DNA of 64,000 bases from Tropicimonas sediminicola. GTDB lineage: Bacteria; Pseudomonadota; Alphaproteobacteria; Rhodobacterales; Rhodobacteraceae. The stretch covers positions 496,001 through 560,000 of the forward strand of contig NZ_FZOY01000001.1 of assembly GCF_900188335.1 (NCBI RefSeq). The letters are read 5' to 3'. Shown one piece after another: positions 1-64,000 of this stretch. Numbering within the stretch: the first letter of the stretch is position 1; every line of letters starts with the position of its first letter. The notes under the pieces are model-generated. The model was not told where the DNA came from and searched no databases. It worked only from the letters and a program-made list of their open reading frames with translations. Made by a program: the position numbers and the translations under genes.

Positions 1-290
1 TCGGCCGTCCACGGTGCGGCAGTGGCGGTGCTGAGATCGGGGGTCAGCACCATGTCCGGCTCGGTGTAGGGCATGTCCGGAATGTCGGTCCAATCGCCCG
101 TGATGGTCTGCAGGAACACGGAGTTCGGCAGGTAGAAATGTGTTTGCTTGGCGAACTTGGGTCCCGGCATCGCCTTGCCGCGCGCCACGCCGGCAAGGTC
201 GGCGATCACGCATTCAACCTCGTCGATCTTGCCTTTCTCAAGGTAGGCCTGGGCGGCTTCGGGCAGCTTGTCGAGGAGGTCGTGGACCAT
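1..290 (-). CDS. Glutamine synthetase family ligase, N-terminal part (cut by window edge)
   Basis: Only the first 96 residues are in the window; the gene continues past the left edge. The segment with EVECVIADLAGVARGKAMP is typical of the N-terminal beta-grasp domain of glutamine-synthetase-like ligases of the PuuA/GlnT type, which join glutamate to an amine using ATP. The start is ATG at 288-290 with AAAGGAG a few bases upstream, and it lies 3 bases after the stop of the amidotransferase gene, so translation is probably coupled. A second, complete member of the family lies at 1020-2375. The two ligases flank a glutamine amidotransferase behind an amine/amino-acid ABC transporter, which points to gamma-glutamylated polyamine or related amine metabolism. 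The exact amine cannot be told from this fragment. Confidence 0.85.
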   Translation of the reverse strand, partial: MVHDLLDKLPEAAQAYLEKGKIDEVECVIADLAGVARGKAMPGPKFAKQTHFYLPNSVFLQTITGDWTDIPDMPYTEPDMVLTPDLSTATAAPWTA

Positions 291-293
291 CGG

Positions 294-974
294 TCACTCC
301 TTTCGGGCGTTCAGGAAGAATTGCGCGATCCGGTGGCCGAAGGCGGCGTTGCTGTCGGGCTGCCCCAGGGCTGCGGCCGCGCCCTGCTTGATCTCGTCGG
401 GCAGGTTCGCGCCGCGAGTGCGGATCAGCCCCTCGATCTCGCGTGACGAGAACTCGGGATGCGGCTGGATCGTGTAGATGCTGTCGCCGTAGAGCAGGGC
501 CGCGTTCTCGCAGAATTCGGAGGATCCGACGAGCTTTGCCTCGGCCGGGCGGCGGGTGACCTGGTCCTGGTGCCAGGCGTTGAGCAACACCTCCTCACCA
601 TCGAAATCGTAGGGCTGCCGGCCGACGGACCAGCCGCCGCCGAACTTCTCCACCGTGCCACCGAGCGCCTTGGCGATCACCTGGTGGCCGAAGCAGATGC
701 CCACGAGTGGCCGGCCGCTGGCCTTGATGTCGCGGACGAAGGCTTCCAGCTTCGGAATCCACGGCAGGTCCTCGTAGGCGCCATGCCGGGAGCCGGAGAT
801 CAGCCAGCCATCGGCCTCCTCCGGGCTGTCGGGAAAGACGCCGTCGACCACCGACCACGTGGTGAAGTCGAAGCCATGCCCGTCCAGCATGCGGGCGTAG
901 AGGTCGGAATAGGTGCCGCTCTCGGGGACCAGTTCGTCCGGGAAATGGCCTGCCTGAAGGATACCGATGCGCAT
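294..974 (-). CDS. Class I glutamine amidotransferase, PuuD-like role
   Basis: This 226-residue protein is a free-standing class I glutamine amidotransferase domain, the expected length for the GMP-synthase-like subfamily. The nucleophile elbow GICFGHQ places the catalytic Cys at 94, and QPHPE supplies His172 and Glu174, so the triad is intact. Such enzymes hydrolyse a gamma-glutamyl amide bond. Placed between two glutamine-synthetase-like ligases, it most plausibly releases glutamate from a gamma-glutamylated intermediate, as PuuD does for gamma-glutamyl-GABA; that role is inferred from context. It is cytoplasmic, with no signal peptide. It lies 45 bases downstream of the complete ligase gene in the same operon. 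Confidence 0.85.
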   Translation of the reverse strand: MRIGILQAGHFPDELVPESGTYSDLYARMLDGHGFDFTTWSVVDGVFPDSPEEADGWLISGSRHGAYEDLPWIPKLEAFVRDIKASGRPLVGICFGHQVIAKALGGTVEKFGGGWSVGRQPYDFDGEEVLLNAWHQDQVTRRPAEAKLVGSSEFCENAALLYGDSIYTIQPHPEFSSREIEGLIRTRGANLPDEIKQGAAAALGQPDSNAAFGHRIAQFFLNARKE

Positions 975-1019
975 GTCTGACGCTGTCCTGTTCGGGGGGA
1001 TGCCTGACGCGGGGCCGCG

Positions 1020-2375
1020 TCAGACGGTGTCGATATAGAGCTCGATCTGCTCGGCCTTGGAGGTTTCCTGCATGTAATGCAACTCCTGCCGCTTCGTCAT
1101 CACGTAGTTCTGGATCAGTTCCGGCGCAAAGATGCGGGCGGTTTCCTCGCAGGATTCGAACCGGTCGATCGCATCCTTCCAGTTGGTCGGGATGCTCGGC
1201 AGGTCGAGCTTGTAGGCATTGCCGGTGATCGGCTCGGGCGGCATCTTGCCGTCCTCGATCCCGTTCATCGCGGCGCCGAGCACGGCGGCGATGGTGAGGT
1301 AGGGGTTCACGTCCCCGCCCGACAGCCGATGCTCGATCCGCCGCGCGCGGTGGTCGCCGCTCGGCACCCGGACGGCGGTGGTGCGGTTCTCGTAGGCCCA
1401 GCAGATGCCCGTCGGCGCATGGGCGCCGGGCACCATCCGGTCGTAGCTGTTGGCATGCGGGGCGTAGATCAGCGTGCTGCCCGGCATGGCATTGAGACAG
1501 CCGTTGACCGCGTGCAGCAGCAGGTTGCTGCCGGTGTCCGTGCCGTCGTCGAAGATGTTGTTGCCGTTCTTGTCGAGCACCGAGAAGTGCATGTGCAGCC
1601 CGGAGCCGGCGTAATCCTCATAGGGTTTGGCCATGAAGCTCGCGGCAAAGCCGTGGCGCCGCGCGAGGCCCTTGACCAGCATCTTGAACAGCCAGGCGTC
1701 ATCGGCGGCGCGCAGGGCATCTTCCTGGTGCATCAGGTTGATCTCGAACTGTCCGGTGCCAGCCTCAGAGATCGCGGTGTCGGCGGGAATGTCCATCGCC
1801 TCGCAGGCGTCGTAGAGCTCGGTGAAGAACTTGTCGAACACGTCGAGCGCGCGCAGCGACAGGATCTCGCCCATCATCCGGCGCTTGCCGGTCCGCGGCG
1901 AGGGCGGGACGCGCAGCTTCTGGCCGCTGTCGTCGATCAGGAAGAATTCCAGTTCCACCGCGACGACGGGCGTCAGCCCGCGGTCGGTGTAGCGGGCCAC
2001 CACGTTGGCCAGCGCGTGCCGGGGGTCGCCCTCGAAGGGGCGGCCGTCCTCGTGGAACATCCAGATCGGCAGCAGGCCGGTGGGCGTGTCGAGCCAGGGC
2101 ATCGGCAGGAATCCCCGCTCGGTCGGCAGCAGGACCCCGTCCCGGTCACCGGTGGCGAGCACCAGCGGGCTGTCGTCGATATCCTCGCCCCAGATGTCGA
2201 GGTTGAGCACGGACATCGGGAAGCGGGTGCCGCCCTCGATCACCTTGTCGGCGAAACGTACCGGCACGCGCTTGCCGCGCGGTTGCCCGTTGAGGTCGGC
2301 CGCAGCCACCCGGATTGCCTGGACATGCGGGTTCTTCCGCAGCCAGTTCTTCATCAGCAATTGATCGCGTATCAC
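1020..2375 (-). CDS. Glutamine synthetase family ligase (gamma-glutamylpolyamine synthetase-like)
   Basis: A complete 451-residue glutamine-synthetase-fold ligase, the usual length for PuuA/GlnT-type enzymes. The N-terminal domain contains ADLNGQPRGKRVP; the catalytic domain contains the metal/glutamate-binding stretches VELEFFLID and EAGTGQFEINL, and GSGLHMHFS with the ATP-site histidine. The start is GTG at 2373-2375 with GGAGA six bases upstream. The family condenses glutamate with an amine, and the substrate could be putrescine, spermidine, ethanolamine or another primary amine. It follows the ABC permease gene by about 30 bases, so the ligase is probably expressed with the importer. The short gap contains a TGATCA-centred AT-rich stretch that could be a secondary operator. 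Confidence 0.87.
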   Translation of the reverse strand: MIRDQLLMKNWLRKNPHVQAIRVAAADLNGQPRGKRVPVRFADKVIEGGTRFPMSVLNLDIWGEDIDDSPLVLATGDRDGVLLPTERGFLPMPWLDTPTGLLPIWMFHEDGRPFEGDPRHALANVVARYTDRGLTPVVAVELEFFLIDDSGQKLRVPPSPRTGKRRMMGEILSLRALDVFDKFFTELYDACEAMDIPADTAISEAGTGQFEINLMHQEDALRAADDAWLFKMLVKGLARRHGFAASFMAKPYEDYAGSGLHMHFSVLDKNGNNIFDDGTDTGSNLLLHAVNGCLNAMPGSTLIYAPHANSYDRMVPGAHAPTGICWAYENRTTAVRVPSGDHRARRIEHRLSGGDVNPYLTIAAVLGAAMNGIEDGKMPPEPITGNAYKLDLPSIPTNWKDAIDRFESCEETARIFAPELIQNYVMTKRQELHYMQETSKAEQIELYIDTV

Positions 2376-2405
2376 GGTTGTCTCCGAAATATGATCAAAT
2401 TGCTA

Positions 2406-3245
2406 CTACCGGATGAGGTTCAGGCGCAAGGCGATTTTGCGGCGCTTCGTCTGGGGCAGGTGCCGGTTGAGGCGCTTGTTGATCAACCCGAAGATGGTGA
2501 TGATCACCAGGGTCATCGCCACGAAATAGCCCGCCACGATCGGGTAGGGGATGAAGGGGTTGAAGGTCTTGTCGGCGAAATAGCTGGCGTAGTAGAGCGC
2601 GTCGCCCATCTGCTTCCAGGCCGGGAAACCGGAGAAGAAAACCAGCGTCGTGGCGTGAAACAGGAAAATCGCCTCGTTGGTATAGGAGGGCCAGGCCAGC
2701 CGCAGCATGGTCGGCCAGGTGATGCGGCGGAACCTGTTCCAGCCGGTCAGGCCATAGGCGTCCGCAGCCTCGAGGTCGCCCTTGGGCACCGAGCGCAGCG
2801 CGCCGTAGAAGATCTCGCCGGAATAGGCGGCGGTGTTCAGGAACAGCACAATCACCGCGCCGAGCCATGCACGGGTCAGCCAGCCGGTCGTGGCGCTGAA
2901 CTCCACTCCGAGGAAGGTGAACTCGATGCCGATCTTGGGCAGCAGCACGAAGGCCTCGTAGGCCAGGAAGAACTGGATGAAGAGCGGCGAGCCCCGGAAC
3001 ACGAAGATGAACCATTCGGCCGGCTTTCGGATCCAGCGGTTCGGCGTGTTCTTGGCCACGGCCAGCCCGGTTGCGAGAAAAAAGCCGAGGATCAGGGCGA
3101 TGGCGGCAAAATAGATGTTCCAGATCAGCCCCGAGCCGATCAGCACCACCTGGTCGCAGAGCGTGATGTCGGCCTTGGGCAGCAGCCGTTCGCCGTAGCC
3201 CAGCGAGCGCAGCCCGTAGGCCTGGAAGGTCTCCCAGCAGGTCAT
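2406..3245 (-). CDS. Polar amino acid/amine ABC transporter permease (HisM type)
   Basis: A 279-residue integral membrane permease of the His/Glu/Gln/Arg/opine ABC family. Several hydrophobic segments are evident, and the cytoplasmic EAA coupling loop reads LEAADAYGLTGWNRFRRITWP-like at about residues 160-180. It forms the inner-membrane channel together with the permease encoded just upstream. Its ATG overlaps the TGA of that gene by four bases, the classical coupling for HisQ/HisM pairs. The C-terminal tail is rich in Arg and Lys. Substrate identity is not readable from the permease alone; the binding protein and the downstream ligases suggest a basic amino acid or polyamine. Confidence 0.9.
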   Translation of the reverse strand: MTCWETFQAYGLRSLGYGERLLPKADITLCDQVVLIGSGLIWNIYFAAIALILGFFLATGLAVAKNTPNRWIRKPAEWFIFVFRGSPLFIQFFLAYEAFVLLPKIGIEFTFLGVEFSATTGWLTRAWLGAVIVLFLNTAAYSGEIFYGALRSVPKGDLEAADAYGLTGWNRFRRITWPTMLRLAWPSYTNEAIFLFHATTLVFFSGFPAWKQMGDALYYASYFADKTFNPFIPYPIVAGYFVAMTLVIITIFGLINKRLNRHLPQTKRRKIALRLNLIR

Positions 3246-4120
3246 GCCTCGCGCCTCATGGCTTCGCCGGCCGCAGTGGCCTGGCCGTGGGAGAGGCGGC
3301 GGGTCAGCCGCTCGATGACGATCTCGGAGACCCGGGTGAAGGCCAGGTAGAAGACCAGCAGGAACAGGAAATAGTAAAGCCGCCAGTCAGGGTGCGGGTA
3401 GTCGTAGATCGCGGTCTTGGAGCCGCCGAGTTCGCGGGCCCAGTAGACGATGTCGCGCACGCCGAGCAGGAACAGCAGCGGGGTCGCCTTGATAAGGATC
3501 ATCCACAGGTTGCCGAGCCCGGGCAGGGCATAGATCCACATCTGCGGCACCAGGATGCGCCAGAAGGTCTGCCGATTCGACATGCCATAGGCATGGGCCG
3601 TTTCGAGCTGCGCCTTGGGCACGGCATTCATCGCGCCATACAGCACGTTGGCGGCAAAGGCGCCGAAGACGATGGCGAAGGTGAACACCGCGATGGAGAA
3701 GTTGTAGGTCTCGTGCACCCACTGGGGCGCGGTCGAGAGTGGCATCTTGGCCTCGGGGCACACGAGGAAGTCGTTGCCCTGGCGGATCGGATCGGTCCAG
3801 TCGGGGCAGAGCGCCTGGTGGCGCAGCCACTCGATGCCCTGGTCGAGCGCGATCACGAAGAACAGGAAGAAGACGATGTCGGGCACGCCCCGCACGATCG
3901 AGGTGTAGAGCTTGCCGAGCCAGGACAGCGGCAGGAAATGCGAGCGCGAGGCCACGGCGCCGCCAAAGCCGAAGGCCAGCGAAACAGGGGCGGTGATCGC
4001 CAGCAGCAGCAGCACCGTCCCGAAGGACTGGTAGAACAGCATGTGCTTCCCGCTGGTCAGGTAGCAGGACAGCCAGGCGATGCCTTCGAGCGTCGATGGA
4101 TCGGAGCAATAGGAGAAGAT
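3242..4120 (-). CDS. Polar amino acid/amine ABC transporter permease (HisQ type), probable AUC start
   Basis: Membrane permease partner of the HisM-type protein, with the EAA loop LETAHAYGMSNRQTFWRILVP-like in the second half and several hydrophobic helices. The first ATG is at 4040-4042 and gives 266 residues with only a weak ribosome site. The frame stays open 26 codons further upstream to an in-frame TAG, with no ATG, GTG or TTG in between. The upstream residues (FSYCSDPSTLEGIAWLSCYL) look like a genuine family N-terminus. A GGAGG lies nine bases before an ATC at 4118-4120, so I extend the gene to an AUC start, giving 292 residues. If AUC is not used, the gene is 3242-4042. It overlaps the next permease by four bases. 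Confidence 0.8.
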   Translation of the reverse strand: MFSYCSDPSTLEGIAWLSCYLTSGKHMLFYQSFGTVLLLLAITAPVSLAFGFGGAVASRSHFLPLSWLGKLYTSIVRGVPDIVFFLFFVIALDQGIEWLRHQALCPDWTDPIRQGNDFLVCPEAKMPLSTAPQWVHETYNFSIAVFTFAIVFGAFAANVLYGAMNAVPKAQLETAHAYGMSNRQTFWRILVPQMWIYALPGLGNLWMILIKATPLLFLLGVRDIVYWARELGGSKTAIYDYPHPDWRLYYFLFLLVFYLAFTRVSEIVIERLTRRLSHGQATAAGEAMRREA

Positions 4121-4171
4121 GGCGCTCTACCTCCGGGTCGGGCCGGGACGGCCCGCCTTGTTGGACGAATG

Positions 4172-4202
4172 TGCCGGGGCAGGGAGCAGACCCGCCCCGG
4201 CA
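4172..4202 (-). other. Intercistronic stem-loop after the binding-protein gene
   Basis: A nine-base-pair perfect stem (TGCCGGGGC at 4172-4180 pairing with GCCCCGGCA at 4194-4202) lies just after the stop of the binding-protein gene and before the permease genes. A second hairpin, GGGCCG/CGGCCC, is at 4140-4154. There is no T-run, so full termination is unlikely. Hairpins in this position commonly protect binding-protein mRNA or cause partial termination, giving more binding protein than permease. That role is inferred. Confidence 0.5.
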
Positions 4203-4209
4203 AGCGGCA

Positions 4210-4926
4210 TTACCACTGGGAGCTGACTTCCCACTTGGCAATCAGCTCGTTCAGGGTGCCGTCGTCCTTCATGGACTGGATGGCCGCGTCGAACTTGGCC
4301 TTCAGCTCGCCATCGGATTCGCGCAGGCCCATGCCCACACCGCCGCCGAGCGGAACCGGGTCGCCGATGATCATCATCTCGGCTTCGGCATCGGCGATCG
4401 GCTGCAGGAAGGAGGCGTCGGCCAGGACCGCGTCGGCCTCGCCGTTGCGCACCGCGGCGACGGTCTCGTCCGGCGTGGCGAACTCGACCAGCGTGGCGCC
4501 GCTCTCGGCGACATGCGCGGCCTGGATGGTGCCGGTCTGGGCGGCCACGACGGCGCCGGTCAGGTCGATGCTGTCGTCCATGCCGACGTAGAGCGACGGA
4601 TCCGGCGGCGTGTAGGCCTGGGTGAAGTCGATGACCGCATCGCGCTCGTCGGTGATCGACATGCCGGCGATGATCGTGTCGTAGTTGCCCGAGGTCAGGT
4701 TCGGGATGATCGAATCCCAGTCATTGGTGACCCACTCGCAGGTCAGCTCGGCGCGCTTGCACAGCTCGTCGCCCAACTCGCGCTCGAAGCCGTCCACTGC
4801 GCCGGAATCGTTGATGAAGTTCCACGGAGGGTAGGCGCCCTCGGTGCCCATGCGCACCACGTCCTGAGCCATGGCGAAGCTGGCGGACAGTGCCAGCACC
4901 GCGGTGGAAAGGATCACTTTCTTCAT
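4210..4926 (-). CDS. ABC transporter periplasmic amino acid/amine-binding protein
   Basis: A 238-residue family-3 solute-binding protein. Residues 1-20 form a Sec signal peptide ending AFAMA before Gln21. The mature protein begins with VVRMGTEGAYPPWNFIN, the diagnostic strand/ligand-loop region, and NLTSGNYDTIIAGMSIT follows, typical of His/Lys/Arg/ornithine/octopine-binding proteins. It captures ligand in the periplasm and delivers it to the two permeases encoded downstream. It sits between the ATPase gene (48-base gap) and the permease genes, with a GC-rich stem-loop after it. The fold class is certain; the precise ligand is not. Adjacent gamma-glutamyl ligases make an amine or basic amino acid the best guess. 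Confidence 0.9.
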   Translation of the reverse strand: MKKVILSTAVLALSASFAMAQDVVRMGTEGAYPPWNFINDSGAVDGFERELGDELCKRAELTCEWVTNDWDSIIPNLTSGNYDTIIAGMSITDERDAVIDFTQAYTPPDPSLYVGMDDSIDLTGAVVAAQTGTIQAAHVAESGATLVEFATPDETVAAVRNGEADAVLADASFLQPIADAEAEMMIIGDPVPLGGGVGMGLRESDGELKAKFDAAIQSMKDDGTLNELIAKWEVSSQW

Positions 4927-4974
4927 TGGTCTTGGTCTCCCGGTTGGTGATCTGTTGTTGGTCTGCTGTGCGGA

Positions 4975-5754
4975 TCAGAGCTCGATGCTGTGCGACAGGA
5001 ACTGCATCAGGCGATCCGTCTTGGGGCTGCGGAACAATGTCTCGGGCGGGCCTTCCTCCTCGATCTTTCCCTTGTGGAGAAAGACCACGTGGTCGGACAC
5101 GTCCGCGGCGAGCCGCATGTCGTGGGTGACGAGCAACATGGTGCGCCCTTCCTGGGCGAGCTGCTTGATGACCTTTACCACTTCCTGCTCGAGCTCGGGG
5201 TCGAGCGCGGAGGTGGGTTCGTCGAACAGCAGCGCCTTGGGCTCCATCGCCAGCGCCCGCGCGATCGCCGCGCGCTGCTGCTGGCCGCCAGAGAGCTGCG
5301 CGGGGTAGACGTCGCACTTGTCACCGATGCCGACCTTGGCCAGCAGTTCGCGGCCGAGCGCCTCGACCTGGGCCTTGTCGCGCTTGAGCACGGTGACCGG
5401 CGCTTCCATCACGTTCTCGAGGATCGTCATGTGCGCCCACAGGTTGAACTGCTGGAACACCATCGACAGGTTGGTGCGGATGCGGATCAGCTGCTTGTGG
5501 TCGCCGGGACGGCGGTTCATGCCGGTCCCGCTCCACTTCACGGGTTCGCCCTCGAAGCGGATATCCCCCTGGTGGCTGTCTTCCAGCAGGTTGGCGCAGC
5601 GCAGGAGGGTTGACTTGCCGGAGCCCGAGGAACCGATCAGCGAGACCACCTCGCCCTTGCGCGCCACCATGTCCACACCCTTGAGCACTTCCAGCGCCCC
5701 ATAGGTCTTGTGAAGGTCGCGGATCTCGATAACGGGCGGTGGGCTTGCGGTCAC
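4975..5754 (-). CDS. Polar amino acid/amine ABC transporter ATP-binding protein (HisP/GlnQ type)
   Basis: A 259-residue ATPase with Walker A GSSGSGKST at about 41-49, the Q-loop at VFQQFNLW, signature LSGGQ at 154-158, Walker B LLFDEP at 175-180 and the switch histidine at 211. Length and the insert between Walker A and the Q-loop match HisP/OccP-like ATPases for basic amino acids or opines. It energises import through the two downstream permeases. It is the first gene of the minus-strand operon. The only usable start is GTG at 5752-5754, with no strong Shine-Dalgarno upstream. A 10-bp perfect inverted repeat about 90 bases upstream is a possible operator. Confidence 0.92.
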   Translation of the reverse strand: MTASPPPVIEIRDLHKTYGALEVLKGVDMVARKGEVVSLIGSSGSGKSTLLRCANLLEDSHQGDIRFEGEPVKWSGTGMNRRPGDHKQLIRIRTNLSMVFQQFNLWAHMTILENVMEAPVTVLKRDKAQVEALGRELLAKVGIGDKCDVYPAQLSGGQQQRAAIARALAMEPKALLFDEPTSALDPELEQEVVKVIKQLAQEGRTMLLVTHDMRLAADVSDHVVFLHKGKIEEEGPPETLFRSPKTDRLMQFLSHSIEL

Positions 5755-5836
5755 TGGTGGGCGGCTCTTGGTTATTTCAGTCGCAGAGTAGGGCGCAAAT
5801 AACGGGCGATTGCAACGCGGAAAGGCAGTGTGACCC

Positions 5837-5860
5837 TGCGTGATCAGGCGTGATCACGCA
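5837..5860. promoter_or_regulatory. Perfect inverted repeat, possible operator or terminator stem
   Basis: TGCGTGATCA at 5837-5846 and its exact complement TGATCACGCA at 5851-5860 are separated by GGCG. It overlaps the stop codon of the PhnD-like gene and lies about 85-105 bases upstream of the transporter ATPase start. No T-run follows on either strand, so a protein-binding site for the transporter operon is at least as likely as a terminator. The cognate regulator is not in view. Confidence 0.4.
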
Positions 5861-6612
5861 TATTCAAGGGCATATGCCTCAGGATCGGGCGGAATCGGGA
5901 CCGCCATATAGTCGCTCAGCGGGATCTCGACGAAGCCGCGCGCCCCGAGAGCCGTGCGATGCTGCTCGGCCAGGTCCGCGATTCCCCCCGCGATGGCCCG
6001 CAGCAGGGCGCCGGCAAGTTGCGGCTGTGCCGTGACCAGCGCCTGACCGGGCGTGGCCGCGCTGCGCCCGACGATCTTCATGCCGCGGGCCAGGTCGGTA
6101 TGGGCCTGGATCAGCCGCCAGCTGATGGCGTCGATGGCGGCGATCTCGGCCTCGCCGTCGCCGAGCGCGCGCACGCTGTCGCGGTGGCTGCCGGTTTCCC
6201 GACAGATCCGGAACCGGACCGGTGCAAAGGCGGCGACAGCCCAGCCGGAATGCGACACGGCCTCGTTGTAGACGAGGCTCGCACCCTCGAACTCGGCAAG
6301 CTGCGAGCGCGGATCGCTGTCCCGCACCACGAAGAGCGAATGATAATGGCCGGCGGGCGTGTCTTCGAGGCCGTAGTCGATCGCCCCGAGCAGGGTGACA
6401 CTGGCGTGGAACTCGGTCCGCACAGGCAGGCCGCAAATCTGACCCAGCAGCAGGTCCGGGCTGCGCCAGAGAGCGAAGAGGTCGTCGCTGCGGGAAAGTT
6501 CGTCCGGCGCCACGATACCTTCGGCGCGCAGCCGGTCCCGGATCGCGGCCCAGAGCGCATCCGTCGCCTCCCGGACCCCGGGGTGGTCGTACATCGGCAG
6601 GGTGGCGATCAT
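5854..6612 (-). CDS. PhnD-like phosphate/phosphonate-type substrate-binding protein
   Basis: A protein of about 252 residues starting at ATG 6610-6612 (MIATLPMYDHP). It resembles the PhnD/family-12-like periplasmic-binding domain: RSPDLLLGQICGLPVRT and SLVYNEAVSHSGWAVA match the ligand-cleft regions, and ALGDGEAEIAAIDAISWRLI is the usual hinge segment. No clear signal peptide is present, so it may be cytoplasmic or its export signal may be missing. No phosphonate ABC permease or ATPase is adjacent. The upstream TerB-like gene ends two bases before this start, so the two are translationally coupled. The in-frame extension to 6672 would overlap that gene and has no family-like sequence. Ligand unknown. 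Confidence 0.75.
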   Translation of the reverse strand: MIATLPMYDHPGVREATDALWAAIRDRLRAEGIVAPDELSRSDDLFALWRSPDLLLGQICGLPVRTEFHASVTLLGAIDYGLEDTPAGHYHSLFVVRDSDPRSQLAEFEGASLVYNEAVSHSGWAVAAFAPVRFRICRETGSHRDSVRALGDGEAEIAAIDAISWRLIQAHTDLARGMKIVGRSAATPGQALVTAQPQLAGALLRAIAGGIADLAEQHRTALGARGFVEIPLSDYMAVPIPPDPEAYALEYA

Positions 6613-6613
6613 G

Positions 6614-7054
6614 TCAGCGGGGCGTTTCCACCCGCTGGCGGGCGAGCGCGCTGTCCCGGTCGTTGACGCCAAGCAGGTTGGCGACCAGACGGATCAGGGC
6701 ATCTTCCTCGTCATCCCGCACGCCGTCCGCAAGAACCACCGCCCAGAGCGCCTCGACGACGCCGCTGCGGTCCTCGTAGGGGACGGCCTCCTTGATGGCG
6801 CGGGTGAAGCGCACGGTGTCGGGCGCCTGCCGCTCAAGCTCTTCCGCCTGGCTACGCAGGCTGGTCGCCTCGAACGGGGACAGGCCATAGCGCCGGGCCA
6901 CGATCCGGTCGATCCTGTCGATCTCCGCCTCGGCATAATCGCCGTCCGAGCGGGCGACCCGCACCAGCAGCGCGGTCAGCGCCAGCCGCGCGTCCGGGTC
7001 CGGAAGCGTGGTCGGCGTGGAATCGGTCAGGATGCGGATCAGGTCAGCGAACAT
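6614..7054 (-). CDS. TerB-fold protein (copy 1 of tandem pair)
   Basis: A 146-residue all-helical protein matching the TerB (tellurite resistance protein B-like) domain: LALTALLVRVARSDGDYAEAEIDRIDRI and VVLADGVRDDEEDALIRLVANLLG carry the two acidic D-G-x-x-D/E metal-binding-like turns typical of the fold. It is a paralogue of the next gene upstream (7109-7570), with the same domain arrangement. The TerB fold is found in membrane-associated stress modules, but single TerB genes are common in Rhodobacteraceae and their function is unknown. No other ter genes (terC, terD, terE) are nearby, so tellurite resistance should not be assumed. It probably shares a transcript with the PhnD-like gene. Confidence 0.8.
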   Translation of the reverse strand: MFADLIRILTDSTPTTLPDPDARLALTALLVRVARSDGDYAEAEIDRIDRIVARRYGLSPFEATSLRSQAEELERQAPDTVRFTRAIKEAVPYEDRSGVVEALWAVVLADGVRDDEEDALIRLVANLLGVNDRDSALARQRVETPR

Positions 7055-7108
7055 GAAATCGATATAGGGGCTTTGCCGGGCAGGGCCAATGGCGGAGTGC
7101 GAGGCAGG

Positions 7109-7570
7109 TCAGGCCGGGGGCGGGTCCAGCGGGTCGGCGGCGAGCGCCGCGGCATGGGCACGGCTCGCGGCGTCCGCATCGAGGCCGAGGCGCTCCGCGG
7201 CGCGGGCAAGATAGGCGCCCTCGACCTCCTTTTCCTCGCCATCGGACAGCGCGACACGCCACATCGCGATCAGCACGGCCTCCCGGTGCTCGTCGTCCAG
7301 CCGCTCGCGAACGGCGGCGGCGAACCGGCCGTCTTCCGGCGCCAGGTGCTCGAGCTTCTCGCTTTCCGCCCGCAACCGGGCGGCCTGCACGGGGTTGAGG
7401 TCGTACGTCGCAGCCAGGATCCTGTCGATCCGGCGGATCTCCTCCACGGCATAGCGCCCGTCGCTCTTGGCGGTGCGCACCAGAAGGCCGGCCATCGCAT
7501 GGCGGCCGTCGAGTTCCGGCAGAGGGGCCGGGGAAGGAGAGAACAGGCGATTCAGCAGATCGGTGAACAT
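7109..7570 (-). CDS. TerB-fold protein (copy 2 of tandem pair)
   Basis: A 153-residue TerB-like helical protein, paralogous to the gene immediately downstream: MFTDLLNRLFSPSP here versus MFADLIRILTDSTP there. AGLLVRTAKSDGRYAVEEIRRIDRI and VALSDGEEKEVEGAYLARAAERLG show the two acidic turns. The pair probably arose by local duplication; the two proteins may heterodimerise, which is inference. The gap to the downstream copy is 54 bases. The C-terminal tail (AAALAADPLDPPPA) is disordered-looking. Function is unknown beyond the fold. Confidence 0.8.
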   Translation of the reverse strand: MFTDLLNRLFSPSPAPLPELDGRHAMAGLLVRTAKSDGRYAVEEIRRIDRILAATYDLNPVQAARLRAESEKLEHLAPEDGRFAAAVRERLDDEHREAVLIAMWRVALSDGEEKEVEGAYLARAAERLGLDADAASRAHAAALAADPLDPPPA

Positions 7571-7624
7571 GATCCAGATATGCCGCGTTGCAGCGCCTGC
7601 ATCAAGCGTCGGGGTGCGGTGGCG

Positions 7625-7918
7625 TCAACCGTCATAGCCCTCGACGATCACAAGGTCGCCATCCGCAATCGGGTCGCGGATCGCCTTGGCCGCAAGGTGG
7701 TCGGGATCGTCGTAGCAGGCCATCGCATCGGCAAAGGTCGGGAATTCGATGACCACTGTGCGCGGGCGCAGCTCGCCCTCGCGCACGTCATACTGCCCGG
7801 CCCGGACAAGGAACCGGGCGCCATATCGCGCGAAAGGCTTGGCGGCGGCCTGCTTGTATTCCTCGAAGGCCTGCTGGTCCTTCACGTCCACATGGGCCAC
7901 CCAATATCCCTTGAGCAT
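7625..7918 (-). CDS. DUF1330 family protein
   Basis: A 97-residue protein of the DUF1330 dimeric alpha/beta-barrel-like family: KGYWVAHVDVKDQQAFEEYKQAA opens it and VVIEFPTFADAMACYDDPDH is the hallmark second half. These are small ferredoxin-like-fold proteins of unknown catalytic role, often next to catabolic genes. It is cytoplasmic and of normal family length. A short 3' neighbour and a secreted-protein gene upstream are on the same strand, with spacing of about 27 bases to the latter, so co-transcription is possible. Confidence 0.88.
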   Translation of the reverse strand: MLKGYWVAHVDVKDQQAFEEYKQAAAKPFARYGARFLVRAGQYDVREGELRPRTVVIEFPTFADAMACYDDPDHLAAKAIRDPIADGDLVIVEGYDG

Positions 7919-7945
7919 CGTCAGTCTCCTCCGCTCCTTACAGGC

Positions 7946-8644
7946 TTATCCAAGCGGTCGCGGCTTGGCAAAGAGGATGTCGTCGATGGCGATTCCGCCC
8001 GGGTCGGTGTTGAGGATCAGCATCCCGGCGATGCCGGGGCCCGCCCCCTGCAGGCGATAGCCGAGTTCGGTGATTCCGGTGCCGGGGTGGTGGCTGAAAT
8101 GGCCGAGGCGCTGGCCGTCGCGGGCCAGAAGCGTGACCTCGACGCTCCCCTGCGCCGCCGGGCCCGTGCCGAGCGGGGCGGCGTAGTCGGTATGGACGCG
8201 GAAGCCGGTCGCGGGCTGATCGGTGTCGAAGAGGATCGCCACCGCCCCCTCCCCGCGTGCCTCGAGCGCCGGGAAGCCGGCAGGGCCGAGCGGAAACAGG
8301 GCGTTGGAGCCGAAGCCGCGGTGCGACGCGACGCTCAGGTTCTGCCTCGGCGCGCCGCCCGCAATGCGGAGCCAGGGACCGTCCGGAGCGCCGGTGATCG
8401 TGTCGTGTCCGGTGCTGTTGGAGGAAACCTGTTGCCCGACGAAGCGCTCGCCGATCCATGCGCCGGAGGAATAGACCGGGCGGTCGAGGTTGAAGCCGGG
8501 CTCCGCCCGGGGCGGCAGCCGCTCGAAGTCAATCCGCCCGTCGAGGTCGTCACGCAAGACGCGGTAGTCCGCGATCTCGACATCGCCGGCCGTCGCTGCG
8601 GTGCCGAGGAGGAGCCCTAGCAGCCAGCCGAACCGTCGCATCAT
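7946..8644 (-). CDS. Secreted protein of unknown function
   Basis: A 232-residue protein. Residues 1-19 form a Sec signal peptide (two Met-Arg, then LLGLLLGTAATAG). The mature part looks beta-rich: EARGEGAVAILFDTDQPATGF and GMLILNTDPGGIAIDDILF resemble jelly-roll or lectin-like domains found in exported proteins with a terminal DDI(L/A)F strand. The start ATG at 8642-8644 overlaps the TGA of the upstream PhzF gene by one base (TGATG), which fixes the start and indicates coupling. I do not recognise a named family and propose no function. Confidence 0.7.
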   Translation of the reverse strand: MMRRFGWLLGLLLGTAATAGDVEIADYRVLRDDLDGRIDFERLPPRAEPGFNLDRPVYSSGAWIGERFVGQQVSSNSTGHDTITGAPDGPWLRIAGGAPRQNLSVASHRGFGSNALFPLGPAGFPALEARGEGAVAILFDTDQPATGFRVHTDYAAPLGTGPAAQGSVEVTLLARDGQRLGHFSHHPGTGITELGYRLQGAGPGIAGMLILNTDPGGIAIDDILFAKPRPLG

Positions 8645-9576
8645 CAGCCCTCGCTTGCGCGCGGCGGCCTGATGCGGCCCTCGCCGATCCGGACCGCGCT
8701 GCCGCCGATCCGGACCCGGGTCAGCCGCCCGGTCTCGACCGTCGTCTCCAGCTCGATCCGGCTGGGCCGGCCCATCTCGGCGCCTTGCAGCAGACGGAAC
8801 CGGGTGACGCCCTCGCAAGGAACGCCGGCCTGCATCAGCGGCGCAGCGAGTATGGCGCTGGCCGACCCGGTCGCGGGATCTTCGGGGATGCCGGCGGTCG
8901 GTGAGAACATGCGGGCCCGAAAATCGACGGCGTCCGCATCCTCGTTACCGCCGCGTGTATAGAGATAGGCGGAATCGACCTGCGCGGCGGCCATGAGTTC
9001 GGACCAATGCGGTTCGATCGGGCGGGCGGCGGCGAGTGCCGATCTGTCGGCCAGCGGGACGAACAGGAAGGCCGGCCCGCCCTGAAAGGCGCCGGGCAGA
9101 TGGGCGTCGAACCCGATGCTCTCCTGCGGGAGGCCGAGCGCCGAGGCGATCAGACCGCTGGGCGCGCGGCCCGGATGCGGCACCGGCAGGACCGGGGCCT
9201 CGAACCGTCCGGAGGTCAGCCCTGCGCGCCGTTGCAGCGTGACCGGAACCAGCCCGGCCTCTTCCTCGAGGACCAGCTCGGCGTCGAAATCGCCCGTCCC
9301 GTGCTGAAGTTCGGCGAGCAGCGCCGCGCAGCCGAGCGTCGGATGGCCGGCGAAGGGGATCTCGGCGGTCGGAAAGAAGATCCGGACGTGCGCCGCGTGG
9401 CGTGCATCGCGCGGCGCCATCACGAAGATCGTCTCCGAGAGGTTGAACTCCCGCGCGATGGTCTGCATCTGCGCGGTCTCCAGCCCGTCGGCCCCGAGCA
9501 CCACGGCGAGCGGGTTGCCGGCAAACGGCGTGTCGGTGAAGACATCGAGCGTGTGAAAGGGGAGTGTGTCGGTCAA
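8644..9576 (-). CDS. PhzF family isomerase/epimerase
   Basis: A 310-residue PhzF-like enzyme. FHTLDVFTDTPFAGNPLAVVLGADGL at the N-terminus and IPFAGHPTLGCA in the first half are diagnostic; EETIFV-like SETIFVM contains the conserved catalytic Glu region. The family has the diaminopimelate-epimerase fold; some members isomerise phenazine precursors, but most have unknown substrates. The best start is TTG at 9574-9576, preceded by GGAGGT five bases upstream; the longer open frame to 9777 has no family-like sequence. PEDPATGSASA near the C-terminus is the second conserved loop. It is coupled to the secreted-protein gene downstream. No phenazine genes are present. Confidence 0.88.
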   Translation of the reverse strand: MTDTLPFHTLDVFTDTPFAGNPLAVVLGADGLETAQMQTIAREFNLSETIFVMAPRDARHAAHVRIFFPTAEIPFAGHPTLGCAALLAELQHGTGDFDAELVLEEEAGLVPVTLQRRAGLTSGRFEAPVLPVPHPGRAPSGLIASALGLPQESIGFDAHLPGAFQGGPAFLFVPLADRSALAAARPIEPHWSELMAAAQVDSAYLYTRGGNEDADAVDFRARMFSPTAGIPEDPATGSASAILAAPLMQAGVPCEGVTRFRLLQGAEMGRPSRIELETTVETGRLTRVRIGGSAVRIGEGRIRPPRASEG

Positions 9577-9652
9577 GCGGACCTCCCGGACGGTGGTGGA
9601 ACGGTCGGAGGGTGATCCATCCTTCCCGCGCTGTAAACCGGCGGCGGCGGAA

Positions 9653-9770
9653 GGCTCCCGCCGGGACAGGCCGCATCGTGGATGCGACCTCTCCCGTTGG
9701 GCGTAGCCGCGCGCGAGGCGCGCGCGGGCGATCTTTCGGACGAAAGATCGTGCCTCCGGCGGGGGTATTT
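9653..9770 (+). repeat. Dispersed palindromic intergenic repeat, copy A
   Basis: Ordered parts are GGCTCCCGCC, a GCATC/GATGC hairpin, CCCGTTGGGC, a CGCGCG-rich hairpin, a GATCTTTCG/CGAAAGATC hairpin and CCTCCGGCGGGG. The same order recurs at 18890-19030, 30604-30720 and 33481-33560. This copy lies between phzF and pyrG, both on the minus strand. Confidence 0.8.
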
Positions 9771-9793
9771 CCGCCAAGAAGACAGGCGTTGGG

Positions 9794-11437
9794 TCAGACC
9801 AGCCGGCTGTTGTCCTTGGCCGCGCGGATGAAGTCGCGGAACAGGGGGTGGGGGTCGAAGGGCTTGGACTTCAGCTCGGGGTGGAACTGAACGCCGATGA
9901 ACCAGGGGTGGTCCGCTACCTCGACGATCTCCGGCAGGCGACCGTCCGGCGACATGCCGGAGAACTTGAGCCCGTGCTCCTCGAGCTTGTCCTTGTAGCG
10001 GATGTCGACCTCGTACCGGTGGCGGTGGCGCTCGTCGATCGCGGTCCGGCCATAGATCTCGGCCACGCGGCTGCCGGGGGTGAGCACGGCGTCGTAGGAG
10101 CCGAGGCGCATGGTGCCGCCCTTGTCGTCATCGACCTTGCGCTCGACCCGTGCGTTGCCCTGCACCCATTCCTTGAGGTGATAGACCACCGGCGTGAAGC
10201 GTTTCTTGCCCGCCTCGTGGTCGAATTCCTCGGAGCCGGCGTCTGCCATGTCGGTGAGGTGGCGCGCGGCCTCGATCACTGCCATCTGCATGCCGAGGCA
10301 GATGCCCAGGTAGGGTACCTTGCGGGTGCGGGCGAACTCGGCGGCCTTGATCTTGCCTTCCGTGCCGCGTTCGCCAAAGCCGCCGGGCACGATGATCGCG
10401 TGGTAGGGCTCGAGATGCGGGACGCAGTCTTCCTTCTCGAAGATCTCGGCGTCGATCCACTCCGCATTGACCTTGACCCGGTTGGCCATGCCGCCGTGGG
10501 TCAGCGCCTCGGCGATCGATTTGTAGGCGTCTTCGAGTTGCGTGTACTTGCCGACGATGGCCACCCGAACCTCGCCGTCGGAATTGTGGATGCGGTCGGA
10601 GACGTCTTCCCAGCGTTCCAGATTCGGCTTCGGTGCGGGAGAGATGTCGAAGGCGTCGAGGACCGCCTGGTCCAGCCCCTCGCGGTGATAGGCCAGCGGC
10701 GCATCGTAGATCGACTTGAGATCCTGGGCGGCGATCACAGCCTCCGGGCGCACGTTGCAGAACAGCGCGAGCTTGTCGCGTTCCTTCTGGGGAATCGGCA
10801 TCTCGGAGCGGCAGACCAGCAGGTCGGGCGCGAGGCCGATGGAGCGCAGTTCCTTGACCGAGTGTTGCGTCGGCTTGGTCTTGAGTTCGCCGGAGGCCTT
10901 GATGAAGGGCAGCAGCGTCAGGTGCATGAAGATCGACTGGCCGCGGCCCTTGTCCTGGGCGAACTGGCGGATCGCCTCGAAGAACGGCAGGCCCTCGATG
11001 TCGCCGACGGTGCCGCCGATCTCGCAGAGCATGAAGTCGACCTCGTCCTCGCCGATGGCGATCCATTCCTTGATCTCGTTGGTGACGTGCGGGATCACCT
11101 GGATCGTCTTGCCGAGGTAATCGCCGCGGCGCTCCTTTTCCAGCACGTTGGAATAGATCCGCCCGGAGGAGACCGAGTCCGTCCGCCGCGCCGCCACGCC
11201 GGTGAAGCGCTCGTAGTGGCCGAGGTCGAGGTCGGTCTCGGCGCCGTCGTCTGTGACGAAGACCTCGCCGTGCTCGAAGGGGCTCATCGTGCCCGGGTCG
11301 ACGTTCAGGTAGGGGTCGAGCTTGCGCAGCCTTACACTGAATCCGCGCGCCTGCAGCAGCGCGCCGAGGGCGGCGGATGCCAGCCCCTTGCCGAGGGACG
11401 AAACGACGCCGCCTGTAATGAAGATGAAGCGTGCCAT
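9794..11437 (-). CDS. pyrG: CTP synthase
   Basis: A 547-residue CTP synthase, normal length. It converts UTP to CTP with ATP and glutamine in the cytoplasm. The N-terminal synthetase domain begins [18 protein letters not shown] and carries the P-loop; the C-terminal glutamine amidotransferase domain has the nucleophile in GICLGMQ and HPE at [10 protein letters not shown]. The start ATG at 11435-11437 is the conserved N-terminus; the frame extends upstream without family-like sequence. secG lies upstream on the same strand with a gap of about 200 bases containing a CAACAGCA/TGCTGTTG dyad. The secG-pyrG order is usual in Rhodobacteraceae. Confidence 0.97.
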
Positions 11438-11565
11438 AGGTGGCCGACCCCCGTGATCTGGGCGCGGTTCCTGGCCTTGGAGCGCGCCGGTTTCAGCAGC
11501 AAGAATGCGTTCCGAGAAACGCACCATCACGGGACTCGGATTTTAGAGGATTCGCCGTGACAGGG

Positions 11566-11589
11566 CAACAGCACCTCTAGATGCTGTTG
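11566..11589. other. Inverted repeat between secG and pyrG
   Basis: CAACAGCA at 11566-11573 pairs perfectly with TGCTGTTG at 11582-11589 across an 8-base loop containing TCTAGA. It lies after the secG stop and about 130 bases before pyrG. No T-run follows on the minus strand, so a regulatory or mRNA-processing element is as likely as a terminator. Confidence 0.4.
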
Positions 11590-11635
11590 TCGAATTCTGG
11601 ATGTATGCAAAGCCTAGTGGCTTGTTGGTGACGCC

Positions 11636-12004
11636 TTACTCCGCAGCCTGCGGCACCAGCGGCGTGTTGCCGGACGGTGCGGGCGGCAGCAGATCGCTGG
11701 CCGACGGTGTGTCGGTGACCGGGGCCTGAACCGGCGCGGGCGCGTCGGTGATCCGGTCGACGACCGATGCGGTATCGGAATTCGCGGCGGCGAGAATCGT
11801 CAGCGTGATCGAGGTGATGATGAAGGCGATGGCAAAGAGCCAGGTCATCTTGCCGAGCGCGGTCGCCGCGGCGCGACCAGACATGACACCACCGCCACCG
11901 CCACCGCCCATGCCCAGGCCGCCGCCCTCGGAACGTTGCAGCAGCACGATGCCGATCAGGCACAGGGCCAGGATCAGGTGGACGATCAGGATGACGTTTT
12001 CCAT
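11636..12004 (-). CDS. secG: Preprotein translocase subunit SecG
   Basis: A 122-residue inner-membrane protein. It has the SecG pattern of two transmembrane helices (residues about 1-20 and 53-74) flanking [17 protein letters not shown], the signature of the family. It supports SecYEG-mediated protein export. The C-terminal 45 residues are Pro/Ala-rich and variable, as in other alphaproteobacteria. The start ATG at 12002-12004 gives [14 protein letters not shown]. It is divergently arranged with purA across about 170 bases and upstream of pyrG on the same strand. The much longer open frame to 13042 is an antisense shadow over purA. Confidence 0.95.
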
Positions 12005-12175
12005 GCACGGAGCCTCGAATTCGGATGCGGGGTATCTAATGGGAAGCCCACCTGCCCGCAACCCCTTGGGGCCGGCGTTTCGTCCAAGCTGGGCCAATGC
12101 GTCAGAATGGAGGTTTCCGCCCCGCTCCGCTACCGCTATACCGGCGCGGGTTTTCTGCCAGCCAAGGAGATGGAT

Positions 12176-13468
12176 ATGGCCAATGTCGTCGTGGTCGGCG
12201 CCCAGTGGGGCGACGAGGGGAAGGGCAAGATCGTTGACTGGCTGTCGGAACGTGCCGACGTGATCGCCCGTTTCCAGGGCGGGCATAACGCCGGCCACAC
12301 GCTGGTGATCGACGGCGAGGTGTTCAAGCTGTCGCTGTTGCCGTCGGGGATTGTGCGCAAGGGCAAGATCAGCGTGATCGGCAACGGTGTCGTGCTGGAT
12401 CCCTGGGCGCTGGTCTCCGAGGTCGAGAAGCTGGCCGCGCAGGGTGTCGAGATCACGCCCGACAACCTGATGATCGCCGAGAACACGCCGCTGATTCTGC
12501 CGCTGCACGGCGAGCTGGATCGTGGCCGCGAGGCGCAGAACTCGGTGGCCAAGATCGGCACAACCGGACGCGGTATCGGCCCTGCCTACGAGGACAAGGT
12601 CGGCCGGCGGGTGATCCGCGTCGCCGACCTCGCCGACGAGGCGACGCTGCAGACGCGTATCGGGCGGCTGCTCGTGCACCATGACGCGCTGCGCAAGGGG
12701 CTGGGCCTGCCGCCGGTCGATTCGGACAAGCTGCTGGCCGACCTGCGCGAGATCGCGCCCAAGGTGCTGCCCTACGCGAAGCCGGTCTGGCGCGAGATGA
12801 ACATCGCCCGCAAGGCCGGCAAGCGGATCCTTTTCGAGGGAGCGCAGGGTAGCCTGCTCGACGTCGATTTCGGCACCTATCCCTACGTGACCTCCTCCAC
12901 CACGCTCTCGGGCAGCGCCGCCGCAGGCACCGGCATGGGGCCGGGCTCGATCGACTTCGTGCTCGGGATCGTCAAGGCCTACACCACCCGCGTCGGCGAA
13001 GGCCCGTTCCCCTGCGAGCTCTTCGACAAGGTGGGCGAGCACCTGGCGACCGTGGGCCGCGAGAAGGGCACCGTGACGGGCCGTTCCCGTCGCTGCGGCT
13101 GGTTCGATGCGGTCCTCGTGCGGCAGACCTGTGCGCTCTCCGGCGTGAACGGTATCGCGCTGACCAAGATGGACGTGCTCGACGGGCTCGAGGAGCTGAA
13201 GATCTGCACCGGCTACGAACTCGACGGTGAGCGGCTGGACTACCTGCCGACCGCGGCCGACCAGCAGGCGCGCGTGACCCCGATCTACGAGACGATGGAA
13301 GGCTGGAGCGAGAGCACGGCTGGCGCGCGCAGCTGGGCCGACCTGCCCGGCGCGGCGGTGAAGTATGTCCGCCGGATCGAGGAGTTGATCGAGTGCCCGG
13401 TCGCGCTACTTTCCACCTCGCCCGAGCGTGACGACACGATCCTCGTCACCGATCCTTTCGCGGACTGA
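12176..13468 (+). CDS. purA: Adenylosuccinate synthetase
   Basis: A 430-residue enzyme making adenylosuccinate from IMP, aspartate and GTP, the committed step of AMP synthesis. [21 protein letters not shown] carries the GTP-binding loop, and [20 protein letters not shown] and [21 protein letters not shown] are family hallmarks. Length is normal. The ribosome site AAGGAG at 12164-12169 favours ATG 12176 over the in-frame ATG at 12170, which would have no spacing. DUF2842 follows with a one-base gap. It diverges from secG. Confidence 0.97.
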
Positions 13469-13469
13469 C

Positions 13470-13742
13470 ATGACCCTGAGCTACAAGGCGCGGCGGCGCT
13501 GGTCCCTCTTCATTCTGCTGGTCGGCATGCCCGCCTACGTGGTGGGCGCCGTTACCGTGGTGAACGCGCTGGAGCGGCCGTCGATCCTTGTTGAGTTCCT
13601 GGTCTACGTGGTGCTCGGGGTGGCCTGGGTCCTGCCGTTCCGCTTCGTCTTTCGCGGGATCGGCAAGCCCGATCCCGACGCGGATGCCGGGGCGGGCGAG
13701 GCGTCGCCTCCTTCCGCTTCGGACGCCCCCGAGGACAGATAG
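13470..13742 (+). CDS. DUF2842 small membrane protein
   Basis: A 90-residue protein starting MTLSYKARRRWSLFILLVG, the signature of DUF2842, with two transmembrane helices (about residues 11-32 and 42-62) and a short acidic, Pro/Ala/Asp-rich cytoplasmic tail. Function unknown. It starts one base after the purA stop, so it is probably co-translated; the purA-DUF2842 pair is common in Rhodobacterales. Confidence 0.88.
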   Translation: MTLSYKARRRWSLFILLVGMPAYVVGAVTVVNALERPSILVEFLVYVVLGVAWVLPFRFVFRGIGKPDPDADAGAGEASPPSASDAPEDR

Positions 13743-13766
13743 ACGGCGCCGGAGCGCCGCTCCCTG

Positions 13767-13806
13767 AAAAGTAAAAGGACGAGGGCGCTCCTTGGCGGCC
13801 TCGTCC
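13767..13806 (-). terminator. Rho-independent terminator of the 1409-residue protein gene
   Basis: On the minus strand, GGACGAGG (13806-13799) pairs with CCTCGTCC (13784-13777) and is followed by TTTTACTTTT (13776-13767). It lies just beyond the stop of the large acidic protein gene and also separates it from the convergent DUF2842 gene. Confidence 0.8.
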
Positions 13807-13837
13807 GATACTCGTTACACCCGGTGGTGCGGAGCGG

Positions 13838-16800
13838 TCAGAGAACCGCCCGGCGTTCCTCCGGGGTATAGCGAGAGCTTTGAGAAAGGGTGAACTGGCC
13901 CCGGTCGAGCTTGCGGATCTTGCCTTGGCGCAGCAGCTGCCCGAAGGTCCGCAGGCTGTCTTCCCGCCGCAGCGCTTCCTGGCCGTCGAGCTGGCGCACG
14001 ACGTTCATGATCTGCGGGTGCGAGAAGTGCGGCCGTCCCTCGACATAGGACGTATAGGCCGCGGCGCATTCCAGGAGTTCTTCCAGGCCACTGGCGCCCA
14101 TGCGCTCGGCATATTCGTCGAAGGTCGTGCTGTCGGCGAGGATGCCGGCGGCGTCCTCGGTGCGGCTGGCCATCGGCGATTCGGCGTCGGCGTCGTCGAA
14201 CATCTCGGAGCGGGCCACGGAGACGCGGCGCGGACGCACCGGCGCGACCGGGCGATCCTCTTCGGGGCGGCGCGCGGCGGGCGCGTCGACCCGCTGCTCG
14301 GAGACCAGCATCAGCGGTGCGACCCGCGGACGTTCGCGGCTTTCGCCTTCGCTGCGCTCGCCGGAGCTGGAAACCGGGCGGCGCGGGCGCACCGGCGCGG
14401 TCCGCTCGGCCGACGCGACGTCTTCGCGCGGCGCGTCCGTCGCGTCCTGCATGGGCTGGGAGGCAAGGGTCTCATCAGCGATCGGCGCCCGCTCGGAAGG
14501 CTTCTCCGCGGCGTCATCGGCTTCGTAGGCGGCGAGCGGGATGCTGTGCGGGCGAACCACCTTGGCCAGGTCCTTGCGGTAGGGCTCCGATTCGGTCTCG
14601 CTGGTGTCGCGCTTGGCGGTCCCTTCGGCCTTGGTCGCGGCCACCGCGGCCTTCAGGTGCTCGATGGCCGAGCGGCGGCGGCGGAGTTCGGGGCCGGCGA
14701 GCTTGGTGTTGGTCTCGTCGAGCAGACGGCTCAGCTTGTCATCCTCGCCATCGGTCTGCGACAGGGCGCGGGCGCGGCGTTCGGCGACCGCCTCGGCACG
14801 ATTGGCCTCCTCGGTCTCCTGCGCAAGCTGGGCGATCGTGCTCTCGATGGCCTGGCCGAGCGTGTCGTCTTCCTCTTCGTCCGTGATCGCATCGGAGGCC
14901 CGCAGGATCAGCGCTTCCAGCGCGGGAGCTTCCTCCTCGGCCTCGTCACGCGCGGCGACCTCGTCTGCCTCGGCGACATCCTCGTCGTCGAACGCTTCAT
15001 CGCGGGCCTCGATCTCCTGCGCGTCCTCTTCCAGTTCCGAGGGATATTCGGCGAGTTCGCCCTCTTCCACGGTGTCGAAATCCGCAGCGGGTTCGTCTTC
15101 CCGCATCTCGAAGTCCGAGGCATGGATCGTATCCGTCGGAGTGGCGTGGGCGGCGAAATCGACCTGGGAGAGCGCAGCGAGGATGTCGCTGTCGTCTTCC
15201 TGCTCGGCAGTCGCCGGCGCAGCCTCGCCGTCATCGGCGGGCGTGCCCATCGCCTCGTCCGCATCAGCGGATTCCAGAGCGGCAACCTCGGCCATGTCCT
15301 CGGCCATCTCGCGCTCGACCTCTTCGAGTTCACGAAGCAGTTCGGCCTCGTCCTCGTCCGACATCAGGGCGGCGTCGGTTTCCGCCTCATCGGCTTCCGC
15401 GACCTCTGCCTTCGGCAGGTCGGCGGCCTCGGGCATCGTGGTCTCGGTTTCGACCTCGACCTCGGCCACAGCCTCGGCGACTTCCGCGATCTCTTCTTCG
15501 GGGGCGTCCAGCGTCTCCGGCTCGACGGTCTCAGTCGGCTCGGGCGCCTTTTCGGCCTTGCGGCCAGCGCCAGTCAGGGCGGCCTTGATCGACGCCATCA
15601 GAGAGGTCTTGCGGATCCGGACCACGCGGCCTTCCGGCTGCTCGGCGGGCTCTTCAGAGGTCGTCTCGGAAGCTTCTTCCACGGTCTCTTCTGCGACGGT
15701 TTCCTCGACGGTCTCGGCGTCCTCGGCGACGGCGTCGGCCAGTTCGACCTCGGTCTCCTCGGCCACGAACTCCGCTGTGAACTCGGCATCATCCGATTCG
15801 GCTGCGAATTCGGTCGCGTCATCCTGTTCCGCCTCGACGGTCTCGTCATCGCGAAGGGTCGATTCCCCGTCAAGGGCGTCGAGCACGTCGTGCATCGTCG
15901 GAACGTTGCTCTCGTCCGTGGCGAAGGGCGCCTGGGTGACTTCTTCGGTGAGGGCTTCGAACGGCGCTTCGGCGGTCTCTTCAGCGAGAACTTCGGTGGC
16001 AGCGAACTCGTCTTCCGCCACCACTTCCTCAGCCTCAGCCTCAGCCTCAGCCTCAGCCTCAGCCTCAGCCTCAGCCTCAGCCTCGACGAACTCCTGCGTG
16101 AAAGCGATGTCGCTCTCGTCAGCGGTCCCGACCTCGGGGGCTTCGAAAACGAAGGGCGCGTCCTCGGCGACGGGCTGCGACGTGTCTTCATCGGCCATCA
16201 CGTCGGTCTCGCCGGACGCTTCGACTGCGTCGTCCTGCATTTCCTCGGAGACGGTCCAGTCGGACAGCACGGCGGCAGCTTCGCCCTCGTCGATCGCGAC
16301 CGGATCCCCGGCAAGCTCGACGGTCTCTTCAATCTCCTCAATGGCCTCGACCGGCGCGGGCGTATCCCATGCGGAAGTCTCGGTGTAGGTTTCCTCGGCG
16401 GCGGGTTCGAAGACGCTTTCCTCTTCCACAACCGCTTCGGTCTCGGTCAGGGGCGCGTCCTCGGCGACGTCCGCGAAGGAGGCCGGCTGTTCCTGCACGT
16501 CGTTCTCGGGCTGCTCCCAGGTCGCCGGCGCAGGGGCGTCAAAGGCCTGCATCTCCTGCGGGGCTTCGAAGGGCGCGAATTCGCCGGTCGGCTCCGTCGA
16601 GGTTTCGAAGGAGGCGGTGTCCTGCTCGGTTTCGAGCACGGCGTCGGCAATCGGCTCGTCCTGCGCGACGACCTCGTCTTCAGCGTAGGATTCGCCGTGC
16701 TCTTCGGTCGGCTGGTCCTCCACCGGGGCAAAGGACTGTGCGTCCTCCGCCTGGGGGAAGCCTTCATCGGACGCGGCTGCGGGCTCTTGCCAGCCCATGT

Positions 16801-18067
16801 CGTTCTGCGCCATCGGCTCGATCGTCCAGGCGCCCTCGGTCTGGGAGACCTCGGCTTCCGCGTTGCTCCAGGCGGCTTCCTCGGCGGCGAGGGTGTCGAA
16901 CTCGACGGCTTCGGGCGTTTCTTCGCTCACCGGCATTTCGTCGGTGACGATGACCGTCTCCGGCTCGGCTTCGGGAGCGAGTTCGTAGGCGGGCGCCTCG
17001 AAGGAGGTTTCCTCGACGGGGATCCCGGCCTCAACCTGGATCTCGGGCGCGATCTCCTCCTCCGCCATCTCCGGCTCAGCGAAGGCGTCCGTAACCGCCT
17101 CCCCAAGTGTCTCCGGCTCCGGCGCGTTCATGGCGGCGACCGCGATGTCGGCCGGCGCGGCCTCCTCATCGGCGTCCATCAGGGTGCCGGGCATCTCGCC
17201 GTAGACCGGCACGTCGAAGCTGAGCGCCGCCTCCGGCTCGTCCGCCATCGCCATCATGTCGGCCGGGAAGGCCATCTCTTCGGACGGGGCGAGGTCGGAG
17301 GCGAAATCCTCGGTTTCCGGCTCGTAGGTCGGAGCTTCCTCGGGCTCGGACGAGGCGGCGAAGTCCGGCTCGACAAAGCTGTCGTCCTGAGTCGCCATCG
17401 GCTCGACGGCTTCTTCGGGCTGCGGGGCCTCGACTTCGGCGAGTTCGGCCAGTTCCTGAGATGCTTCGGGAAGCACGTCCTGCGACATGCCCTCGGCGTC
17501 TTCCTCCGCTGCGATGGGTGCAGCGACTGCGGTGGCAGCGGCTGCCGTGGCTGCGGTTGTTGCGGTCTCCGCGGCAATGTTCTGCGAAACAACGGCACGG
17601 ATGCGGGCGAGCTTGGTGGCGATGCTCTCGTTCGGAGCGATGGCCGGCTTGGCCGGTTCGGGCTGCGGCGCGGGCTCGGGCTCGGGCTCGACCGCCGGCG
17701 TTTCGGCGACGGCGGGCTGCGCGGGAGCAGGCTGCGCAGGCGCTTCGGCAGGCGCCGGCTCTGCGGCGGTTGCTGCGGGGGCGAGGGGCTGCGGTTGCGC
17801 GGGTGCCACTTCGTCACCGGCGCGCAGGGTGATTCCGTTCTCGCCGACCCGCGCCTCGACACGGCGGCGGATTTCCTTTTCGACGATGCGTTGCAGCATC
17901 TCGGCGTCGGGCGTCGGCGGCTCGGCGCCGAAGTAGCGGTCCTCTGCGGCGAGGTCGCGGAAGTATTCCGCGATCGCTTTCATCGTGCCGAAGGAATCCT
18001 CGAACCCTTCGAGGGTGCAAGAGAAGGTGCCGTAGGATACGGTCAGAATCTTGTTGGAGCCTACCAT
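13838..18067 (-). CDS. Giant acidic, low-complexity protein with conserved-looking termini; function unknown
   Basis: A 1409-residue protein with no signal peptide or transmembrane helix, so presumably cytoplasmic. Residues 1-75 look structured (ILTVSYGTFSCTLEGFEDSF, then KAIAEYFRDLAAEDRYFGAEPP), as do about 1310-1409, where FDEYAERMGASGLEELLECAAAY and QEALRREDSLRTFGQLLRQGKI suggest a small winged-helix-like domain. Between them are about 1200 residues dominated by Glu, Ala, Asp, Pro, Thr and Val, including an (EA)n run encoded by a perfect CCTCAG repeat. Predicted helical charged segments lie near 1085-1180. The gene diverges from thiN and ends at a strong terminator. I recall similar N-termini in alphaproteobacterial proteins of unknown role but cannot verify that here. 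A scaffold or long disordered linker is the likeliest architecture. Confidence 0.85.
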   Translation of the reverse strand: MVGSNKILTVSYGTFSCTLEGFEDSFGTMKAIAEYFRDLAAEDRYFGAEPPTPDAEMLQRIVEKEIRRRVEARVGENGITLRAGDEVAPAQPQPLAPAATAAEPAPAEAPAQPAPAQPAVAETPAVEPEPEPAPQPEPAKPAIAPNESIATKLARIRAVVSQNIAAETATTAATAAAATAVAAPIAAEEDAEGMSQDVLPEASQELAELAEVEAPQPEEAVEPMATQDDSFVEPDFAASSEPEEAPTYEPETEDFASDLAPSEEMAFPADMMAMADEPEAALSFDVPVYGEMPGTLMDADEEAAPADIAVAAMNAPEPETLGEAVTDAFAEPEMAEEEIAPEIQVEAGIPVEETSFEAPAYELAPEAEPETVIVTDEMPVSEETPEAVEFDTLAAEEAAWSNAEAEVSQTEGAWTIEPMAQNDMGWQEPAAASDEGFPQAEDAQSFAPVEDQPTEEHGESYAEDEVVAQDEPIADAVLETEQDTASFETSTEPTGEFAPFEAPQEMQAFDAPAPATWEQPENDVQEQPASFADVAEDAPLTETEAVVEEESVFEPAAEETYTETSAWDTPAPVEAIEEIEETVELAGDPVAIDEGEAAAVLSDWTVSEEMQDDAVEASGETDVMADEDTSQPVAEDAPFVFEAPEVGTADESDIAFTQEFVEAEAEAEAEAEAEAEAEAEEVVAEDEFAATEVLAEETAEAPFEALTEEVTQAPFATDESNVPTMHDVLDALDGESTLRDDETVEAEQDDATEFAAESDDAEFTAEFVAEETEVELADAVAEDAETVEETVAEETVEEASETTSEEPAEQPEGRVVRIRKTSLMASIKAALTGAGRKAEKAPEPTETVEPETLDAPEEEIAEVAEAVAEVEVETETTMPEAADLPKAEVAEADEAETDAALMSDEDEAELLRELEEVEREMAEDMAEVAALESADADEAMGTPADDGEAAPATAEQEDDSDILAALSQVDFAAHATPTDTIHASDFEMREDEPAADFDTVEEGELAEYPSELEEDAQEIEARDEAFDDEDVAEADEVAARDEAEEEAPALEALILRASDAITDEEEDDTLGQAIESTIAQLAQETEEANRAEAVAERRARALSQTDGEDDKLSRLLDETNTKLAGPELRRRRSAIEHLKAAVAATKAEGTAKRDTSETESEPYRKDLAKVVRPHSIPLAAYEADDAAEKPSERAPIADETLASQPMQDATDAPREDVASAERTAPVRPRRPVSSSGERSEGESRERPRVAPLMLVSEQRVDAPAARRPEEDRPVAPVRPRRVSVARSEMFDDADAESPMASRTEDAAGILADSTTFDEYAERMGASGLEELLECAAAYTSYVEGRPHFSHPQIMNVVRQLDGQEALRREDSLRTFGQLLRQGKIRKLDRGQFTLSQSSRYTPEERRAVL
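16027..16080. repeat. Hexanucleotide microsatellite, nine CCTCAG units
   Basis: Nine perfect tandem CCTCAG units, followed by one partial unit. On the coding minus strand they encode an alternating Ala-Glu run in the giant acidic protein. The unit length is a multiple of three, so slippage would change protein length without a frameshift. Confidence 0.97.
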
Positions 18068-18209
18068 CGTCTTCGCGCTCTCTCTCTTTCTATTCCTGCC
18101 ACACGGTTAATTGCGCACGGATGCTCGTATGCGCTCGACCTCACCAAATTTAAGGTATCAATTCCGGGCGAGAATATGGTCTTCGTGTGGAAAACTGGAC
18201 AATCTTAGC

Positions 18210-18887
18210 ATGGAACAGCCAATTGTCCGCTCTTCGGCCGGCATAACACTGGTCGGCGGCGGAGCGGCGCGGCCGGAGGATCTCGACGAATCGCTGGCTC
18301 ATGCGCCGTGTCTCGTCGCGGCGGATGGTGGCGCCGGTTTCGTCCTGTCGACGGGCCGGATGCCGGAGGCAGTGATCGGCGACATGGATTCGCTGCGCCC
18401 GGAGGTGAGGGAGCGACTGCCGCGGGAGCGGTTGCACCCGATCACCGAGCAGGACAGCACGGATTTCGACAAGGCGCTGCGGTCGGTCCGCGCGCCGCTC
18501 GTGCTTGGCGTCGGCTTTCTCGGCCGTCGGGTCGACCACCAACTCGCCAATTTCAACGTGCTGGTACGGCGCGCAGCCCAGCCCTGCGTGCTGGTCGGCA
18601 AGCGGGATGTCGTGCTGGCGGCGCCGCGCCGGATATCGCTGGAGCTGGCCCCCGGAAGCCGGGTCTCGCTGTTTCCGATGGCAAGCTGCGCGGGGCGGTC
18701 TGTTGGTCTGCATTGGCCGATCGACGGGTTGGAGATGACGCCTGCGGGCGTGATTGGCACATCCAATCGTGTAGCGCAGGGGCATGAGGGGCTGGTAGAG
18801 CTGTCTTTCGAGGGGAGCGGGATGCTGCTGATCCTGCCGCGAAAGGCGCTGCCGGCAGTGATCGACGCGCTGTTGCCACGAGCGTGA
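18210..18887 (+). CDS. thiN: Thiamine pyrophosphokinase
   Basis: A 225-residue thiamine diphosphokinase, forming thiamine diphosphate from thiamine and ATP in the cytoplasm. The substrate-site motifs are present: LVAADGGAGFVLS, PEAVIGDMDSL, EQDSTDFDKALR and GVGFLGRRVDHQLANF, as expected for the catalytic N-terminal domain, followed by the beta-rich thiamine-binding domain. Length is usual for the family. The start ATG at 18210 is preferred; the frame is open further upstream without recognisable sequence. It diverges from the large acidic protein gene, and no TPP riboswitch-like sequence was noticed in the 140-base gap. Confidence 0.9.
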   Translation: MEQPIVRSSAGITLVGGGAARPEDLDESLAHAPCLVAADGGAGFVLSTGRMPEAVIGDMDSLRPEVRERLPRERLHPITEQDSTDFDKALRSVRAPLVLGVGFLGRRVDHQLANFNVLVRRAAQPCVLVGKRDVVLAAPRRISLELAPGSRVSLFPMASCAGRSVGLHWPIDGLEMTPAGVIGTSNRVAQGHEGLVELSFEGSGMLLILPRKALPAVIDALLPRA

Positions 18888-18889
18888 TC

Positions 18890-18956
18890 CGCGCGCGTCA
18901 GCGCGCGCCCGGCCCAACGGGGCAAGTCGCGTCAGCGATGCGCCCCGGCGGGAGCC
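18890..18956 (-). repeat. Dispersed palindromic intergenic repeat, copy B1 (inverted)
   Basis: Read on the minus strand this gives GGCTCCCGCC, GCATCGC...GCG hairpin, CCCCGTTGGGC and CGCGCGCTGACGCGCGCG, matching copy D at 33481-33560 closely. It abuts copy B2 head to head. Confidence 0.75.
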
Positions 18957-19030
18957 CTCCCGCCCGGCAGCGCCGCATCACAGATGCGTCCCCGCCCGTT
19001 GGGCCGGGCCGCGCCTTCGGCGCGGTGGCT
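18952..19030 (+). repeat. Dispersed palindromic intergenic repeat, copy B2
   Basis: Plus-oriented copy with CTCCCGCC, a GCATC/GATGC hairpin, CCCGTTGGGCCGGGC and a CGCGCC/GGCGCG hairpin. Its junction with copy B1 is itself palindromic (GGCGGGAG/CTCCCGCC). The pair lies between the convergent thiN and sdaA genes. Confidence 0.75.
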
Positions 19031-19035
19031 CCGGA

Positions 19036-20409
19036 TCAGCAGTTCGGCACGTTGACGGCGAGTCCGCCCAGAGACGTTTCCTTGTAGCGGTCCGACATGT
19101 CGGCGCCGGTCTGGCGCATGGTTTCGATACAGGCGTCGAGCGGCACGAGGTGGTGGCCATCGCCCCGCAGGGCGAGAGAGGCGGCGCTGACCGCCTTGAT
19201 CGCGCCGAGCCCGTTGCGTTCGATGCACGGCACCTGGACCAGCCCGCGCACCGGATCGCAGGTCATGCCGAGGTGATGCTCGAGGGCGATCTCGGCGGCG
19301 TTCTCGATCTGCTCCGGCGTCCCGCCCATGACGGCCGCGAGCCCGGCCGCCGCCATCGCCGAAGCGCTGCCGACTTCCGCCTGGCAGCCGGCTTCCGCGC
19401 CCGAGATCGAAGCGTTTGTCTTGATCAGCCCGCCGATCGCGGCGGCGGTGAGCAGGAAATCGGGCAGGCGGGCGGAACTGGCCGAGGGGACATGCCCGAG
19501 CCAGTAGCGGATCACCGCCGGCAGCACTCCGGCCGCGCCGTTGGTGGGCGCGGTGACCACCTGTCCGCCGGCGGCATTCTCCTCGTTGACCGCCATGGCA
19601 TAGGTGCTGATCCAGTCGTTGACCGTATGCGGGGCGCCGAGGTTCAGCCCGCGCTCGTCCTGCAGGGCGGCGTGGAGCGCCGGGGCGCGGCGTCGGACCT
19701 GAAGCCCGCCGGGCAGGATGCCGCCGGTTTCCAGTCCGCGGTCGATGCTGTCGGACATCACCTGCCAGATCCGGCGGATGCCGGTGTCGAGCGCCTCGGG
19801 CGGGTGGTGCACGGCTTCGTTGGCGCGCTTCATCGCCGCGATGCTCTTGCCCGAGTCGCGGGCCATCTCCAGCATCTGGGCCGCGGTGGCGAACGGGTAG
19901 GGCACCGGGCGCGCGGCGGTGGTGACGGGCGGCGCGCCGAGCTCCTCCTCGGTGACGACGAAGCCGCCGCCGATGGAATAGTAGGTCTCCTGCAGCAGCA
20001 CGTCGCCTTGGGCGTCGAGCGCCATCAGGATCAGGCCGTTGGCATGACCCGGCAGCGGTGGGCCGTAGTCGAAGACGAGATCCGTCTCCGGGGCGAACGC
20101 CAGGGTGCCCAGCACTGCTGCCTCTATCCGCCCGGTCTGCCGGATCGACTCCAGCGCTTGCTCCGCCGCCGCCGCGTCGTAACTCTCGGGGCGAAAACCG
20201 GCGAGGCCGAGGATCACCGCCCGATCGGTGGCGTGGCCGACGCCGGTGAAGGCGAGCGAGCCGTGCAGGCTGGCCCGCAGCCCGTGGGCATGGAACGGCG
20301 ACGCGCGCAGCTGGTCGAGGAACCGGCCTGCGGCCACCATCGGCCCCATCGTGTGCGATGACGAGGGGCCGATGCCGACCTTGAAGATGTCGAAGACGCT
20401 CAGAAACAT
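19036..20409 (-). CDS. sdaA: L-serine ammonia-lyase, iron-sulfur type
   Basis: A 457-residue L-serine dehydratase, normal for the single-chain bacterial type, deaminating serine to pyruvate and ammonia. The start [23 protein letters not shown] at ATG 20407-20409 is the conserved N-terminus. The iron-sulfur ligand cysteines lie in [12 protein letters not shown] and [16 protein letters not shown], and the C-terminal [13 protein letters not shown] is typical. It is cytoplasmic and oxygen-sensitive by family. It diverges from rpiA over a 209-base gap in which I saw no riboswitch, and converges on thiN across the palindromic repeat pair. Confidence 0.95.
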
Positions 20410-20618
20410 CGGATCCCCACTTGCTCTCCTCTCTCCGATAGCCACTGTCGGGTCGTCCCGATAGCCCGGTTGCGACCCATCGGCGCCAAAACCCGCGCGC
20501 ACCGTGGGCGCGGAACGGCTGGCCCGGGCCGCGAACTCGTCGGCACAATCTGGCAGAAAACCGCTCGCAGCCGGTCTGTCCATGGCCTATAACCGGGCGG
20601 AACCTGGGAGTTTGCCGC

Positions 20619-21407
20619 ATGACCAACGATCTTTCGCCCATCGACCGTGCCAAATACATCGCCGCCCGCCGGTCCTGCGACTACGTCCAGAGCGGCATGC
20701 GGGTCGGGCTTGGAACCGGGTCGACGGCGGCCTGGATGGTGCGGTGCCTCGGCGAGATGGTCCGCGAGGAGGGGCTCGACATCGTCGGCGTTCCGACCTC
20801 GACGCGCACCGCCGACCTGGCGCGCCAGGTGGGCGTGCCGGTGGTCTCGCTCGACGAGGCGAAATGGCTCGACGTGACGATCGACGGCGCCGACGAGTTC
20901 GACGAGAACCTCAACCTGATCAAGGGCGGCGGCGGTGCGCTGCTGCAGGAGAAGATCGTCGCCACGGCTTCCGACCGGATGGTGGTGATCGCCGATGCCG
21001 CCAAGGAGGTCCGCGCGCTCGGCGCCTTCCCGCTGCCGGTGGAGACGGTGCCCTTCGGCTGGCAGACCACCAAGGCGCTGGTCGAGGAAACGCTGGTCAA
21101 CATGGACGTGCTGGGCCGCGAGTCGACGCTGCGGATGAATGATGACGTTCCCTTCGTCACCGACGAGGGCAATTACATAATCGACCTGCACCTGCACCGG
21201 ATCGGCAACCCGCGGCAGCTCGCGCTGGTGCTCAACCAGATCCCGGGCGTGGTCGAGAACGGCCTGTTCATCGACATCTGCGACGCGGTGGTCATCGGCC
21301 ACAGCGACGGGCGGGTCGAGGTGCGCGACCTCAACGCCGGGGTGGCGGCCGATGAGCAGCTCGACGTGCTCGACAGCGACAACATCTTCGCCGACGGTCC
21401 CGACTGA
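20619..21407 (+). CDS. rpiA: Ribose-5-phosphate isomerase A
   Basis: A 262-residue RpiA interconverting ribose 5-phosphate and ribulose 5-phosphate in the pentose phosphate pathway. Motifs GLGTGSTA, TIDGADEFDENLNLIKGGGGALLQEKIVA (catalytic Asp, Glu and Lys) are intact. Family length is about 220-260; the extra length is at the C-terminus (VEVRDLNAGVAADEQLDVLDSD). It is followed by gor after 32 bases and is probably co-transcribed. A TATAAC hexamer about 30 bases before the start could be a -10 element. Confidence 0.95.
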   Translation: MTNDLSPIDRAKYIAARRSCDYVQSGMRVGLGTGSTAAWMVRCLGEMVREEGLDIVGVPTSTRTADLARQVGVPVVSLDEAKWLDVTIDGADEFDENLNLIKGGGGALLQEKIVATASDRMVVIADAAKEVRALGAFPLPVETVPFGWQTTKALVEETLVNMDVLGRESTLRMNDDVPFVTDEGNYIIDLHLHRIGNPRQLALVLNQIPGVVENGLFIDICDAVVIGHSDGRVEVRDLNAGVAADEQLDVLDSDNIFADGPD

Positions 21408-21439
21408 GCCGGGCCGGGGCACGCAGCGAGAGGCATTCC

Positions 21440-22798
21440 ATGGATTTCGATTTCGACCTTTTCGTCATCGGTGGCGGATCGGGCGGCGTTCGCGCCGCAC
21501 GGGTTGCGGCTGGAGAAACCGGGGCGAAGGTGGGGCTCGCGGAGGAAAGCCGCATGGGGGGCACCTGCGTGATCCGTGGCTGCGTTCCCAAGAAGCTGAT
21601 GGTCTTTGCCTCGGAATATGCCGAAGGGATGCACGAGGCGGTCGATTACGGCTGGGACGTGAAGATCGGCGGGTTCGACTGGACAAAGTTCCGCACCCGG
21701 CTCGAGGGCGAGCTTGACCGTCTGGAAGGTGTCTACAACCGGCTGCTCGAGGGCTCTGGCGTGACGGTCTTTCCGCAGCGCGCCACGGTTGCGGACGCAC
21801 ACACGGTGCGCCTGGCCGATGGCACCACGAAGACCGCCAAGCACATCCTGATCGCGACCGGTGGCTGGCCCTCGATCCCCGAGGTCGAGAACGGCGAACT
21901 CGGCATTTCCTCGAACGAGGTCTTCCACCTCGAAGAGCTGCCCAAGCGGCTGCTGGTGGTCGGCGGCGGGTATATCGCCTGCGAGATGGCCTGCATCTTC
22001 AACGGGCTCGGAACGGAGGTGACGCAGTTCTACCGAGGTGCGCAGATCCTGCGTGGCTTCGACGGCGAGGCGCGCGGCCATATCGCCGAACACATGCAGC
22101 GCCACGGCATCGACATCCACTGCGGCACCAACATCCTGTCGATGGAGAAGGTCGATGGCGGTATCGAGGTCCGCTCGACCACCGGCGACACCTTCACGTT
22201 CGAGGAGGTGCTCTTTGCCATCGGGCGGACGCCGAACAGCGCCGGGCTTGGGCTCGAAGAGGTCGGCGTCGAGATCGGGCGGCGCGGCGAGGTCGTGGTG
22301 GACCAGTACAGCCAGACCTCGGTGCCCTCGATCTATGCCATCGGCGACGTGACCAACCGGGTGCAGCTCACGCCCGTGGCGATCCGCGAGGGGATGGCCT
22401 TTGTCGATACGGTGTTCAAGGGCAACCCCACGGCGCCGGATCACGACCTGATCCCGTCGGCCGTCTTTACCCAGCCCGAATACGGCACCGTCGGGCTGAG
22501 CGAGGAAGATGCGCGCGAGAAAGGGCCGATCGAGGTCTATTCGACGGCCTTCCGGCCGATGCACAAGAGCTTCATCGGGCGCGATGATCGCGTGCTTATG
22601 AAGCTGATCGTCTGCGCCGACACGCGCAGGGTGCTGGGCGTCCATATCGTGTCCGACCACGCTGGCGAGATGATCCAGCTTGCCGGCGTCGCGGTAAAGA
22701 TGGGCGCCACAAAGGAAGATTTCGACCGAACCGTTGCCGTTCACCCGACCATGTCGGAGGAACTGGTGACCCTGAAGACGCCGGTCCGGACCGCCTGA
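21440..22798 (+). CDS. gor: Glutathione-disulfide reductase
   Basis: A 452-residue FAD-dependent disulfide reductase. Its N-terminal FAD Rossmann motif is GGGSGGVRAARVAA; the redox-active pair is Cys43/Cys48 in GGTCVIRGCVPKK; the NADPH Rossmann motif is VVGGGYIACEMA; and the C-terminal catalytic dyad is in HPTMSEE. Sequence features (FASEYAEGMHEAVDYGW, KSFIGRDDRVLMKL) match glutathione reductase rather than lipoamide or mercuric reductase. It reduces glutathione disulfide in the cytoplasm. It follows rpiA and precedes hflK. Confidence 0.93.
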   Translation: MDFDFDLFVIGGGSGGVRAARVAAGETGAKVGLAEESRMGGTCVIRGCVPKKLMVFASEYAEGMHEAVDYGWDVKIGGFDWTKFRTRLEGELDRLEGVYNRLLEGSGVTVFPQRATVADAHTVRLADGTTKTAKHILIATGGWPSIPEVENGELGISSNEVFHLEELPKRLLVVGGGYIACEMACIFNGLGTEVTQFYRGAQILRGFDGEARGHIAEHMQRHGIDIHCGTNILSMEKVDGGIEVRSTTGDTFTFEEVLFAIGRTPNSAGLGLEEVGVEIGRRGEVVVDQYSQTSVPSIYAIGDVTNRVQLTPVAIREGMAFVDTVFKGNPTAPDHDLIPSAVFTQPEYGTVGLSEEDAREKGPIEVYSTAFRPMHKSFIGRDDRVLMKLIVCADTRRVLGVHIVSDHAGEMIQLAGVAVKMGATKEDFDRTVAVHPTMSEELVTLKTPVRTA

Positions 22799-22885
22799 TA
22801 CGGAAGCCGGGGCGCTTGAAATGCGCGCCGCGGCGACCATTTGGCAAAGGGACCGACCGACGAGAACCGAGAGGGAAGAGTATTC

Positions 22886-24049
22886 ATGGCAGGAAACAGC
22901 GGCGGACCCTGGGGCGGTGGCTCCGGTGGCGGCGGCCAGCAGGGTGGCGGAAATCGTGGTAGCGGTGGCGGCGGACGCCGTCCCGGAGGCGACAGCCAGA
23001 TCCCCGAGATCGACGAGATCGTGAAAAAGGGCCAGGAGCAGCTCCGGGTCCTGATGGGGGGGCGCGGCGGTGGCCCGCGCGAGCCCGGCCGGCCCGGCGG
23101 GGGCGGCGAAGGGCCTAAGCTGACCCGGGGCACCGCGCTGCTTGGCCTCGGTGCCGTGGTCGTGCTCTGGGGCCTTGCCTCGTTCTACACCGTGAAGCCC
23201 GAAGAGCAGTCGGTCGAACTGTTCCTCGGCGAGTTCTACGCCACCGGCAACCCGGGCCTCAACTTCGCGCCCTGGCCGCTGGTGACCGCTGAGGTCGTCA
23301 ACGTCACCTCCGAACGCACCGAGGACATCGGCGAGGATTTCGCCTCTCGCGGCAGCGATACCGGCCTGATGCTGACCACCGACGCCAACATCGTCGACAT
23401 CGATTTCCAGGTCGTCTGGAACATCAACAGCGCAGACAAGTTCCTGTTCAACCTGCGTGACGGGCGTGACACCGTGCGCGCCGTGTCGGAAGCCGCCATG
23501 CGCGAGATCATCGCCGCATCCAGCCTGGCGCCGATCCTGAACCGCGACCGTGGCATCATCGCCGAGAACGTGAAGTCCAGCATCCAGGCGACGCTCGACA
23601 GCTACGACAGCGGAATCAACATCGTCCGGGTCAACCTCGACAAGGCCGACCCGCCGACCGAGGTGATCGACGCCTTCCGCGAAGTTCAGGCCGCCGAACA
23701 GGAGCGCGACCGGCTCGAACGCCAGGCCGACGCCTATGCCAACCGCGTCCTCGCCGGCGCGCGCGGTGAGGCCGCCCAGGTGCTCGAAGAGGCGGAAGCC
23801 TACCGCGCCCAGGTGGTCAACGAGGCCGAGGGTGAGGCGAGCCGCTTCACCGCCGTTCTCACGGAGTACGAGAAGGCACCCGAGGTGACCCGCAAGCGGC
23901 TCTATCTCGAGACGATGGAAAAGGTGCTCGGCGATGTCGACAAGGTGATCCTCGGCGAAACCGGCGCCGGCGGCCAGGGCGTGGTGCCCTACCTGCCGCT
24001 GAACGAGTTGCGCCGCAACACGACCCCCACCGAGCAGGGAGGCAACTGA
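22886..24049 (+). CDS. hflK: FtsH protease modulator HflK
   Basis: A 387-residue SPFH/band-7 membrane protein. Residues 1-100 are Gly/Arg/Pro-rich and cytoplasmic, one transmembrane helix follows (GTALLGLGAVVVLWGLASFY, about 87-106), then the SPFH domain with VNVTSERTEDIGEDF and a coiled coil near AEQERDRLERQADAYANRVL. HflK and HflC form a cage around FtsH that limits its proteolysis. The start ATG at 22886 is preferred over in-frame upstream codons because GAGGGAAGAG lies just upstream. hflC starts two bases after its stop. Confidence 0.95.
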   Translation: MAGNSGGPWGGGSGGGGQQGGGNRGSGGGGRRPGGDSQIPEIDEIVKKGQEQLRVLMGGRGGGPREPGRPGGGGEGPKLTRGTALLGLGAVVVLWGLASFYTVKPEEQSVELFLGEFYATGNPGLNFAPWPLVTAEVVNVTSERTEDIGEDFASRGSDTGLMLTTDANIVDIDFQVVWNINSADKFLFNLRDGRDTVRAVSEAAMREIIAASSLAPILNRDRGIIAENVKSSIQATLDSYDSGINIVRVNLDKADPPTEVIDAFREVQAAEQERDRLERQADAYANRVLAGARGEAAQVLEEAEAYRAQVVNEAEGEASRFTAVLTEYEKAPEVTRKRLYLETMEKVLGDVDKVILGETGAGGQGVVPYLPLNELRRNTTPTEQGGN

Positions 24050-24050
24050 G

Positions 24051-24935
24051 ATGAAGCGCGCAACCTATTTTCTGCCGATCGCCGTCATCCTGGTGGCCGG
24101 CCTGCTGGCCTCGATCTTCATCGTGGACGAACGCGAGAAGGCGCTCGTGCTGCAGTTCGGCCAGATCAAGCGGGTCAAGGAAGACCCGGGCCTCGCGTTC
24201 AAGATCCCGCTGATCCAGGAAGTCGTCTTCTACGACGACCGGATCCTGGCGCTCGACACCGACACGATCGAAGTCACGCCGTCGGATGACCGCCGCCTCG
24301 TCGTCGACGCCTTCGCACGTTACCGGATCGCCGACGTGGTCCGGTTCCGCCAGGCCGTCGGCGTTGGCGGGCTGCCCGCCGCCGAGAGCCGCCTGAGCTC
24401 GATCCTGAACGCGCAGATCCGGGAGGTGCTCGGTGCCGACCAGGTGACCTCCGACACCATCCTGTCGGAAGACCGCCGGATCCTGATGAACCGCATCCGC
24501 GACCAGGCCCGCGCCCAGGCGCTCTCGCTCGGTCTCGACGTGGTCGACGTGCGGCTCAAGCAGACCAACCTGCCCGAGCAGAACCTGAACGCCACCTTCG
24601 AGCGGATGCGCGCCGAGCGGGAACGGGAAGCCGCCGATGAGATCGCCCGCGGTAACGAGGCCGCCCAGCGTGTTCGCGCGCAGGCCGACCGGACAGTGGT
24701 GGAGCTCGTCTCCGAGGCCAACAAGGAAGCGGAGATCGTCCGCGGTGAGGCCGACGCCGAACGCACCACGATCTACGCCGAAGCCTTTGGCGCAGACCGG
24801 GAGTTCTTCGAGTTCTTCCGCTCGCTCTCGGCCTACGAAGAAGCGCTCAAGGGTGAGAACTCCTCACTGGTCATCACGCCCGACAGCGAGTTCTTCAACT
24901 ACTTCGGTGGCTCGACGGGAGTTCCGGTCGAGTGA
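24051..24935 (+). CDS. hflC: FtsH protease modulator HflC
   Basis: A 294-residue SPFH-domain protein with an N-terminal signal-anchor (FLPIAVILVAGLLASIFIVD) and the band-7 domain typical of HflC (EREKALVLQFGQIKRVKEDPGLAFKIPLIQEV). The coiled-coil segment RAEREREAADEIARGNEAAQ follows. It partners HflK in the inner membrane, facing the periplasm. Normal length. The GTG of the following DUF2065 gene overlaps its stop, showing tight coupling in hflK-hflC-DUF2065-degP. Confidence 0.95.
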   Translation: MKRATYFLPIAVILVAGLLASIFIVDEREKALVLQFGQIKRVKEDPGLAFKIPLIQEVVFYDDRILALDTDTIEVTPSDDRRLVVDAFARYRIADVVRFRQAVGVGGLPAAESRLSSILNAQIREVLGADQVTSDTILSEDRRILMNRIRDQARAQALSLGLDVVDVRLKQTNLPEQNLNATFERMRAEREREAADEIARGNEAAQRVRAQADRTVVELVSEANKEAEIVRGEADAERTTIYAEAFGADREFFEFFRSLSAYEEALKGENSSLVITPDSEFFNYFGGSTGVPVE

Positions 24936-25129
24936 TCGCGATACTGATCCTGGCCTTCGGGCTGGTCTTGGTTCTGGAGGGGCTGGTGCTTGCACTGGCC
25001 CCTTCCCGTATGGAGGAGGTCCTGCGGATGCTGGTCGAGATGCCGGTGGAAACGCGCCGGCTGATCGGTCTGCTGGCGATGACGCTGGGCGGCATCCTGC
25101 TCTGGCTGGCGGCCTGGGTTTCGGGCTAG
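24932..25129 (+). CDS. DUF2065 (YjeT-like) small membrane protein
   Basis: A 65-residue protein made of two transmembrane helices separated by APSRMEEVLRMLVEMPVETRR, the DUF2065 hallmark. It starts with GTG overlapping the hflC stop by four bases (GTGA). In many proteobacteria a DUF2065 gene follows hflC, suggesting a link with the HflKC-FtsH complex; its function is unknown. Confidence 0.88.
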   Translation: MIAILILAFGLVLVLEGLVLALAPSRMEEVLRMLVEMPVETRRLIGLLAMTLGGILLWLAAWVSG

Positions 25130-25412
25130 CGCGTCGACGCAACCGGGCGGCGCGCCGCCGGCTGCGGCCCGGGGGCCAAGGCTATGACTTGCGAGAATCC
25201 TCCCGGCCTGAAACACTTCGTTCCGGAGCATGAACGGGGAGGCCGGGCGCGGGTATCACCGCAGGAACACAGGGTCGTGACGCGGCGCGACGGCACTTTG
25301 AATTGCTGTTTTGGCGCCGATCATCAACGTTTGCTGACACAAGGAAACGCCTTTGAGCCGTTCCCCAAATTGCCCGCTTCCACGGCGGGCTGACAGGAAA
25401 AAGGATAATCGA

Positions 25413-26903
25413 GTGACGTCTCTTGCAATTTCCACCACCAGAGAGCCCGGCCGTGCGGCCATCGCCCGGATCTCGGGCGGCGTGCTTCTGGCCCTGACAC
25501 TTCTGGTCGCGCAGGCTGTCGGCGCCCACGCGCGCGGCGCGCCGGAGAGTTTCGCGGACCTGGCCCAGAAGGTCAGCCCCGCGGTCGTGAACATCACCAC
25601 CGCGACGACGGTCGCAACCATCGGCAGCCCGCATGGCGATACCCCGGTCGTGCCCGAGGGATCTCCCTTCGAGGATTTCTTCCGTGACTTCATGGAGCGC
25701 AACGGCCCTGGCGACGCGCCGAGCCGCCCGCGCCGCTCCTCGGCCCTCGGCTCCGGCTTCGTGATCTCCGAAGACGGGTTCATCGTGACCAACAACCACG
25801 TCATCGAGAAGGCCGACGAGATCACCATCGAGTTCTATTCCGGCGAAGAGCTGCCGGCCGAGGTGATCGGTACCGACCCGAACACCGACCTCGCGCTCCT
25901 CAAGGTCGAGACCGACGAGCCGCTGCCCTTCGTCTCCTGGGGCAATTCGGATGAATCCCGCGTGGGCGACTGGGTGATGGCCATGGGCAACCCGCTCGGC
26001 CAGGGGTTCTCGGTCTCCGCCGGGATCGTCTCGGCCCGCGGCCGTGCCCTGTCCGGCAGCTATGACGACTTCATCCAGACCGACGCCGCGATCAACCGCG
26101 GCAACTCCGGCGGCCCGCTGTTCAACATGAACGGCGACGTGATCGGTGTGAACACCGCGATCCTGTCGCCCAACGGCGGCTCCATCGGCATCGGTTTCGC
26201 CATGTCGAGCCGGGTGGCGCAGAACGTCATTGCGCAACTCGAGCAGTATGGCGAGACCCGCCGTGGCTGGCTCGGCGTGCGCATCCAGGACGTGACCGAC
26301 GACGTCGCCGAGGCCATGGGGCTCGAGGAAGCCCGCGGCGCGCTGGTGACGGACGTGCCCGAGGGGCCGGCAGCGGAAGCGGGCGTCCTGTCCGGTGACG
26401 TGATCCTCAGCTTCGACGGCGTCGACGTCGAGGACACCCGCGGGCTGGTGCGTCAGGTCGGCAATTCCGAGATCGGCAAGTCGGTCCGGATGATGGTCTA
26501 TCGTGACGGCAAGACCGAGACCCTGCTGGTGACGCTTGGCCGCCGCGAGACTGCCGAGGGGGCCGTTCCCGCCATCGCCGAGGCGCCCGATGCGGAGCCG
26601 CAGGACGCGGAGATCCTTGGCCTGACGATCACGGCAGTTACCGACGAGCTTGCCGCCGAAATGGACCTCGGCAGCGACGCTTCCGGCCTGCTGGTCAAGG
26701 AAGTCGACGAGATGAGCGAGGCCTATGAAAAGGGCCTTCGCGCCGGCGACATCATCACCCAGGCCGGCCAGATAGAAGTCGCGTCGATCCAGGACATGGA
26801 GGACCGCCTTCAGGAGGCCCGCGACGCCGGGCGCCGGTCGATCCTCCTGCTGGTGCGCCGCGCCGGCGAGCCGCGGTTCGTCGCGCTCAACGTCGAGCAG
26901 TAA
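25413..26903 (+). CDS. degP: Do-family periplasmic serine protease (DegP/DegQ-like)
   Basis: A 496-residue HtrA-type protease. A long signal peptide ends near AHA at residue 40. The trypsin-like domain carries His129 (TNNHVIEK), Asp159 (PNTDLALLK) and Ser232 (NRGNSGGPL), so the catalytic triad is intact; two PDZ domains follow (about 270-370 and 395-490). It degrades or refolds damaged envelope proteins. The start is GTG at 25413 with AAGGA seven bases upstream; an upstream ATG-like extension is less likely. A 283-base leader separates it from DUF2065, so it may have its own stress promoter. A strong terminator follows. Confidence 0.92.
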   Translation: MTSLAISTTREPGRAAIARISGGVLLALTLLVAQAVGAHARGAPESFADLAQKVSPAVVNITTATTVATIGSPHGDTPVVPEGSPFEDFFRDFMERNGPGDAPSRPRRSSALGSGFVISEDGFIVTNNHVIEKADEITIEFYSGEELPAEVIGTDPNTDLALLKVETDEPLPFVSWGNSDESRVGDWVMAMGNPLGQGFSVSAGIVSARGRALSGSYDDFIQTDAAINRGNSGGPLFNMNGDVIGVNTAILSPNGGSIGIGFAMSSRVAQNVIAQLEQYGETRRGWLGVRIQDVTDDVAEAMGLEEARGALVTDVPEGPAAEAGVLSGDVILSFDGVDVEDTRGLVRQVGNSEIGKSVRMMVYRDGKTETLLVTLGRRETAEGAVPAIAEAPDAEPQDAEILGLTITAVTDELAAEMDLGSDASGLLVKEVDEMSEAYEKGLRAGDIITQAGQIEVASIQDMEDRLQEARDAGRRSILLLVRRAGEPRFVALNVEQ

Positions 26904-26934
26904 TTCCGCCACTTTTTCTTAGCGCTGAACACAA

Positions 26935-26971
26935 GGGCGCCGGCAGCAAATGCCGGCGCCCTTTCCTTTTC
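26935..26971 (+). terminator. Rho-independent terminator after degP
   Basis: GGGCGCCGGCA (26935-26945) pairs perfectly with TGCCGGCGCCC (26951-26961) across a 5-base loop and is followed by TTTCCTTTT. It lies 31 bases after the protease stop. Confidence 0.9.
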
Positions 26972-27291
26972 CCAGCCGCCTCGCGCCCTCGTCTGGTATT
27001 CTCGGTGACCTGGTTCTCCGAGGCACCGCGGCCGGACGTCCTTGCTTGCCTCGTTCATGTATCGAGGGCGGGCGAGGGAGCGGAACTGGAGGGTTGGGAA
27101 TTGTAGAGTGCCCCGGTGTTTGCCCGTGCCGCATTACAGGTCGGGGGGCGGAGGATCCCGTGGGGCATCCAGATGAATGGAGCGCGCCTTCGGCGTGAGG
27201 GTGTTCAGATTCGCCACCCATGGCTTGTTGCGGACGGGGGATCGACGCCAGCCTTTCAGATCATCGCCTGGCAGAAGCGCGAAGGCAGCCG
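26972..27291. other. Gene-less stretch between two convergent terminators
   Basis: About 320 bases between the degP terminator and the terminator of the convergent gene. Short open frames exist on both strands, but none has a ribosome site or family-like sequence. I see no repeat, RNA or operator here. Confidence 0.5.
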
Positions 27292-27327
27292 CATAAAGAA
27301 AGAGCGCCGGCAATCATTGCCGGCGCC
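27292..27327 (-). terminator. Rho-independent terminator of the triplicated-module gene
   Basis: On the minus strand GCGCCGGCAAT (27326-27316) pairs with ATTGCCGGCGC (27314-27304) with a very short loop and is followed by TCTTTCTTTAT. It lies just after the stop of the convergent secreted-protein gene. Confidence 0.8.
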
Positions 27328-27363
27328 CTGTGTCGAGAGGAGGTCGTGTGTGCTGCCGAGGAA

Positions 27364-27906
27364 TTACCCGGCATTCTGCAGGATGTAGCGCACTTCGGCC
27401 TGGTCACCTTCTTCCTTGGCGTTCTTGAGCTGGACCAGCTCGGCGGTGGTGAAGTCGGCGGGGTTCACGTCGAGCGACTCGGCCAGCTGCAGGTGGCCCG
27501 CGGAGAACGAGCTGTTGCGGGTCGAGAAGGTCGCGCCGTCGAAGTTGGCGTCAGAACCATTGTCCTTCAGGTAGTCGACGCGGGTCTGATCCTGCTCCTC
27601 GATGGATTTGCGAAGTTCGACCAGCTCGTTCGTCGAGTAGGCGGCCGGGTTCACACCCAGCGACTCGGCGAGTTGCACGTGGCCGGCAGCGGTCCGGTCG
27701 TCGGCGGAAGTGTCGGTGAGGTTGCCGGCGAGGATGGAGTCGACGACTTTCCATTCACCGTTTTCCTGGGCGGCGATCAGCGTGACGAGTTCGTTGGTCG
27801 TGTAGACGCCGGGCTCGACGCCGGCGGCGGCGGCCAGTTGGTCGGAAGCCAGAACCGGGGAGGCAACGGCGAGGGCGATGGCGGTGGTCAGTGCAAAGCG
27901 TTTCAT
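27364..27906 (-). CDS. Secreted protein with three tandem copies of an unrecognised ~40-residue module
   Basis: A 180-residue protein with a Sec signal peptide at 1-20 (LAVASPVLA). The mature part holds three copies of one module at about 23-60, 76-116 and 138-178. The shared pattern is QLA-x3-(G/D)V-(N/E)P-x3-(T/S)T-x-ELV-x-L, followed by an acidic helix ending near a D-x-I/L or R-x-I-L segment. Copies 2 and 3 each begin with AGH-x-QLAES. The copies are joined by Asp/Ser/Thr-rich linkers. The start ATG at 27904-27906 has GGAAGGGAAAAC before it. No family is recognised; each module looks like a helical hairpin. A terminator follows, and the gene has a long leader containing a dyad. Confidence 0.8.
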   Translation of the reverse strand: MKRFALTTAIALAVASPVLASDQLAAAAGVEPGVYTTNELVTLIAAQENGEWKVVDSILAGNLTDTSADDRTAAGHVQLAESLGVNPAAYSTNELVELRKSIEEQDQTRVDYLKDNGSDANFDGATFSTRNSSFSAGHLQLAESLDVNPADFTTAELVQLKNAKEEGDQAEVRYILQNAG

Positions 27907-28285
27907 TGTTTTCCCTTCCTTGGGGTCGTCTGAGTTTCTCGTTTCAGTTTCGCCGGCGGTGTCGTCGCTGGCTGTGAACCCGAGATGGGGGACGCCCTGG
28001 AAATTCGGAAGTCTGAGAAATTTGAGAGACTTCTGTGCATGGGGGCACATCACGGACGCTCGATTGCCCTTGTCAGAGTCGTCGCGCTCACAGTGTCCAT
28101 GTTTCGGGGCATTTCGCCGGGGTAGGCTTTGGAAAAGAAGGGGTTTTCCCCGGTGCTTCAGCAAGGTTCCCGCACGGCACCTCAAGAAAAAGAGAGTGCA
28201 GTTGCCCGAATTTTTTTCGTTCGGGGGTCTTGTAGGGCCGGATTTCCGCTTCTGAGCGCTTGCTTCCGCGGTTTTTGCACAGGCC
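27907..28285. other. Non-coding leader/intergenic region
   Basis: About 380 bases without a gene. It contains an inverted repeat GAAGTCT (28008-28014) / AGACTTC (28027-28033) around an AAATTT centre, a GGGG-TTTT-CCCC motif at 28139-28150, and CCCGAA/TTCGGG arms near 28206-28226 around a T-run. The first lies in the probable leader or promoter of the triplicated-module gene; the others may serve as a weak terminator for the lipoprotein gene. Confidence 0.4.
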
Positions 28286-28840
28286 TCAGCCGGCGGTTTC
28301 GTCGGCCTCGGGCGCATCTATGGTGACGAGGCCGAGGCGACGGGCCGCGGCGAGCGAGAGGACCGAGCTGTCCAGGCCGAGCGGTTGCTGAAAACGTCGG
28401 ATGGCGTCGCGCGTCTCCGCGTCGAGCGAGCCCGTGATTTGCCCACCGAAGAGGCCGCGCGCGGCAAGAGCCCGCTGAAGCGTCGCCACGTTGTCCGGGG
28501 TCAGCGAGGCGGGACAGGGCGTCTCGAACCACAGTTCGCGGCGTGGTTCGGCGATCTCCTGTCGGCTCCGCGTCGCGGTGACGGCAGGGACAAGGATCTC
28601 GTCGCCGGCTCCAGGCTCTGCCGGGGTGAGGACGACCTCTTCGGTGATCGTCTCCAGCGTGGCCGGGATCTCCTCGAGGCCCCAACAGGTGCCGGGGGCG
28701 GCGTTCTCCGGACCTTCGGCACCGAAGGAGGCGATCTGTGGCGATCCGTCCAGCGGGTCGATCACGGGCTGCCGGCCGGTCGGCGCGCAGGCCGCCATCA
28801 GGAGTGCGCCCACTATATAGAAGCGGAAGGGCTGGAACAT
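28286..28840 (-). CDS. Lipoprotein with C-terminal peptidoglycan-binding-like domain
   Basis: A 184-residue protein with an N-terminal lipoprotein signal ending in a lipobox (GALLMAAC, Cys18). The C-terminal 75 residues (TPDNVATLQRALAARGLFGGQITGSLDAETRDAIRRFQQPLGL) match a PG_binding_1-type peptidoglycan-binding domain. The central part is Glu/Pro-rich. It is expected to be anchored in the outer membrane and to touch the cell wall. It starts at ATG 28838-28840. The gene upstream on the same strand is the DnaE2-tail gene, about 137 bases away, so co-transcription under the LexA box is possible but not shown. Confidence 0.8.
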   Translation of the reverse strand: MFQPFRFYIVGALLMAACAPTGRQPVIDPLDGSPQIASFGAEGPENAAPGTCWGLEEIPATLETITEEVVLTPAEPGAGDEILVPAVTATRSRQEIAEPRRELWFETPCPASLTPDNVATLQRALAARGLFGGQITGSLDAETRDAIRRFQQPLGLDSSVLSLAAARRLGLVTIDAPEADETAG

Positions 28841-28977
28841 GGGGCGCGGCGCGTGGCTCCCGGCGGCGGCATCTGGACGGAGCGGCAGGCTAGCGGCTTG
28901 GCGTCCGGGAGCAAGCCGATTGCGCGCCTGTTTCCGGGCAATGCCGAGAAAACGTGTCGGGTACGGCGCAGACCTGC

Positions 28978-29379
28978 TCAGGGTGTGCCGGCAGGCGCAT
29001 CGGGATCGAAGCCCGGGGTCAGCAGGAGGTCGAGCATCGGCGAGATGTCCTCGATCTGCTCGGCGACCACGTGAACGACCGTCTGCTCCCGCTGCAGCCG
29101 CCCGGTGACCCGCAACAGCCGCCCGGCGATCACGGCGCGGCGATAACGCTCGTAGAGCTTGGCCCAGACCACCACGTTGCAGGTGCCGGTCTCGTCCTCG
29201 AGCGTGAGGAAGATCACTCCCTTGGCGGTTCCGGGCCGCTGCCGCACCAGTACCAGTCCCGCGACCGTGACCCGCGCGCCGTCCGGCGGGCGGTCGAGTT
29301 CGGCCGCCGGAATGCAGGCGGGCGGTCGGGGCCAGCTGTCCGGGTGCGGTGGGGGAGGGTGCGGCAGGCGGTCGGGCAT
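28978..29379 (-). CDS. Stand-alone OB-fold homologous to the C-terminus of error-prone polymerase DnaE2
   Basis: A 133-residue protein. Residues 37-113 ([19 protein letters not shown], then [16 protein letters not shown] and [22 protein letters not shown]) are the OB-fold that closes DnaE2, the ImuC polymerase of SOS mutagenesis. The polymerase, PHP and helix-hairpin-helix parts are absent, as is the terminal HPR...SRDFH segment. Residues 1-30 are Pro/His-rich and unlike DnaE2. The reading frame is intact with normal codon use. A LexA-type box ends two bases before the ATG at 29377-29379. It may be a deletion remnant of an imuA-imuB-dnaE2 cassette or a retained single-stranded-DNA-binding accessory. 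It is divergent from the ferredoxin gene. Confidence 0.75.
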
Positions 29380-29381
29380 GA

Positions 29382-29396
29382 GAACAAGTATCGAAC
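29382..29396 (-). promoter_or_regulatory. LexA (SOS) box, GTTC-N7-GTTC
   Basis: On the minus strand GTTCGATACTTGTTC ends two bases before the ATG of the DnaE2-tail gene. This is a perfect match to the direct-repeat LexA box of Rhodobacter and other alphaproteobacteria. A -35-like TGGACA sits 16 bases upstream of GATACT, so the box overlaps the -10 element and the message would be almost leaderless. Confidence 0.8.
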
Positions 29397-29467
29397 ATTC
29401 GTGCCGCTTGTCCAGCCGGCGTCCCGACTGGCATTGCCGGTGCGGATGGCCTATGTCAGCGGCGTAA

Positions 29468-29823
<356 letters not shown>

Positions 29824-29824
<1 letters not shown>

Positions 29825-30603
29825 TGCGGGCCGGCCGGATCGGCTTCTGCCTTTCCGCTGCCCTTGCGGGGCTCGTTCTTGCCGGCCCCTCGGTGGCCGC
29901 TGTGGGGTGTGCCGAGGGCGATGGCGCCTGGGTGACCCGCGCCTGTTACGACGTTACCCAGCCTGGACGACCCGCCTACGGACATGACGTTTTGGGCGGC
30001 ACGCCCGAGTGGGACACGCTGCGGGTCGAGCTTGGACCGCGGGGGCGTGCCGCGCTCGGCGAGACCGCGATCTCGATGGTCGTTCCCGAGAGCCAGATTA
30101 TCGAGGACATCGCGCCGCGGGTCGCGCAGGTAGACGGCGCCGGGGCACCGGAGGTCGTCATGGTGATCTCCGACCGCAGTCTGGGTGCGCGGCTCGCTGT
30201 GCTGGAGCTGTCGAGCCGAAGGCTGATCGCCACGCCGCCGATCGGGACGCGCAACCGCTGGCTGGCGCCGGTCGGCGTCGCCGATCTCGATGGCGACGGC
30301 GCGGTGGAACTGGCCTATGTGGACCGTCCGCACCTTGCGAGGGTGCTGCGTGTCTGGCGGTATCAGGATGGCGGGCTGGCGCAGGTCGCCGCGGTCGAAG
30401 GCGTGACCAACCACCGGATCGGCGAGAACAGCATCTCCGGCGGCCTGCGGGACTGCGGCAGCGGGCCGGAGATGCTGGTGGCTTCGGCGGATTGGTCACG
30501 GGTGGTGACGGCCACTCTTGCCGGCGGGCAACTGGTGCTTCGGGATCTCGGTCTTCCGGCAACCGGTGCGGGCTTCGCCGCGGCGATGGAGTGCGGGGGC
30601 TAG
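29824..30603 (+). CDS. Exported FG-GAP/VCBS-repeat-like protein
   Basis: A 259-residue protein with a Sec signal peptide (residues 1-25, LVLAGPSVAA). The mature part contains FG-GAP-like beta-propeller turns: PRVAQVDGAGAPEVVMVIS and GVADLDGDGAVELAYVDRP each hold the D-x-D/N-G-D calcium-binding-like loop. It is probably periplasmic. The ATG overlaps the ferredoxin stop by one base, so the two are co-translated. Precise function unknown. It ends directly at dispersed repeat copy C. Confidence 0.8.
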
Positions 30604-30720
30604 GGGCTCCCGCCCGTCGTCGACGCATCGCGGATGCGTCTCCTCCCGTTGGGCCGGGCCGCGCGCAAAGCGCGCGGGACGATCTTTCGGATGAAAGATC
30701 GTGCCTCCGGCGGGGAAATC
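30604..30720 (+). repeat. Dispersed palindromic intergenic repeat, copy C
   Basis: The fullest copy: GGGCTCCCGCC, GCATCGCGGATGC hairpin, CCCGTTGGGCCGGGC, CGCGCGCAAAGCGCGCG hairpin, GATCTTTCGGATGAAAGATC hairpin, then TGCCTCCGGCGGGG. It starts immediately after a stop codon, between convergent genes, and could act as a bidirectional terminator. Confidence 0.85.
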
Positions 30721-30748
30721 TTCAGACAGAAGGCGCTTCCGGGAACGT

Positions 30749-31543
30749 TCAGGTCCGGCGACGTTGCGGTTTCTTCTTCGGAGCGGCGGCGGGCTTGAAC
30801 TCCTTGTCGAGGCCGAGCTGGTCGCGCAGGACCCGGCCCTTGATCTCCTCGACCTCGCCGGGCTTGAGGTCGCCCAGCCGGAAGGGGCCGTAGCTGATGC
30901 GGATCAGCCGGTTGACCACCATGCCGACGGCTTCCATGGCGCGGCGGATTTCGCGGTTGCGCCCCTCGCGGAGGGAGACGGTGACCCAGGCGTTGGCGCC
31001 CTGCTGGCGGTCCAGCGTGACGCCCATTGGCTGGAAGCGTTCGCCTTCGATCACCAGCCCCTTGCGCAGCGGCTCGAAGGTCGCGTCCTCGGGTGCGCCC
31101 TTCATCCGGACCCGGTACTTGCGGACCCAGCCGGTCGACGGCAGTTCCAGCCGGCGTTTGATCGCACCGTCGTTGGTGAGCAGCAGCAGGCCCTCTGAAT
31201 TGAGGTCGAGCCGGCCCACCGACATCACCCGAGGCATCCCCTCGGGGAGGGCGTCGAAGACGGTCTGGCGCCCCTTCTCGTCCTTGGCAGTGGTCACCAG
31301 GCCTGCGGGCTTGTGGTAGAGCCACAGGCGCGGCGGTTCGGCCTCGGCGAGGGCCTGGCCGTCGACCGTGATCCGGTCGGCGGCGGTGACATTGAGCGCG
31401 GGGCTCGAGATGGTGGCGCCGTTCACGGCCACGCGTCCGGCTGCGATCAACGCTTCGGCCTCGCGCCGCGAGGCACGGCCGGAGCGGGCGATCACCTTGG
31501 CGATGCGCTCGCCGTCCTTCGGGGGCTGGGGTGTGTCGGTCAT
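30749..31543 (-). CDS. Pseudouridine synthase, RluB/RsuA family
   Basis: A 264-residue protein with an N-terminal S4 RNA-binding domain (RIAKVIARSGRASRREAEALIAAGRVAVNG) and the RsuA-type catalytic domain; the catalytic Asp is in VGRLDLNSEGLLLLTNDG. It converts uridines to pseudouridine in rRNA, probably 23S, as RluB does. The C-terminal tail is Lys/Arg-rich (KKKPQRRR). The start ATG at 31541-31543 gives MTDTPQPPKDGERIAKVI. It diverges from tadA, 62 bases away. Confidence 0.9.
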   Translation of the reverse strand: MTDTPQPPKDGERIAKVIARSGRASRREAEALIAAGRVAVNGATISSPALNVTAADRITVDGQALAEAEPPRLWLYHKPAGLVTTAKDEKGRQTVFDALPEGMPRVMSVGRLDLNSEGLLLLTNDGAIKRRLELPSTGWVRKYRVRMKGAPEDATFEPLRKGLVIEGERFQPMGVTLDRQQGANAWVTVSLREGRNREIRRAMEAVGMVVNRLIRISYGPFRLGDLKPGEVEEIKGRVLRDQLGLDKEFKPAAAPKKKPQRRRT

Positions 31544-31605
31544 GGCTCCGGATACGCTGGCGCGGCGGGCTGGACAAGGGCGCACGCACAGGGCAGGGGA
31601 GGTCC

Positions 31606-32055
31606 ATGAGCTTTACCAGCCACATGGAGACAGCCCTGCAGGAGGCCCGCGCTGCCGGAGAGCGCGGCGAGGTTCCCGTGGGCGCGGTGGTGGTCGATCC
31701 GTCGGGCCGGGTGGTGGCGCGGGCCGGCAACCGAATGCGGGAACTGCACGACCCGTCTGCCCATGCCGAGGTGCTGGCGATCCGGGCGGCCTGTGCCGCG
31801 GCGGGATCGGAGCGGTTGCCGGGCCATGCGCTCTACGTGACGCTGGAGCCTTGCCCGGCCTGTGCGGCGATCATCTCGGCGGCCCGGATCGCACGACTCT
31901 ATTACGGAGCGTCCGATCCGAAATCGGGTGGCGTGGCGCAGGGGCCGCGGATCTTTACCCATACGCAGGCCCACCACGTGCCCGAGATCTATGACGGGAT
32001 CGCGGCGGAGGAGTCCGAGCGGCTGCTGAAGGCGTTCTTTGCCGCCCGGCGCTGA
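31606..32055 (+). CDS. tadA: tRNA-specific adenosine deaminase
   Basis: A 149-residue cytidine-deaminase-fold protein with the zinc site HAE (His53, Glu55) and PCPAC (Cys83, Cys86). The surrounding GEVPVGAVVVD and NRMRELHDPSAHAEVLAIR match TadA, which makes inosine at the wobble base of tRNA-Arg. Length is normal. GGGGAGG lies just before ATG 31606. It diverges from the pseudouridine synthase and converges on the metallo-hydrolase gene. Confidence 0.92.
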   Translation: MSFTSHMETALQEARAAGERGEVPVGAVVVDPSGRVVARAGNRMRELHDPSAHAEVLAIRAACAAAGSERLPGHALYVTLEPCPACAAIISAARIARLYYGASDPKSGGVAQGPRIFTHTQAHHVPEIYDGIAAEESERLLKAFFAARR

Positions 32056-32066
32056 GCCCGGCCGGA

Positions 32067-32759
32067 TCAGAAGTCCAGCGTCTCCATCACCTCGGGCGTC
32101 TTGACGTCGACGCCGGGCAGGGCGTCCACCAGCGGCTGGGCGGATTGGGCCAGCAGCGGGAAGGTGCGGTAGTGGCACGGGATGACGGTCTTGAAGTCGA
32201 AGAACTTCTTCGCCGCATAGGCGGCGCGCGCCATGTCCATCGTGTAGTGGCCGCCGCAGCAGAGGATGCCGATGTCGGGCGCGTGCAGGTCCGCCATCAC
32301 CGCCATGTCCGCCATCACGTCGGTGTCGCCGGTCACGTAGATCGTGTGGCCCTCGCCGGAGATCATGAAGCCGGCTTCCGAGCCGGCGGGCAGGAGGCCC
32401 TTGCCGGTGAAGTCGATCGAGGCCGAATGGACCGCGTTGACCATCGTCACCTGGACATCGCCGAGCGAGATCGTGCCGCCCTTGCCGAAGCCGATGGCTT
32501 CGACCCCCTCGGCGCCGAGCCAGCTTGCCAGTTCGTGGATGGCGCAGACCGGGATGCCGAGTTCGGTGGCAAGGCCCTGCGCGTCGCCGGCGTGGTCGCC
32601 GTGGCCGTGGGTGAGCAGGATGTGGGTCGCGCCGGCGATGGCCTCGGCCCGCCGGTCGGCGGGAAACACCGGGTTGCCGGTGAACCAGGGATCGACCAGG
32701 AGCACCTGGTCCCCGATCTGGATGCGAAAGCCGGAATGGCCGAGCCAGGTGATCTTCAT
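32067..32759 (-). CDS. Metallo-beta-lactamase fold hydrolase (UPF0173 type)
   Basis: A 230-residue metal-dependent hydrolase. The zinc motif is THGHGDH (His51, His53, Asp55, His56), with VHSASID and VTGDTDVMADM downstream. The start MKITWLGHSGFRIQ and the final HYRTFPLLAQ match UPF0173/YtkL proteins, whose substrates are not established. Cytoplasmic. It converges on tadA with an 11-base gap and diverges from the ceramidase-like gene. Confidence 0.9.
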   Translation of the reverse strand: MKITWLGHSGFRIQIGDQVLLVDPWFTGNPVFPADRRAEAIAGATHILLTHGHGDHAGDAQGLATELGIPVCAIHELASWLGAEGVEAIGFGKGGTISLGDVQVTMVNAVHSASIDFTGKGLLPAGSEAGFMISGEGHTIYVTGDTDVMADMAVMADLHAPDIGILCCGGHYTMDMARAAYAAKKFFDFKTVIPCHYRTFPLLAQSAQPLVDALPGVDVKTPEVMETLDF

Positions 32760-32819
32760 TTGATTCCTCCCGCGATGGACGCCATGTGCCTGGGGCAAGG
32801 GTACTCGGGAGCGGGATGA

Positions 32820-33470
32820 ATGGAAGACTTGTTGCGCCAGGTGGACGGCTATTGCGAGCGCACCGATTTCACCTACTGGTCGGAGCCGGTGAATGCGGTC
32901 ACGAACGCGGCGTTCCTGCTGGCGGCCTGGATCATGTGGCGGCGGCTGCGGGGCGAGGAGGCGCCGCTTGCCCGGGCGCTGGTTCTGGTGCTGGCGGCGA
33001 TCGGGATCGGGTCCTACCTGTTTCATACCCATGCGACGGTCTGGGGCGCGATTGCCGACACCACCCCCATCGGGATATTCATCCTCCTCTACATATATGC
33101 GGCGAACCGGGTGTTCTGGGGCTTGCCTGTGGCCTGGTCCCTGCTGGGCATGGCTGCGTTTGTTCCGTTCGCGGCTCTGACCGTGCCGCTCTTCCAGTCC
33201 TTGCCGTTCTTCGAGGTGTCCGCCGCCTACTGGCCGGTGCCGCTGCTGATCGCCGCCTATGCCGTGGCCTTGCGGTCGCGCGCTCCGGCGACGGCGCGGG
33301 GGCTGGCGATCGGGTCCGGTGTGCTGGCGGTATCGCTCGCGTTCCGTTCGGTCGACGAGGCGATCTGCGCCGGCTTCCCGCTGGGGACGCATTTCCTGTG
33401 GCACCTGCTCAACGCAATGATGCTCGGCTGGATGATCGAAGTGCTGCGGCGGCACGGCGCGCGCGGCTGA
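32820..33470 (+). CDS. Alkaline ceramidase-like membrane hydrolase
   Basis: A 216-residue multi-pass membrane protein of the alkaline ceramidase/PAQR-like superfamily. DGYCERTDFTYWSEPVNAVTNAAF at the N-terminus is the family signature; the zinc-binding-like histidines appear in SYLFHTHATVWG and the terminal HFLWHLLNA (H-x3-H). About seven hydrophobic helices are visible. Possible reactions are amide hydrolysis of a sphingolipid-like or N-acyl lipid; the substrate in this organism is unknown. It ends at dispersed repeat copy D. Confidence 0.8.
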   Translation: MEDLLRQVDGYCERTDFTYWSEPVNAVTNAAFLLAAWIMWRRLRGEEAPLARALVLVLAAIGIGSYLFHTHATVWGAIADTTPIGIFILLYIYAANRVFWGLPVAWSLLGMAAFVPFAALTVPLFQSLPFFEVSAAYWPVPLLIAAYAVALRSRAPATARGLAIGSGVLAVSLAFRSVDEAICAGFPLGTHFLWHLLNAMMLGWMIEVLRRHGARG

Positions 33471-33480
33471 GGCGGCCGGG

Positions 33481-33560
33481 GGGCTCCCGCCAGGGCGCGA
33501 CGCTGGTGCGTCTTGCCCTGTTGGGCGTGGCGCGCGCTGACGCGCGCGGGGCGGTTTTCC
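33481..33560 (+). repeat. Dispersed palindromic intergenic repeat, copy D
   Basis: GGGCTCCCGCC, a GCGACGC/GGTGCGTC stem, CCCTGTTGGGC and CGCGCGCTGACGCGCGCG. It lacks the GATCTTTC hairpin of copies A and C. It lies between convergent genes. Confidence 0.75.
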
Positions 33561-33568
33561 CAGGTTCG

Positions 33569-34888
33569 TCAGCCGGGCTGGGGCCAGTGGCGGTGGTGAT
33601 CGTCGATCACGTAGGTGTGGCGGTGCGGTCCTTCGCCCTGCAGATGCGGATGATCGGGAGGAAGGTCGTCGTGGCTATGCGCGATGTCGCGCGGGGCATG
33701 CGGTCGCCAGATCCGGCTGGCGACCACCAGCCCTGTGGCGGCGAGGGTGGCGAGCACAAGGAGGGCGGTCACTGCCCCGAACCGGGTTATCAGCCAGCCG
33801 GCCAGCGGGTAGGTGACGAGCCAGCAGGCGTGGGAGAGTGCGAACTGGGCGGCGAAAACGGCCGGGCGGTCCTCGGGGTGGGAGGAGCGGCGCAGCAGCC
33901 GGCCGGAGGGCGTCAGCACGGCCGAGTAGCCGAGGCCGATGGCCAGCCACCCCAGAAGAAGCATGGGCCAGGACAGGCCCCGCGCCGCCACCGCCAGTGC
34001 CAGTAGGAAAAGGGTGGCGGTCGTCAACCCGGCGCCCGCCCGCATCACGCCGCGGTCGGGAAGGCGGTCCAGCAGGCGCGGCAGGGCCAGCGCGGCGACC
34101 ATCGAGCCTGCACCGAAGGCGGCGAGCGCCAGGGCCACTGCCCCCTCTCCGCGTCCGAGCGGGCCACGGACGAGAACGACGGTGTTGACCAGGATCATCG
34201 CGCCGGCCGCCGCGGCGGAGAGGTTGAGCGCCAGCAGTCCGCGCAGGCGGGGCGTGTTGAGGTAAATTCTCAAGCCGCGGGTCGTGGTGTCGTAGAGGCC
34301 GCGGCGCCGGGTCGGGGCCGGCGCGGGCAGGATGACGGAGAGGACAAGCAGGGCGGAGGCGGCGAATCCGGCGCCCGTGCCAACAAAGAGCGTGTCGAAG
34401 CTCACCAGCGTCAGCAGGGCGGCCGCGAGCAGGGGCGAGAGCAGGGATTCCAGGTCGTAGGCGAGGCGCGAGAGCGACAGGGCGCGGGTGTAATCGGCCT
34501 CGTCCGGCAGCACGTCGGGGATCGTCGCCTGGAAGCTCGGGGTGAAGGCCGCGGAGGCGGCTTGCAGCACCAGGACGAGAAGGTAGATCTGCCAGATCTC
34601 GGAGACGAAGGGCAGCGCCAGCGCAACGGCAGCGCGGAGGAGGTCGAGCGACACCAGCAGCCCTCGGCGCGGCCAGCGGGCGGCGAGAGCGCCGGCGACC
34701 GGGGCGACCGTCACATAGGCGATCATCTTGATGGTGAGAGCGGTGCCCAGCACCATGCCCGCCTCCGGCCCGGCCAGGTCATAGGCCAGAAGGCCGAGCG
34801 CGACCGTGGCCAGCCCGGTTCCGAGCAGCGCGACGACCTGGGCCGCGAAGAGATGGCGGTAGGTGCGGTTTGCGAGGATGGCAAGCAT
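33569..34888 (-). CDS. MFS transporter with histidine-rich C-terminal tail
   Basis: A 439-residue major facilitator protein with 12 predicted helices; ALAARWPRRGLLVSLDLLRA is the loop 2-3 motif. The last ~45 residues hold about nine histidines (HAPRDIAHSHDDLPPDHPHL, then HRHTYVIDDHHRHW), which looks like a divalent-metal-binding tail. Tailed MFS exporters such as NreB handle nickel, so metal efflux is plausible but inferred. The start ATG at 34886-34888 (MLAILANRTYRHLF) is preferred over an upstream TTG. It diverges from gatC. Confidence 0.85.
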   Translation of the reverse strand: MLAILANRTYRHLFAAQVVALLGTGLATVALGLLAYDLAGPEAGMVLGTALTIKMIAYVTVAPVAGALAARWPRRGLLVSLDLLRAAVALALPFVSEIWQIYLLVLVLQAASAAFTPSFQATIPDVLPDEADYTRALSLSRLAYDLESLLSPLLAAALLTLVSFDTLFVGTGAGFAASALLVLSVILPAPAPTRRRGLYDTTTRGLRIYLNTPRLRGLLALNLSAAAAGAMILVNTVVLVRGPLGRGEGAVALALAAFGAGSMVAALALPRLLDRLPDRGVMRAGAGLTTATLFLLALAVAARGLSWPMLLLGWLAIGLGYSAVLTPSGRLLRRSSHPEDRPAVFAAQFALSHACWLVTYPLAGWLITRFGAVTALLVLATLAATGLVVASRIWRPHAPRDIAHSHDDLPPDHPHLQGEGPHRHTYVIDDHHRHWPQPG

Positions 34889-35049
34889 GTCGGGTCTCGG
34901 TGCGATACCTGCCGCCAAGGCTAGCGCTGCCGGGCGCTCCGGGGCAAGCCGGCGCGGTGAAAGCGCCCGGGCTCGCGCGTCTGCGGCTTGCGGCCCGCGC
35001 GGGCCGGGGATAAACCCGTCGCGATCATCCGCCCGACCCCGGAGGCCCC

Positions 35050-35337
35050 ATGTCGATCGACACCGAAACCGCGCGCCGCGTGGCCAAGCTCGCCCGTATC
35101 AAGGTCGAGGAAGACGCGCTGCCCGCGCTCGCCGGCGAGTTCAACGCCATTCTCGGCTTCATCGAGCAACTGAACGAAGTGGACGTGGACGGCGTGGAGC
35201 CGATGACCTCGGTCACGCCAATGCGGCTGAAGCGCCGTGTCGACGAGGTGACCGACGGCGGATACCAGGAGAAGGTGCTCGCCAACGCGCCCGACGCCCG
35301 CGAGGGCTTCTTTGCCGTGCCGAAGGTGGTTGAATGA
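35050..35337 (+). CDS. gatC: Asp-tRNA(Asn)/Glu-tRNA(Gln) amidotransferase subunit GatC
   Basis: A 95-residue GatC, the small scaffolding subunit of GatCAB that turns Glu-tRNA(Gln) and Asp-tRNA(Asn) into their amidated forms. [22 protein letters not shown] and the [22 protein letters not shown] segment are diagnostic. It starts at ATG 35050 with GGAGG just upstream. gatA overlaps its stop by four bases (ATGA), giving strict coupling; gatB is not in the window. Confidence 0.95.
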
Positions 35338-36824
35338 TGTCCGAACTGACCAAGCTGACGATTGCCGAGGCCCGCGACAGGCTGCGCGCCGGTGACGTGA
35401 CCGCGACCGAGCTGACCGAGGCCTGCCTCGCCGAGATCGAGAAGGCCGATGCGCTCGGCGCCTTCGTGCACAAGACCCCGGAACTGGCCCTGCAACAGGC
35501 CGCTGCCGCCGATGCCCGCATCCAGGGCGGGGCGGAGAACCCGATGTGCGGCATTCCGCTGGGCATCAAGGACCTGTTCTGCACCCAGGGTGTGCCGAGC
35601 CAGGCCGCGTCGAACATCCTCGAGGGTTTCAAGCCCGAGTACGAGTCGACCGTCACCACGCAGCTCTGGCAGGCCGGCGCGATCATGCTGGGCAAGCTCA
35701 ACATGGACGAGTTCGCCATGGGCTCGTCCAACGAGACCTCCTGCTATGGCAACGCGGTGAACCCCTGGCGGCGCGGCAACGAAGAGACCGCGCTGACCCC
35801 GGGCGGCTCGTCCGGCGGTTCGGCCTCGGCCGTTGCGGCCGATCTGTGCCTTGCGGCGACCGGTACCGATACCGGCGGTTCGATCCGCCAGCCTGCCGCC
35901 TTCACCGGCATCACCGGGCTGAAGCCGACCTATGGGCGCTGCTCCCGCTGGGGCATTGTCGCCTTCGCCTCGTCGCTGGACCAGGCAGGCCCGATGACCA
36001 AGTCGGTCCGCGACGCGGCGATCATGCTGCGCGCCATGGCCGGGCACGACCCGAAGGACAGCACCTCGGCCGACATCCCGGTGCCGGATTTCGAGGCCGC
36101 GATCACCGGCGACATCCGTGGCAAGACCATCGGCATTCCCAAGGAATACCGGATGGAGGGCATGCCGGCCGAGATCGAGAAGCTCTGGGCCGACGGTGCC
36201 GACATGCTGCGCGACGCCGGCGCGAAGATCGTCGATATCTCGCTGCCGCACACCAAGTACGCGCTGCCGACCTACTACGTCATCGCGCCGGCCGAGGCGT
36301 CGTCTAACCTGGCCCGCTACGACGGGGTCCGCTTCGGCCACCGGGCCAAGCTGGCGCAGGGCGACGGCATCACCGAGATGTACGAGAAAACCCGCGCCGA
36401 GGGCTTCGGCGCCGAGGTGCAGCGCCGCGTGATGGTCGGCACCTACGTGCTTTCCGCCGGCTTCTACGATGCCTATTACAACCGCGCCCGAAAGGTGCGC
36501 GCACTCATCAAGCGCGACTTCGACGAGGCCTTCGCGGGTGGGGTCGATGCGATCCTGACGCCGGCCACGCCGTCGGCGGCCTTCGGGCTGGGCGAGATGG
36601 CGGATGCCGATCCGGTTCAGATGTATCTCAACGACGTCTTCACGGTGACGGTGAACCTTGCCGGGCTGCCCGGCATCTCGGTGCCGACCGGCGTGGATTC
36701 GTCCGGCCTGCCGCTGGGGCTGCAGCTGATCGGCCAGCCGTGGGAAGAGGGGGCGCTGCTCAATGTTGCGCAGACCCTCGAGGATGCGGCCGGTTTTGTG
36801 GCCAAACCGGCACGCTGGTGGTAG
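35334..36824 (+). CDS. gatA: Asp-tRNA(Asn)/Glu-tRNA(Gln) amidotransferase subunit GatA
   Basis: A 496-residue amidase-signature enzyme, the glutaminase subunit of GatCAB. The Ser-cisSer-Lys triad is visible: Lys79 (PLGIKDLFC), cis-Ser159 ([13 protein letters not shown]) and Ser183 ([11 protein letters not shown]). Length is normal. The first ATG overlaps the gatC stop, and a second ATG follows immediately, so either may be used. Presence of GatCAB implies that Gln-tRNA is made indirectly, usual in alphaproteobacteria. Confidence 0.96.
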
Positions 36825-36860
36825 CCTGCCTCGAAAGGCAATGACGGGCGGTATGAAAAG

Positions 36861-37640
36861 ATGAGGCGAATGGCCTTTCCGGTCGTGGCGATCCTCTCGC
36901 TTGCGGCATGTGAACCCCAGGTTCCCGACAGCGGGGCGGGGGTCGGTTTCGGAAGTTACTCCGAGTATCAATACCAGATGGCCCAGGAGCGGGCCGCGCG
37001 GAACGCGCAGTTGTCGGGCACGACCACCGTGCGCGCCCCGGAAGCCACCGGCGCGCCCTCTCCGACCGCGGTGCCCTCGACCGGCGTGACCTCCGCCGAT
37101 CTCGCTGCGGCCGGGATCGGTTCGGCGCAGGCAGCTCCCGGCAGCACCGCCATTACACCGGCCCCGGCAGGCAGCGCGGTCATCACCCCTGCGCCGGGCG
37201 CGCCCCTGGCCGCAACGGCCGCCGGCGCGGCCTATGTGGGCGGAAGCAACCCCGGGATCTCGGACGAGCAGGACTTTAGCGCCGTCGCCGCCCGCGAGAG
37301 CATCCAGAGCGATGCGGATCGGATCGCCCAGCAGCGGGCACAGCGCGAGGTGGTCGCGCCGGCAGCCGTGCCGAGCCGGCCCGGCGATACCGGGCCCGAC
37401 ATCGTCGCCTATGCCCTGCAGACGACCAACCCGGTGGGGCGTCAGGCCTACATGCGGACGCTTCCGAGCCAGAGCAAGGCCACGCGCAACTGTGCCAAGT
37501 ACCCGTCGCCCGACGTCGCCCAGCGTGCCTTCCTCGCCGCCGGAGGACCGGAGCGCGACCGCTACGGCATCGACCCGGACGGCGACGGATTTGCCTGCGG
37601 CTGGAACCCGGAGCCGTTCCGCCGCGCCGTCGGCCGCTGA
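36861..37640 (+). CDS. Lipoprotein with excalibur-type calcium-binding motif
   Basis: A 259-residue lipoprotein with a lipobox ending LSLAAC (Cys17). The middle is a Pro/Ala/Thr-rich disordered region with repeated ITPAPAG-type segments. The C-terminus ends in NCAKYPSPDVAQRAFLAAGG...DRYGIDPDGDGFACGW, an excalibur-like motif with D-P-D-G-D-G-x-x-C. It is probably anchored to the outer membrane. It precedes the muramoyl-alanine amidase gene by eight bases, suggesting a cell-envelope role. Confidence 0.8.
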   Translation: MRRMAFPVVAILSLAACEPQVPDSGAGVGFGSYSEYQYQMAQERAARNAQLSGTTTVRAPEATGAPSPTAVPSTGVTSADLAAAGIGSAQAAPGSTAITPAPAGSAVITPAPGAPLAATAAGAAYVGGSNPGISDEQDFSAVAARESIQSDADRIAQQRAQREVVAPAAVPSRPGDTGPDIVAYALQTTNPVGRQAYMRTLPSQSKATRNCAKYPSPDVAQRAFLAAGGPERDRYGIDPDGDGFACGWNPEPFRRAVGR

Positions 37641-37648
37641 GCGCGGCT

Positions 37649-38398
37649 GTGGAGCGCTGCCTGCAGGCGCCGTCGCCCAACGTCGGCCCGCGCCGGGGCG
37701 GCGTTCTGCCGGACATGGTCGTTCTCCATTACACCGCGATGGCGAGCGCCGAGGCGGCGCTGGAGCGGCTTTGTGACCCGGAGGCGGAGGTCTCCTGTCA
37801 TTACCTGATCGGGCGGGACGGGCGCTGCTGGCACCTGGTAGACGAGGCCGAACGTGCCTGGCACGCCGGTGCCGGAAGCTGGGGCGGCAGGGGGGACGTC
37901 AACAGCCATTCCATCGGGATCGAGCTCGACAATCCTGGCGATGCGCCGTTCTCGGAACCGTTGATGGCCGCGCTCGAGCGCCTGCTGGCGGAGGTTCTCC
38001 AGCAATGGGGGATCGCGCCGCACCGGGTCATCGCCCATTCTGACATGGCGCCGGGGCGCAAGCTCGATCCCGGCCCGCGGTTCGACTGGCGACGGCTTGC
38101 GATCGGTGGGCTGGCCTGCTGGCCGAAGGCCGGCGCGGCCGGCGAGGGGGCCGGTGCCCCCGAGGCGGCCGCTCCCCCCGCCGTCGACGCAGGCGCCGCG
38201 GCGCCGCAGGAGGCGGCCTTCCGCGCGGCGCTGGTGGCCTTCGGCTACCCGGATGAGGTCGAGACGGCCCCGCTGCTCGCAGCCTTCCGAAGCCGCTTCC
38301 GTCCCTGGGCCACAGGATCGTTCCAAGCGGCGGATCTGGCGCTGGCCATGGACCTCGCCCGCCGCTTTCCCATTGACCACGCCCCGGCGACTGCCTAG
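37649..38398 (+). CDS. N-acetylmuramoyl-L-alanine amidase (AmpD-like)
   Basis: A 249-residue amidase_2-domain protein. MVVLHYTAM carries the first zinc histidine; SCHYLIGRDG and NSHSIGIELDN follow; HRVIAHSDMAPGRKLDPGPRFDW gives the last catalytic residues. It cleaves the amide between MurNAc and L-Ala. No signal peptide is visible, so it may recycle muropeptides in the cytoplasm like AmpD. A C-terminal peptidoglycan-binding-like segment (FRAALVAFGYPDE...FRSRFRPW) ends the protein. The GTG start at 37649 has a weak ribosome site; coupling to the preceding lipoprotein is likely. The 3' end overlaps the rnpB promoter. Confidence 0.88.
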   Translation: MERCLQAPSPNVGPRRGGVLPDMVVLHYTAMASAEAALERLCDPEAEVSCHYLIGRDGRCWHLVDEAERAWHAGAGSWGGRGDVNSHSIGIELDNPGDAPFSEPLMAALERLLAEVLQQWGIAPHRVIAHSDMAPGRKLDPGPRFDWRRLAIGGLACWPKAGAAGEGAGAPEAAAPPAVDAGAAAPQEAAFRAALVAFGYPDEVETAPLLAAFRSRFRPWATGSFQAADLALAMDLARRFPIDHAPATA

Positions 38399-38401
38399 GT
38401 G
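38373..38401 (+). promoter_or_regulatory. Probable rnpB promoter
   Basis: TTGACC at 38373-38378 and a poor TAGGTG -10 at 38396-38401 are separated by 17 bases, lying within the end of the amidase gene. The predicted start of transcription coincides with the first base of the P1 helix of RNase P RNA. Confidence 0.4.
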
Positions 38402-38405
38402 AGCC

Positions 38406-38790
38406 GGGCGCGGATGGCTGGATGGCCGCGGTGCCGGTGCAAGCCGGGGCCGAGGAAAGTCCGGACTCCCTGAAGCAACGGTGCCGGGTAACGCCCGGGC
38501 GGGGAAACCCGACGGAAAGCGCCACAGAGAACAGACCGCCGCGCTTGCGCGGCAAGGGTGAAACGGTGGGGTAAGAGCCCACCGCGGGGCTGGCAACAGC
38601 ACCGGCACGGCAAGCCCCACCGGGAGCAATGCCACATAGGACCTCCGCGGGGCATGTCCCCGGGGCCGCTTCAGCCCCAGGCAGGTCGGGTAGGCAGCTT
38701 GAGCCCGTCGGCAACGGCGGGCCGAGAGGAATGGTCATCCAGGGGGGCTCGCCCCCCGGACAGAATCCGGCTTACAGGCCGTCCGCGCGC
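38406..38790 (+). ncRNA. rnpB: RNase P RNA (bacterial class A)
   Basis: The catalytic RNA of RNase P, which trims tRNA 5' leaders. The conserved GAGGAAAGTCCGGAC is at 38452-38466 and the 3' ACAGAATCCGGCTTACAG at about 38760-38777. The ends pair as P1: GCGCGGATGGC at 38408-38418 with GCCGTCCGCGC at 38778-38788. Length of about 385 bases suits alphaproteobacteria. GAGAGGAATGGTCATC and AAGAGCCCACCG, other core segments, are also present. Open frames crossing this region are spurious. The exact ends are approximate. Confidence 0.97.
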
Positions 38791-38864
38791 ATCTCTCAGC
38801 TTGTTGTTCTCCTGTCACGGATCCGGTGCTAGGTTTTCAGCACATAGATCAGGGAGAGCCAGAA

Positions 38865-39581
38865 ATGAGTTTCATCAAGACGCTTGCCGCCGTCGCCGTC
38901 GGTGTCGCCGCCACGAAGGGGTACCAGAAGTACCAGAAGTCCGGTGGCATGGCCGGGATGCAGGACATGCTGAAGGGCGCAGGCGACAGCCCGGCCGCCG
39001 AACAGCTCGGCAAGATGGCGGAGCAATTCGGCATTCCGGGAGGTTCCGCGCGGGTCAAGGAGATGCTGGGTCAGATGGGCACGGCCACCGCCCAGGCCAC
39101 CGAGGCGACCACCGCCGGGCTGGGCAGCCTGATGAACACCATGCGCGGCGCCGCCGAGGCCGGGTCCAAGCAATCGGCGGAGATGATGGAGGCGATCTTC
39201 GGCAACACGCCCGCCGGCCCGATGATGGAAGAGCAGGCCAAGCTGATGCTCAAGGCGATGATCATGGCCGCCAAGGCAGACGGTCAGATCACCCCCGACG
39301 AACAGGCCGCGATCATGGAGCATCTCAAGGACGCCTCCGAGGACGAACGTGCTTTCGTGCTGGAGGAGCTGAAGAAGCCCCTCGACATCACCGGCCTCGC
39401 CGCTGCGACGACGGACTCCGCCCGCGAGGCCGTCTATTCGACCTCACTCTCGGCGATCAGCGTCGATACGGAGGCCGAGCGCGCCTACCTGCGCAACCTC
39501 GCGGCCGCGCTTCAGTTGAGCGACGAGACGCGGGACGCGATCCATGCCAAGCTCGGGATCGCCCCGCTGAAGAGCGCCTGA
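38865..39581 (+). CDS. DUF533/TerB-fold protein
   Basis: A 238-residue protein with an N-terminal hydrophobic stretch (FIKTLAAVAVGVAATKG), a Met/Gly-rich linker and a C-terminal TerB-like helical domain (KLMLKAMIMAAKADGQITPDEQAAI). It belongs to DUF533; a related protein is at 57490-58374. DUF533 proteins are inner-membrane-associated with unknown function. Start ATG 38865 has AGGGAGAG upstream. A strong CCGGGCGGG/CCCGCCCGG stem follows (39591-39624). Confidence 0.82.
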   Translation: MSFIKTLAAVAVGVAATKGYQKYQKSGGMAGMQDMLKGAGDSPAAEQLGKMAEQFGIPGGSARVKEMLGQMGTATAQATEATTAGLGSLMNTMRGAAEAGSKQSAEMMEAIFGNTPAGPMMEEQAKLMLKAMIMAAKADGQITPDEQAAIMEHLKDASEDERAFVLEELKKPLDITGLAAATTDSAREAVYSTSLSAISVDTEAERAYLRNLAAALQLSDETRDAIHAKLGIAPLKSA

Positions 39582-39646
39582 CCCGGCATCCCGGGCGGGC
39601 GGCTCGATATCGCCACCCGCCCGGACGCGCTCTGCCTTGATTCGGC

Positions 39647-39674
39647 TTGACAGACGCCCGGTAAGGCTTAGAAA
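39647..39674 (+). promoter_or_regulatory. Probable rpmG promoter
   Basis: A perfect -35 TTGACA at 39647-39652 and a TAGAAA -10 at 39669-39674 with a 16-base spacer, about 50 bases before rpmG. Confidence 0.6.
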
Positions 39675-39725
39675 GCCAGCTTCAGATTTCACGGGCGGGA
39701 CCGTCCGTTACAGGAGACCGAAGCG

Positions 39726-39893
39726 ATGGCTAAGCCCACCACGATCAAGATCCGGCTGAACTCGACCGCCGGCACCGGCCACTTCTACGTGACCAAGAAG
39801 AACGCCCGCACGATGACCGAGAAAATGGTCGTTCGTAAGTACGACCCGGTCGCGCGCAAGCACGTCGACTACAAGGAAGGCAAGATCAAGTAA
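39726..39893 (+). CDS. rpmG: 50S ribosomal protein L33
   Basis: A 55-residue ribosomal protein. It starts [20 protein letters not shown] and ends [16 protein letters not shown], a typical cysteine-free L33, so this is the zinc-independent C-minus form. AGGAG lies about ten bases before the ATG. It has its own strong promoter and a terminator, so it is probably monocistronic. Confidence 0.97.
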
Positions 39894-39918
39894 GATCTGC
39901 TCTTTCGAGACCGTTTGG

Positions 39919-39955
39919 AGCCGCGCGGGCAACAGGGCGGCTTCTTGCGTTTTTC
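39919..39955 (+). terminator. Terminator after rpmG
   Basis: AGCCGC (39919-39924) pairs with GCGGCT (39937-39942), followed by TCTTGCGTTTTT. It lies 26 bases after the L33 stop. Confidence 0.7.
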
Positions 39956-40002
39956 CACCGCTTTTCCACACTTCCGCCGCCTTGGGCCGGCAGGCTCCGC
40001 GC

Positions 40003-40707
40003 ATGGTGTCCGTCTCATCCCATTCCGGCCCTGTCGCCCTGCTGATCGACGGCGACAACATCTCCGCCGACCATGCGCCGGAGATCCTCCGTCTTGCGCG
40101 AAAGGCGGGAGAGCTGCGCATCCTTCGCGTCTACGGGGATGCCTGCAAACTTCCGAAATGGGATGCCGTCCCCGGTCTGCGCATGGTGCACTCCGGCCGG
40201 GGCAAGAACGCCACCGACATGCTGCTCGCGATCGAGGCGATGGAGATCGCCTTTGCCGGGGCCTGCGGCACGGTGGTCCTGGTGAGTTCGGATGGGGATT
40301 TCACCCATCTCGCGCAGCATCTCCGCGAGCGCGGCGTTGCCGTTCTCGGGATCGGCGAGGCCAAGGCGCCCGAGAGCTTCCGTCGTTCCTGCGCGGACTT
40401 TCACGGGATTCCCGCCCAGCCTGCGAAAGTCGTGGAGCCTGTGGGGGCAAGTGCCAGAAGCGCTGAGCGTCCGTCGGACCTCGACCGGCAGCTCCGGACC
40501 CTGATTGCCCAACACAGCAATGGCGGAGCGGGAATCGAGCTCAAGATCCTCGGTTCACTCATGTCGCGTGAAGGCGTGAAGATCGGTGAAACGCCTGAAC
40601 GCACATGGCGCAGGTACTTTATCCAGCGCGCCGCGCTCTACGCGCTTGATCCGCCCGGACCAAATTCGAAAGTGCGATTCCTGCCGGCAGGCTTCAACGG
40701 CGATTAG
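40003..40707 (+). CDS. NYN-domain ribonuclease-like protein with C-terminal LOTUS-like domain
   Basis: A 234-residue protein. Residues 10-125 are a NYN/LabA-type PIN-like domain: IDGDNIS holds Asp16 and Asp18, with Asp72 in NATDMLLAIEA and Asp97/Asp99 in SSDGDFTHL, the acidic cluster of an RNase-like site. The C-terminal 75 residues (LRTLIAQHSNGGAGIELKILGSLM, RTWRRYFIQRAALYAL) resemble an OST-HTH/LOTUS module that binds RNA. ATG 40003 is preferred over TTG 39982. Role presumably RNA processing; substrate unknown. Confidence 0.82.
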   Translation: MVSVSSHSGPVALLIDGDNISADHAPEILRLARKAGELRILRVYGDACKLPKWDAVPGLRMVHSGRGKNATDMLLAIEAMEIAFAGACGTVVLVSSDGDFTHLAQHLRERGVAVLGIGEAKAPESFRRSCADFHGIPAQPAKVVEPVGASARSAERPSDLDRQLRTLIAQHSNGGAGIELKILGSLMSREGVKIGETPERTWRRYFIQRAALYALDPPGPNSKVRFLPAGFNGD

Positions 40708-40727
40708 TTTCTGCGCTTTGTCCCAAT

Positions 40728-40755
40728 GAAAAAGGCCGGGCTGATGCCCGGCCTT
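40728..40755 (-). terminator. Terminator of the Bax inhibitor-1 homologue gene
   Basis: AAGGCCGGGC (40755-40746 on the minus strand) pairs with GCCCGGCCTT (40741-40732) across a 4-base loop and is followed by TTTTTC on the minus strand. The plus-strand NYN gene may also use it, though its T-run is further away. Confidence 0.85.
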
Positions 40756-40781
40756 CGCCATTTTCGGAAACGGGGATGCCG

Positions 40782-41543
40782 TTACTCGCGGTTGCCGAAC
40801 AAGGTCAGCAGCATCATGAACATGTTGATGAAGTCCAGGTAGAGGCTCAGGGCGCCCATGATGGCGGCCTTGCCGAGCCACTCCTGATCGCCATGCACGG
40901 CCATCTGGATGTAGGTGTTCTTGATGTTCTGGGTGTCGTAGGCGGTCAGACCCGCGAAGATCAGAACGCCGAGCACCGAAATGGCGAACATCATCGCCGA
41001 GGAGGCGAGGAAGATGTTCACGATCGACGCAACGATCAGGCCGATCACGCCCATGATCAGGAAGCTGCCCCAGCCGGAGATGTCCTTCTTGGTGGTGTAG
41101 CCCCAGAGCGACAGGCCGGCGAAGGCGATGGCCGTGATCAGGAAGACCTGCGCAATCGACATCGACGTGTAGACGAGAAAGATCGAGCTCAGCGACAGGC
41201 CCATCACGGCGGCGAAGGCATAGAACACCACCTGCGCCACACCGGCCGACATACGGTTGATGCCGGCGGAGAAGCCGAACACGAACAGCAGCGGCGCAAA
41301 CATGATCAGCCACTTGAGCGGCGAGGCGTAGATCGCATAGCCGAACTCGGTGAGCGCCATGTTGCCGGATGCGTCGGTCGTCGTCGCCAGGCCGGAAACC
41401 GACCAAGCCGCCAGGGCTGTGATGATCATGCCCACGGACATCGTGCCGTAGACCTTGTTCATGTGGGCGCGAAGACCCTCGTCGATCTGGGCCGCGCGTG
41501 CGCCTGCGACGCCCGCAGTCCGGATCGTGTCGAATTGAGCCAT
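40782..41543 (-). CDS. Bax inhibitor-1/YccA family membrane protein
   Basis: A 253-residue protein with seven hydrophobic helices. It matches BI-1: RAHMNKVYGTMSVGMIITAL opens the domain and YDTQNIKNTY near the end is the signature, with SLYLDFINMFMMLLTLFG at the tail. Family members are pH- or calcium-dependent leak channels, and YccA of E. coli interacts with FtsH-HflKC. Ends at a strong terminator. Divergent or separate from DUF1127. Confidence 0.93.
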   Translation of the reverse strand: MAQFDTIRTAGVAGARAAQIDEGLRAHMNKVYGTMSVGMIITALAAWSVSGLATTTDASGNMALTEFGYAIYASPLKWLIMFAPLLFVFGFSAGINRMSAGVAQVVFYAFAAVMGLSLSSIFLVYTSMSIAQVFLITAIAFAGLSLWGYTTKKDISGWGSFLIMGVIGLIVASIVNIFLASSAMMFAISVLGVLIFAGLTAYDTQNIKNTYIQMAVHGDQEWLGKAAIMGALSLYLDFINMFMMLLTLFGNRE

Positions 41544-41679
41544 TGGTACCTCCGTTTATGTCCCGAAAAGCGCCCGACGGGCAGACGAGCGCTCTTTAGA
41601 CGGAAATATCGTCGCGCGGTGACCGCATTTCAAGTCTTTCTCCGACCGGAATGGTCGGAGATCGCCCGATTTTGCAGGT

Positions 41680-41895
41680 TCAGCCCACCCAGTGCTGCGG
41701 CACGTCCCAGGCCGGGCGCGCGGCTTCGATCTGGGCTTCGTACCGGCTGATGCCGATATCCTTCAGCGCGTGGTCGTCCAGCATCGCAAGGTCGCGGCGC
41801 TGGCGGTGCAGGGCGAACATGTTCATCATCTGCCGAAACAGGCCTTCGGGGCGGATGGTGCCGAGGAACGGCGTGTTCGTGCTGTGCGTGCTCAT
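41680..41895 (-). CDS. DUF1127 small protein
   Basis: A 71-residue protein ending in the DUF1127 motif: LAMLDDHALKDIGISRYEAQIEA. Such Arg-rich small proteins act in phosphate/stress regulation and RNA turnover in some alphaproteobacteria; here function is unknown. It diverges from the LysR regulator, with a 125-base intergenic region. Confidence 0.9.
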   Translation of the reverse strand: MSTHSTNTPFLGTIRPEGLFRQMMNMFALHRQRRDLAMLDDHALKDIGISRYEAQIEAARPAWDVPQHWVG

Positions 41896-42020
41896 CGCAG
41901 TCTCCTTAACATTTTGTGAACCCGACCTTTCGGGCTATCAATTCTCTTGATCCATATGGCAGTCTGTGGTGCATAAGTGAAATGAATGTTTTTGAGCCAA
42001 TGCATCAAGGAGCGTGATCA

Positions 42021-42923
42021 ATGCCTCGCAACCTGGACCTGACCTCCCTGCGCTCCTTCGTGGCCGTGGCCGACAAGGGCGGTGTGACGCGCGCCGCGGG
42101 GGCGCTGAACCTGACGCAATCGGCCGTGTCGATGCAGTTGAAGCGTCTGGAGGAGGCGCTGGACGTGTCGCTGCTGGACCGCTCGGGCCGGGGCGTCTCC
42201 CTGACCTCCTCCGGCGAGCAGCTGCTGTCCTACGCGCGGCGGATGCTGGCGATCAATGACGAGGCGGTGGACCGGCTCACGGCGCATGATTATGGCGGCG
42301 AGATCATGCTGGGCGTGCCGCACGACATCGTCTACCCGCATGTTCCCGAGATCCTGCGACGCTTCAACGCCGCTTTCCCGCGGGTCCGGGTCAACCTCGT
42401 CTCCTCCTATTCGCGGCATCTGCTGGACCAGTTCGGTCAGGGCAAGTTCGCGCTGATCCTGACCACCGAGCGTGGCCATGGCGAGGGGGCAGAGGTGCTT
42501 TCCGAGAAGCCGCTCACCTGGATCGGGGCGCGGGGCGGGAGTTGCTGGCGCCAGCGTCCGCTGCGGTTCGGCTCGGGGCGGCAATGCATGTTCCGCGCGG
42601 CCGGGATCCGCGCCATGGAGCGCTGCGCGATCTCTTGGGAGATGGCCGTCGAATCGGAATCGGACCGCACCATCGAGGCCACGGTCCGCGCGGACCTCGC
42701 GGTCTCGGTGATGCTGGAAGGCACCGAGCCGCCGTTCCTGGAGCGGATCGAACACAATGGGGGGCTCCCGGACCTGCCGAGTTATTCGATCAACCTCTAT
42801 GTTTCCGAACTCGCACGCGGGCGGGCCGAAGATGCGCTGGTCGATCTGGTGCGGCAGGCCTATCGCAGCGACGGGTTTGTCACATCGTCACAACGACCTT
42901 CCCTGTCGACTTCCGCTGCCTGA
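42021..42923 (+). CDS. LysR family transcriptional regulator
   Basis: A 300-residue regulator. An N-terminal winged HTH (LRSFVAVADKGGVTRAAGALNLTQSAVSMQLKRLEEAL) is followed by an effector-binding domain from about residue 90. The last 44 bases overlap the 3' end of the convergent oxidoreductase gene, so the two messages can form a short duplex. Its targets may be DUF1127 on the divergent side or the oxidoreductase; neither is shown. Confidence 0.9.
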   Translation: MPRNLDLTSLRSFVAVADKGGVTRAAGALNLTQSAVSMQLKRLEEALDVSLLDRSGRGVSLTSSGEQLLSYARRMLAINDEAVDRLTAHDYGGEIMLGVPHDIVYPHVPEILRRFNAAFPRVRVNLVSSYSRHLLDQFGQGKFALILTTERGHGEGAEVLSEKPLTWIGARGGSCWRQRPLRFGSGRQCMFRAAGIRAMERCAISWEMAVESESDRTIEATVRADLAVSVMLEGTEPPFLERIEHNGGLPDLPSYSINLYVSELARGRAEDALVDLVRQAYRSDGFVTSSQRPSLSTSAA

Positions 42924-43839
42924 GCAGGTCGAGCGCCTCGCCGGCCTGCTCCAGCGGCAATTGGTGGCTGATCTGCGGGTGCAGCCGCCCCTCGGCATGC
43001 CACTCGAACAGCCGGGCCAGCGAGCCGGTCAGTACCTCGGGGCGGAAGGCGAGGTAGCCGCCCCAGTAGAGGCCCATGACGCTGAGGTTTTTGACCAGCA
43101 GGTGATTGGCCGGGATCTGTGGCACGTCTCCGCTGGCGAAGCCGATAGCAAGGATGCGGCCATCGGGGTTTGTGGCGCGGAAGCACTGGGTGAAGAGATC
43201 GCCGCCGACGGCCTCGTAAACGACGTCGGCGCCGCCGAGCGCCTTGATCTGCTCCCGGATCTCCGGGCTTTCGGAGTCGATCAGGTGGTGCGCTCCGGCC
43301 TTGTGCGCGATGTCGAGCTTTTCGGCGCCGCGGGCGATGGCGATGACTTCCGCCCCCATCAGCGCGCCGATCTCCACCGCCGTCAGGCCGACGCCGCCGG
43401 CGGCGCCGGTCACCACCAGCCGTTCGCCGGGTTGCAGCCGGGCCTTGTGGTCGAGCGCGACATGCGAGGTTCCATAGGCCACCTGGAAGGCCGCGGCGTG
43501 GCTGGCGCTCATCATCTCCGGCAGGCGCACGCAGCGCTCCGCCGGGACGTTCGCGGCCTCGGCGAGCCCGCCCTGTCCGTTATACACAGCCACCCGGTCG
43601 CCCACCGACAGGCTCGCGACGCCGGGACCGAGCGCCTCGACCCGGCCGGCCATTTCCATGCCGAGCGTCACGGGCGGTTCGGGCCGTTCCTGGTAACGTC
43701 CCCGCGCCAGCAGCAGATCGGCGAAGTTCAGGCCGCAGGCCTCAATCGCCAGGCGAACCTCTCCCGTCGCAGGCGGCGGCAGGTCGAAGTCCACCAATTC
43801 TGGCGGCGTGTCGTAGCTGGCGATCTGGTAGGCGCGCAT
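42880..43839 (-). CDS. Quinone oxidoreductase / zinc-independent MDR family
   Basis: A 319-residue medium-chain reductase. The NADPH-binding motif is VTGAAGGVGLTAVEIG; FADLLLARGRYQ and PPVTLGMEMAGRVEALG are typical of NADPH:quinone reductase (QOR). No catalytic-zinc cysteine set is visible. It probably reduces quinones or enones in the cytoplasm. It converges on and overlaps LysR by 44 bases. An operator-like dyad lies about 125 bases upstream. Confidence 0.88.
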   Translation of the reverse strand: MRAYQIASYDTPPELVDFDLPPPATGEVRLAIEACGLNFADLLLARGRYQERPEPPVTLGMEMAGRVEALGPGVASLSVGDRVAVYNGQGGLAEAANVPAERCVRLPEMMSASHAAAFQVAYGTSHVALDHKARLQPGERLVVTGAAGGVGLTAVEIGALMGAEVIAIARGAEKLDIAHKAGAHHLIDSESPEIREQIKALGGADVVYEAVGGDLFTQCFRATNPDGRILAIGFASGDVPQIPANHLLVKNLSVMGLYWGGYLAFRPEVLTGSLARLFEWHAEGRLHPQISHQLPLEQAGEALDLLRQRKSTGKVVVTM

Positions 43840-44213
43840 CCGGGGCTCCCTGGCGAGTTACCCGGCACACTAGGCGGCGACAGCCCCCTGCGGAACCGCC
43901 GGAGTTCGGGACGCGGCGTCCGGTCGCTGCTGCCATTTTGATCAATCGGTCAAGGTGCCGGAGCTTTGCAACCGTTTGCAAAGGCAGGTTGCATTGCAGA
44001 ATGCGAAAATCAGCCCAAGGTAGACTGGTGAATGGCAAGGATCCGCCAATCGGTTTCGCCACTCCCGTGAAAGTTGTGGTTCAATGAAAAAAGAATATGT
44101 TCATTCAAAGCGGGTTGGGACGAAAAGTTCGTCCTGGTTGCTGCGACGCGCGATCCCGGGGGGGGAGCGCTGACGCGAGCAGGTCGCCAGTTCAGATGGT
44201 TAGGGGAGGAGCC
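43840..44213. other. Divergent non-coding region upstream of the oxidoreductase and XRE genes
   Basis: About 370 bases. It contains the perfect dyad CTTTGCAA/TTGCAAAG at 43964-43983 and a GGACGAA/TTCGTCC hairpin at 44119-44135. AT-rich stretches around 44080-44110 may hold promoters. No gene is seen. Confidence 0.4.
43964..43983. promoter_or_regulatory. Operator-like dyad CTTTGCAA-N4-TTGCAAAG
   Basis: Two 8-base arms are exact complements separated by CCGT. The shape resembles LacI-family operators of the TTGCAA...TTGCAA type. It lies between divergent genes for the oxidoreductase and the XRE regulator. No matching regulator is known from the window. Confidence 0.45.
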
Positions 44214-44627
44214 ATGACTCATCCAGTCGATATCCATGTTGGCAAACGCATCCGACACCGCCGCTGGCTGACCGGGATGACGCAGCAGCAGCTGGCCGAA
44301 AAGGTCGGCATCAAGTTCCAGCAGATCCAGAAGTACGAGACCGGCGCGAACCGTGTCAGCGCCTCGCGCCTTTGGGATATCGCGGTGGCGCTGTCTGTCC
44401 CGGTGTCTTTCTTCTTCGAAGGGATGGATGGGGCCGGCGATGAGGCGCTTTCCGGGGCGGATGTGATGTCCGACCGGGAGGCGCTGGAACTGCTGCGCTC
44501 TTATTACGCGATCCCCGAGAACCAGCGACGCCGGCTGTTCGAGCTCGCGCGGGTCCTGAGCGCGCCGCTTGACCGTCCGGCCACGGACGGCTACCGCGCC
44601 TCTGCCGGAGGTCACACCGGCGTCTGA
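44214..44627 (+). CDS. XRE-family transcriptional regulator
   Basis: A 137-residue protein with an N-terminal Cro/C1-type HTH (VGKRIRHRRWLTGMTQQQLAEKVGIKFQQIQKYETGANRVSASRL) and a short C-terminal helical domain (LLRSYYAIPENQRRRLFELARVL) common in Rhodobacterales. The start ATG 44214 has GGGGAGGAG five bases upstream. hisN-type phosphatase follows after 19 bases. Confidence 0.9.
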   Translation: MTHPVDIHVGKRIRHRRWLTGMTQQQLAEKVGIKFQQIQKYETGANRVSASRLWDIAVALSVPVSFFFEGMDGAGDEALSGADVMSDREALELLRSYYAIPENQRRRLFELARVLSAPLDRPATDGYRASAGGHTGV

Positions 44628-44646
44628 CACCAGTTCGGGAGCCAGC

Positions 44647-45486
44647 ATGACCCAGCCCAATCACCCGCAAGCCGCCGGCAGGACAACCCTGGGCGACGCG
44701 GCGCTCGATGCCGAGATCAGGGACACGGCCGCCGCGCTGGCCGATGCCGCCCGCGATGCTACGCTGCCTTTCTTTCGCTCCGCCGGACTTGCCGCCGACA
44801 ACAAGGACGATGCTGGCTTCGATCCGGTGACCCAGGCCGACCGCGCCGCCGAGGAAACGATGCGGGCTGTGCTCGCGGAACGGCGTCCGGAGGACGGAAT
44901 CCTTGGCGAGGAATTCGCCGACAGGCCTGGCACCAGCGGCCTGACCTGGGTGCTCGACCCGATCGACGGAACCCGCGCCTTTCTCTCCGGTACGCCGACC
45001 TGGGGCGTGCTGATCGCGCTCAGCGATTCCGACGGCCCGGTCTATGGCGTGATCGACCAGCCCTACACCGGTGAACGCTGGGAAGGCGGTCTCGGCCGGG
45101 CGCAGCTGACAGGGCCACGGTCCACGCAGGCGTTGCGCGCGCGGGGGGCGCGGCCGCTGGATCAGGCGACGCTTTTCACCACCTTTCCCGAGGTCGGCAC
45201 GCTCGAGGAACGCGCCGCTTTCGAGCGGGTCTCGAAACAGGCACGGCTGACTCGTTACGGGCTGGACTGCTATGCCTACGGCCTCGTGGCGCTCGGCCAG
45301 ATCGACCTCGTGATCGAGGCGGGGCTGCACCCCTACGACATCTGCGCGCCGATTGCCGTGATCGAGGCGTCGGGCGGGGTGGTCACCGACTGGGAGGGCG
45401 GTCCGGCCCACGGCGGCGGGCGCGTGCTCGCGGCGGCCAACCCCGAGATCCACGCCTCGGCGCTGTCGGTCCTGAACGGAGGCTGA
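44647..45486 (+). CDS. hisN: Inositol-monophosphatase family, histidinol-phosphatase-like
   Basis: A 279-residue phosphatase. The Mg-binding motifs are GEEF, WVLDPIDGTRAFLSGTPTWG and LHPYDICAPIAVIEASGG. The order and TRAFLSGTPTWG spacing match HisN/ histidinol-phosphate phosphatases of actinobacterial type found in alphaproteobacteria. It dephosphorylates L-histidinol phosphate in histidine synthesis, though inositol phosphate is possible. The ATG start is at 44647. It is one base from the next gene. Confidence 0.83.
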   Translation: MTQPNHPQAAGRTTLGDAALDAEIRDTAAALADAARDATLPFFRSAGLAADNKDDAGFDPVTQADRAAEETMRAVLAERRPEDGILGEEFADRPGTSGLTWVLDPIDGTRAFLSGTPTWGVLIALSDSDGPVYGVIDQPYTGERWEGGLGRAQLTGPRSTQALRARGARPLDQATLFTTFPEVGTLEERAAFERVSKQARLTRYGLDCYAYGLVALGQIDLVIEAGLHPYDICAPIAVIEASGGVVTDWEGGPAHGGGRVLAAANPEIHASALSVLNGG

Positions 45487-45487
45487 T

Positions 45488-46831
45488 GTGACCCACACCC
45501 TGATCCGCAACGCCGACCACCTGGTGACGATGGATGCCGGGCGGCGGGAGTTGCGGGGCGCGGACCTGCGGCTTCGGGACGGGGTGGTGGCGGAGATCGG
45601 CGCCGGGCTCCCCCTCGACGGGGCGGAGACGCTGGATGCGTCGGGCTGTCTCGTCACGCCGGGGCTGGTCAACACCCATCACCACCTGTTCCAAACGCTG
45701 ACCCGCGCGGTGCCCGCCGCGCAGGATGCGCTGCTGTTCGGCTGGCTGCGCGCACTTTACCCGATCTGGGCCCGGATGGGGCCGGAGCACATGCGCGCCT
45801 CGGCGCGGCTCGGCCTTGCAGAGCTTGCGCTCTCCGGCTGCACGATGAGTTCCGACCATCTCTACCTCTTCCCCAACGGCGCGCGGCTCGAGGACACGAT
45901 CGAGGCGGCGTCGGAGATCGGGTTGCGGTTTCACCCGACCCGGGGCGCAATGTCGATTGGCGAGAGCGCCGGCGGCCTGCCGCCGGACAGCCTTGTGGAG
46001 CGAGAGGCGGCGATCCTCGCCGATTGCGAACGGGTGGTCGATGCCTTCCACGACCCGTCTGACGGCGCGATGGTGCGCGTCGGCCTTGCGCCCTGTTCGC
46101 CCTTTTCGGTCAGTCGGGAGCTGATGCGCGACGCGGCGATCCTCGCCCGGGAGAAGGGCGTGCGCCTGCACACTCATCTGGCGGAAAACGACGAGGACGT
46201 GGCCTATTCCCTCGCGCAATTCGGCTGTCGGCCCGGGCAATATGCCGAGGAGCTCGGCTGGACCGGCGACGACGTCTGGCATGCCCATTGCGTGAAGCTG
46301 GACGGGAAGGAGATCGATCTGTTCGCCCGGACCCGCACCGGTGTCGCGCACTGCCCCTGCTCCAACTGCCGGCTCGGCTCCGGCATCGCCCCGGTGCGGG
46401 CCATGCGGGACGCGGGCGTGCCTGTGGGCCTCGGGGTCGACGGTTCGGCGAGCAACGATGCGGGCGACCTCGTGGGCGAGGCGCGGACGGCGATGCTGCT
46501 GCAGCGGGTGGCGCGCGGCGCGGATGCGATGTCGGCGCGGGAGGCGCTGGAGGTCGCGACGCTTGGCGGGGCCGGCGTGCTCGGCCGCGCGGATTGCGGC
46601 GCGCTCGAGGTCGGCCGTCGGGCCGATGTCGCGGTCTGGGATCTCTCCGGGCTCGACGCGGCGGGCTCCTGGGATCCGGTCGCGCTGCTACTGGCGGGGC
46701 CGCGCCGGGTGCGCGACTTGCTGGTCGAGGGGCGCCGCGTTGTGGCCGACGGTCAACTGGCAACCGCCGACGCGCGCGAAGTGGCGGCCGAGGCGAACAG
46801 GCTGGCCCGGGGGCTTGCGAACGGGGAATGA
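45488..46831 (+). CDS. 8-oxoguanine deaminase (amidohydrolase superfamily)
   Basis: A 447-residue amidohydrolase. Zinc ligands are in VNTHHHLFQTLTR (His64, His66), THLAEND, HCVKL and DGSASNDAGD. The last motif, together with SDHLYLFPNG, matches characterised 8-oxoguanine deaminases (EC 3.5.4.32) that convert 8-oxoguanine to urate; cytosine or guanine deaminases are less likely. GTG start at 45488, one base after hisN. Probably in one operon with XRE and hisN. Confidence 0.82.
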   Translation: MTHTLIRNADHLVTMDAGRRELRGADLRLRDGVVAEIGAGLPLDGAETLDASGCLVTPGLVNTHHHLFQTLTRAVPAAQDALLFGWLRALYPIWARMGPEHMRASARLGLAELALSGCTMSSDHLYLFPNGARLEDTIEAASEIGLRFHPTRGAMSIGESAGGLPPDSLVEREAAILADCERVVDAFHDPSDGAMVRVGLAPCSPFSVSRELMRDAAILAREKGVRLHTHLAENDEDVAYSLAQFGCRPGQYAEELGWTGDDVWHAHCVKLDGKEIDLFARTRTGVAHCPCSNCRLGSGIAPVRAMRDAGVPVGLGVDGSASNDAGDLVGEARTAMLLQRVARGADAMSAREALEVATLGGAGVLGRADCGALEVGRRADVAVWDLSGLDAAGSWDPVALLLAGPRRVRDLLVEGRRVVADGQLATADAREVAAEANRLARGLANGE

Positions 46832-46835
46832 CCCG

Positions 46836-48095
46836 TCACCGGGGCTGCGGCGAGAGGTCCAGGGCCTCGGGCAGGACGCCACCTTCCGTTGTCTGGGGGA
46901 CGAGCCGGTCGAAGACGGATTGGCATCGCCGAGCGGCCGCTTCCCAGGTCATCCTGCCCAGCACGTCCGCGCGCGCATTGGCGCCGAGGCGCTCGGCCAG
47001 TTCGGGCTGCTTCGAAAGGGTGACAATGGCGTCGGCAAAGGCGTCCACGTCGCCATTCTGCACGACCATGCCGGTCCGGCCGTCGCCCAGCACCTTGGCC
47101 GAGCCCTGGAACGCGACGATAGGCATGCCCGCGGCCATGTAGTTGAGCAGCTTCTGGGGGATGCCGTCGCAATGCGAGCGCGGCAGCGCAGCCAGCGCGC
47201 CCCGGGCCAGGTGGCCGGGCAGGGCGGTGAAATCGTCCCGCTCCACATCCACCGCATCGGCGACCCCGAGGGACTCGGCGAGCCGGCCGTGGGAGGTGAA
47301 GCTGGCATTCGAATAGACCTTGAGCCGCAGATCCGGGAGGCTGGAGCGGGCGATCCGAAAGGCCCGCAGCAGATCCTCGAACCCCTGATAATTCGACAGC
47401 GTCCCGGTGTAGACCACGGTGTCAGGTTCCACCGCATCGCGCCGGATCGCGGAAAAGACATCCGCCTCGACCCCGTTCATCGCGACGGTGATCCGGGAGG
47501 GATCGAACCCGTGTTCCTCGACCAGCCGGGAGCGGATGTCCACCGTCACGGTGACGATATGGTCGGCGCGGGCGGGGATGGCGCGGTCGAGATAGCGGCC
47601 GACGCGTCGAGAGGCGGATTTGAGCGGGGCGAAATGGTATGTCGGCAGCTCGCTGGCCAGCATCGTGTGGGCGTCGTAGACGATCGGGATCGGGCGTTTG
47701 CCGCGAGCCGCCGCGGCAACCAGCACGCCCTCGAAATGATGCGCATAGAGAACGTCGGGCGGCCGTTCCGCGATCCTGCGTCGAAGGAGCCTGACCAGCG
47801 ATGGATCGTACCACAGCAGCTTCTGCGGTTTCGGGCCGGGAGACAGCGTACCGGTCGCGTGGCCGCCGAGAATGCGGTGGACGGGAAACGGCTGCGCCCG
47901 ATCCGTTTCGCCGATGTGGTAGGTCACCAGTTCGACGTCATGCCCGAGCGTGACGAAGGCCTCGGTCAGCCGTTCCACGCGGATCGGCGTGCCGCGACGG
48001 GCAGGGAAGGGGCAGGCGGCCACGACGGTCACGCGAAGCGAGCGGCCGGCCTGCGGCGCCGGGCGGGCCGGCGGATTTCCCTCTTCGATGGCCAT
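46836..48095 (-). CDS. Family 4-type glycosyltransferase
   Basis: A 419-residue GT-B glycosyltransferase. VVAACPFPARRGTPIRVERL is the acceptor-domain start; RSHCDGIPQKLLNYMAAGMPIVAF is the donor-domain E-x7-E-like region with the usual motif. Members transfer a sugar from a nucleotide donor to a lipid or polysaccharide. No polysaccharide cluster is adjacent, so the role is unknown. ATG at 48093-48095 is chosen over an upstream ATG at 48149; both are possible. It converges on the deaminase gene. Confidence 0.82.
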   Translation of the reverse strand: MAIEEGNPPARPAPQAGRSLRVTVVAACPFPARRGTPIRVERLTEAFVTLGHDVELVTYHIGETDRAQPFPVHRILGGHATGTLSPGPKPQKLLWYDPSLVRLLRRRIAERPPDVLYAHHFEGVLVAAAARGKRPIPIVYDAHTMLASELPTYHFAPLKSASRRVGRYLDRAIPARADHIVTVTVDIRSRLVEEHGFDPSRITVAMNGVEADVFSAIRRDAVEPDTVVYTGTLSNYQGFEDLLRAFRIARSSLPDLRLKVYSNASFTSHGRLAESLGVADAVDVERDDFTALPGHLARGALAALPRSHCDGIPQKLLNYMAAGMPIVAFQGSAKVLGDGRTGMVVQNGDVDAFADAIVTLSKQPELAERLGANARADVLGRMTWEAAARRCQSVFDRLVPQTTEGGVLPEALDLSPQPR

Positions 48096-48236
48096 TGAAC
48101 ACACTCCATCGGGCGAACTCCACACGACGAGACCCTGTCGGACCCCCATGGAGCAAGCCTGCGGAAGCCTGCCCAAGGTCTTTTGGGCGAGTTCGTGCGC
48201 ATCGGGCAACGTTGGCCCGTTGCGATGCGGGCGGGA

Positions 48237-49286
48237 TCAGGTCGCGGTCGGGCCTGTCCAGCCGGGCTGGCTGGAGGCGCGAACGACGAGCTTGGCTTCA
48301 AGGCGCAGGTGGCGCTCGGCCTCCTCCACCCCGGGGCCAAGGGCGGCCGCGACGAGGCGCACAGCTTCCTGCCCGGTCCGGTAGCGCGGGGTGGCGACAG
48401 TGGTGAGGGGCGGGTTCACGTAGGCGCTGATCTCGAGGTCGTTGAAGCCGCAGACGCCAAGCGCCTCCGGCACGCGGATGTTGCGCCGGGCGGCCTCGAA
48501 CAGCACGCCGAGCGCGAGGTCGTCGTTATTGCAGAACACGCAATCGGCGTCGGGGGCGCGGGCCATCAGGTCGGCGAAGAGCTGGCATCCCGTGCCGACC
48601 GAGGAGCGGCCCTGCGTGGTCACGACCCGGCGGGGATCGAAGATTCCGAGCCGCTCCGCCTCGCGGCGGAACCCGGAGACGCGCACCTGGGAGCGCGGGT
48701 CCATCCGGGCCGAGAGGATCGCCGGGCGCCGGTAGCCCTGTTCCATGAAGTGCCGGACGACGCTGGCGGCCGAGTCGAAATGGGAGAAACCGACGAGCAT
48801 GTCGATCGGATTGTCGGTCACGTCCATGATCTGCACGACCGGGCAGTCGGCGGCCTCCAGCAGCGCCCGTCCGGTCGGGGTCTGGTCCACGCCGGACACG
48901 ATCAGCCCGGCGGGGCGTTGGGCGAGGAAGGTCCGGATCAGCGTCTCCTCCTCGCTGGGGCTGTAGCGCGAATTGGCGATCTGCACCGATAGGCCGGTCG
49001 CCTCGATCGCGTCGTAGACGCCGAGCAGCACGTCGGAGAAGACGGAGTTGGTCACCGATGGCACGATCAGCCCGAGCACGTTGGTCCGCCGCGACGCCAG
49101 CGCCGAGGCCGCCATGTGCGGCACATAACCCAGCCTGTCGATCGCCGCCTGGATCCGCAGCCGGGAGGGCGCGGCGACCTTTTCGGGCGCACGGATGCAG
49201 CGGGAAACCGTGATTGCGCTAACACCGGCTTCCCGGGCGACATCATCGAGCGTAACCCGATTGGAATGCTTGGTTTTCGCAGGCAT
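48237..49286 (-). CDS. LacI family transcriptional regulator of sugar-acid catabolism
   Basis: A 349-residue LacI-type repressor. The HTH (VTLDDVAREAGVSAITVSRCIR) and hinge are followed by a periplasmic-binding-like effector domain. The closest subgroup by sequence is GntR-like LacI proteins that respond to sugar acids. It diverges from the sugar-acid dehydratase and TRAP genes across a perfect 20-bp operator, and presumably represses them and itself. Confidence 0.92.
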   Translation of the reverse strand: MPAKTKHSNRVTLDDVAREAGVSAITVSRCIRAPEKVAAPSRLRIQAAIDRLGYVPHMAASALASRRTNVLGLIVPSVTNSVFSDVLLGVYDAIEATGLSVQIANSRYSPSEEETLIRTFLAQRPAGLIVSGVDQTPTGRALLEAADCPVVQIMDVTDNPIDMLVGFSHFDSAASVVRHFMEQGYRRPAILSARMDPRSQVRVSGFRREAERLGIFDPRRVVTTQGRSSVGTGCQLFADLMARAPDADCVFCNNDDLALGVLFEAARRNIRVPEALGVCGFNDLEISAYVNPPLTTVATPRYRTGQEAVRLVAAALGPGVEEAERHLRLEAKLVVRASSQPGWTGPTAT

Positions 49287-49328
49287 GGGAACGGTCTAGC
49301 ACCAAATTCGGAGCCGGGGAAGCTTGAC

Positions 49329-49348
49329 TAATGACAGCGCTGTCATTA
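49329..49348. promoter_or_regulatory. Perfect 20-bp LacI-family operator
   Basis: TAATGACAGCGCTGTCATTA is a perfect palindrome centred on GCGC. It lies between the divergent LacI gene and the dehydratase, overlapping a TTGACT -35-like hexamer at 49324-49329, so binding would block the dehydratase promoter. Confidence 0.85.
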
Positions 49349-49506
49349 CTCCGGAGCCCATCAGCGGAAGGGTGGGGATCCCCGCCCGACATGGGGAGGG
49401 TCCCGCGCTCGAACTCGCCAGAGGCGCCGTCGGTTCGGCCGAGACAGCGCTGGCGATGTCCGGGTGGCCTTTCCCGGCATTTCCCAGATCCCCGGAGGAT
49501 CCCGAC

Positions 49507-51300
49507 GTGACCGAGAAGAAAAAAGACCTGCGCTCCCGCAAGTGGTTCAACAATCCCGACGATCTCGAGATGACGGCGCTCTATCTTGAGCGGTATCTCA
49601 ACTACGGGCTGACCGAAGAGGAGCTGCGCTCCGACAAGCCGATCATCGCGATCGCGCAGACCGGCAGCGACCTGAGCCCCTGCAACCGGCATCACCTCGA
49701 ACTGGCGAAGCGGACCCGCGACGGGATCATCGCCGCCGGCGGCGTGCCGCTCGAGGTGCCGGTTCACCCGATCCAGGAAACGGGCAAGCGGCCGACGGCC
49801 ATGCTCGACCGCAACCTCGCCTACCTGAGCCTCGTGGAATCGCTCTTCGGCTACCCGATCGACGGCGTTGTTCTGACCATCGGCTGCGACAAGACCACGC
49901 CGGCGCTGTTGATGGCGGCGGCGACCGTGGGCATTCCGGCCATCGCCTTCTCGGTCGGCCCGATGCTGAACGGCTGGTACAAGGGCAAGCGGGTCGGGTC
50001 GGGCAGCGTCATCTGGTACGCGCGGCAAGAACTGGCGGCTGGCCGGATCGACGGGGACGAGTTCCTCAGCATCGCGGCCTCCTCGGCGCCCAGCAACGGC
50101 TATTGCAACACCATGGGCACCGCCAGCACGATGAACTCCCTGGCCGAGGCGCTCGGAATGCAGCTGCCCGGCGCCGCCACCATCCCCGCGCCCTATCGCG
50201 AGCGCGGCCAGATGGCCTACGAGACCGGGCGGCGGATCGTCGACATGGTCCACGAGGAACTGAACCCCGACCAGGTGATGAGCCGCAAGTCCTTCGAGAA
50301 CGCCATCGTCATCTGTTCGGCCCTCGGCGGCTCGACCAACGCGCCGATCCACCTCAACGCGATCGCCCGACATCTCGGAATGAAGCTGACGAATGCCGAT
50401 TGGGAGAAATTCGGCTACGAGGTGCCGCTGCTGGTGAACATGCAGCCGGTGGGTGAATACCTCGGAGAAGATTTCCACCATGCCGGCGGCGTGCCGGCGG
50501 TGATCGGGGAACTGCTGCGCAACGACATGCTGCCGCATCCGGACGCGCTGACCGTCTCCGGCAAGACCATTGGCGAGATCTACCGCGACTTTGCGATCAC
50601 CAACCCCGACGTAATCCGGACACCGGCCAACCCGCTGCTGCAGCGCGCCGGCTTCCTCAACCTGTCGGGGAACCTCTTCGACAGCGCGATCATGAAGACC
50701 TCCGCCATCGGCGAGGAGTTCCGGACCCGCTACCTCGAGAACCCGGAAGACCCGATGGCTTTCGAGGGGCCGGTCGCCGTGTTCGACGGGCCGGAGGATT
50801 TCCACCACCGGATCGACGACCCGAGCCTCGGGCTCACCGACCGGACCATCCTGGTGATGCGCGGGGCGGGGCCGATCGGCTACCCTGGCGGCGCCGAGGT
50901 CGTGAACATGCGCCCGCCCTCCTACCTGATCAAGCAGGGCATCACCGCCTTGCCCTGCATCGGGGACGGCCGTCAGTCCGGCACCTCCGGCTCGGCCTCG
51001 ATCCTGAACGCCTCGCCCGAAGCGGCGGCGGGCGGTGGTCTGGCGCTGCTGAAGGATGGCGATACCATCCGGGTGGACCTCAACGCGCGCACCGTGAACG
51101 CGCTGGTCGACGCGGCCGAATGGGAGGCGCGGCGCGCCGAGATCGAGACCATCATGGGTGCCATCACGCCGGAGAGCCAGAGCCCCTGGCAGGCGCTTTT
51201 CCGCGAGAAGGTGCGGCCCTTCGCCGAAGGCATGGTGCTCGACGGCGCACCGGAATACCGCGCCATCGCCCGCACCAAGGCGCTGCGCAACAACCACTGA
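49507..51300 (+). CDS. IlvD/Edd family dehydratase, pentonate (xylonate/arabinonate) type
   Basis: A 597-residue dehydratase. The iron-sulfur cysteines are in [22 protein letters not shown] and [13 protein letters not shown]. Length and [24 protein letters not shown] place it with sugar-acid dehydratases such as xylonate or arabinonate dehydratase rather than IlvD. It would convert an aldonic acid to a 2-keto-3-deoxy acid. The GTG start at 49507 has GGAGG at 49493-49497. An open frame extends upstream through the operator without family-like sequence. The TRAP genes follow. Confidence 0.9.
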
Positions 51301-51485
51301 TGTTGCCGGGCCGGGCAGGACCCGGCCCACGCAATCCGCCGCTTCCTCCACCGGTTTCGGGGGCTTCCTGCCCCCGCGCCCCGAACCGCCGGAGCCGGGC
51401 CCTTCACACAGCCGAGATTCCCTCCGCTCCGGCCTTGCGGTCCGGGGCGGTTTTCGGCAAGTGACGGCCAGCCAAGGGGAATTGC

Positions 51486-51983
51486 ATGAACCTACTGATC
51501 CAGAGCGCCGCGACCCTGCACGAGGTGACACGCCGTGTCTGCCAGCTGCTGCTCGGCATGATCTTCATCGGCCAGCTCGCCGTGGTGATCCTGCGCTATG
51601 TCTTCGGCATCGGGTTCATCGAGCTCCAGGACGCTGTCGCCTACAGTTTCGCCACGCTCGTCGTACTCGGCCTTCCGGTGGCGCAGGCGCTCGACTCCCA
51701 CGTCCGGGTCGACGTGTTCCGGTCCGGGCAGTCGCCCCGCGGTCAACTCTGGTTCGACCGGTTCGGCATCGTGGTCTTCCTGATCCCCGTCTTTGCGCTC
51801 ACCATCTGGTGGGTCTGGCCCGACGTGGCCTACAGCTGGTCGATCCGCGAGGCCTCGGCCGAGACGGGCGGGCTGCCGGGGCTCTACCTCGTCAAGTCGA
51901 TGCTGCCGCTGGCCTGCGCACTGATGATCCTTCAGGGCCTGGCGGAGCTGGCCCGGTCCCTCGGGAGCCACGCCCATGATTGA
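51486..51983 (+). CDS. TRAP transporter small permease (DctQ type)
   Basis: A 165-residue four-helix membrane protein. FIGQLAVVILRYVFGIGFIELQDAVAYSFATLVVLGLPVAQALDSHVRVDVF is the DctQ pattern. It works with the large permease and binding protein. The large permease start overlaps its end by eight bases. About 185 bases separate it from the dehydratase; that gap holds GC-rich stems. Confidence 0.9.
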   Translation: MNLLIQSAATLHEVTRRVCQLLLGMIFIGQLAVVILRYVFGIGFIELQDAVAYSFATLVVLGLPVAQALDSHVRVDVFRSGQSPRGQLWFDRFGIVVFLIPVFALTIWWVWPDVAYSWSIREASAETGGLPGLYLVKSMLPLACALMILQGLAELARSLGSHAHD

Positions 51984-53595
51984 ACATTTCTGGCTGATCA
52001 TGCTCGGCCTCAGCCTGCTGGCCGGCATTCTCTCCGGGATTCCGGTGATGCTGGTGCTCGCCGGCGTTCCGGTGGTGCTGGCCTACATCGCCTCCGGCTT
52101 CGGCGCCTTCGATCTGAGCTTTCTCCGGGCCTATCCGCAGCGTGCCTATGGCGTGATGACCAATTCGCTGCTCGTCGCGGTGCCGCTCTTTGTCCTCATG
52201 GGCGTGATGCTGGAACGTTCGCGGGTGGCCGAGCGGATGCTGGTGCAGGTCGGGCGCGTTCTGGGCGGCACGCCCCGGGCGCTGGCGCTGGCCGTGCTGC
52301 TGATCTCGACGCTGATCGCGGCCTCCACGGGCATCATCGGCGCGACCATCGTGATGCTGACACTTATCAGCCTCCCCGCGATGCGCCGCGTCGGCGTGCC
52401 TGACGCAACGGCGAGCGGGCTGATCTGTGCCTCGGGCACGCTGGGCCAGATCATTCCGCCCTCCATCGTGCTGATCTTGCTCGGAGATCAGGTGTCCAAC
52501 GCCTATCTCGACGCGCAGCAACGCGCGGGCAACTTCGCGCCCGACGCGGTGACGGTGGGCGATCTTTTCGCGGGTGCGCTGGTGCCCGGCCTGCTGCTGG
52601 TGCTGCTTTACGGCATCTATGTCTCATTCCGGCTCTCCGGCATCAAGAGCGCCCCGGTGGTCGAGACCGAGCCAGACGTCTCGGCCTGGGAAGTGGTGCG
52701 CGAGGTGCTGCCGCCGGTGCTGCTGATCCTCGCGGTGCTTGGCTCGATCCTCGCCGGCGTGGCGACGCCCACCGAAGCCGCGGCCATCGGCGTTGCGGGC
52801 ACGCTCCTGATCACGGCCGCGCGCGTGAGCGCCACCGGCGGGCCGGACGTCAATCCCGACGCGCCGCCACAACTTGAACCGTCCACGCCCCCGGCGCCGC
52901 GCTGGCTGCGCCACGTCATGTCCGCCACCGCGGCGGTGGGCTTCGCGCTGGTGGCCCTGCGGCTGACCGGGGTGGGGCGGGTCGATCTGTCGGCGGCCCA
53001 GGTGAGCCTCGGCGCCGGCTCGCTCCTTGCGCTGCTGCTCACCGTGCTGCTGGTGGCCGGACTGCTGTTGGCGGTGGTGATCCTGGTGCGTGCGGGCGTC
53101 TTCGGCGCGGCGCTGTCCCAAGCGGTGACGACCTCGGCCATGATCTTCGGCATCATTCTCGCAGCCTCCATGCTCTCGCTCGTGTTCCGGGGCTTCGAGG
53201 GCGACGAATGGGTGCACGACCTTCTGACCGGCCTGCCGGGCGATCACACCAGCATGCTGATATTCACCCTGCTGGTGATCTTCGCCATGGGGTTCGTGCT
53301 GGAGTTCGTCGAGATCGTCTTCATCGTGGTGCCGCTGGTCGGGCCGATCCTGCTGCAGGACGTCGACCCGGTCTGGTTCGCGGTGCTGGTGGCGCTCAAC
53401 CTCCAGACCTCCTTCCTGACGCCGCCCTTCGGCTTCGCGCTGTTCTATTATCGCTCCGCCGCGCCGGCCGATATCGCGACCTCGACCATATACAAGGCGA
53501 TCGTCCCCTTCGTCCTGATCCAGATTCTCACGCTCGGCATCGTTTTCCTGTGGCCGACGCTTGCGACCTGGCTGCCGAATGTGCTGTTTGGCTGA
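51976..53595 (+). CDS. TRAP transporter large permease (DctM type)
   Basis: A 539-residue multi-pass protein, longer than the usual ~430 because of an inserted Pro-rich loop near residues 290-320 and extra helices. SGIPVMLVLAGVPVVLAYIAS, GATIVMLTLISLPAMRRVGV and GTLGQIIPPSIVLILLGD are family hallmarks. It carries the substrate using a sodium or proton gradient. Overlaps dctQ by eight bases. Confidence 0.92.
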   Translation: MIEHFWLIMLGLSLLAGILSGIPVMLVLAGVPVVLAYIASGFGAFDLSFLRAYPQRAYGVMTNSLLVAVPLFVLMGVMLERSRVAERMLVQVGRVLGGTPRALALAVLLISTLIAASTGIIGATIVMLTLISLPAMRRVGVPDATASGLICASGTLGQIIPPSIVLILLGDQVSNAYLDAQQRAGNFAPDAVTVGDLFAGALVPGLLLVLLYGIYVSFRLSGIKSAPVVETEPDVSAWEVVREVLPPVLLILAVLGSILAGVATPTEAAAIGVAGTLLITAARVSATGGPDVNPDAPPQLEPSTPPAPRWLRHVMSATAAVGFALVALRLTGVGRVDLSAAQVSLGAGSLLALLLTVLLVAGLLLAVVILVRAGVFGAALSQAVTTSAMIFGIILAASMLSLVFRGFEGDEWVHDLLTGLPGDHTSMLIFTLLVIFAMGFVLEFVEIVFIVVPLVGPILLQDVDPVWFAVLVALNLQTSFLTPPFGFALFYYRSAAPADIATSTIYKAIVPFVLIQILTLGIVFLWPTLATWLPNVLFG

Positions 53596-53646
53596 CAAGC
53601 ACATCCGGGGCGCGCGCTTCCGACACACTTAGCTGGAGACCTAACC

Positions 53647-54708
53647 ATGAAACGTCGTGCATTCCTCAAGGCCGGGGCTGCCGCTCCTGCCGCCGCGCTT
53701 GCGGCACCCGCGATCGCACAGGGCATCATCGAATGGAAATGCCCGACCTCCTTTCCGGCGCAGGCGCCCGGTGTCGGCACCAACGGCGTTACCTTCGTTG
53801 AGCGGGTGAACGCCATGGCCGAGGGCCGGCTGCAGCTCAAGCTCTACTCGGGCGGCGAGCTGGTCCCGCCCTTCGCGGTCGAGGATGCGGTGCAGCAGGG
53901 CACAGCCGAGATCGGCCACACCACGCCCTACTACAGCGCCGGCAAGAACTCCGCGCTTCACATCTTCACCAACATCCCCTTCGGCTTCACCGCCGCTGAG
54001 CTCTCCGGCTGGCTGCGCTACGGGGGCGGGCAGGAACTCTACGACGAGATCTACGCCCAGCGGAACCTGGTCCCGATCTACTCGGGCAACTCCACGGTTC
54101 AGGCCGCGGGCTGGTTCAAAAACGAGATCACCAGCGTCGCCGACCTCTCCGGACTGAACATGCGGATCGCCGGCCTCGGCGGCGAGGCCATGCGCAAGCT
54201 CGGCGTGAACGCGGTGCTGATGCCGCCGACCGAGATCTTCCCGGCCTTCCAGTCCGGCGCCATCGACGCCGCCGAATGGGTCGGCCCGATGCTCGACCAG
54301 GCATTCGGCCTCAACAAGGTTGCGCCCTATTGCTACGCGCCGGCCTTCCACGAGCCGGGCGCAGGCCTCCACGTGGTGGTCAACAAGGACGCCTGGGACA
54401 GCCTGACACCGGATCTGCAGGCGATCCTGCGCAACGCCGCCGGCGCCGCGGAATCCGAGACCGTCAGCCAGTTCGAGTATTTCAACGCCATGGCGTTCAA
54501 GTCGCTTCAGGAATCCGGGGTGGAGTTCAAGACCTTCCCCGACGACGTGATGGAGGCCCTGAAGGGCGCCGTCGCCGAGGTCATGGTCGAGCAATCGGAG
54601 GCCAACCCGGACTTCGCGCGCTGCATGGAAAGCGTCAACGCCTACCTCGAGCCGGCACGCGCCTACGCGGCGGCCTTTACCGCGCCGATGCTGACGCAGC
54701 GCGTCTGA
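53647..54708 (+). CDS. TRAP transporter substrate-binding protein (DctP type)
   Basis: A 353-residue periplasmic binding protein. The N-terminus has a Tat signal (MKRRAFLKAGAAAPAAAL, twin Arg). The mature domain carries the DctP Arg region in LSGLNMRIAGLGGEAMRKLG and GAIDAAEWVGP. That AAEWVGP segment is similar to TakP-type binding proteins for 2-oxo or carboxylic acids. With the dehydratase and LacI repressor, an aldonic acid is the likely ligand. Confidence 0.92.
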   Translation: MKRRAFLKAGAAAPAAALAAPAIAQGIIEWKCPTSFPAQAPGVGTNGVTFVERVNAMAEGRLQLKLYSGGELVPPFAVEDAVQQGTAEIGHTTPYYSAGKNSALHIFTNIPFGFTAAELSGWLRYGGGQELYDEIYAQRNLVPIYSGNSTVQAAGWFKNEITSVADLSGLNMRIAGLGGEAMRKLGVNAVLMPPTEIFPAFQSGAIDAAEWVGPMLDQAFGLNKVAPYCYAPAFHEPGAGLHVVVNKDAWDSLTPDLQAILRNAAGAAESETVSQFEYFNAMAFKSLQESGVEFKTFPDDVMEALKGAVAEVMVEQSEANPDFARCMESVNAYLEPARAYAAAFTAPMLTQRV

Positions 54709-54739
54709 TCGCGGTGGCGCGACGCGCCTGGTAAACGGG

Positions 54740-54760
54740 CGGGCCGGGCTGTCCGGCCCG
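54740..54760 (+). other. GC-rich hairpin after the TRAP genes
   Basis: CGGGCCGG (54740-54747) pairs with CCGGCCCG (54753-54760) across a 5-base loop. No T-run follows, so this may end transcription inefficiently or protect the 3' end. Confidence 0.4.
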
Positions 54761-54833
54761 GCCGTGCGCCCTATCTGGGAGTGGAGGCCGCGGGCGCGTG
54801 ACGCCCCGGCCCGACCCAGACCCGGAGCGCCCG

Positions 54834-56174
54834 ATGCAATCTCGCCGTCCATTTCTGCCCAACCCGGTACCCGCCGGCCGCGCCGCGCGCCTGCATCGGC
54901 TGGGCATGATGGCCACGGGGATCGCCGGGAACATGGCGGCGGCCGGTGCCCGCAGCGTGACCCGGGGCGAGCGGCCGGACCTGCGGCAACTCCTGCTCAC
55001 CCCGGCCAACGCAACGCGCATCGCCGATGACCTCGCCCGGATGCGGGGCGCGGCGATGAAGGTCGGCCAGCTGCTCTCGATGGAAGCCGGGGACGTGCTT
55101 TCGCCGGAGCTGGCCACGATCCTCTCCCGGCTGCGCGCCGCCGCGGACCCGATGCCGCCGCAGCAGCTCAAGACGGTTCTCCGGGACGCGTGGGGCAGCG
55201 ACTGGCGGCGCAGTTTCCGGCAGTTCGACACTCGGCCCATCGCGGCCGCCTCCATCGGCCAGGTGCATCGCGCAAAGCTGCGCGACGGCACCCAGCTGGC
55301 GATCAAGGTCCAGTATCCCGGCGTCGCGCGCAGCATCGACAGCGACATCGACAATCTCGGCACGCTGATCCGGGTTTCGGGCCTGCTGCCGGCCGGCTTC
55401 GAGATCGCGCCCTACCTGGCAGAGGCGAAACGGCAACTGCACCTGGAGGCGGACTACCGGTTCGAGGCGGAGCAGCTCACCGCCTATGCACGCCTCCTTG
55501 GCGAGACCACGCGGTTCGAGATCCCGACCGTAGCCAAGCAATGGTCGACCGGCTCGGTGCTGGCGATGAGCTACCACCCGAGCCGCAGCATCGACTGGCT
55601 GGCCGAGGCGTCGCAGGGGGATCGCGACCGGGTGGCGCGGGACCTGATCGCCCTGCTGCTCGACGAGATCTTCCGCTTCGGCGTGATCCAGAGCGACCCG
55701 AATTTCGCCAACTACCGCTACAATCCCGAGAGCGGGCGGGTCGTGCTGCTCGACTTCGGCGCCACCCGCCGGCTCGCACCGGAGATCGTCGACCGGTGCC
55801 GGGAAATCCTTGTCGCGGTGCTGGCGGGTGACACCGACGGGATCGAAACCGCCTTTGTCGCGCTCGGGGCGCTTCCCGACGAGATGCCGCGGCAGCACCG
55901 GGCGCGCATCCTGGCCATGATCCGTATGGTCTTTGACGAATTGCGCCGCGACGAGCTGGATTTCGGCGACAGCGACCTGCTCACCCGCCTCCGGGCCGAG
56001 GGACAGGCGTTGGCCGAGGACCGCGTGTCGCCACCGGAGGTTCCGATGGATCTGCTCTACCTGCAGCGCAAGATCGGTGGCATCTTCCTGCTCGCGACAC
56101 GGCTGCGCGCGCGGGTGGCGGTGGGACCGCTCCTTGATCCGTTCGCCAAGGCGCGCGACGCCGGGCCCGAGTGA
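54834..56174 (+). CDS. ABC1/AarF/UbiB family kinase-like protein
   Basis: A 446-residue atypical protein kinase-like protein. AAMKVGQLLSMEAGDVLSPEL is the KxGQ motif; AIKVQYPG the VAIK-like Lys; QSDPNFANY the catalytic loop; LLDFGATRRL the DFG-like motif. Family members support ubiquinone biosynthesis. ATG 54834 has GGAG upstream; a GTG at 54798 is also possible and would add 12 residues. Function by homology only. Confidence 0.85.
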   Translation: MQSRRPFLPNPVPAGRAARLHRLGMMATGIAGNMAAAGARSVTRGERPDLRQLLLTPANATRIADDLARMRGAAMKVGQLLSMEAGDVLSPELATILSRLRAAADPMPPQQLKTVLRDAWGSDWRRSFRQFDTRPIAAASIGQVHRAKLRDGTQLAIKVQYPGVARSIDSDIDNLGTLIRVSGLLPAGFEIAPYLAEAKRQLHLEADYRFEAEQLTAYARLLGETTRFEIPTVAKQWSTGSVLAMSYHPSRSIDWLAEASQGDRDRVARDLIALLLDEIFRFGVIQSDPNFANYRYNPESGRVVLLDFGATRRLAPEIVDRCREILVAVLAGDTDGIETAFVALGALPDEMPRQHRARILAMIRMVFDELRRDELDFGDSDLLTRLRAEGQALAEDRVSPPEVPMDLLYLQRKIGGIFLLATRLRARVAVGPLLDPFAKARDAGPE

Positions 56175-56225
56175 TCCGGTGCCGCCTTGCGCACGTAAAC
56201 ATGTGCAGACACGCAGGAGAAACAC

Positions 56226-56747
56226 ATGGGACGGATCCTTCTCTTGGCCTTTTTCATTTCCCTCGGAAAAATCGCCTCCGCCGGGACGGTGGGCGGCACC
56301 TTTTCATCCATCGATGGCGGGCAGATTTCGCTCGAGCAGTGGCGCGGCCAGCCGGTGCTTGTGGTCAATACGGCCTCGCGCTGCGGCTTCACCGGCCAAT
56401 ATGACGGGTTGCAGGCCCTGTATGACCGATACCGCGAGCGCGGTCTGGTGGTGCTGGCCGTGCCGTCCAACGATTTCCGCCAGGAGCTGGCGACCTCCGA
56501 GGAGGTGAAGGATTTCTGCGAGATGACCTTTGGCCTCGACATCCCGATGTCCGAGATCACCCACGTTCGCGGCCCCGACGCGCATCCCTTCTACCAGTCG
56601 GTCCGTGCGGAGACGGGATTTGTCCCGAAGTGGAATTTCAACAAGATCCTGGTCGGTCCGGACGGGTCGGTGGTGGAGACCTGGGGCTCCGTGACAAAGC
56701 CCGAATCGCGCAAGATCACCCGTCAGATCGAGTCGCTGCTGAACTGA
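56226..56747 (+). CDS. Exported glutathione-peroxidase-like protein
   Basis: A 173-residue protein with a Sec signal (1-19, ISLGKIASA). The peroxidatic Cys53 lies in NTASRCGFTGQY; Trp136/Asn137 in PKWNFNK are present. The usual Gln of CNQFG is Asp83 in PSNDFRQE, and the resolving cysteine region is different. It probably reduces peroxides in the periplasm with thioredoxin-like partners. Upstream is UbiB-like; an SDR follows after 30 bases. Confidence 0.85.
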   Translation: MGRILLLAFFISLGKIASAGTVGGTFSSIDGGQISLEQWRGQPVLVVNTASRCGFTGQYDGLQALYDRYRERGLVVLAVPSNDFRQELATSEEVKDFCEMTFGLDIPMSEITHVRGPDAHPFYQSVRAETGFVPKWNFNKILVGPDGSVVETWGSVTKPESRKITRQIESLLN

Positions 56748-56777
56748 TCGGGCAGCGGTCGAAAGCGGAGGTGTAAG

Positions 56778-57440
56778 GTGGAACGCGCACTGATCATCGG
56801 GGCATCGGGCGGCATCGGCGCCGCCCTGGCGTCCGCCCTCGTGACGCGCGGTGTCTCGGTGACGGGCCTGTCGCGCAGGGAGCATGGGCTCGACGTGACG
56901 GATCAGGCCTCGGTGGATGCGGTGCTGGCGCGGCAGGAGGGACCCTTCGACCTGGTCTTCGTCGCCTCCGGGATCCTCGCGCCGGACAATGGGCAACCGG
57001 AGAAGGCGCTGGACCAGATCGACGCGGGGGCAATGAGAGAGGTCATGGCCGTGAATGCCATCGGCCCGGCCCTTGTACTACGTCACGCGCCGCGCCTGCT
57101 GCCGCGGGATGGGCGATGCGTCGTCGCGGTGCTGACCGCGCGGGTCGGCTCCATCGGGGACAATGGCATGGGGGGCTGGTACGCCTATCGTGCCTCGAAG
57201 GCGGCGGCGAACCAGATCGTGCACACGGCCGCGATCGAGATCGGCCGCAAGCGCAAGGAGGCCGTGGTGGTCGCCCTTCACCCGGGTACTGTCGCCACGC
57301 CCTTCACCCAGGCCTATCCCGGGCATCGCAAGGTCGCGCCCGAGGCCGCGGCAGAGAACCTGCTTCGGGTCATCGACGGCCTGACGCCCGCCGACACCGG
57401 CGGCTTCTACGACTGGGCCGGGGAGGTCGTTCCCTGGTGA
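56778..57440 (+). CDS. SDR family oxidoreductase
   Basis: A 220-residue short-chain dehydrogenase. NAD(P) motif GASGGIG at 8-14; catalytic Tyr137-x3-Lys141 in YAYRASK; AVLTARVGSIG supplies the Ser region. Similar to C-factor/CsgA-like SDRs. GTG start at 56778 with GGAGG nearby. Substrate unknown. It converges on DUF533. Confidence 0.87.
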   Translation: MERALIIGASGGIGAALASALVTRGVSVTGLSRREHGLDVTDQASVDAVLARQEGPFDLVFVASGILAPDNGQPEKALDQIDAGAMREVMAVNAIGPALVLRHAPRLLPRDGRCVVAVLTARVGSIGDNGMGGWYAYRASKAAANQIVHTAAIEIGRKRKEAVVVALHPGTVATPFTQAYPGHRKVAPEAAAENLLRVIDGLTPADTGGFYDWAGEVVPW

Positions 57441-57489
57441 GCGGCGGGAAGGCCCGGGCAGGGAAATGCCCGGTGCCGATTGCCCTGTT

Positions 57490-58374
57490 CTACCGGTAGA
57501 GTTGCGGCTGGCCGAGCTTGTCGTGGATCGCATTGGCGACCTGCCCGCTCAGCCCCATCCCTTGCGCCAGCTCATGCAGGAACCGCGCCTCGCTGTTGTG
57601 GTCGAGGTCGATCGCCATCGCCGCCAGCATGTAGACCTGTTGCTCGGCGCCCCGCGGGACGGACCGGGCGAGCGCGGTCGCATCGACCGGACGCTGCAGC
57701 TCGGCCTGCACGAAATCGGCCTCCTCCTGGCTGACCTGTCCGAGCCGTTCCAACAGCCGCTGCTTTTCCGTCTCGTCGAGCGTGCCGTCGGACTTGGCCG
57801 CCTGGATCATTGCCCGGAGCATGACCGCGGCGAGGTCCTCTTCCTCCGCCGTCGGGGGCTCGTCGGGCTCGCCGAAGTTCTGAAGCGACTGGTTCAGCTT
57901 GTCGCCGAAGCCGCCGCCGGCGCTTCCGCCGCCGGGCCGGGACAGCTCGCTCAACTCGTTCAGCGCCCCGCCAAGGCCGCCACGCCCGGCGGCCGCGCCC
58001 GCGCCGCCGCCAAGGATCGCGCCCATCATGTCCTGAAGGCTCCCGCCGGAGGCGCCGCCACGCGAGGCCCCGCCGCCGAGGACCTGGCCCAGCATGTCCT
58101 GGATACTCCCGCCGGGTGCGGCGCCCCGGCTGCCGGTCCCGCCGCCCAGAACCTGCCCGAGCATATCCTGCAGCCCGCCGGCCGAGGCGCCGCCCGGTGC
58201 GCTGCCGCCACCGAGGATCTGGCCGAGCATGTCCTCGATCCCGCCCCCAGCGGAGGCCCGTCCGGCACCGGACGGCTGCGCCGTCCTGCCGGCGCCGCCC
58301 GAGACCATGCCCTTGACGCCCTTCGCGATGACGACGCCGGCGGCGACCTTTGCCAATGTGCTGACCAGACTCAT
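57490..58374 (-). CDS. DUF533/TerB-fold protein with four Gly-rich repeats
   Basis: A 294-residue protein. Residues 1-22 are a hydrophobic membrane-associating helix. Four tandem repeats of (I/L)(E/Q)DM(L/M)G(Q/A)(I/V)LGGG start at about 46, 68, 91 and 113, each separated by Gly/Ser/Ala-rich spacers. The C-terminus (AVMLRAMIQAAKSDGTLDETEKQRLL) is TerB-like. It is a paralogue of 38865-39581. The start ATG 58372-58374 has GGGAGAGAAG upstream. Confidence 0.82.
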   Translation of the reverse strand: MSLVSTLAKVAAGVVIAKGVKGMVSGGAGRTAQPSGAGRASAGGGIEDMLGQILGGGSAPGGASAGGLQDMLGQVLGGGTGSRGAAPGGSIQDMLGQVLGGGASRGGASGGSLQDMMGAILGGGAGAAAGRGGLGGALNELSELSRPGGGSAGGGFGDKLNQSLQNFGEPDEPPTAEEEDLAAVMLRAMIQAAKSDGTLDETEKQRLLERLGQVSQEEADFVQAELQRPVDATALARSVPRGAEQQVYMLAAMAIDLDHNSEARFLHELAQGMGLSGQVANAIHDKLGQPQLYR

Positions 58375-58735
58375 GTTCTTCTCTCCCTGAAAATGCGTCG
58401 TGAACCGGGCCACGGCCCGCTGCCTTGATGGTCCGGGCGCGCGGTCCGGCTCCCGGAATTGCGTTTCAAATTGCCCGGACCGGTCGGTCCGAAGGCGGAG
58501 TGTTCAATGGTGCCCCGATGCGGGCCCGGCCTGCGCCGGCCGGATCCGTGCTCAAATCCCTTGCAACTATTGCCCAGCCCGCCACGCGGCGCAATCGGCG
58601 GTATTACCTGTGGCGTCCCGACCCTCACGGCCTCGGTTGACGTGGCGAGACACGGTGCGATAACGCCGACAAAGGCCCATCACACTCAGCCCGGCGTATG
58701 CCGGAAAAGGTTGGGCGCATCTGACGGGAGCTTGC
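58375..58735. other. Divergent non-coding region
   Basis: About 360 bases between the divergent DUF533 and aminotransferase genes. A promoter for the aminotransferase is at 58637-58664. No RNA or repeat is recognised. Confidence 0.4.
58637..58664 (+). promoter_or_regulatory. Probable promoter of the class V aminotransferase
   Basis: TTGACG at 58637-58642 and GATAAC at 58659-58664 with a 16-base spacer. It is about 70 bases before the aminotransferase start. Confidence 0.55.
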
Positions 58736-59995
58736 ATGTTCGATACCATCCCCGGTCTTCTGGACCAGATCCGCAGCCGTTTCGCCCATGTCGACAGCGA
58801 CCCCTTCCAGGGCGAGCGGGTGTTCTTCGAGAATGCCGGCGGCGCACTGACGCTGAAGTCGGTGGTGCAGACCTCGGCGGATTATGCCGCGATCCCCGAC
58901 AACCAGGGACGTGAGAACGTCGCGTCGCACGCGCTGGTTGCCGCCATCGCCCGGTCGCGTGCGGACATGCAGAGCTTCTTCAACCCCGAAGGCGGCCAGT
59001 TCTTCGTCGGCGAGAGCGGGACCGAGCTGCTGTTCCGCCTGATCCGCACGGCTTGCCTCGGCACCCCGGAGGGCGGGCGCGTCCTCGGCTCGACGCTGGA
59101 GCACCCGGCCTCCCGCAGCGCCTGCGCCCGCTATGCGCCGGTCGGCGGCAAGGCGCATGTGCTGGTGGAGCATGACGTGGCGCGGGGGAGCGTGGATCTG
59201 GCCGCCTACCGGCCGGAGATCACGCCCGACACGCGGGTTGCGACCATCCTGCACACCTCGCCCGTGACCGGCATGGGCGTCGACGTCGCCGAGATCGCGG
59301 CCGGCATCCGGGCGGTGGCGCCCGAGTGCTTCATCATCGTCGACGGTATCCAGCACGCCGCGCACGGGCGGCTCGATCTCGCCGCCTATGGCGTCGACGG
59401 CTACGTGATCTCGCCCTACAAGGCGTTCTCGCGACACGGCTATGGCGTCGCCTGGGTGTCGGACCGGCTTGCAGGGCTGCCGCGCGACGCGCTGCTCGAT
59501 GCGCCGGGCACGTCCTGGGAGATGGGCACGCGTGACACCGGCGCTTATGCGACCTTCTCGGATGTCGTCGCCTATCTGGACTGGCTGGGCAGCCATTTCA
59601 CCGAGAGCGACGCCCCCCGTGAACGGATCGTCGCCGCTGGCGAAGCGATCCACGCTCATGAAAAACAGCTCACCGACGCCATGTTGCACGGTACCGGCAA
59701 CCTGCCCGGGCTGGCGCAGATCCCGGGTGTGACCATTGTCGGCGGCGTCGAGAACCCGCTGCGTGAGGGGCTCGTCTCCTTTGCCGTCGACGGGCTGAAG
59801 GCGCCGGAGATCGTCGAGGCGCTGAACCAGGCCGGTGTCCGGACCCACACCCGCAAGGCCGACCACTACTCGGCCAACATTCTCGCGCCGATGGGGTTGG
59901 AGGCCTGCGTGCGGGTCTCGGTCTGCCATTACAACTCGCTGGAGGAGGTCGAGCACCTGCTCGAGGCGATGCGCGACATCACCCGCAGGGGCTGA
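58736..59995 (+). CDS. Class V aminotransferase / cysteine desulfurase-like
   Basis: A 419-residue PLP enzyme. The Schiff-base Lys229 lies in ISPYKAFSRHGYG; Asp203 and Gln206-His207 in VDGIQHAAHG bind PLP. Overall it belongs to the cysteine desulfurase/kynureninase class. Sulfur-transfer catalytic cysteine is not evident, so an aminotransferase or lyase role is equally likely. Own promoter upstream. Confidence 0.85.
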   Translation: MFDTIPGLLDQIRSRFAHVDSDPFQGERVFFENAGGALTLKSVVQTSADYAAIPDNQGRENVASHALVAAIARSRADMQSFFNPEGGQFFVGESGTELLFRLIRTACLGTPEGGRVLGSTLEHPASRSACARYAPVGGKAHVLVEHDVARGSVDLAAYRPEITPDTRVATILHTSPVTGMGVDVAEIAAGIRAVAPECFIIVDGIQHAAHGRLDLAAYGVDGYVISPYKAFSRHGYGVAWVSDRLAGLPRDALLDAPGTSWEMGTRDTGAYATFSDVVAYLDWLGSHFTESDAPRERIVAAGEAIHAHEKQLTDAMLHGTGNLPGLAQIPGVTIVGGVENPLREGLVSFAVDGLKAPEIVEALNQAGVRTHTRKADHYSANILAPMGLEACVRVSVCHYNSLEEVEHLLEAMRDITRRG

Positions 59996-60004
59996 CGGCC
60001 GTTT

Positions 60005-61750
60005 TCAGAGCGGCCAGATCCGCGGCACGAGCCCGACGACGATCAGAACGGAGAGAGCCGTCAGCGGCAGGCCAGCGCGCACGAAGTCGAGCAGCCTGTA
60101 GCGGCTCTGGCCGTAGACCAGCAGCAGGGCGGGTTCCAGCGGCGCGATGAAGGAGAGTGAGGCGGAGAGCGTCACCACCACGGCGAGCGGCCGCGGGTCC
60201 ACCCCCAGCGTTGGCGCCAGCGCCAGCGCGATGGGCAGGATCGTCAGTGCCGCCGCCGCGTTCGACATCGGCTGGGTCAGCACGACGGTCAGCAGCGACA
60301 GCGACAGCAGCACTGCGGTCATCCCGAACGGGGCGACCCAGTCGAGGATCAGGTGCGCCAGCCATTCCGCGGTTCCGGTTTCCAGCATCGCGGCGCCGAA
60401 GCTCGACATGCCCCCGATCAGGATCAGCACACGCCAGGAGATCATTCCGAAGACGTCCTGCGTCGAGAAGCGGTCGGTCAGCACCAGCCCGAGCACCGCA
60501 GCGAGAAGCGCGATGCCGAGCGGCAGAACCCCGGTAGCGCCGAGCAGGATCGCTGACAGCATCGCCCCGAGCGTGAACCATCCCTCCCGGCGGGTGGGCC
60601 GGGGCGGCGCGTCGGGGCTGAGCAGGTGGATGTCGATATCCGCGCGGATGCGTTCGACCGCCTGCGCGGTGCCGGCCATCAGCAGGATGTCCCCGACCCG
60701 CAGGCGCATGCGGCCGATCCGGGCGACCTGCTCGGTGCCGAGACGGCGCAGCCCCACGACGGTGATGTCGTCGCCGATCTCCTGACGCATCCGTGCGACG
60801 GAGACGCCGATCCAGTGGGAGCCGGGCAGCAGCACCGCCTGGGCGAACTGGCGCCCGGGCGGCGCGTCGCCTATCCCGAACAGGCTGAGCCGTCCGCCGC
60901 CGGTGAGATGCGCCAGCGCCTCGGCATCGGCATGGACGATCACCCGGTCGCCGGCGTGCAGCTTGCGCCGGGGATGCACGGCGACCCGCCCCTTGCTGGT
61001 GTCGATGGCGAGCGGCGTCACCCCGAGATCCGCAAGGCCCAGTTCCGACAGCGGCTTGCCGCCGCCGGCCGCGGCCTCGTCGATCGCGATGGTGGCCATG
61101 AAGAGCGGCTCCGGCGGCGCGTCGGCGGCGTCTCCGGGCTCGGCCGCGATCAACCTGTCGCCGACCAGCGCCATCAGCGTCACCCCGGCGAGGGTCACCG
61201 CGAGCCCCACCCAGAAGAACTCGAACAGGCCGAAGGGCTCGAGGCCCAGCCGGGTCACCACGCTGCTTGCAGCCAGGTTGGTCGAGGTGCCGATCAGCGT
61301 CGCCGAACCGCCGAGGATGGAGGCGAAGGCCATCGGCATCAGGAACAATCCCGGCCGGCAGTTCGCCCGCCGCGCCGCGTCCTGCGCCAGCGGCATCATC
61401 ACCGCTGTCGTGCTGGTGTTGCTGACAACGGTCGAGAGCCCGGCGGAGGCCAGCATCAGCCGGACCATGATGCTCCTCGGGGCGCGCTCGCTGCGGCCCG
61501 CCAGACGGGCGGTCAGGCGGTTCATGATCCCGGAATCGGAGAGCCTGCGCGACAGAACCATGATGCAGGCAAGGATCAGGATCGCCTCGCTGGCGAGTCC
61601 CTGAAGCGCCGAGGCCACGTCCATGATCCCGGAGGCGACCAGCAGCACCAGCAGCAGGAGCGCGACCGCGTCGGGCGGAATACGTTCGGTCGCCAGCAGG
61701 ATTGCGGCGGCAACGAAGAGAACGAGGACAAAGGCGATTTCCGGAGTCAT
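60005..61750 (-). CDS. SLC13-type permease with RCK_C domains
   Basis: A 581-residue permease of the divalent anion/Na+ symporter (CitT/SLC13) superfamily. STVVSNTSTTAVMMPLAQDA and the second TQPMSNAAAALTILPIA carry the paired substrate-binding S-N-T-type motifs. Two cytoplasmic TrkA_C/RCK_C domains lie between (about 215-365). It may transport dicarboxylates or sulfate. Converges on the aminotransferase gene with a nine-base gap. Confidence 0.88.
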   Translation of the reverse strand: MTPEIAFVLVLFVAAAILLATERIPPDAVALLLLVLLVASGIMDVASALQGLASEAILILACIMVLSRRLSDSGIMNRLTARLAGRSERAPRSIMVRLMLASAGLSTVVSNTSTTAVMMPLAQDAARRANCRPGLFLMPMAFASILGGSATLIGTSTNLAASSVVTRLGLEPFGLFEFFWVGLAVTLAGVTLMALVGDRLIAAEPGDAADAPPEPLFMATIAIDEAAAGGGKPLSELGLADLGVTPLAIDTSKGRVAVHPRRKLHAGDRVIVHADAEALAHLTGGGRLSLFGIGDAPPGRQFAQAVLLPGSHWIGVSVARMRQEIGDDITVVGLRRLGTEQVARIGRMRLRVGDILLMAGTAQAVERIRADIDIHLLSPDAPPRPTRREGWFTLGAMLSAILLGATGVLPLGIALLAAVLGLVLTDRFSTQDVFGMISWRVLILIGGMSSFGAAMLETGTAEWLAHLILDWVAPFGMTAVLLSLSLLTVVLTQPMSNAAAALTILPIALALAPTLGVDPRPLAVVVTLSASLSFIAPLEPALLLVYGQSRYRLLDFVRAGLPLTALSVLIVVGLVPRIWPL

Positions 61751-61857
61751 GCAGGAACCGATTCAGACGGCGGACCGCCGTCATGCTCCACCCGCGGGGC
61801 GCGCTTGTCCTTGAACCAGATCAGCCCGGCGCCAGAAATGTCCGGCGCCGGAACGGG

Positions 61858-62637
61858 TCAGAGCAGGCCCGGGTAGTCGCCGCCGTCCATCAGGATCGAC
61901 TGCCCCGTCATCAGCCCGGCATGATCCGAGGCGAGAAAGGCGAAGAGCGCCGCGATCTCCTCCGGCCGGCCGAAGCGCTTGGCGGGGCTGGAGGCCGCGC
62001 GGCTCTCCCAGATCTCGTCGAAGCTGCGACCCGTGGTCTCCGCCAGCCGGGCGACGTGCTGGCGCTGGCCGTCGCTCTCGACGATGCCGGGCAGGATGGT
62101 GTTGATCGTCACGTTGCGGGCGATTCCCTCGCGCGCCAGCCCGGCGCAGAAGCCCACGAGCCCCGTGCGTGCGCCGTTCGACTGGCCAAGCTCGACCTGC
62201 GGGATCTTCACGCCGCGCGCGGCGATGTTGACGATCCGCCCGTAGCCGCGCGCCACCATGCCGTCGAAGGTGAGCCGGATCATCTCGATCGGCGCCAGCA
62301 TCATCATGTCGAGCGCCGAGATCCAGTCCTCGCGCCGCCAGTCGCGGAAATCCCCGGGCGGCTTGCCGCCGCCATTGTTGAGCAGGATGTCCGGCTCCGG
62401 GCAGGCGGCCAACGCCGCGGCGCGGCCGGCTTCCGTCGTGATGTCGGCCGTCACGGTGGCGACCTCCGCGCCGGTCTCGTCCCGGATCTCGGCGGCGGTC
62501 CGTTCCAGCGCCTCGGCGCCCCGCGCCACCAGCGTCACCGCCACGCCCTCGCGGGCCAGCCGTTCCGCGCAGGCGCGGCCCATGCCCTTGCTGGCTCCGG
62601 TCAGCAGCGCGTGCCGGCCGGCAATCCCCATGTCCAT
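61858..62637 (-). CDS. SDR family protein lacking the canonical Tyr-Lys pair
   Basis: A 259-residue SDR-fold protein. The NAD(P) motif GASKGMG (14-20) and NNGGGKPPG are intact. The catalytic region reads NIAARGVKIPQVELGQSNGARTG: no Ser-Tyr-x3-Lys is seen (SNGAR at 153-157 in its place). This variation is found in a subclade of SDRs and may change activity or make it non-catalytic. It sits next to a peptide ABC ATPase gene. Confidence 0.82.
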   Translation of the reverse strand: MDMGIAGRHALLTGASKGMGRACAERLAREGVAVTLVARGAEALERTAAEIRDETGAEVATVTADITTEAGRAAALAACPEPDILLNNGGGKPPGDFRDWRREDWISALDMMMLAPIEMIRLTFDGMVARGYGRIVNIAARGVKIPQVELGQSNGARTGLVGFCAGLAREGIARNVTINTILPGIVESDGQRQHVARLAETTGRSFDEIWESRAASSPAKRFGRPEEIAALFAFLASDHAGLMTGQSILMDGGDYPGLL

Positions 62638-62652
62638 CTGGTCTCTCCCGTC

Positions 62653-64000
62653 TCAGGTTGTGCCGGTGTCCGGCAATTCCAGCACTGCGTCCTTGAGTGC
62701 CTGTGTCCGCGCGTGCCGGGGCGCCGCGAAAAGGCGGTCGGTCGCGCTTTCCTCGACGATCCGGCCCAAGTCCATCACGATGACCCGGTCGCAGATCGCC
62801 TGCACCACCGCGAGGTCGTGGCTGATAAAGACCATCGACAGGTCGCGCTCCCGGATCAGGCCGCGCAGAAGCTCAAGCACCTGCGCCTGCACTGACACGT
62901 CGAGCGCCGAGGTGGGTTCGTCGCAAATCAGGATCTGCGGTTCCGCTGCGAGCGCGCGGGCAATCGCGACCCGCTGGCGTTGCCCGCCGGAAAGCGCGCG
63001 GGGTGTGGCCTCGGCGGCCCGTTCCGGCAATCCCACGTCCTTGAGCAGCTCCAGCACCCGCGCCTTGCGGGCGGAGGTGTCCAGCTGGGTGTGCAGTCGC
63101 AGCGGCAGGTCGAGGATGCGCCGGATCGTCCAGCTCGGGTTGAGCGAGCCGAACGGGTCCTGGAACACCGGCTGGATCCGCCGGGCGCGCAGCTTTTGCG
63201 GCAAATTCCGCATGTCCTCGCCGCCAAGCTCCACCCGGCCCTCGGTCGGGCGGTCGAGGCCGATCAGGATGCGGGCGAGCGTGCTCTTGCCGCAGCCGCT
63301 TTCCCCGACAATGCCCAGAACCTCGCCCTTCGAGAGGCTCAGCGACGCGTCCGTGAGCGCTCGGAAAGGCGTGCCGCCGAACATGCCGCGGGGAGGATAG
63401 ACCCGGCCCAGCCCATGCGCCGACAGGACCGGCGCCGCGCCGTCATGCGCCGTGGGCGGAACCGGCTGCGGCAGGCTGTCGATCAGGCTCCGGGTATAGG
63501 AATGTTCGGGCGCGGTCAGGACGCGGGCGCAGGGGCCGGTCTCGACGATCTCGCCATGTTTCATCACCGCGACGTCGTCGGCGATGCGAGCGACGACGCC
63601 GAGATCGTGGGTGATGAACAGCATCCCCAGCCCGAACTCGTCCCGCAGGCCGGCCAGCAGGTCCAGCAGCTTCACCTGTGTTGTGACGTCAAGCGCCGTG
63701 GTGGGCTCGTCCGCGATCAGGAAATCGGGCTCGCACATCAGCGCCATGGCGATCAGCACGCGTTGCCTCTGTCCGCCGGACATCATGTGCGGGTACTGGC
63801 CGAGCCGGGTTCGGGCCGAGGGGACGCCGACACGGTCCAGAAGCTCCACCGCGCGTTCCCGCGCCGCGCGCATCGACCCGCCGCGGTGCCGCCGATAGAC
63901 GGCGCAAAGCTGGTCTCCGATGGTGAAGACGGGATTGAGCGCCGTCATCGGCTCCTGGAAGATCATGGCGATCCGGTCGCCGCGGGCGTTCTGCGGCGTC
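62653..64000 (-). CDS. Dipeptide/oligopeptide ABC transporter double-ATPase (5' end beyond the window)
   Basis: A fused protein with two ABC domains. The first is cut by the window edge: the visible sequence begins [24 protein letters not shown] (Q-loop), so the Walker A is outside. Its signature MSGGQRQR and Walker [13 protein letters not shown] are present. The second domain is complete, with Walker A GESGCGKS, signature LSGGQRQR and Walker [12 protein letters not shown]. It resembles GsiA/DppDF-type ATPases for oligopeptides or related solutes. The frame is open to the window end. Confidence 0.92.

Follow-up and report, generated by a model that had tools for sequence, protein, structure and literature searches.

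Why would a bacterial genome encode, as a gene of its own, the OB-fold that ends the SOS polymerase DnaE2, with a LexA-type box directly upstream? The question is raised by a short open reading frame (ORF) in the window, by which we mean the whole 64,000-nt stretch of Tropicimonas sediminicola DNA analyzed here (Table 1). Residues 22–119 of its product match the DnaE2 model NF004225 at profile positions 942–1039 of 1047 (E 7.6e-34), i.e., at the C-terminal end only. The ORF scores 116.9 bits with this model versus 34.6 bits with the best DnaE1 model, as expected for a DnaE2-type OB, and 56 bits with the OB-fold family PF01336, above the cut-off of 27. The preliminary description, made from the sequence alone, had called the product a DnaE2-type OB-fold devoid of polymerase, PHP and HhH parts, and both points are borne out. 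The N-terminal (PHP) region, the polymerase core and the HhH are absent from the frame, which consists of the OB and a short Pro-rich start; these regions are encoded by a separate gene. An AlphaFold2 model of the protein (mean pLDDT 87) displays the five strands of an OB-fold, and its best 50 PDB fold matches are OB-containing proteins (AsnRS/AspRS/LysRS, RPA, CST, PolD). Since no C-family polymerase is found among these best 50, it is the sequence, and not the fold by itself, that points to DnaE2. No solved chain is related to the protein by sequence at E 0.01.

Table 1 Features of the stand-alone OB locus, in window positions
Feature	Position	Strand	Remark
Stand-alone DnaE2 C-terminal OB-fold gene	28978..29379	-	133 aa; ATG at 29379, stop TGA 28978-28980; OB strands in residues 36-111
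LexA-type box GTTC-N7-GTTC (GTTCGATACTTGTTC)	29382-29396	-	2 nt before ATG
-10 element GATACT inside box	29387..29392	-	TATNTT in most relatives
-35-like element TGGACA	29409..29414	-	-35 to -30 from A of ATG
Divergent 2Fe-2S ferredoxin (PF00111), upstream neighbor	29501..29824	+	Synteny marker, outside the system

Where, then, is the rest of the polymerase? A search of the genome with the DnaE2 model returns three matches: the OB ORF itself, a polymerase on contig C15 that falls below the DnaE2 cut-off and is taken for DnaE1, and, over the cut-off, a DnaE2 core at G000:C17:251025-253922. This core, an open frame of 1006 aa, covers profile positions 5–939, and core and OB are adjacent, non-overlapping parts of one DnaE2 profile. 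Alignment with fused DnaE2 sequences shows that the core stops in the linker just past the HhH (...HPLALLR..LTP) and that the stand-alone ORF begins in the same linker. The polymerase, finger and HhH domains of the core score above their Pfam cut-offs; the PHP region is covered by the DnaE2 profile but gives no Pfam PHP match at E 0.001. A frameshifted or misassembled DnaE2 is ruled out, because a distance of 271 kb separates the end of the core from the OB gene along a single contig, and the core locus, when fetched, showed no OB. DnaE2 is apparently encoded by two genes in this genome, and the ORF, which had been regarded as a possible lone accessory, is most likely the C-terminal part of a split polymerase, encoded apart from a core that lacks the OB domain. 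The two parts do not sum to the whole fused protein, since the C-terminal HPR..SRDFH tail of fused DnaE2 is missing from the aligned stand-alone OBs. The tails of OB-less cores vary between genomes. Those of L180 and L219 (G157 and its sister G095), THPRNVRFFS and RHPRSVRHFG, resemble the fused HPR..SRDFH tail; the OB may have been excised from inside the gene in these two genomes, or the likeness may be due to chance.

The promoter of the OB gene is equally telling. We take GTTC-N7-GTTC to be the alphaproteobacterial type of LexA box. GTTC and GAAC motif groups are both named in the accessible text of the Dinoroseobacter shibae LexA paper (PMC6473078). The bare pattern occurs twice in the window, against 1.39 matches expected, and 148 times in the genome, where the reversed control gives 61. 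Its second occurrence in the window (1107-1121, plus strand) has a G+C-richer spacer, about one match being expected by chance. A tighter pattern, GTTCNATANTTGTTCNNATG, is found once in the genome, at the OB site itself, and provides weak evidence as it was fitted to that site. It is therefore the conservation of the box that makes it significant, the bare pattern alone not being beyond chance. We collected 118 distinct stand-alone OB sequences from 80 contigs and from the best-matching further genomes, a set in which close relatives are over-represented, and dropped L103, leaving 117. The box lies near the start in 111 of them, 1–3 nt upstream in 100 and exactly 2 nt before the ATG in 83; it is absent in six (L024, L049, L083, L100, L153 and L216). 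A chance box is ruled out by this conservation in relatives and not by the box itself. In the 84 OB promoters whose box lies 2 nt from the start, two elements are conserved: T-(T/G)-G at positions -35 to -33, and TATNTT at positions -13 to -8, both counted from the first base of the start codon. These are normal promoter distances when counted from the start codon, so that the transcript is predicted to begin at the start codon itself, with the box covering the -10 element. The OB gene thus carries what distinguishes a member of the LexA regulon, a box of the presumed alphaproteobacterial type that overlaps the promoter and is conserved in relatives, and we infer that it is leaderless and under LexA-type control. 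The box two bases before the ATG, its overlap with GATACT and the predicted, nearly leaderless message had all been described from the sequence of the window, and the relatives support them. One split genome, G114, has an OB gene with neither the box nor a ferredoxin nearby, and would therefore express its OB in another way.

The other genes of the presumptive regulon carry LexA-type boxes as well. Among OB-less cores, 25 of 27 have one, always within 100 nt, versus 25 of 4884 control windows; this count leaves out the duplicate L002 and the edge pieces L197 and L224. These boxes read GAAC-N7-GAA(C/T) or (G/A)TTC-N7-GTTC, most often GAACAAAA.GTGAAT, and none was found at L213 and L215. A LexA-type box also precedes imuB in 28 of 30 fetched loci, at a distance of more than 150 nt in two of the 28; the control rate, with true boxes left in, does not exceed 473 of 6000 windows. 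The genome under study has a lexA, and its imuA-like gene has a LexA-type box. Its mutasome genes are all present, imuB on C12, the core on C17 and the imuA-like gene on C14 (E 1.9e-16). The last of these is the weakest call, because its NF033429 score of 39.4 bits is below the cut-off of 150. Counted by hand, all 58 genomes of the family with a near-complete OB-less DnaE2 have an imuB match (E <= 1e-20, the weakest in G121) and 56 of them an imuA match (E <= 1e-5), which is absent in G175 and G064 at that threshold. The imuA-like gene, imuB and the core thus occupy three contigs, and with the OB gene at its distance from the core they do not form an adjacent cassette. Full dispersal is not general, since imuB lies within a few kb of the core in several split relatives.

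These data bear on an explanation put forward in the preliminary description, in which an internal deletion of an imuA-imuB-dnaE2 cassette fused the cassette promoter to the tail of dnaE2. Such an event would account for a LexA-type box on the OB gene like those of cassette genes; we consider it highly improbable, because the imuA-like gene, imuB and the dnaE2 core are located elsewhere and the neighbor of the OB gene is the same ferredoxin across the clade. The ferredoxin is found within 500 nt upstream of 107 of the 117 stand-alone OB genes, and at seven more the distance is 805 to 5266 nt; it was not seen at L063 and L216, and the contig of L031 is too short. The boxes differ too: that of the OB gene has the GTTC orientation with the TATNTT -10 inside, whereas those of the cores are mostly, and the 28 of imuB all, of the GAAC type. 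No relative with an intact imuA-imuB-dnaE2 beside the ferredoxin at the place of the OB gene was seen. The preliminary description had also proposed to check for a full imuA-imuB-dnaE2 elsewhere in the genome: the genes are present, the first as an imuA-like gene, and they are dispersed, with a DnaE2 that lacks its OB, a feature that had not been foreseen.

If core and OB are two parts of one polymerase, they should occur together. A common set of 149 genomes of the family, representing 148 genera, was searched both with the DnaE2 model and with the ORF, and the matches were sorted by hand. A fused DnaE2 is present in 64 genomes, a near-complete OB-less DnaE2 in 58, both in G066 and neither in 28; the first two classes comprise 64 + 58 - 1 = 121 genomes, to which contig-edge pieces of G029, G109 and G150 add up to 124 genomes over the cut-off. 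The stand-alone OB gene is found in 56 of the 58 genomes with a near-complete OB-less DnaE2 and in none of the 63 with fused DnaE2 only (Fisher p 1.2e-32, a value that ignores shared descent). Two candidates were rejected during sorting: G016 as a split genome, in which contig C2 ends within the core and has an OB piece at its start, and L103/L220 (G028) as a stand-alone OB, which is a contig-edge piece of a fused gene. G066 has, besides its split DnaE2 (L193/L234), a fused imuA-imuB-dnaE2 cassette on another contig (L194) that is nearly identical to that of G010 (L191/L231; imuA 99%), suggesting that a complete cassette was transferred into a split genome. In a further set of loci, L212, L214 and L230 (G121, G064 and G167), from A+T-rich, fast-evolving genomes of ~1.9-2.5 Mb, core and OB are strongly diverged and the OB box is kept.

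The pairing has exceptions on both sides. Four of the 28 genomes in the "neither" class carry a stand-alone OB, and three of these (G092, G099 and G149) are drafts, 91, 76 and 84% complete. The fourth, G082, is 100% complete in 7 contigs and is a true exception: OB, imuB and imuA-like genes are present and no DnaE2 is over the cut-off, the best match (E 1.2e-176) being at DnaE1 level. At the usual position of the OB ATG this genome reads ATC (L217/L275), so that translation would have to begin within the box or farther into the gene, and the ATC may mark early decay of the OB gene. G082 fits the notion that the OB protein has become an independent SOS-induced single-stranded DNA-binding factor that has lost contact with DnaE2, its co-presence with an OB-less DnaE2 being mere inherited history. 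Sequence conservation speaks on both sides of this rather unlikely alternative. Twenty-five positions are conserved in stand-alone OBs and, in fused OBs, either lack conservation or hold a different residue. They include W16, P17, R18 and P19, the W-P-R-P start at the N-terminus, with others elsewhere; the broader range of clades in the fused set has to be borne in mind for these 25 positions. Column conservation correlates only modestly (0.43) between 114 stand-alone and 49 fused OBs, and the loss of the C-terminal tail, too, would suit a new function. However, the 49 fused OBs have 29 positions with a conservation of at least 90%, and 25 of these are equally conserved, with the same residue, in the 114 stand-alone OBs; moreover, an OB-less DnaE2 has been kept in 58 of the 149 genomes, nearly always together with an OB gene. 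Core and OB distances between genomes also rise jointly in fast lineages (r 0.95, partial 0.92 given the ferredoxin, 22 genomes); the high partial correlation leans on three such lineages, the values without the long-branch genomes being 0.60 and 0.54 (19 genomes). A DnaE2 in two pieces, rather than an independent factor, is the reading we retain.

On the side of the core, the OB gene was not found in two of the 58 OB-less genomes, G075 and G095. In G075 a close ferredoxin is absent too; the contig of G095 extends only 222 nt beyond the ferredoxin, and these 222 nt contain neither box nor OB. A short ORF does follow the ferredoxin of G095 at the expected place of the OB, just before the contig end (L274, G095:C75), and it is reminiscent of the start of an ISAs1-type transposase. 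G173, one of the 28 genomes and 84% complete, contains a 5'-cut core that ends at profile position 971, well inside its 19,925-nt contig; no OB was found, which makes it the third OB-less core without a partner, all three being in drafts. These genomes, together with the report that some DnaE2 and DnaE3 lack an OB domain (in the accessible part of PMC3919608), would be explained if an OB-less DnaE2 worked without any OB-fold and the OB gene were a relic or dispensable leftover of the fission. We regard this as very unlikely in view of the selection acting on the OB gene. For nine distinct OB sequences of the genus of T. sediminicola, dN/dS has a median of 0.18 and a maximum of 0.33 over 36 pairs, with synonymous sites partly saturated; 21 columns are invariant in an alignment of 88 stand-alone OBs; and the frames are intact, in-frame stops appearing in 3 of the 118 extracted rows, at the natural C-terminus. 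The conserved box, which persists even in the very diverged G121 and G064, argues in the same direction. The OB gene is, by these measures, under purifying selection and its decay is ruled out, in agreement with the earlier view that the intact frame favors retention.

Phylogenetic trees indicate how the two-gene form arose. In an unrooted quick tree of 77 cores, computed without bootstrap, the 27 OB-less cores, G114 included, all lie to one side of a single branch (SH-aLRT 98) once L197 (G016:C2) is set aside; the gene at that locus spans a contig end, its OB piece being at the other end. In an unrooted tree of 73 OB domains, the 26 stand-alone OBs (30 picked, four dropped as duplicates) likewise fall on one side of one branch, with support of 94/85 and in 96% of 200 bootstrap trees. 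Some rows of these trees have long branches, the G114 OB among them. G114 is the split row nearest to the fused side in both trees, as expected if core and OB derive from one gene by one fission. The topologies fit an origin of the split forms by one ancient fission in a clade of Rhodobacteraceae; a later re-fusion of core and OB is formally possible because both trees are unrooted.

Based on the above data, we propose that this clade uses a two-gene DnaE2 whose OB acts in trans as a subunit under LexA-type (SOS) control, an explanation that we hold to be probable. The split, the pairing of core and OB, the boxes and the selection can be read from the genomes, and from them we infer that core and OB bind, that the OB contacts single-stranded DNA, and that LexA controls both genes and damage induces them. 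One ancient gene fission would have cut the OB-fold from DnaE2 and placed it under its own leaderless LexA-type promoter, leaving the rest of the polymerase (N-terminal region, palm, fingers and HhH) as a separate gene, also with a LexA-type box. Upon DNA damage, LexA would free all four genes at once, those for the OB and the core as well as imuB and imuA, and the OB protein would most likely join the OB-less core, or an ImuA-ImuB-core complex, non-covalently. The OB of C-family polymerases holds the template strand, and the OB in trans would do the job of the fused one, holding the single-stranded template during translesion synthesis. More tentatively, the OB might be a detachable regulatory subunit: full competence of the mutator polymerase would await the expression of a second, leaderless gene with a LexA gate of its own. 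The supply of OB would then govern damage-induced mutagenesis in both timing and dose, and other polymerases or ImuB may make use of the OB as well. Among the 149 genomes, 56 retain a domain integral to most C-family polymerases as a distinct gene with its own promoter, alongside an OB-less DnaE2. The split form offers a natural means of adding or removing the DnaE2 OB-fold, both in vivo and in vitro, and thereby of probing its role in error-prone synthesis. Our data also suggest that some DnaE2 counted as OB-less have an overlooked partner gene.

Erill et al. (2006) reportedly described the imuA-imuB-dnaE2 cassette, and their work may cover this clade. We found no description of a separate DnaE2 OB gene in the literature searched, a search that covered titles and the beginnings of abstracts. 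The D. shibae LexA paper (PMC6473078) does not use the terms OB-fold, dnaE and imu in its main text, and "OB-fold" and "OB domain" are absent from the main texts of PMC10421592 and of a 2026 survey of bacterial polymerases (PMC12926913).

A plasmid imuA-imuB-dnaE2 cassette is reported for D. shibae (PMC9426580). Compared with a fused DnaE2 working with imuA-imuB, the system described here has two genes that together span nearly the whole DnaE2 profile, LexA-type boxes, and imuB and an imuA-like gene in the same genome; it differs in that two polypeptides are made from unlinked genes and in that the HPR..SRDFH tail is lost. The cyanobacterial polymerases split by an intein (accessible part of PMC3919608) are also C-family polymerases in two genes; room for an intein is not visible here, since the OB frame is limited to the OB and its Pro-rich start and the core tails vary. 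DnaE2 complexes with ImuA and with ImuB or a split ImuB (iPolY + ImuB-C), as presented in the accessible part of the 2026 survey (PMC12926913), likewise place a part of the mutasome on separate chains; there ImuB is split, here the polymerase. A further comparison is with the several DnaE2 sequences without an OB domain noted by Timinskas et al. (PMC3919608), among which the present core would count. The accessible part of that paper makes no mention of a separate OB gene, whereas in T. sediminicola the missing domain appears as a gene of its own.
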